From Acanthamoeba castellanii str. Neff (taxonomy: Eukaryota > Discosea > Longamoebia > Acanthamoebidae): a stretch of DNA of 22,294 nt. The notes below the pieces were generated by a model. That model was given only the letters and a program-made list of their open reading frames with translations. It had not been told where the DNA came from and searched no databases. The stretch lies in the NCBI RefSeq assembly GCF_000313135.1, contig NW_004457673.1:18568-40861 (forward strand), in the 5' to 3' direction. Made by a program: the position numbers and the translations under genes. Positions 1 through 22,294 of this stretch are shown here, in pieces; position 1 is the stretch's first letter; each line of letters opens with the position of its first letter.

Positions 1-1304
1 CAACCTGGCTTGGTACCCCCCCCCCAATACTCTCACCGCACACACGCACACTTACTTTTATACAACACTACAACACGACACGACACTCACGTGCGCACAC
101 AACGCACAGGAACGCCTGGAAAGACTTTTCCTACGTATGTCGAGGAGCACTATGTGCGGGACATAGAGGCCGCCGCACCCCAAGCGCTGCGCTTCGCCGG
201 GGCGGTGTTCGTGGAGGCCCTAAGCGATGAGCCAGCCAAGGAGGCCGCCTGGGTCCAGTCCCTGGCCGATCAACAGGCACCCGGGCACCAGTGGCTCAAG
301 GCCATGGTCGCCTACGCCTACCTCCCCGACCACGACATCGACGCCCAGCTCGCCACCCTCGCCCGCTTCCCTCTCGTACTACCACACACCACACACACCA
401 CACACCACACACTACTGTTGTTGAAGCTGAAGCTAACGCTAATGATGATGTGCTGTGGTGCGGCGTTGTGGCCGCAACGCACAGGTGAAGGGCATTCGTC
501 AGATCATCAACCACCACCCGGAGAACCCAGGCCTGACCTGGCCCAAGGTGCACTCGGGCGACTACCTGACCACCGACGAGAAGTTCCGCCACGGGTACTC
601 GCTGCTTCAGAAGTACGGCCTCTCGTTCGATCTTCAGGTAACCCACGCCCTAACCCGCCGCAACCAAGACAAGTTCTAACGCACACGTCATGACACACAC
701 ACACACACACAACACACACACACACACACACACACAAACAACACACACACACACACAGGTGAATCCGCACCAGTTGAAGGATGCGGCGGCGTTCGTGGCG
801 CAGTTCCCGGAGATTCCGGTGTGCCTCAACCACCTGGGCTGCCTGCCGTTGAAGGAGGGCACGCCCGAACAGCACGACGCGCTCATCGCCACGTGGCGCG
901 AGGGCATGCAAGCGCTGGCCCGGCTGCCGCACGTCTACGTCAAGCTCTCGCAGCTCTGGTTCTCCAAGGACGGCTGGGAGAAGAAGGGCTCCGCCGAGGA
1001 GCTCCTGCTCAAGTCTCTCGTCAAGGTTCGATCACGCACACGCACACGCACACCGCACACGGCACACCGCACACGGCACACGCACACGCTCAAATGGGGA
1101 CTGCAGGAGACGCTGGATCTGTTCACGTCGGAGCGCTGCATGTACGCGTCCAACTTCCCGGTGGACAAGCTGTCGCTGACGACCGCCGACATGTACCACC
1201 GCTACCTGGCCTGGAACGAGGAGTGGGGCCTCGACGCCAAGGCCCGCGACGACCTCCTCTACGCCACCGCCGCCAAGTTCTACCGCTTCAACAACACCGA
1301 CTGA
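1..1304 (+). CDS. Amidohydrolase-2 family metal-dependent hydrolase (5' partial)
   Basis: This is the 3' part of a gene that enters from the left edge. Modelled exons are 1-12 (tentative), 110-375, 485-637, 759-1025 and 1107-1304, with TGA at 1302-1304; introns after 375, 637 and 1025 are all phase 0. The joined protein resembles the amidohydrolase-2 / TIM-barrel metal-dependent hydrolase family (lactonase- and decarboxylase-like enzymes, cytosolic). Visible family signatures are VKGIRQ after the second intron, the strand motif CLNHLG with its metal/catalytic-type histidine, and the late YASNFPVDKL motif whose Asp corresponds to the conserved active-site acid. The N-terminal HxH metal motif must lie upstream of the window. 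Substrate cannot be assigned. Introns are almost pure CA-rich repeat. The first donor (GTACCC at 13) and acceptor (108-109) are less certain than the others. Confidence 0.82.
692..758 (+). repeat. (CA)n microsatellite in amidohydrolase intron
   Basis: An interrupted CA run fills the distal half of the 638-758 intron and provides its AG acceptor at 757-758. A similar CA/CACG-rich run fills the next intron (about 1030-1090). Long cysteine/valine-rich frames on the opposite strand here are translation artefacts of this repeat. Confidence 0.9.
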
Positions 1305-1646
1305 GTGGTTTGTCCACTTCTGCGAAACGGTGATGGTGACGTGGTGGACGGATGGTAATAGTGATAATGATGTGATGTTGTTGGTGTCGGATGATGATGA
1401 TGATATGTAAAAGAAGATTGATAAAAATCATTGAAATAATGAGAGCTGGGAGGACCAAAAAACGGTGGAAAAGTAGTTGGCCTATCCTTCTCTCCTGAAT
1501 CGCCGCCACAGCTGATTGGCCGCAGGCGCAACAGTTTTGCGGCGAGATCCGCACTAGTGCCCTGGGTACAAGTAGCAGAAGAGAGCAAGAGGAGGGAGGA
1601 CACTCAACAAGCCTCACACAAACACACACACACACACTTCCCTAAG
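1305..1646 (+). promoter_or_regulatory. Intergenic region: amidohydrolase 3' end and aquaporin promoter/leader
   Basis: This 342-nt spacer has no convincing gene. It starts with a TGATGA-rich, AT-leaning stretch (about 1330-1440). It then becomes GC-richer and contains an inverted CCAAT box (ATTGG, 1515-1519). The leader just before the aquaporin ATG contains a CA run (about 1617-1637). No TATA element stands out. Promoter function is inferred from position only. Confidence 0.4.
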
Positions 1647-3081
1647 ATGCCGTTCAAGTTCCCGCATGGTGCGACGAAGGTGTTCAACGTGCTGGCCCCG
1701 TTTGTGGTGGAGTTCATAGGGACCTTTTTCCTGGTGACGGCCATCGGCCTCAACTCGCTCCACCCCGCCGACCAGGGCTCACTGGCGCCCTTCGGCATCG
1801 GCTTCACCCTCGTCGTGGTCGTCTTTGCCGGCGGCCACATATCCGGTGCGTTCCCCCTTCCCTATATTCCCAATTGATGAAGAGATTTCATTTTTGAATT
1901 TTAATTATTCTGTTTCTGACCCTATTTTCCCTCCAGGCGCACACTACAACCCAGGTACCGCACTACTGCGCCACAATTAAAGAGGCTGGGCCAGTGATTA
2001 ATTTAATTTTTTATGTTTTAATTTACTTTCATGTTTTTATTATCTTTTCATTTTTTTTCCGTGCAGCGGTCACACTGGCTGTGTGGCTGAGCCGGAGAGG
2101 GAAGATCAGCGGCGTGGACGCCATCATCTACGCCATCGTGCAGGTGCTCGCAGCCTTCGTCGCCGGCCTCTTCTACTGGTTCATCAAGGACAACACCTTC
2201 GCCGTAATGCCAGGTTCGTGTTGCCTGCTTCGTCGTCGTGTTGCGTGTGCGGTGATGCGTGGCGTGTGGTGGCTGACACTCGCGTGTTGCGACGGTGTGC
2301 TCACATCATCACAGGCCCAGAGGGAGAAGGGCGTGCCCTGTTTATGGAGGCGGTGTGGACGTTCCTCCTGGCCACGGTGGTGCTGCAGACGGCTACCACC
2401 GAGACCCAGGCCGGCAACTCCTTCTTCGGCCTCTCCATCGGCATGACCGTCGTTGCCGGAGCCATCACCGCCGGCCGTACGTCGCGCCCAGCCACTGCAT
2501 TCCTCTGTATTTTTTCTCATATTCTGCATTCCAGCCATTTCCGGTGGTGTGTTCAATCCGGCCGTGGGCACGGGCATCCTCACGGTACGATTTATAATTA
2601 TTTTGATTATTGTTGCTTTTATTTTTTAGAAATATGAGTAATTTGTTTTTAATATTATTGATGGTTGCAGGTGAACGCCCTCCACACGCGAGAGGCCGAG
2701 GACCTGAAGTACTTGTGGATCTACTGGGTCGGGCCGCTTGTCGGCGGCCTGTTGGCCGGCATCACCTTCTGGTTCACCAACAGGTAACCCTCTTCGCGCG
2801 GGCCGCCATCAAGACACGCCCATCTAACAACACACACGACACGACCAACGACACGACCAACGACACGCATGACACTCTTCAGGCGAGAGTTCCATGATGA
2901 CCCGACCGTGGAGGTGGTCGACACGCACCTGTTCTCGGCGGACGTGCGGTCGATCGCCGACGTGTCGGCGCAGAAGCGCGAGGGCGGCCGAATCATCAAG
3001 GGCATGATCAAGAAGGAGATCACCCACCTGGGCGGCCACATGTCGCCCGATGAGACCGACCCCATGATCAACTACCACTGA
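1647..3081 (+). CDS. Aquaporin / MIP-family channel
   Basis: Exons are 1647-1845, 1937-1954, 2067-2213, 2315-2476, 2535-2584, 2671-2783 and 2883-3081; the frame stays open and gives 295 aa. The protein has the six-helix, two-half MIP fold: helices near residues 14-32, 40-60, 85-108, 127-148 and 152-172, and a sixth in exon 6 (about 205-226). The two re-entrant loops are NPA at 71-73 (context GAHYNPAVTLA, canonical) and NPA at 183-185 (context SGGVFNPAVG). It should conduct water and/or small neutral solutes across the plasma or contractile-vacuole membrane; the substrate is not readable. Two oddities: the first NPA loop is built from an 18-nt exon, and the residue after the second NPA is Val186 rather than the usual filter arginine. 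A tail of about 65 residues after helix 6 is hydrophilic and probably cytosolic. The start was chosen at the ATG following the CA-rich leader because it gives a short N-terminus directly before helix 1. Confidence 0.93.
2829..2876 (+). repeat. ACACGACCAACG-type minisatellite in aquaporin intron 6
   Basis: Short tandem copies of an ACACGACCAACG-like unit lie in the last intron. The same variant unit recurs at both ends of the 14519-14609 array in the SOD gene, and simpler ACACG runs occur near 72-90 and 7888-7906. Confidence 0.75.
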
Positions 3082-3425
3082 CCATCAGCTTGCTTGTATG
3101 ACTGTTACACTTTGCAAACAAAAGTCATACAGTGCATTTTAAAATGTGTAGTGTCAAAAAGCTGTGGTGCACTTTTTCTGACCTATTGTTTTTAGTTCAG
3201 CGAATGGTTTGGTGATCCCATAATGGGCTGAGGGATGAGCTTTTGCCGCCTTCAAACTGGGCTGGTTCGCAGCTTACCTGTACGAAGAACCTCAAACCAC
3301 TGCCAAGGGTTGGGGAGTAGGTATCTTGCTATCCCTTTGTCTAATATCACACCCTCCTCCTGCAAAGGAGTACTGAGGGCCACTGATGTGGGAATAGCCA
3401 TGTTAGGAGCCATAAGCCTGTCAGG

Positions 3426-3512
3426 ACCTACTCGGGGGGTTCAACTCCCTCCAGCGGTAATCTTCATCTTTTGCTCCGGGGAGAATGGGTTGAACCCCCC
3501 CCCCGAGTAGGT
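3426..3512. repeat. Imperfect fold-back (inverted) repeat
   Basis: The left arm (3426-3444) and right arm (3490-3512) are reverse complements except for the length of a G/C homopolymer: ACCTACTC, then six G, then TTCAA on the left, against ten C on the right. The 45-nt spacer also contains CTCCC and GGGAG that can extend the stem. The element lies in a non-coding spacer next to the tRNA gene. It could be a small non-autonomous mobile element, an RNA hairpin or a decayed dispersed repeat. I do not recognise the family and see no clear target-site duplication. Confidence 0.7.
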
Positions 3513-3570
3513 GTGATCGGCCAGTTGCCACAACCCAGAGTGGTCTGTTCATCAGGTCTGGTGAGAAAGT

Positions 3571-3575
3571 AAAAA
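3571..3575 (-). terminator. RNA polymerase III T-run terminator of tRNA-Val
   Basis: Five A on the + strand read as TTTTT on the tRNA strand, starting four nucleotides after the discriminator base. This is the expected Pol III termination signal. Confidence 0.8.
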
Positions 3576-3578
3576 GCT

Positions 3579-3651
3579 TGGTCCCACTGGGTTTCGATCC
3601 CAGTACCTTATGCGTGTAAAGCATACGTGCTACCGATTGCACCATGGAACC
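3579..3651 (-). tRNA. tRNA-Val, anticodon UAC (TAC)
   Basis: On the minus strand the 73 nt fold into a complete cloverleaf. The 7-bp acceptor is GGTTCCA with TGGGACC (one T-G pair) plus discriminator A. The D stem is GTGC/GCAC with GG in the loop. The anticodon stem is TATGC/GCATA with loop TTTACAC, giving anticodon TAC (reads GUA valine codons). The variable loop is five bases. The T stem is CTGGG/CCCAG with loop ATCGAAA. There is no intron, and CCA is not encoded, as usual for eukaryotic nuclear genes. Internal A- and B-box-like sequences coincide with the D and T arms. Confidence 0.95.
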
Positions 3652-3842
3652 CTTACCACCACACAAACCAAAATCAAATGAACCAATACTCCTTGAACAT
3701 CCTAGAAACACCCTAGCCCACCCATTTCCGAAATCAGCTTTCGATCAAAAATAAGTAGTATATATTATTGAGAATTGTGTACGTTGAACAACAGGTGGAG
3801 TGTAGGAAAATCTGGCTGCAAGGGGCCTTCAAGGGAGACAGC

Positions 3843-6800
3843 CTAGTGGGAGGCGAGCTTGAAGAAGGCCTTGAGCACGTAGATGGCGTGGCGGTCGGGC
3901 GGGATGCCGTAGTAGAACGACCGCTTCTCCTCCTTGGTGGCCATCGGCATGTCCATCTCGCACTCGAACAGCTCGTCGGTGGAGATGAAGGTGAGCGGCT
4001 TGGCGTTGATCTTGTTCCGCCCGGGCGACACCAGCGGCGACGTCAGGCAACGGTCCTCCCAGGCCGTCTCCACCGCCGTATCAATGAGCCTGTGAACACA
4101 GAGAGCCAACGTCAGAATTTGCGTGTGGCGTGTGTGTCGTGGCGTGTGTCGTGGCGTGTGTCGTGGCGTGTGTCGTGTCGTGTTGCGTGTGCGGCGTGTG
4201 TCGTGCTATGCCATGCGTGTTGTGAAAAGACGTACTTGTCGAGAGCGATGACGTCTATGCCGAGACCCTGGCCCTGCTCGGCCTTCTGCTTGACGATGGC
4301 GCTGAGGGCCATGAGGGCCTCGATGATGATCTGTCGCTCCTCGGGCACGGTGATGTTCATCAGCAGCCGCTCGACGCGCAGCGCAAAGTTCTTCTCGCCG
4401 GGCGTCATCTCGGCGAGCGTGATGGTGCTGTCGATCGTGTCCGACAGGATCGAGAGGCCCTTGACCTTGGCCAGCAGGCTCCACATGCGCTGGTAGAAGT
4501 CGTGGGGCACACGGTAGAGCGCCCCGGCCCGCTTCCTGCGCCGGAGCCAGTTGACCTCCGACTTGAGGTCCCTGGAGTTGTTTGAGTGTCGCCGATCGCG
4601 ATCGTCAGACTTGTGTGAGCTGCGTGACGGCGATGAAGATGAAGACGCGCGCACAGAAACGTGGTGGAAAAATGTGATGTGAGGTGAAAGTGACGTGGCG
4701 TATACGTGGAGTGAAGGTGAAGGTGAGAGTGAGATGATGGTGGTGGCGATGGTGATGATGATTACCTAGCGGCGCAGAAGTTGAGGGAGTTGGAGAGCGA
4801 CTTGCCGTCCTCGTGGATCGACTCGTTGACGTAGTCCTCGTACAGGAGCACCTGATGGAGCAGCTCTACAGAGCAGAGAAAAGAAAAGAAAAGAGGTCGT
4901 GAGAAAATGGCACAACTATGAATGGAATGTAGAGGAAGTGGGGTACTCTTCATCTGGATGGGCGAGAGGGCCATGAGGTGCTCGTAGAGGTGCTGGTCGT
5001 ACTCGTGGCCGAGCGAGAGACGCTCCTGCTCGAGCTCGTGCATCATGGCATCGATGATGAAGCCGACTCGGAGCCGGAGCGAGCCGTCAAAGAGCGACGG
5101 ACGGGCGCGCATGAACGAACCGATGTAGATCAGAAGCTCCTGCGTCAGCGCGATGTCCCGGATGTCCCTCTTGCAGAACTTCTTCATCTTCTCGATCAGA
5201 ACCTGCAATTGCAATTGAACATATTGTGTGAGCCATTATTTATGATTTGAAGGAAAATAACATTAAGAGTTGATTGATGTTTTAATGAATTGTAATTAAA
5301 AAAAGGGGAGGGGTGCGTACGCCGGGGGCGAGGGGCTCGCGGATGACGGTCTCCTCGCTGACGGACCTACCGATGGTGATCTCCTTGCCCTGGACCAGGA
5401 TCTCCGTGACGCAGCCCATGAGACCGAACACGATGCGCTCCAGGAGCGACGCCGCACGTCGCACGACCGACCACTTGTTCAGATCGGCTGTAGAGAGAAT
5501 TATTCGTTGAGTGATCACATTATATATGCGTGTGCGGTGGTGCGTGTGCGGTTGTGTGCGTGTCGTGCGGGAATACGTACTGGCCTTGTCGTAGACCTCG
5601 TGGATGAGCTCGCGGACGGTGGCCTTGCGGCCGTCGGGGTGGACAAAGTCGGTGGCGTAGTCGAGGCTCTCGAGCGAGGCCAGGCGCTGGAGCAGCAGGA
5701 CCTGCTCCTCGAGGTCCTTGGCGTGGTGCAGGCGCTGCAGGATCTGCGCGCTGGACTTCAGGTCCTCCACATCCTCCATCCGCTTGATCGAGCTCTCCTC
5801 TCCGCTCTCGTTGCTCTCCGCCTGCTGCTTCTCTGCTATTTGAATTATTAGCATTATATTTTAAATTAATGATTATTCAAATATAATAAGACAAGAAATA
5901 TAATAATAGTTGTAAATAAAGTACCCTTGGTGGCCATGGCGGCGAGCAGGAAGGGCGGAATCTGGGGCGACGAAGACATGGCGATCTCGTCGTCGATGTT
6001 GAAGCTGTTGGTGCGCGGGGATTGGGGCTTGAGGAACTTTTCCTGCTTCTTTTTGGCCAGGACACAAGCGTCTGCGTATGTAGACACATATCGATCAGCA
6101 TTCCAACATACCAACAATACATGGAGATTATATACTCACATATAGATGTGTTGGAGCGTACCTTCTTGCTTGACATACTCGTCCATGGGCAGGAGGTAGT
6201 GGCGGATAGTGGTGACCTTCTTCTCGATGGGCTGGGTCGAGAACTCGAACCGCTGGAGGAAGTCGATGCGCGCGGTGGTGGCGGTGACGAGCAGCTCCTG
6301 GAGGCGGCCGAGCTTGATGCGCTTGTCCTCCTTGAGGTCGCGCATGAGCGACAGGAAGGCCTTCTTGCCGTCCTTGAACATGTGGCGATCGAGCAGCAGG
6401 GTCATGGTGGGCCGGCCGGGCTGGCGCCAGTGCTTGCTGACGAAGGTGATCTCCGACTTGATGGTGTCGGCCAGCAGTTGGAAGTCGTGGCTGATGTAGA
6501 AGTCCTGCTGGTCCATGAACTGCGGGATGAACACGCACGTCTTGTTGTTGATGTTCAGCACTCGGCTCGTCGACAGCGAACCCATCGGGCGATCCGGACG
6601 GCCCGACAGCCCCAGCTTCTCATTCACTCCCAAATGTTTGTCTGTAAAAAAAATAAGAAAAATTGAAAAAATATTAGTATGTAAATAAGAAAAATAAACT
6701 AAAATTAAGAATAATAAGAAAATAAAAAATAATCGTACTGTAGGCGTTCTGGAGGTCGCGGGCGGGGCGGAGCTGGATGGGCTCGATCTGTTCGGGCACC

Positions 6801-8725
6801 TGGGTGGAGATGCCGTACTTGAGGAGCTGGGCCTGCAGCTCCTCGTCCTCGGCCAGCAGGCACACCTGGACGCGGGGCTCCATGTTGTAGTGCTGCTTGT
6901 GGCGGCCCAGCGGGTCGATCTCGCCCACGGCCAGGAGGCCGTCGTCGATCATGCGGCCCAGGTACCACAGGCTCTGCGCCCAGATGAGGGGCACGTTCTC
7001 GTTGGGGTGGCGCGGCATGGAGTGCGGCTGCTTCTTCTCGCGCTCGACGTACTCGAGCGGCACATAGTAGAGTTCGGGCAGCAGCCGGACGCCGTTGACC
7101 ACGACGGATACCTTCTCCAGCCGCTCGCGATACTCGGCCGTCTGCTCCTTGTTGCCGGTGAAGAGCCCGTCCAGGTAGAGATAGGTGTAGAACAGGGGCC
7201 ACTCCGACTCAATGTTTTCGAAGCGCTTCAGCTCCCACGGCTCTGTGCACGTCAACAACAAGAACGAAAAAGAACGAAAAACGAAAAATAGTTGATAAGC
7301 GAAATGTTGTGCTTTTGTGTCAAAAGCCAGCAAGTGAGAGATGATTGACGTACCATACCAGATCCTGGTCTTGTCTTCCAGGACGGTCTGGTGGCCGTCC
7401 CTCAGGAATCGCTTGCAACCGTACTCGCCCTGGAGCTTGGTGATCACCTCGTTCTTGGTCCGTTCCACCAATTCCTATACAAACCCAGGCACGCCGGCCA
7501 AGGTCAGCCCACCACCTTGTCGCTGCCGGGCCAGAGCGTCGCTTATCAAAAAAAAAACAAAAAAAAATCGTACCTTGTCTTCGACGGCGAAGGCGGGGAA
7601 GGAGATGACGCTGAGCAGGGCGGCGTCGACCTCTTTGGAGAGCGACTCGCGGGGCAGGAGGTTCTCGAGGGTGATGCGGTTGCGACCGATCTCGTCGCCC
7701 AGCACGTGGATGACCGACGCGTGCGAGCCGTAGCAGCCGAACAGGTCGACGCCGTTGATCGACTCCAGCGCGGCCTTGGCCATACCCACCGACGACGTGT
7801 TCAGCTCCACGTAGCCGTTGTTGATCTTGTTACCACGCTCCCAGATACCTGTGTATGTGTCGTCTCATTGTGAGCACACACGCACGTGACACGACACGAC
7901 ACGACCGCACAAGATTGTTACCGTAATCGGGAGTGCGATAGGCGCGTTCGATGTAGAAGACGAGGTTCTGGACGAAGGCGACCTCGTCCTTGGTGAAGAT
8001 GATGCGGAGACCCGAGGTGGTCATCTGGGCGAGCATGAGCAGGAAGATGGAGGTGGCATCGAGCTGCAGGTGGCCCCAGGCGTGGTCGGCGACGACGGTG
8101 TCGCCGGTGGCCGTGTTGTACTTGGCGTGCAGGCAGTCCCACTGGGCGTGCGACTTCTTGAAGGCCTCCACCTTGGGCGCTTGTCGCATCATGCTGAACA
8201 GCAGACCGCGCATCAGCTTCACCACGCTCTGTCATAGCCACACCAACACCAGCATGTTGTGAGTACTTCTACTGCCACTACATGTAGTAGTAGGAACAAT
8301 AATTGGTGTTTAAGAAAGGGAACCTGCTCGAGCTCGTAGGTGCGACCGTCATCGTCGTCTATCTTGCGGTAGGCCAGAGCCAGACCCCAGATGGACAGGA
8401 TGCTGTACACGTTATCTCGCACCCTGGACGTACCAAACAAAGAAGAAGAAAGAAAAGAATATCAGAAAAGAAACAGAAACTCAAAAAGCAAAAGAGAAAT
8501 GATGGCCAAAACAATCGGAATTTAGGAGCTGGCGTGAAGAAGATGATGATGATGGAGATTAAGTGATGGCCTGGCAACGTACCAGGCGTCGTTGTAGTCG
8601 CCGTGCTGGTTGCACGCGGTCGAGGCGGGCAGGAGGCCAGTGACGGGGTGCTGCCTTGACAAGATTACCGAAGAGATCTCGTCATAGTAGTTGTTGAGCT
8701 TCTCTCTCATTTCCTTCGAGAACAT
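3843..8725 (-). CDS. Phosphorylase b kinase regulatory subunit (alpha/beta type)
   Basis: Fourteen exons on the minus strand: 8725-8583, 8423-8324, 8228-7922, 7848-7574, 7474-7354, 7242-6739, 6641-6162, 6071-5925, 5832-5581, 5487-5321, 5202-4947, 4865-4766, 4571-4236 and 4089-3843. They join in frame to 1144 aa, close to animal PHKA/PHKB size. The N-terminal part (about 1-480) is the glucoamylase-like (GH15-type) domain, with landmarks [12 protein letters not shown] near residue 45, [13 protein letters not shown] after exon 2, [18 protein letters not shown] and [10 protein letters not shown]. The C-terminal part has the family's EMTPGE segment and [10 protein letters not shown]. The family scaffolds and regulates the kinase that activates glycogen phosphorylase in the cytosol; in this organism the partner catalytic subunit lies outside the window. 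The protein ends in KLASH, so the CaaX prenylation box of animal subunits is absent. The ATG at 8725 is preferred; an in-frame start at 8815 would add a CA-derived, Thr/His-rich leader that looks untranslated. Confidence 0.95.
4121..4205 (-). repeat. 12-nt tandem repeat in intron 13 of the phosphorylase-kinase gene
   Basis: The unit CGTGGCGTGTGT (+ strand) repeats with period 12 at 4138, 4150 and 4162, then degrades to CGTGT units. It fills much of the 4090-4235 intron. Confidence 0.85.
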
Positions 8726-9683
8726 CTTGATGTGTTGTGTTGTTGTGTGTCGATCTGCTATGCGTTTGCTCGATCGATCGTTGTGTGGTTGTGGTGCGTG
8801 TAGTGGCTGGTTCAAACTCTGTGTGCGTGTAGTGGATAGGAGCTAACAGTTTTTAGTGTGCACTCACTCCGCTCTACTTCCTTCTACTTCCTTCTACTTC
8901 CTCTTCCTCCTTCTTGTGGCTTACTCCTTCTCTAAGGGTGTTGTGTGTTTGAATGGGATAATGCTTTGAGCCGGGGTGGTTGCTCTCTCTTATCCCCCAG
9001 TGAGTGCTAGTTTGCAGCAGTGACTGTGGAGTAGAGTGCCAACCCAGGAGAAGTTTTGCAGAGAACTGCAAAGGCGAGGAGATACCTTTCTCTCTTCGCT
9101 CTTGCTCCTGGCTTGCTGCTGGTGTTCTGATGTTGGGGAGATAGCTGCGACAGATGGACTGACGACGCACCGCTCCGCCCTTTTGGCCACCGGCCCAAAG
9201 GCCCGGAGTGTTCGTCCGTCTTGTGCGCCACTGGCGCTTCCCTCCGTTTTTCGGCCCGCATTTTTTCAGAGGCCCGAAGGAATTGTCGACATTTTGGACG
9301 TTGACTGGCTTTAGGAGTTGGCGACAAGCGTAAGGTTGTCGGTGGCTGCGTCGCAAAGGGGGAGGTCATTCTTCTGATGTTTCCCGGAGGGTGCCGGAGA
9401 CGAAGATGAAAACGCCGCATCTTGATCTCCACCAGCTTGCCACGTGCTGTGTGGCTCGTCGCGTTGCTTTGCGAAGCCACAGAAAGGAATCGAGAACGCA
9501 AAGGGACCAACCAATCGTTTTTCGTTGGTTCATAACTCTCACTGTGGTTGAGTTGCTACGTATGCACCCATTCTTCATCGTTCTGGATCCTTGCTTTTCA
9601 AACGCAAGCCACTGACCTTCACAAGTGTGAGGGGCACCGCGAAATGAAAGAACGAAGAAAGGGAGAGAGGGCGTGGGGTAGGG
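8726..9683. other. Long gene-poor interval upstream of phosphorylase-kinase gene
   Basis: This interval of about 960 nt lies between the start of the phosphorylase-kinase gene and the stop of the DEX1-like gene, both on the minus strand. It should contain the promoter of the first and the 3' UTR of the second. Several frames are open (for example 9007-9510 minus), but they lack the strong GC3 bias, splice pattern and family motifs of the real genes here. Visible structure: a pyrimidine-rich repeat of CTTCTACTTC units at about 8873-8912 and a small hairpin at 9509-9530 (AACCAA..TTGGTT around a T-run). A non-coding RNA or unrecognised leader exon cannot be excluded. Confidence 0.5.
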
Positions 9684-12600
9684 TCATGACCGCGACGATC
9701 TGGTCTTGGCTACGCCCGGCGCTCCGGGCAGACCGTACTGGTAGAAGAGCGTCGCCGCGCTCAGCAGGAAGGGTCCCACAATAAACCACTGGAAGATGGA
9801 AGTGATTGTGCCAATCAATTGTGAGCGACTGTCATACGTCGAGCTGAGCCGGAAGGAGGGGCTTTCGTACCTTGAGTGTTCGCGCGAAGTTGGCGTTGCA
9901 CTGGATAGTGAAGCTGTCGTGCCACTCCTCGCTCACCTTGTTCATGCCCACCAGTTCCACTCCGATGGAGTTGCTCACCGTGCTGTGATAACAGAATCAG
10001 TCAAGCTCAACTTCGCCGCGGGGGCATTACTACGTACGCTGGCACGTCCAGAGCGACTGAGTAAGCGCCCGGATCCGCGTAGGTCGTCTCCAGCACCTTC
10101 TTACCGCCCACGTAGAACTAAGCGAACACACACCGCACACACACACAGGGAATCAGACGTCAGCCCAGGCTGATGATTGTGGCAGCGGTTTGGAGGGGCG
10201 AGGCGTACGGTGAGATGGTAAGGGGCGAGCGGCGTCTCTGCGTTGTCGATGATGCGGAAGGGCACGGTGAAAGTGCGACCGGTGACCTGGCGATACCTCT
10301 CGCCCTCCACGTAGATGCCGTACTCGCCACCCATGCGGCCCTGCCCGTTGCCTCGCCTGCAAAAATAAAATTCCAAAATGAGAAACAAATATATAGAATA
10401 AAACAATTAATTAATTAATTAATTAAACAAAAAAAAAAATAATAGCCACGTACACCGCGGCGAGAGGCAGCAGCGGAAGCGAGGTTGTGAGGGCGAGCAG
10501 GCGGCCTGAGGTGGTGGCCACCACCAAGTGGACCTCACCGTTGCCCAGCAGGTCGTCGGCCAGCACCATGCCCAGCCTGCTCACAAGTGGCCACGCGAAC
10601 GGACGAACGCGCATAGTCAGCAATGAGTCGCGCGAGAGAACACGTGTGTTGGCTGATGGTACGAGTAGTGGCCGATGTCGATGCGCTCGATGGCCGGGGT
10701 GAGCGGGTGGATGAGGTAGAGGATGCCGTTGTCGCCCGTGACGATGATCAAAAGGCCGTCGTCGGCGTCCCTCGTCCGCGGGAGCAACAGCGGGCGGTCG
10801 TGGATGCCCGCCTCCAGCCGCATCGGGAAATTCTTCAACACCTTGCCCGTCTTGGCGTTCCTGTTGTTCCACACGCAGTGCATGTCGGCGCAGGATCAGT
10901 GAATATTGCTCCTCGCTCTGCACGTTTAAGGCTGCGACGTACCAGGCCCACACATGTCCGAGCTCGGTGGCCAGCACGATATCGATTTGGCCATCACCGT
11001 CAATGTCGCCCACCGACGGACCCTGATGAATTATCCATAATAAAATAATGGAATAAATAAATGAGAATTCAGATATGGATAAATGAAAAAAAGACAAAAG
11101 AATTGGATTAATAATAAAGGAAAAATGAATAAAGAATAAAGAATAATGAATAGATCGCGTACCACATGAGATGATGGGGTGAATTGGGCGCTCCACAGCT
11201 CCTTGCCCTGGTGGTCGAAGACGGCCAAGTTGCCGTTGATGTCGTTGGCGATGATGTCGAGCTTGCCGTTGCCGTCCACGTCGTGCATGGCCACGCGGCC
11301 GTGGATGCTGTCCATGGAGATCGGGAACTGATCGTCGTCCCTCACCTTGCCCGTCTTGCCCTCGAGCAGGTACAGCACGCCCAGGCCGGTGCCCACCAGA
11401 ATCTCGACGTTGCCGTCGCCCTCGATGTCGCCCACGCTCGGCGACTCGTAGATCTGGTGGTGGTTGCGCCGTGTGAGCTAAAGAAGAAGAAGAAGAACGA
11501 AGAAGAACGAAAAAGAACGAAGAAGAACGAAGAAAGCGTACGTAGGGAGAGTAGGCGCGGTCGGCGAAAGAGAGGTCGAGCGGGGTGTGCCACTTGAGGG
11601 TGCCATTGGGGAGGTTGAAACACACAACTCCGCTGGACGCGTATTTGCTGTCGTCGGCGCCCTGCTCCTCGGCCCGCGCGCTGTAGTTCGTGTTCACACA
11701 CACACACACACACACACAAACGCACGCACACGCACACGCACGCACACACACGCACACGCGCGCGCGCGCGCACACACACACCGTCACGTCAGACTAGTCT
11801 GCCTTCGGGCTCAGCTTTCTTTTGTGCGCAGGTGGAAGAGGACAACTTACGCGTAGAGGTAATAGGACACGGCGACCACGAGGTCGTCGAGGCCGTCACC
11901 ATCGACATCGCGTACGACTGCATCCACCATGCGAACATACAGGAGATGACGTCAGCACTTTCTCCCATAGTATTTATCAACTACTCATAAATCAGTGTAA
12001 AGGGTCGCGTTGCGCGGCGTACCGGGTTCGGCGAGGACGTGCGGGTCGAGCACTACGACGTTGTCGTCGGGCTCGGGGATGGCGAACTTCTTGGCCGGCC
12101 GGACGCGATTGAGTCGCTGCTCGCCCATCATGTTCTCCTTGTCCACTGGAAGGAACAGCTGAAGCAAGATATATACACCCAGCGTTAAGCTGATGTTCGC
12201 ACACACACACACACACACACGCACGACACACACCGCACGCGGACGTACGTCGAGGCTCTTGATGCCAGCGGCAGGTAGCCAGCCCTCGAATCCCTTCCAT
12301 ACGGCGTCTTCGGGCTCCTTCTCCGCCTCCACGGCGCTCGCGCCGGGCGAGCTCTGCGGTACGGGCGAGGTTGTTCTGGGCGGCGAGCCGATGTTGGGCA
12401 CCGGCGGGTTGGGCGGGAGCGGCGCGCCGGGCGGCTGGTCGAGGCCGATGCCCAGCCCCGTGGCGAAGTCGCGGCTGATCTGGTGGACCTTCTTCGCGGC
12501 CCGGTCGGGGTCGCGCACGTAGAGCGAGAGCGAGGGCAGCACGTTGCGGGACTCGAGGCCGTCGAACCAGCCGCGCGGGACGGGCAGGTGCGGGATCTCG

Positions 12601-13478
12601 AACGGCGGATAGGCGAGGGACCACCCGCTCTCGTGCCACACCCGAATGTTCCCGTCCTCGCCCACCGTCACCACCTCCTCACGACCGTCTGTCGACAACC
12701 AACCATTATCAGACACAGCTCGTGTTGCGTGGTGTGGGGTGTGTGTGTACCGCCGGAAATGTCGTGCATGGCCATGAAAACGGGACCAGTGCCGCCGTGG
12801 TTGAATGCTGTAGGACGTGATGAGCAGCAGGCCATACAGGGAGCGAACACCACGGGAGGGGTGGAGTTGGGAGGGGCACGTAACTGGGTAGGCGGCGGCC
12901 AGTGCGTGCATCGAAGCTTTCCACGCGGCCACCGGCGCTCACTAGCACCTGCTTCGTGCCATCGCTACACATTTGTGCCCAAACGCGTGTTGTGTGTGTG
13001 TGAGTGAGAGAGGGAGGGAGCGCGCGCGAGCGAGTAGGGAGTGTGCGTGTACCGGTAGAGGTCGACGATGCTGGGCGTGGAGCGCGAGGGTCCGCTGAGG
13101 CTCACCTCCCACAGCAGGTCGGTATCGACGTGCCATGTGCCATCTTCAGCCGTCTTTGTGTGTTGCTTCTCCTCTGCTCCACTTGGTTCCGTGTAGCGCC
13201 ACAAATCGAAAAGCAGTAATCATTTGAATCGATTTACAATAAAATGCAATAATACTGTAAATGGAGGCCGAGGAGTACAAGATGAGATCGAGAGGATTGA
13301 GTGGGGTTTTCTCGCGGAATGGATTGGGAACGTAGATGGCAAGCTCATTCTTGGTCTGCGTGGGTTGCTCGTCCACGCGCGGCTCCTGTGCCACGGCGAA
13401 GGAGCCGCACAGCAGCAAGACCAGCAGGCCACCCAGGAGTGCCAGCCCGCCAGTGAATCGCCTGCTGTGGCTCTTCAT
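9684..13478 (-). CDS. DEX1-like FG-GAP/VCBS repeat membrane protein
   Basis: Sixteen minus-strand exons: 13478-13279, 13181-13053, 12964-12885, 12807-12751, 12688-12249, 12158-12023, 11917-11851, 11680-11542, 11453-11163, 11022-10943, 10860-10663, 10576-10454, 10356-10209, 10117-10038, 9982-9871 and 9788-9684; 794 aa. The order of segments matches plant DEFECTIVE IN EXINE FORMATION 1: N-terminal signal peptide (about 1-31); beta-propeller blades; a Pro-rich insert (about 239-270); then acidic calcium-binding-type loops DVDGDG (351-356), DIEGDG (425-430), DVDGNG (474-479) and DIDGDG (519-524); MVLADD blade; membrane-proximal beta domain; and one C-terminal helix (about 761-778) with a short basic tail. 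It is therefore predicted to be a type I endomembrane or surface protein with an integrin-alpha-like propeller. Plant DEX1 acts in pollen-wall patterning; a role in the amoebal surface or cyst wall is only inference. The first exon-exon junction is the least certain: the acceptor at 13182 was chosen on phase. An upstream in-frame ATG at 13493 is possible. Confidence 0.9.
10405..10424. repeat. (AATT)n tract in intron 12 of the DEX1-like gene
   Basis: Five tandem AATT-type units lie in an AT-rich intron, in sharp contrast to the GC-rich flanking exons. Confidence 0.8.
11694..11785. repeat. Alternating purine-pyrimidine tract (CA)n-(CACG)n-(CG)n
   Basis: About 90 nt in intron 7 of the DEX1-like gene run from pure CA dinucleotides through mixed CA/CG to an uninterrupted CGCGCG core at about 11757-11770, then back to CA. 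Nearly every step alternates pyrimidine and purine, which is the classic Z-DNA-prone pattern. Confidence 0.9.
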
Positions 13479-13602
13479 CTTCTCTCGTCCCATCCACAAC
13501 CGAAGAAAAACAATAAAAAAAAGTTCTATGACGTCAGCAGCCTTGTCGACGAGATTAAAAATAATATTAATTCGATCGGCAGAACCGCACAGATCACAAA
13601 AG
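13479..13602. promoter_or_regulatory. Putative bidirectional promoter between DEX1-like and SOD genes
   Basis: Only 124 bp separate the two divergent ATG codons, so both core promoters and 5' leaders must share or overlap this segment (if there are no upstream non-coding exons). It is AT-rich (about 13508-13575) compared with the flanking coding DNA. No clear TATA or CCAAT box is evident. Function is inferred from geometry. Confidence 0.55.
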
Positions 13603-16136
13603 ATGAGTTCAGCAGCTGCACTGCTAACGATTAGCGTGGCGCTCCTCGCGCTCTTGACTTTCTCGAATGCTCAGCCATGTACGTAAAGTGATTTTCGTAC
13701 GATGATGAATGAATTTACAAATCAAGTTGGCCTCTTTCTCATTTTCTCACCACATCATTACTTCCTTCTTTTTCATGTTGGGGTTTGTGGGCCTCCAACT
13801 ACTACTGCAGTCCGCGCGCAGTGCGTGTTCACCCCCACGACCGACTACGGCAAGGCGCTCAACATTCGCGGCCACCTCTCCTTCTACGCCGCCACCCTGG
13901 GCGACGTACGTGGACATCACCACCCATCACCTTTTCTTGTCGCTGCGACTCACCATCGACTTCAGGTGCGCGTAGGAGCGCAGATCACCGGCAACCTCGG
14001 CACCGCCGAGTATGCCATCAGCATCAACGACGTGCGTTTCGTGTGTATGCGCGCGCGCGTGCGCGCGGTGGTTCGTGTGCGTGTGCGGCGATGACTGCGC
14101 GTGTGGTGATTCTCAAGCACCGCCCGGCTTTGGCAGTTCGGCGACATGACGAACATGAAGACGGGCGAGTCGGCCGGTTCCCGTTTCATTGGCGCTGGCA
14201 GCAGCTCCCACGGCTGTCCGCCCAGCCCGGAGCGCCGTGCTGGCGACCTGGTACCCTCACACCACGAGCCGTAGAAGAAGAAGATGGAAGAACAAAGAAC
14301 GAAGTAGAACGAAGAACGAAGAATGGTTATTGGCGAGGTGAAGTATCGTGAATGCCACACGAAAAGAGACGGAACCAACTACTAATGTTTCTTTCACAGG
14401 GCAACTGGCCTGCGAAGGACGGCGTAATCGATGCCTCCCAGAACGTCAGCTTGGTCGAGCTGGTCGACGAACAATAGTACTCACAGCTCTCCTGTATGCC
14501 ATTTCCACTTTTATTCTCACGACACGACCAACGACACGACACGACACGACACGACACGACACGACACGACACGACACGACACGACACGACACGACCAACG
14601 ACACGACACATGGCGCGAACAAAGCTCGATTGTGGGCCTGTCCGCGGTGCTGTACGCCAAGCCCGACAACTGCAGCGACCCAACAATCCCCGACAGCAAC
14701 CGACTCGCCGTGTGCGTGATCGGCATCGCCAACTCCGATAACAACCCCTCGCTCAGTATACGCCATCCACTGCTTCTCACGTCTGCATCACTAGGTCGCT
14801 CACAATCTGTGTCGTGTGTGTCGTGTGTGTCGTGTGTCGTGTGTGGTGTGTGTCGTGTGTCGTGTGGCGGATAGACGCTAATCCGAGCCTCGCGAGCGCG
14901 GTGGCCGTGCTGCAGCCCACCACGAACTGCGACGCCAGCTGCTCCGGCACCGTCTGGATCTTGGCCACTTCCCAGGTCAAGTCCTCGCCCCTCCCTCCGG
15001 CGCTTCGCCTCTGCTGCGAGTCTCACATTCTTAACTCCGATCTGGTTCCGAACACGTGGGCAGGGCGTGCAAGTCGTGGCCAGCGTGGCCGGTCTGAAGG
15101 CCGGCGCCAAGCACGGGTTCCACATTCACCAGGTATCTGAAATATATATCTTTGTTTATTTAGTTATTTAGTTATTCACTGATTTTAACTGCAACAACCA
15201 ATTATTTTGCAGTATGGAGATCTTTCGCTCAATGACGGCACCAGCGCTGGCGCGCACTGGAACCCGAACGGCCGCAACCACGAGCTGCCCGGAACCAACC
15301 CCCGCCACGTCGGCGATCTGGTTCGCCCCCCTCTCTTGCTCTTTCCATTTATACGCATGGACCAACCAATTGCACGCCTGGAAATCAATTGGGTTGCAGG
15401 GTAACATCCAATCGTTCGATGCCCATACCGGGCTCGGGTGGTACAACTTCACCGACGCCAACATCCCCAACGTCTACTCCCTCCTCGGCCGCTCCGTACG
15501 TTCTTGTTTTTTTTTGTTTTTTGTTTTTTTGTTTTTTGTTTTTGCTCCTCCGCCCTGACACGTGGTCACCTCAGGTGGTTGTCCACGCCGACGTCGATCA
15601 CGGCTCTGGCGCCGGCTGCGATCAAGCTGGTACTCGTGTCGTGTGGCGTGCATGTGTCGTGCATGTGTAGTGTGTCGTGTGTCGTGTGTCGTGTCGTGTA
15701 GTGAGTCAATAATCCTCATAAAAGATTAATAGGAACGGCGGGCAAGCGGCTGCTGATCGGCGTCATCGGTGTGGCCAACACGGCCACCCTGCCGCCGGCG
15801 CAAGTGCCCATCACCGTCGACAACAAATACGAGAACCTCCCCTGCGTCACCTCCCCCTCGCCTGCCCCCAAGCCCCCGAGTACGCTCACCACTTTGCACG
15901 CACACGCACACGACCGCACACGCACAACCGCACACGCACACGACCGCACACGCACACGAACTAAATCGTTGATGTGGGGCGCAGCCGAGGACAACAGCGG
16001 ACTGAAGACCGGTCTGGCGATCGGGTGGGTGCTGGTGGGCGTGCTGGCGCTGGTCGTCATCCCCGGCATGATCGCCTACTACTGGCTCAAAATCCGGCCC
16101 GGTGCCGGCGGCGGCGAGTTCTACCGCAGCGTCTAG
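13603..16136 (+). CDS. Membrane-anchored tandem Cu/Zn superoxide dismutase-domain protein
   Basis: Thirteen exons: 13603-13678, 13811-13905, 13966-14031, 14137-14250, 14400-14476, 14625-14755, 14875-14975, 15064-15132, 15213-15320, 15400-15495, 15575-15629, 15733-15879 and 15985-16136; 428 aa. Order: signal peptide (about 1-24), SOD domain 1 (about 28-185), SOD domain 2 (about 190-345), Pro-rich stalk (about 365-378), one transmembrane helix (about 389-411) and a 17-residue tail. Domain 2 keeps all metal ligands and the guide arginine: His240, His242, bridging His258, His266, His275, Asp278, His315 and Arg335. It should dismutate superoxide outside the cell or in vesicle lumens. Domain 1 has Ser76, Asn78, Arg95, Arg113 and Tyr153 at the corresponding sites, keeping only His104 and Asp116, so it is almost certainly not catalytic. 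Both cysteines of the usual intrasubunit disulfide appear absent from domain 2. The polar tail after the helix argues against a GPI anchor. It is head-to-head with the DEX1-like gene. Confidence 0.93.
14519..14609 (+). repeat. (ACACG)n pentanucleotide minisatellite in SOD intron 5
   Basis: About 90 nt of a 5-nt CGACA unit fill the 14477-14624 intron. Each end of the array carries the variant unit containing CGACCAACGACA, as in aquaporin intron 6. Another intron of the same gene (about 14812-14870) carries the opposite-sense GTGTCGTGT type, and 15898-15958 carries CACACGACCG units. Confidence 0.9.
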
Positions 16137-16282
16137 GCGGGCCAGTTGTTTCTTTTTCTTTGATCAAAACCCAAAGACTCTCATTTCCTCGCAGTTTCTT
16201 GTCTTTTTCTCTGTGCCTTTTCTTGTGTAGCACCCACACCCACTTCTCTGTTCAGACTACGCGTAGTACAACTACAGACTGC

Positions 16283-18018
16283 ATGGGGCGGCCAGCGCTG
16301 AAGATTTTAGTGGTATTGGCGACAGTGGCGGCTGTCGTTTGCAGTCTGCCCCACCAGGGCGAGGCGGAAGATGTGACGTGGTTCCAGGGTTTCGAGAACT
16401 CGTCCTCGTCGGCCCCGGACTTCGACGCCCACGCAAGACTGGCGGCCTGCCGCAGTCTTGTCGCCACGCCCGCCCCCGTGCGAGTCATCGACTGGAAGGA
16501 CCCTCTGTTCGTCATATGGTTCCCGCCCGCCAGCAACAGCAGTTTTGAGCATGAGTGGCTTGAAGACACCATCCTCGCTAAAGTCAACAGGTGGCGCCCA
16601 CGTCATGTGTGTGTGTGTGTGTCACGTGTTCTTACCACGCGTGTGTGGTGTGCCATTCTCTGACTCACATGTTGGTGCACAGGCCCGTTATCTATCACTA
16701 CCCGGAAGGGTGCCACCTCAACGTCCGTTATCGTGGAACGCATGTGCCTAAGCACGTCCTCTACGTCATTGGGGCCGGTACACACGAGTAGCCGCGCTTG
16801 GATCTACAACGTTCGTCGCGCTCACCATCAGTTTGCCTGTGTGCGTGCGTGCGTGCCTGCGTGCGCGTGCGTGTGCGTGTGTGTTTTGTTGTTGTTGTTT
16901 AGCCCGAGCGCCAGAGAGCCTGGCGCAGTGCCTGGAGGAGGCTCATGCACTGCGGGCGAAGCCAAACAAGAGCGCTGATGAAGCGCTGATGGCGCAGGCA
17001 CGGATCGGGCTTGTGCATCTGAGCGACGAGCACATCGGTTTTGCGGACCTCTGCTCTGCCGAAGACTCCATTGAAGCTCCCATTAGCCACACAAGGTCAT
17101 TCACGCACACGCACCACCGCACACACACTACCGCACACACTGCCACACGCACACCTGACCATTTGACATCGCAGCACAGATGCGACTCGCGGATCGTGCT
17201 GCTGTACCCGCTGGTGGACTACGTGCTTCGCAACCACTGGCACCCGAAGCTGAAGGTTTACGGCGACAAGGTTCGGTGGTTTCCACTGGGCCACGGGTCA
17301 GGTATGTAACAAAAAAATGCATCACGCCAAGCGAGTGCGTGCATGAATGAATGAATGAAGTCAATGGTGTTCGCAGGCTTCGGGCGCCCGGCATCGAACG
17401 CGATCCTGCCGGCTAGCCATCGGAAGTTCCGGTGCAGCTTCCGCGGGGCCAAGTGGGAGAACCGAAGGGAGTTCATCAACGCCATCAACAGCTTCGCGGC
17501 GCAAGGCCGGCTCAACTGCCAGATCACCTGGACTGGCGACTTCAACAAAGGTGAGCCATGGCGAGCGGAGTGGAGGGAAGAGAGAGAGAGAGAGAGTCGT
17601 GCTCAGCACTTGTGTGGTTGATATAATGTTCCACAGGTCTTCCGGTGACCGCCTTCCGGAAGGAGCTGCTGGCATCGGCGTTTGCTCCTTCTCCTCCGGG
17701 CCTCTACAACCCCGATTGCTTCCGTATCTACGAAGCCATGTTCGCCGGAGCCATTCCGATCATACCTCGTCACTTCCAGTTTGAACCTCTGGGAGACCAT
17801 CCCCTTCCCATGGTGACCTCATGGTACAGTGCAAACACAACTGACACAACACAGCCTATTTTCCTCTCACTGCTGTCATTCACAACAGGAGCCAGCTGCC
17901 TGAAACCATCGAAAGGTTGGAAGCAGAAGGCGTTGACGTTGTGCAACAGCGTGTCTTCTCCTGGTGGCACAGCTTTGTTGCAGGACTGCAGACAGAGATA
18001 GCTCTTGTTATTGCATAA
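16283..18018 (+). CDS. Exostosin/RXYLT1-like glycosyltransferase
   Basis: Exons: 16283-16590, 16683-16777, 16903-17095, 17180-17301, 17377-17550, 17637-17823 and 17889-18018; 402 aa. An N-terminal hydrophobic segment (about 5-23) is a signal peptide or signal anchor, so the enzyme should face the ER/Golgi lumen; Asn-Ser-Ser sequons near 51 and 92 suit that. Landmarks in order: VHLSDEH (172-178), a YPLVDYVLRNHWHP segment, FPLGHGSGF, CSFRGAKWENRREF, and the conserved C-terminal block with FRIYEAMFAGAIPI (326-339) preceded by a Pro-Pro-Gly loop. These match the exostosin-like / ribitol-xylosyltransferase (TMEM5) group, including the final WW.S...LQTEI helix. The sugar donor and acceptor are unknown; dystroglycan, the human enzyme's target, is not expected in an amoeba. 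It follows the SOD gene by 146 nt in the same direction. Confidence 0.85.
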
Positions 18019-18165
18019 TTCTGACCACAAACTGACGAGGAATTGAAATGTTGTGCTCCTGGAAGTCCTGGCCACAAAGAAGGAGTATGGTGTGGATGTG
18101 TGCAGGCGTGGATAGAAGGTGCATCGTGCGTGTGCGTGTGCGTGTGCGCCCACATACGCAGGATA

Positions 18166-18171
18166 AATAAA
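18166..18171 (+). promoter_or_regulatory. Poly(A) signal of glycosyltransferase gene
   Basis: A canonical AATAAA hexamer lies about 150 nt after the TAA stop, followed by a T-rich stretch. Confidence 0.6.
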
Positions 18172-18203
18172 ATGATTTTAATTTTATCCTCTTATTTTCT
18201 TGG

Positions 18204-18209
18204 TTTATT
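18204..18209 (-). promoter_or_regulatory. Poly(A) signal of kinesin gene
   Basis: AATAAA on the minus strand lies about 115 nt past the kinesin TGA and faces the glycosyltransferase signal. Confidence 0.55.
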
Positions 18210-18323
18210 TTATCTAAGCTGTGCCACCAGGTTTGTTACTTCCTGATGTTGCACTGCAATTGTTGATGTGAAGCAATGGTGTGTACATTCGCCGACATGT
18301 TGGGGCTCGCCACGTTGTGTTCA

Positions 18324-21300
18324 TCAGACGACCTCCCACACGTTCCGCTTCATGAAGGCCTCAAAGAGCTTCTCGCCCAGTCCTATCTTCTTCAGCTCGA
18401 CCAGCTGTATGTTGTGATTTTCAGTCGACTCAGGTACGTCAACCATAACGGAAAGTTGTTTGGTTGGTCGCATTGCAACGCACGACCAATCAATTCAGCA
18501 CACAGGTAAGGTCCGTACCTGGCGGAATGGTCGGTTGTCGATGATGGCCTCGGCCCGCTTCTTGCCGATGCCGTGCAGCGCCAGCAGGTCCTTCATCGAG
18601 CCCGTGTTCACCACGTGCAACACATCCTGCACAACACACACCAACACATGGGTGAGCGCACACCAACACATGGGTGAGCGTTGAGTGGTAAAAGCGAAAA
18701 GCGAAAAGCGAAGGCGAAAGCGAGGTACCTCTTCACGCTCGTCGGCGCCCTGGCGGGTGTTGGTGGCGATTCCGTGGTCTTCGCGGTCATTGTCCTCTTC
18801 ACTGTCGGTGTCGGCCTTCTTGATCCTCTGTGCGCTCTGCCGGGAGGAAACCTTGATGTCCAGGTAGTCGCCATCGTCCTCGCTGTCGTCTCCGTCATCG
18901 TCTTCGCTTTCGCTAAAACGATGTCGCGAGCTCATCTTGCTCTTCTTGTTCTTATCCTCTTCCTCTTCCTCTTCCTCTTCCTCTTCGCTCACCACTTCTT
19001 CTTCCTCCTCCTCCTCCTCCTCTTCCACGCTTTCCTGATCGCTGGCCACCTTTTCCATCACTTCTTCTTCTTCCACTTCTTCCTCTTCATCGACTCGCAG
19101 AACCTCCTTCTCCGCCTTCCTCTCGGTGACCTCGGCCTTAGCTGAGGCGGGTGACGGCCTGAGGCGGACCTTCTCGCGCGCCACAGCCGTGGCCGTCTCT
19201 GCGGATGCCTTCGATGGCTCCCTCTTCGTAGTGGCGGTGGTGATCCTGGTCGCGCCCTTGCTCGAGCTCAGACTCTGCGCCGATGCGGGCCTGCTGCTCG
19301 TCTTGGCCGCCGGCGTCTGCTGGCGCCTCCTCTGTTCCACTCCCACTCGCTCCGCGCTCGCGCTCGCCTGTACACCGCACGCGCACCATCTAAGCAAGAC
19401 GAACTACCATATGTGTGCGTGTGCGTGTGCGTGTGCGTGTGCGGTCGTGTTGCGTGGGGCGTGTGCGGTTTTTTTTTCTCTTTCTCTCGTTTTGAAAGCT
19501 GAGGAGAACGAACCTTTCGGGTGGCAGGCTGCTTGGTCCCGCTGGCGTTGTTGTGATCGTCGCAGTTGTCAAAGGACAGCTTCTTGGGTCCGGTCAGTAG
19601 TGTCTTGTTCTTGCTCTTGCCGTCGTCTGACAGCGTCAACGACTGCATGAGCGACGACAAGCTCGACGGCTGGAATGGCGTGGAGGCATCCTTCTTGGCT
19701 CTCCTCTCTAAAGATAAGAGAGAAATAAATAACAACGCAGTGTAGAGTGAGTGGTGTGCATGCATGTGTTTATAGATAATATATATACACACGCACCACA
19801 CATGTACGGTGGCACGTGTGCGTGTGCGGTGTGTACCCTTGAGAGCGTTGACGTCCGCGGGTGTTGCGGCCTCGGTCCGTTTACGCTCCTCCAGCTTGGC
19901 GATCTTCTTTCTGATCGACGGCTCCTTCTCCGGCATCACCTTCATCACTACGCACGATGCCAAATAGATAAATAAGTATAAAGTTGATAATTATGATCAT
20001 AAATGATTATAATTATTGAAATCAAAAAAGAATGGCGGGCACGCACGTCGGTTGTAGTAGCGGATAGCCCGATCGTACTGGCCCTTCTTCGCGTACTTCC
20101 TCGCCCGGCGGGCCATGTCCACGCCCGTCGTCACTTTCGTGAACGGCGTCAAAAGCAGAGCCTGTGCGCATGTGTGCGGTGGTGCGTGTTGCATGTGTGT
20201 CGTTAGGCCGAGGTGTTGTACACTAAAAAATGTTGTTTTTTGTGCGCACCTTGGAATCTCCGTTGCCGTTCGAGGCTGCCGGGTCGACGTTGTTGCCGCA
20301 TTCGTCTTCGTCGTCATCATCGAAGCACTGCTCCAGGTGGCGCTTGTTGGTCTCGACCAGGCGCCGCTCCAGCTCCTTGAGCATCCGGAAGTTCTCGTTC
20401 TCCATCTTCGACTTGAGCACCTCCTCGCCCCCAAACATGTCCTTGATCCGCTGCTCGAGCGCCTCCTTCGTCTTCTGCGCGATGAAGGCCTCCAGGTCGC
20501 CCACGTCGATCTTCTGCCCGTCGCCACCGCCGCCAGATGATCGCTCCTTGGCCCCAACGCGCCTGTTGTTACCGTTACCGTTGTTGCCGTTGCTGCGGTT
20601 CTCCTTGCCGGCCGCACCGGGCATGCGCTTCTTCAGCTCCAAGTACTCCTCCAACAGCGCCTTGCGCGAGGCCTCGTCTGCACCACCAGTCGAGATAGTG
20701 ATCGGTCGACCAGCAATAATTAAAATTAAAATAAATACAAGAATAATAATATATTGATTGGGGCGGCATGGCATACCGTCGACGGTGTTGACGACGGGCT
20801 TGTTGATGATCTGGCGCGACTTGGAGGCAAAGTTGAGGGTGTTGAAGGTGTCCTGGTAGTGGTTGACCGAGGGCGAGATGTTGGCGATCATCACGCCATA
20901 GCTGCGGCCGCCGAGCGAGTCCTGCAGCAGCCGCGTGAGCTTGCTGTCGCGGTACGGGACCCGGCTCTGTGCGCGCACAACAGCCCCAATCGCACGTTCC
21001 GACGTGAGTGGAGTTGCGTGGTGGGAAAAAACACGCTGGCTGGTGGCGATGGTGGTGAGGATCACGTACCGATCCGTCATTGAGCGCGTTGACGACCTTG
21101 CCCAGTACGAACAGGGACTTGTTGATGTTGCTGCTCTCGGTCATCCGAATGCCGATGTTGTCCGTCCGGCGATTGTCCTCGCTGCCGGCCAAATCGATCA
21201 GGTGCAGCTTGCCGACGTACTTGCGCTTGCCTTCCCTGTGCTTCACCTGATATGCCGCGTGGAGAGTTTGTGGGGGGGGACAATCAATTGTTAAGAACAG

Positions 21301-22280
21301 TGTAAGTCAAGAAAGACAATAGTGTAGAGACCGCTGAGGTACCGTCAAGATGAGCACGGCGTGGCTGCGGCTCGAGTGGGCGTTGAGGCTCGTAGGCGCC
21401 ACCGTCCTGTTCTTGCAGCCCTCGGCGTAGGTGTTGGCAAAGTCCTCGTATGTGCGCACGGGCAACTGTGGTGGGCGCAGCCACGCAAAAAGACATAAAC
21501 AAACAGACAACAAACACACAGACAGTTTAGTGGTGGCAGAAGGTGATGATGATGATGAAGCGGTCGAGGAATACCTGGGCGAGGTCGGGAATGATAATGT
21601 TCTTGTTGGTGTCCTCGCGAATGGGCAGGTCCTTGGTCTTGGGCCGCAGCAGGTCGAACACCTTCTCGTTGTAGATCTCCAGGTAGGAGACGGTGACGGA
21701 ACACTTGCTGGCGTGCGTCCCCTTGGAGGCCAACGCGGCCGTGTGCTGGGCGGCCAGCGACACCACCTTCCTCGCCACACGGGGGATCAGGCCCGGCTGC
21801 TCGTCCGAGCCCTGCATCGTGAAGGTCTTGCCTGGGAGCAACAACAGTGAGATCAAAACAAAACAGATTTGATTCGATGATGCTGGTTAGTGGTGAAGAG
21901 GAAAAGTGTGGGAAAGGGGTAACAAGTACCTGCGCCGGTGATGCCGTAGGCGAAGATGGTCGTGTGAATGCCCTTGAATACGGAGCCAATCATGGGCTCA
22001 ATTTCATTCTTGAACAGATCTTCCTGCTGCGAATCGGAATCGTACGCTCCATCAAAGCTTCAAGGTGTTTGGCGAGCGTGAGATTGGTGAGATCCATAAT
22101 TGTGATGGGAACCCATCGAAAGGGAATGTACCCATAGCTGAGTGCGGGAGCGTGCGCACTTTGGCGCAATTCGATGGACGACTTCTCTGACACCACCACG
22201 CAACGCTTGTTGACCTCCTTCGCCACGAAGGGCCGAATGCGTACCACCACCTTCACCTTCGAGGGCGCCGGATCCGTCAT
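18324..22280 (-). CDS. Kinesin-10 family motor (KIF22/Kid-like) with C-terminal HhH
   Basis: Thirteen minus-strand exons: 22280-22132, 22057-21930, 21831-21575, 21465-21343, 21246-21070, 20966-20777, 20677-20250, 20161-20047, 19947-19837, 19707-19514, 19367-18729, 18626-18519 and 18404-18324; 899 aa. The N-terminal motor domain (about 5-330) shows VVVRIRPF, the P-loop GITGAGKT (88-95), switch I NAHSSRSH (206-213), switch II DLAGSE (237-242) and [18 protein letters not shown]. The EQPGLIPR and [12 protein letters not shown] context is kinesin-10. A coiled coil follows at about 345-465, then a TPR-like helical pair (about 495-550), a Ser/Lys-rich linker and a long acidic Glu-run region (about 680-730). 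The C-terminus (838-899) has the [13 protein letters not shown] helix-hairpin-helix and a second [10 protein letters not shown] hairpin, as in chromosome-binding KIF22. It should be a nuclear/spindle motor pushing chromosome arms during mitosis. The start gives a motor domain directly at the N-terminus. Confidence 0.94.
18637..18680 (-). repeat. Perfect 22-bp tandem duplication in kinesin intron 11
   Basis: Two identical 22-nt copies (18637-18658 and 18659-18680), starting CACACCAACACATGGG, are followed by GCGAAAA-type repeats up to the splice donor. The exactness suggests a recent slippage or duplication event. Confidence 0.9.
18945..19095 (-). repeat. Polypurine (GAG/GAA)n low-complexity coding tract
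   Basis: On the + strand this is a CTTCCTCTT-type polypyrimidine run inside kinesin exon 11. In the coding sense it encodes runs of Glu with scattered Val, Lys and Asp. The strand asymmetry makes triplex (H-DNA) formation and length polymorphism likely. Confidence 0.85.
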
Positions 22281-22294
22281 CTCCTCTTCCTCTT

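What the first reader, a model, noticed from the sequence alone, without database searches (positions are those of the whole stretch)
13811..15879. Tandem SOD: dead domain 1 fused to intact domain 2, with shared intron positions
Domain 2 keeps every Cu and Zn ligand (His240, 242, 258, 266, 275, 315; Asp278) and Arg335. Domain 1 has Ser76, Asn78, Arg95, Arg113 and Tyr153 at the matching sites, so it has lost all four Cu ligands while keeping the fold motifs FGDM, AGDLGN and NRLAVCVIG. Three phase-0 introns sit at homologous points in both domains: at the domain start, just before (F/Y)GD, and between GDL and GN. This points to duplication of an exon block followed by loss of metal binding in one copy. 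The dead copy may act as a dimerisation, chaperone or sensor module. Dictyostelium SodC is, as I recall, also a surface protein with more than one SOD segment, so the architecture may be amoebozoan.
Basis: partly seen in the sequence, partly recalled or inferred. Interest (0 to 1): 0.82.

Follow-up and report, generated by a model that had tools for sequence, protein, structure and literature searches.

The report
Tethered SOD pair, one half dead
An amoeba surface protein carries two superoxide dismutase units joined head to tail, the first stripped of most metal-binding residues and the second intact, and models of close relatives suggest the dead half serves as a built-in dimer partner for the live half.

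Summary
Confirmed. The window is from Acanthamoeba castellanii Neff. A 13-exon gene, 13603-16136 (+), encodes 428 aa: signal peptide, SOD domain 1 (D1), SOD domain 2 (D2), transmembrane helix. D2 has 7 of 7 metal ligands; D1 has 2, having lost all four Cu ligands and one Zn ligand. The pair arose by an old within-gene duplication: introns match and the D1s of 24 tandem proteins form one set. A sister gene in the same genome has both domains intact, so D1's loss is late, shared with one relative, P0002. It is selective: D1 keeps 28 of 32 conserved non-ligand positions. Models of P0002 (dead D1) and P0004 (live paralog) superpose, both domains in one fit, on 6dtk, an engineered tethered SOD1 dimer. 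Best reading: a natural tethered SOD heterodimer, D1 being the structural half, like CCS domain II. Animal Cu-only SOD repeat proteins also lose N-terminal Cu sites but lack the Zn site. New variant of a known kind; D1's function is inferred, not tested.

The parts
13603..13678 (+). Exon 1: start codon and signal peptide; followed by a phase-1 intron after codon 25
   Evidence: hydropathy 2.03 over residues 1-19
13811..13905 (+). Exon 2: D1 first strands; phase-0 intron follows (codon 57)
13966..14031 (+). Exon 3: D1 with S76 and N78 in place of Cu ligands H46 and H48; phase-0 intron follows (codon 79). The deposited protein lacks this exon's first six residues
14137..14250 (+). Exon 4: D1 FGD, R95 (H63 site), H104 (H71 site), C106, R113 (H80 site), D116 (D83 site); phase-0 intron at GDL|GN follows (codon 117)
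14400..14476 (+). Exon 5: D1; phase-2 intron follows (codon 142)
14625..14755 (+). Exon 6: D1 end with Y153 (H120 site), C159, R169 (R143 site) and VIG interface strand; phase-1 intron follows (codon 186)
14875..14975 (+). Exon 7: linker and D2 first strand; phase-0 intron follows (codon 220). The deposited protein reads on into this intron
15064..15132 (+). Exon 8: D2 with Cu ligands H240 and H242; phase-0 intron follows (codon 243)
15213..15320 (+). Exon 9: D2 YGD, H258, H266, H275, D278; phase-0 intron at GDL|GN follows (codon 279)
15400..15495 (+). Exon 10: D2; phase-0 intron follows (codon 311)
15575..15629 (+). Exon 11: D2 with Cu ligand H315; phase-1 intron follows (codon 329)
15733..15879 (+). 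Exon 12: D2 end with R335 and VIG strand, then linker; phase-1 intron follows (codon 378)
15985..16136 (+). Exon 13: transmembrane helix (about residues 389-409), short tail, stop
   Evidence: hydropathy 2.51; helix 387-423 in the P0002 model

Best explanation
The gene encodes a membrane-anchored, outward-facing, covalently tethered SOD pseudo-dimer. D1 and D2 pack against each other the way the two subunits of SOD1 do. D2 is the only predicted Cu,Zn site and turns over superoxide at the cell surface or in the phagosome lumen. D1 has lost the Cu site and is kept as the structural half: it fills the dimer interface and helps D2 fold and hold its metals, much as CCS domain II does for SOD1. Shown by sequence and phylogeny: architecture, ligand loss, an old duplication, a late and selective loss. 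Predicted on relatives: fold and packing. Inferred: catalysis by D2, the support role of D1, location and physiology.
Against: The window protein itself was not folded; P0002 (59% identical) stood in. No PAE was given, and a modelled packing is not a measured one. Not all interface positions are kept: R115 is L in both dead D1s (L also in 5 of 22 others) and F50 is A in P0002. D1 of the dead pair is 2.7 times as divergent as D2, which fits simple relaxation; but a pair with live D1 (paralog and P0003) shows 2.2. P0006 and P0042 have lost Cu ligands in D2, so there is no fixed rule that D1 is the half that dies.
Confidence: 0.62

Rival explanations
1. D1 is a decaying remnant: the live D2 suffices, selection on D1 is relaxed, and its fold survives only because a misfolded D1 would spoil the chain.
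For: D1 of window and P0002 are 51-52% identical, D2 73-74%; D1/D2 distance ratio 2.7; the H120 and H71 sites differ between the two dead D1s.
Against: Conserved non-ligand positions are kept about as well as in the other D1s; the D1 Cys pair is kept; a live-D1 pair also shows a ratio of 2.2; no stop codons in the D1 exons.
Confidence: 0.2
2. D1 has a new binding or sensing role, its emptied pocket now lined with Arg, Ser and Asn and closed by a relocated disulfide.
For: Both dead D1s share S, N, R at the H46, H48, H63 sites and have R or K at H80. Another two-SOD protein, P0157, has a dead first repeat that also has N at H48 and R at H63.
Against: Two cases only; shared letters in sisters are partly inheritance; P0157 r1 was left out of the trees, so its independence is not tested; nothing points to a ligand.
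Confidence: 0.1
3. D1 still binds a metal, for instance Zn, through H104 and D116 and other residues.
For: H71 and D83 equivalents are kept in the window D1.
Against: The H63 and H80 sites are Arg; P0002 has R, F and K at H63, H71 and H80.
Confidence: 0.05
4. The dead D1 is an artefact of gene model or assembly.
For: The deposited protein differs from the model made here at two splice points; an out-of-frame HxH overlaps the S76-D79 codons.
Against: The ligand-site changes are in both models; P0002, from a different sequence record, has the same changes at H46, H48, H63; residues flanking the out-of-frame HxH match relatives only in the frame used.
Confidence: 0.03

Closest known systems
[quoted passage not shown]
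   Same: Extracellular tandem SOD domains, surface-attached or secreted; [quoted passage not shown] a chaperone role is proposed for them.
   Different: CSRP repeats lack Zn ligands (five fish and mussel repeats compared: Q, Y, T, S or a gap at H71 and E at H80) and loop VII; 4-12 repeats; contacts in the review's oyster model differ from the SOD1 interface. Here D2 has the full Cu,Zn site and the packing predicted on relatives is SOD1-like.
CCS domain II
   Same: A Cu-less SOD fold that docks on a live SOD to form a heterodimer.
   Different: CCS has ATX1-like and small C-terminal domains and is a separate chain. Human CCS dII lost one Cu ligand and keeps Zn; here all four Cu ligands and one Zn ligand are gone, and it is fused to its partner and predicted to be secreted.
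Engineered tethered SOD1 heterodimer (6dtk)
   Same: Two SOD units in one chain, one metal-deficient, packed as a SOD1 dimer.
   Different: Man-made from human SOD1; the deficient unit is second, with one Zn ligand changed.
Acanthamoeba paralog at G000:C161 (P0004; L003 677-2870)
   Same: Same tandem layout; ten introns, all of matching phase, eight in the same alignment column and two one column off beside gaps.
   Different: Both domains 7/7; no strong C-terminal transmembrane segment (best hydropathy in last 80 residues 1.08); lacks two introns of the window gene.
Daphnia vitellogenin SOD-like domains
   Same: N-terminal SOD-like domain with lost ligands in a yolk protein (passages of PMC2678069).
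   Different: One SOD-like domain fused to a yolk protein, not to a live SOD.

Membership tests
Cu/Zn superoxide dismutase family (Pfam PF00080) | Sequence match above the curated cut-off | tested here: met
   Whole protein 160.5 bits, two stretches; residues 1-196 alone 53.8; cut-off 28.9
Cu/Zn superoxide dismutase family (Pfam PF00080) | Full Cu,Zn ligand set in at least one domain | tested here: met
   D2 7/7; D1 2/7
Cu/Zn superoxide dismutase family (Pfam PF00080) | Dismutase activity | not testable with these tools
   Needs an assay
Cu/Zn superoxide dismutase family (Pfam PF00080) | C57-C146 intrasubunit disulfide, as in SOD1 | tested here: inconclusive
   No Cys at the C57 or C146 column in 48 of 48 D1/D2 domains of 24 tandem proteins, but the 17 bacterial-type outgroup rows show no Cys at the C57 column either (12 of 17 have C146), so the column test does not set the tandem domains apart from them
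CSRP (Cu-only SOD repeat protein) | Loss of Zn ligands and of loop VII | tested here: not met
   D2 keeps all Zn ligands and a 19-residue stretch between H315 and R335 (alignment)
CSRP (Cu-only SOD repeat protein) | Four or more tandem SOD repeats | tested here: not met
   Two domains
CSRP (Cu-only SOD repeat protein) | Secreted or membrane-attached, N-terminal repeat without Cu site | tested here: met
   Ligands; location predicted from hydropathy only
CCS | ATX1-like N-terminal domain and small C-terminal oxidoreductase domain | tested here: not met
   Pfam finds only Sod_Cu; the C-terminus is a hydrophobic segment and short tail
CCS | Cu-less SOD fold docking via the SOD1 dimer interface | tested here: inconclusive
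   Modelled on P0002 only; no measurement
Tandem D1-D2 SOD set (defined here) | D1 groups with other D1s; D1 Cys pair C106/C159 | tested here: met
   24 D1 one set, 100/99; Cys pair in 24 of 24 D1, first Cys in 0 of 24 D2
Dictyostelium SodC | Homology and shared two-domain layout | not tested
   Not among proteins listed; primary papers not in the library

The most novel reading that the evidence does not exclude
Amoebozoa hold a distinct class of surface SOD: natural tethered Cu,Zn-SOD pseudo-dimers whose D1 is clamped by a disulfide between the zinc loop and the electrostatic loop instead of C57-C146. Tethering frees either half to lose its metals, so different lineages have turned D1 (window, P0002) or D2 (P0006) into a metal-poor regulatory or folding partner, with arginines taking the place of the metal charges in the window D1.
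Probability: 0.3. Interest if true: 0.65.

Novelty: new variant of a known kind. Interest (0 to 1): 0.5.

Why it matters
Whether an inactive SOD fold can serve as a structural partner for an active one is argued from CCS, from animal CSRPs and from engineered SOD1 heterodimers linked to ALS. Here is a natural single-chain candidate with a live-live sister gene in the same genome, so dead-live and live-live pairs of one architecture can be compared directly. It also shows that tandem surface-type SODs with a lost N-terminal site are not confined to the opisthokont Cu-only line.

Tried and rejected
Dictyostelium SodC: not among the proteins listed by three searches (38 of 38, 120 of 222 and 46 of 46 hits listed; each scored only the roughly 8000 candidates sharing most words). 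Its primary papers are not held; in PMC5758549 and PMC4403905 I saw passages with citations and expression remarks, for other papers that bear on it only the listing.

One clean eukaryote-wide D1/D2 duplication: when Acrasis, chytrid and other repeats were added, D1 needed 3 and D2 4 changes (bootstrap not settled). P0007_D1 left the D1 set, and P0009 and P0047 D2 left the D2 set. A tree holding D1+D2 with Physarum and P0150 as one clade was not rejected (p-AU 0.33), which does not show it. P0053 (three full domains that group together) and P0054 (D1 beside the cytosolic SOD, D2 inside the D2 set) do not fit the pattern and were left out of later trees. Fish and mussel repeats and P0157 were left out of the tree.

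Rate excess as proof of release from constraint: dropped. Nine live-D1 pairs give 0.8-1.6 except paralog with P0003, 2.2; dead D1s with P0003 give 2.5 and 2.7. A tree in which the 22 other D1s form one clade has log-likelihood 40 lower but is not formally rejected (p-AU 0.062), so nesting of the dead pair among live D1s rests on support values. Searches place P0042_D1 (one Cu ligand lost, long branch) beside the dead pair with moderate support; this may be long-branch pull.

In the first outgroup tree a partial tandem fragment (P0083) was wrongly labelled outgroup; it was removed and the tree redone.

Literature check for tandem amoebozoan SODs. Among the papers listed (4 of 4, 15 of 25, 9 of 9, 12 of 106, 12 of 16, 0 of 0, 10 of 32, 10 of 27) none showed such a description in title or start of abstract; the library is open-licence PMC papers only.

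Full report
What is there. The window lies in the genome of Acanthamoeba castellanii Neff: the best protein match (P0001, 94% identical over the whole query) carries that name, and the window is G000:C30:18568-40861. On the + strand, 13603-16136, a 13-exon gene with GT-AG introns reads as one 428-aa protein. It has a hydrophobic N-terminus, two Sod_Cu domains, a hydrophobic segment at about 389-409 and a short tail. The deposited protein drops six residues at the start of exon 3 and keeps 23 residues of intron before D2; relatives support the model used here at both places.

Ligands. Numbered on SOD1 through the amoeba's own cytosolic SOD, D2 has H46, H48, H63, H71, H80, D83 and H120, 7 of 7. 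D1 has S, N, R, H, R, D, Y, 2 of 7. Of 53 domains from 26 tandem proteins in that table, 44 are 7/7. The nine others are the window D1, P0002 D1 (S, N, R, F, K, D, H), P0006 D2, P0042 D1 and D2, P0053 D2, and the D1s of P0010, P0048 and P0051 (H80 to S only). P0004, which differs from the paralog at 2 of 387 residues, was not counted again.

Could it be misread? Four HxH occur in the three forward frames of 13603-14874. One, out of frame, overlaps the codons of S76-D79. The residues on both sides match relatives only in the frame used, and P0002 reads S-I-N too, so I take it for coincidence.

Introns. Introns follow codons 57, 79, 117 (phase 0) and 142 (phase 2) in D1, and 220, 243, 279, 311 (phase 0) and 329 (phase 1) in D2, with phase-1 introns after 25, 186 and 378 bounding the two blocks. 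Before (F/Y)GD and at GDL|GN the match is exact; the first is one residue off beside a gap. Random placement gives two exact matches and a third within 3 nt with frequency about 6e-5. The cytosolic SOD gene, in the model made here, has one intron, in the loop before R143, and none of these three.

History. A second tandem gene in the same genome (C161; L003 677-2870) has ten introns, all of matching phase, eight in the same column and two one column off, and both domains 7/7. Searches of the genome with Sod_Cu and with P0002 found three loci: the window, the paralog and the cytosolic SOD (lower bounds, since genes match exon by exon). In the domain tree with outgroups, 24 D1 form one set (100/99), outgroups part from D1+D2 (96/88), D2 is a grade from which D1 branches (2 changes), and the window D1 pairs with P0002 D1 (100/97). 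In the tree without those outgroups D2 is one side of a branch (25 rows, 95/85). Physarum polycephalum has a six-domain protein whose odd repeats fall in the D1 set (27 rows, 100/95) and even ones among D2 (21 rows, 86/86), so the unit has been repeated as a cassette. The duplication is therefore old, and D1 lost its site late, in the line to the window gene and P0002. P0003, with a similar transmembrane tail, has a live D1.

Selective loss. Among 32 non-ligand columns conserved in 22 other D1 domains (four of which lack one ligand), the window D1 keeps 28 and P0002 D1 26; the 22 others score 26-32 of 32-35 when left out in turn. Ligand columns kept: 2 of 7 in both. Fisher p is 0.004 and 0.012. 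The D1/D2 distance ratio between window and P0002 is 2.7; nine live-D1 pairs give 0.8-1.6 except the paralog with P0003, 2.2. So faster change in D1 is not special to the dead pair.

Disulfide. In the 24 tandem proteins no D1 or D2 has Cys at the C57 or C146 column (0 of 48). Every D1 (24 of 24) instead has a Cys two residues after the H71 site and one in the loop after the H120 site (C106 and C159 in the window); no D2 has the first, and 7 of 24 have the second. All 12 chytrid repeats compared carry both. That these two bond is inferred. A caution: 17 bacterial-type outgroup rows also lack Cys at the C57 column (12 of them have C146), so absence of C57 alone is no mark of this group.

How it most likely works. 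Shown: layout, ligand states, history, selective loss. Predicted on relatives: fold and packing. Inferred: the protein sits in the plasma or phagosome membrane with both domains outside; D2 dismutates superoxide; D1 is the fixed dimer partner. A review reports superoxide production by Acanthamoeba during phagocytosis (passages of PMC8868140), which gives D2 a substrate. Without C57 the CCS disulfide step known for SOD1 seems unavailable, so Cu loading in the secretory path is likely (inference).

Known kinds. CSRPs are the nearest by layout and by the trend of N-terminal loss, but they are Cu-only, have 4-12 repeats, and contacts in the review's oyster model differ from the SOD1 interface (PMC13017621 section 8; five fish and mussel repeats). 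CCS domain II is nearest by mechanism (section 5), but the protein is not a CCS. It belongs to the Cu/Zn SOD family through D2, in a tandem form that none of the listed papers described in title or start of abstract.

Limits. No RNA-seq, no strain genomes, no PAE; most relatives come from unnamed metagenome or transcriptome records, so 'amoebozoan' rests on Acanthamoeba, Planoprotostelium (P0009) and Physarum (group membership recalled). With Acrasis and chytrids added the deep tree is unresolved.

Noticed in passing
P0143 (Physarum polycephalum transcript, 1163 aa): Six SOD domains in the order D1-D2 three times, then a hydrophobic tail: a cassette repeat of the two-domain unit.
   Followed up: yes
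L003:677-2870 (G000:C161): Acanthamoeba paralog with both SOD domains intact, ten introns shared with the window gene, lacking the GDL|GN intron in D2.
   Followed up: yes
P0006 and P0042: Relatives that lost Cu ligands in D2 (P0006) or in both domains (P0042), so either half of the pair can lose its site.
   Followed up: partly
P0157 residues 25-186: A two-SOD protein whose first domain has lost all seven ligands (A, N, R, G, D, N, N), again with N at H48 and R at H63; not placed on a tree.
   Followed up: partly
window 13966-14031 and 14976-15063: The deposited Acanthamoeba protein (P0001) seems mis-spliced: six residues of D1 missing and 23 residues of intron included before D2.
   Followed up: yes
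window 14016-14031: An out-of-frame HxH overlaps the S76-D79 codons where the Cu ligands should be; taken for coincidence.
   Followed up: partly
P0009 (Planoprotostelium fungivorum, 719 aa): Deposited as a Rab11-like protein fused to the tandem SOD; possibly two neighbouring genes joined by annotation.
   Followed up: no
single-domain hits (P0055 onward): The closest single-domain relatives listed look bacterial, several named (Mangrovibacterium, Maribellus, Balneolaceae); whether the tandem domain has a bacterial-like or eukaryotic deep origin is unresolved.
   Followed up: partly
window 14530-14610, 14800-14870, 15640-15700: Short tandem repeats (CGACA and GTGTC types, by eye) fill several introns of the gene.
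   Followed up: no
window 654-1874 (+), 7833-8231 (-), 11034-11477 (-), 17627-17998 (+), 18498-19403 (-), 21310-21786 (-): Neighbouring exons match Amidohydro_2, MIP (aquaporin), Glyco_hydro_15, FG-GAP repeats, RXYLT1 and exostosin GT47 (both below cut-off), a helix-hairpin-helix motif and a kinesin motor (two of nine stretches had no match).
   Followed up: partly
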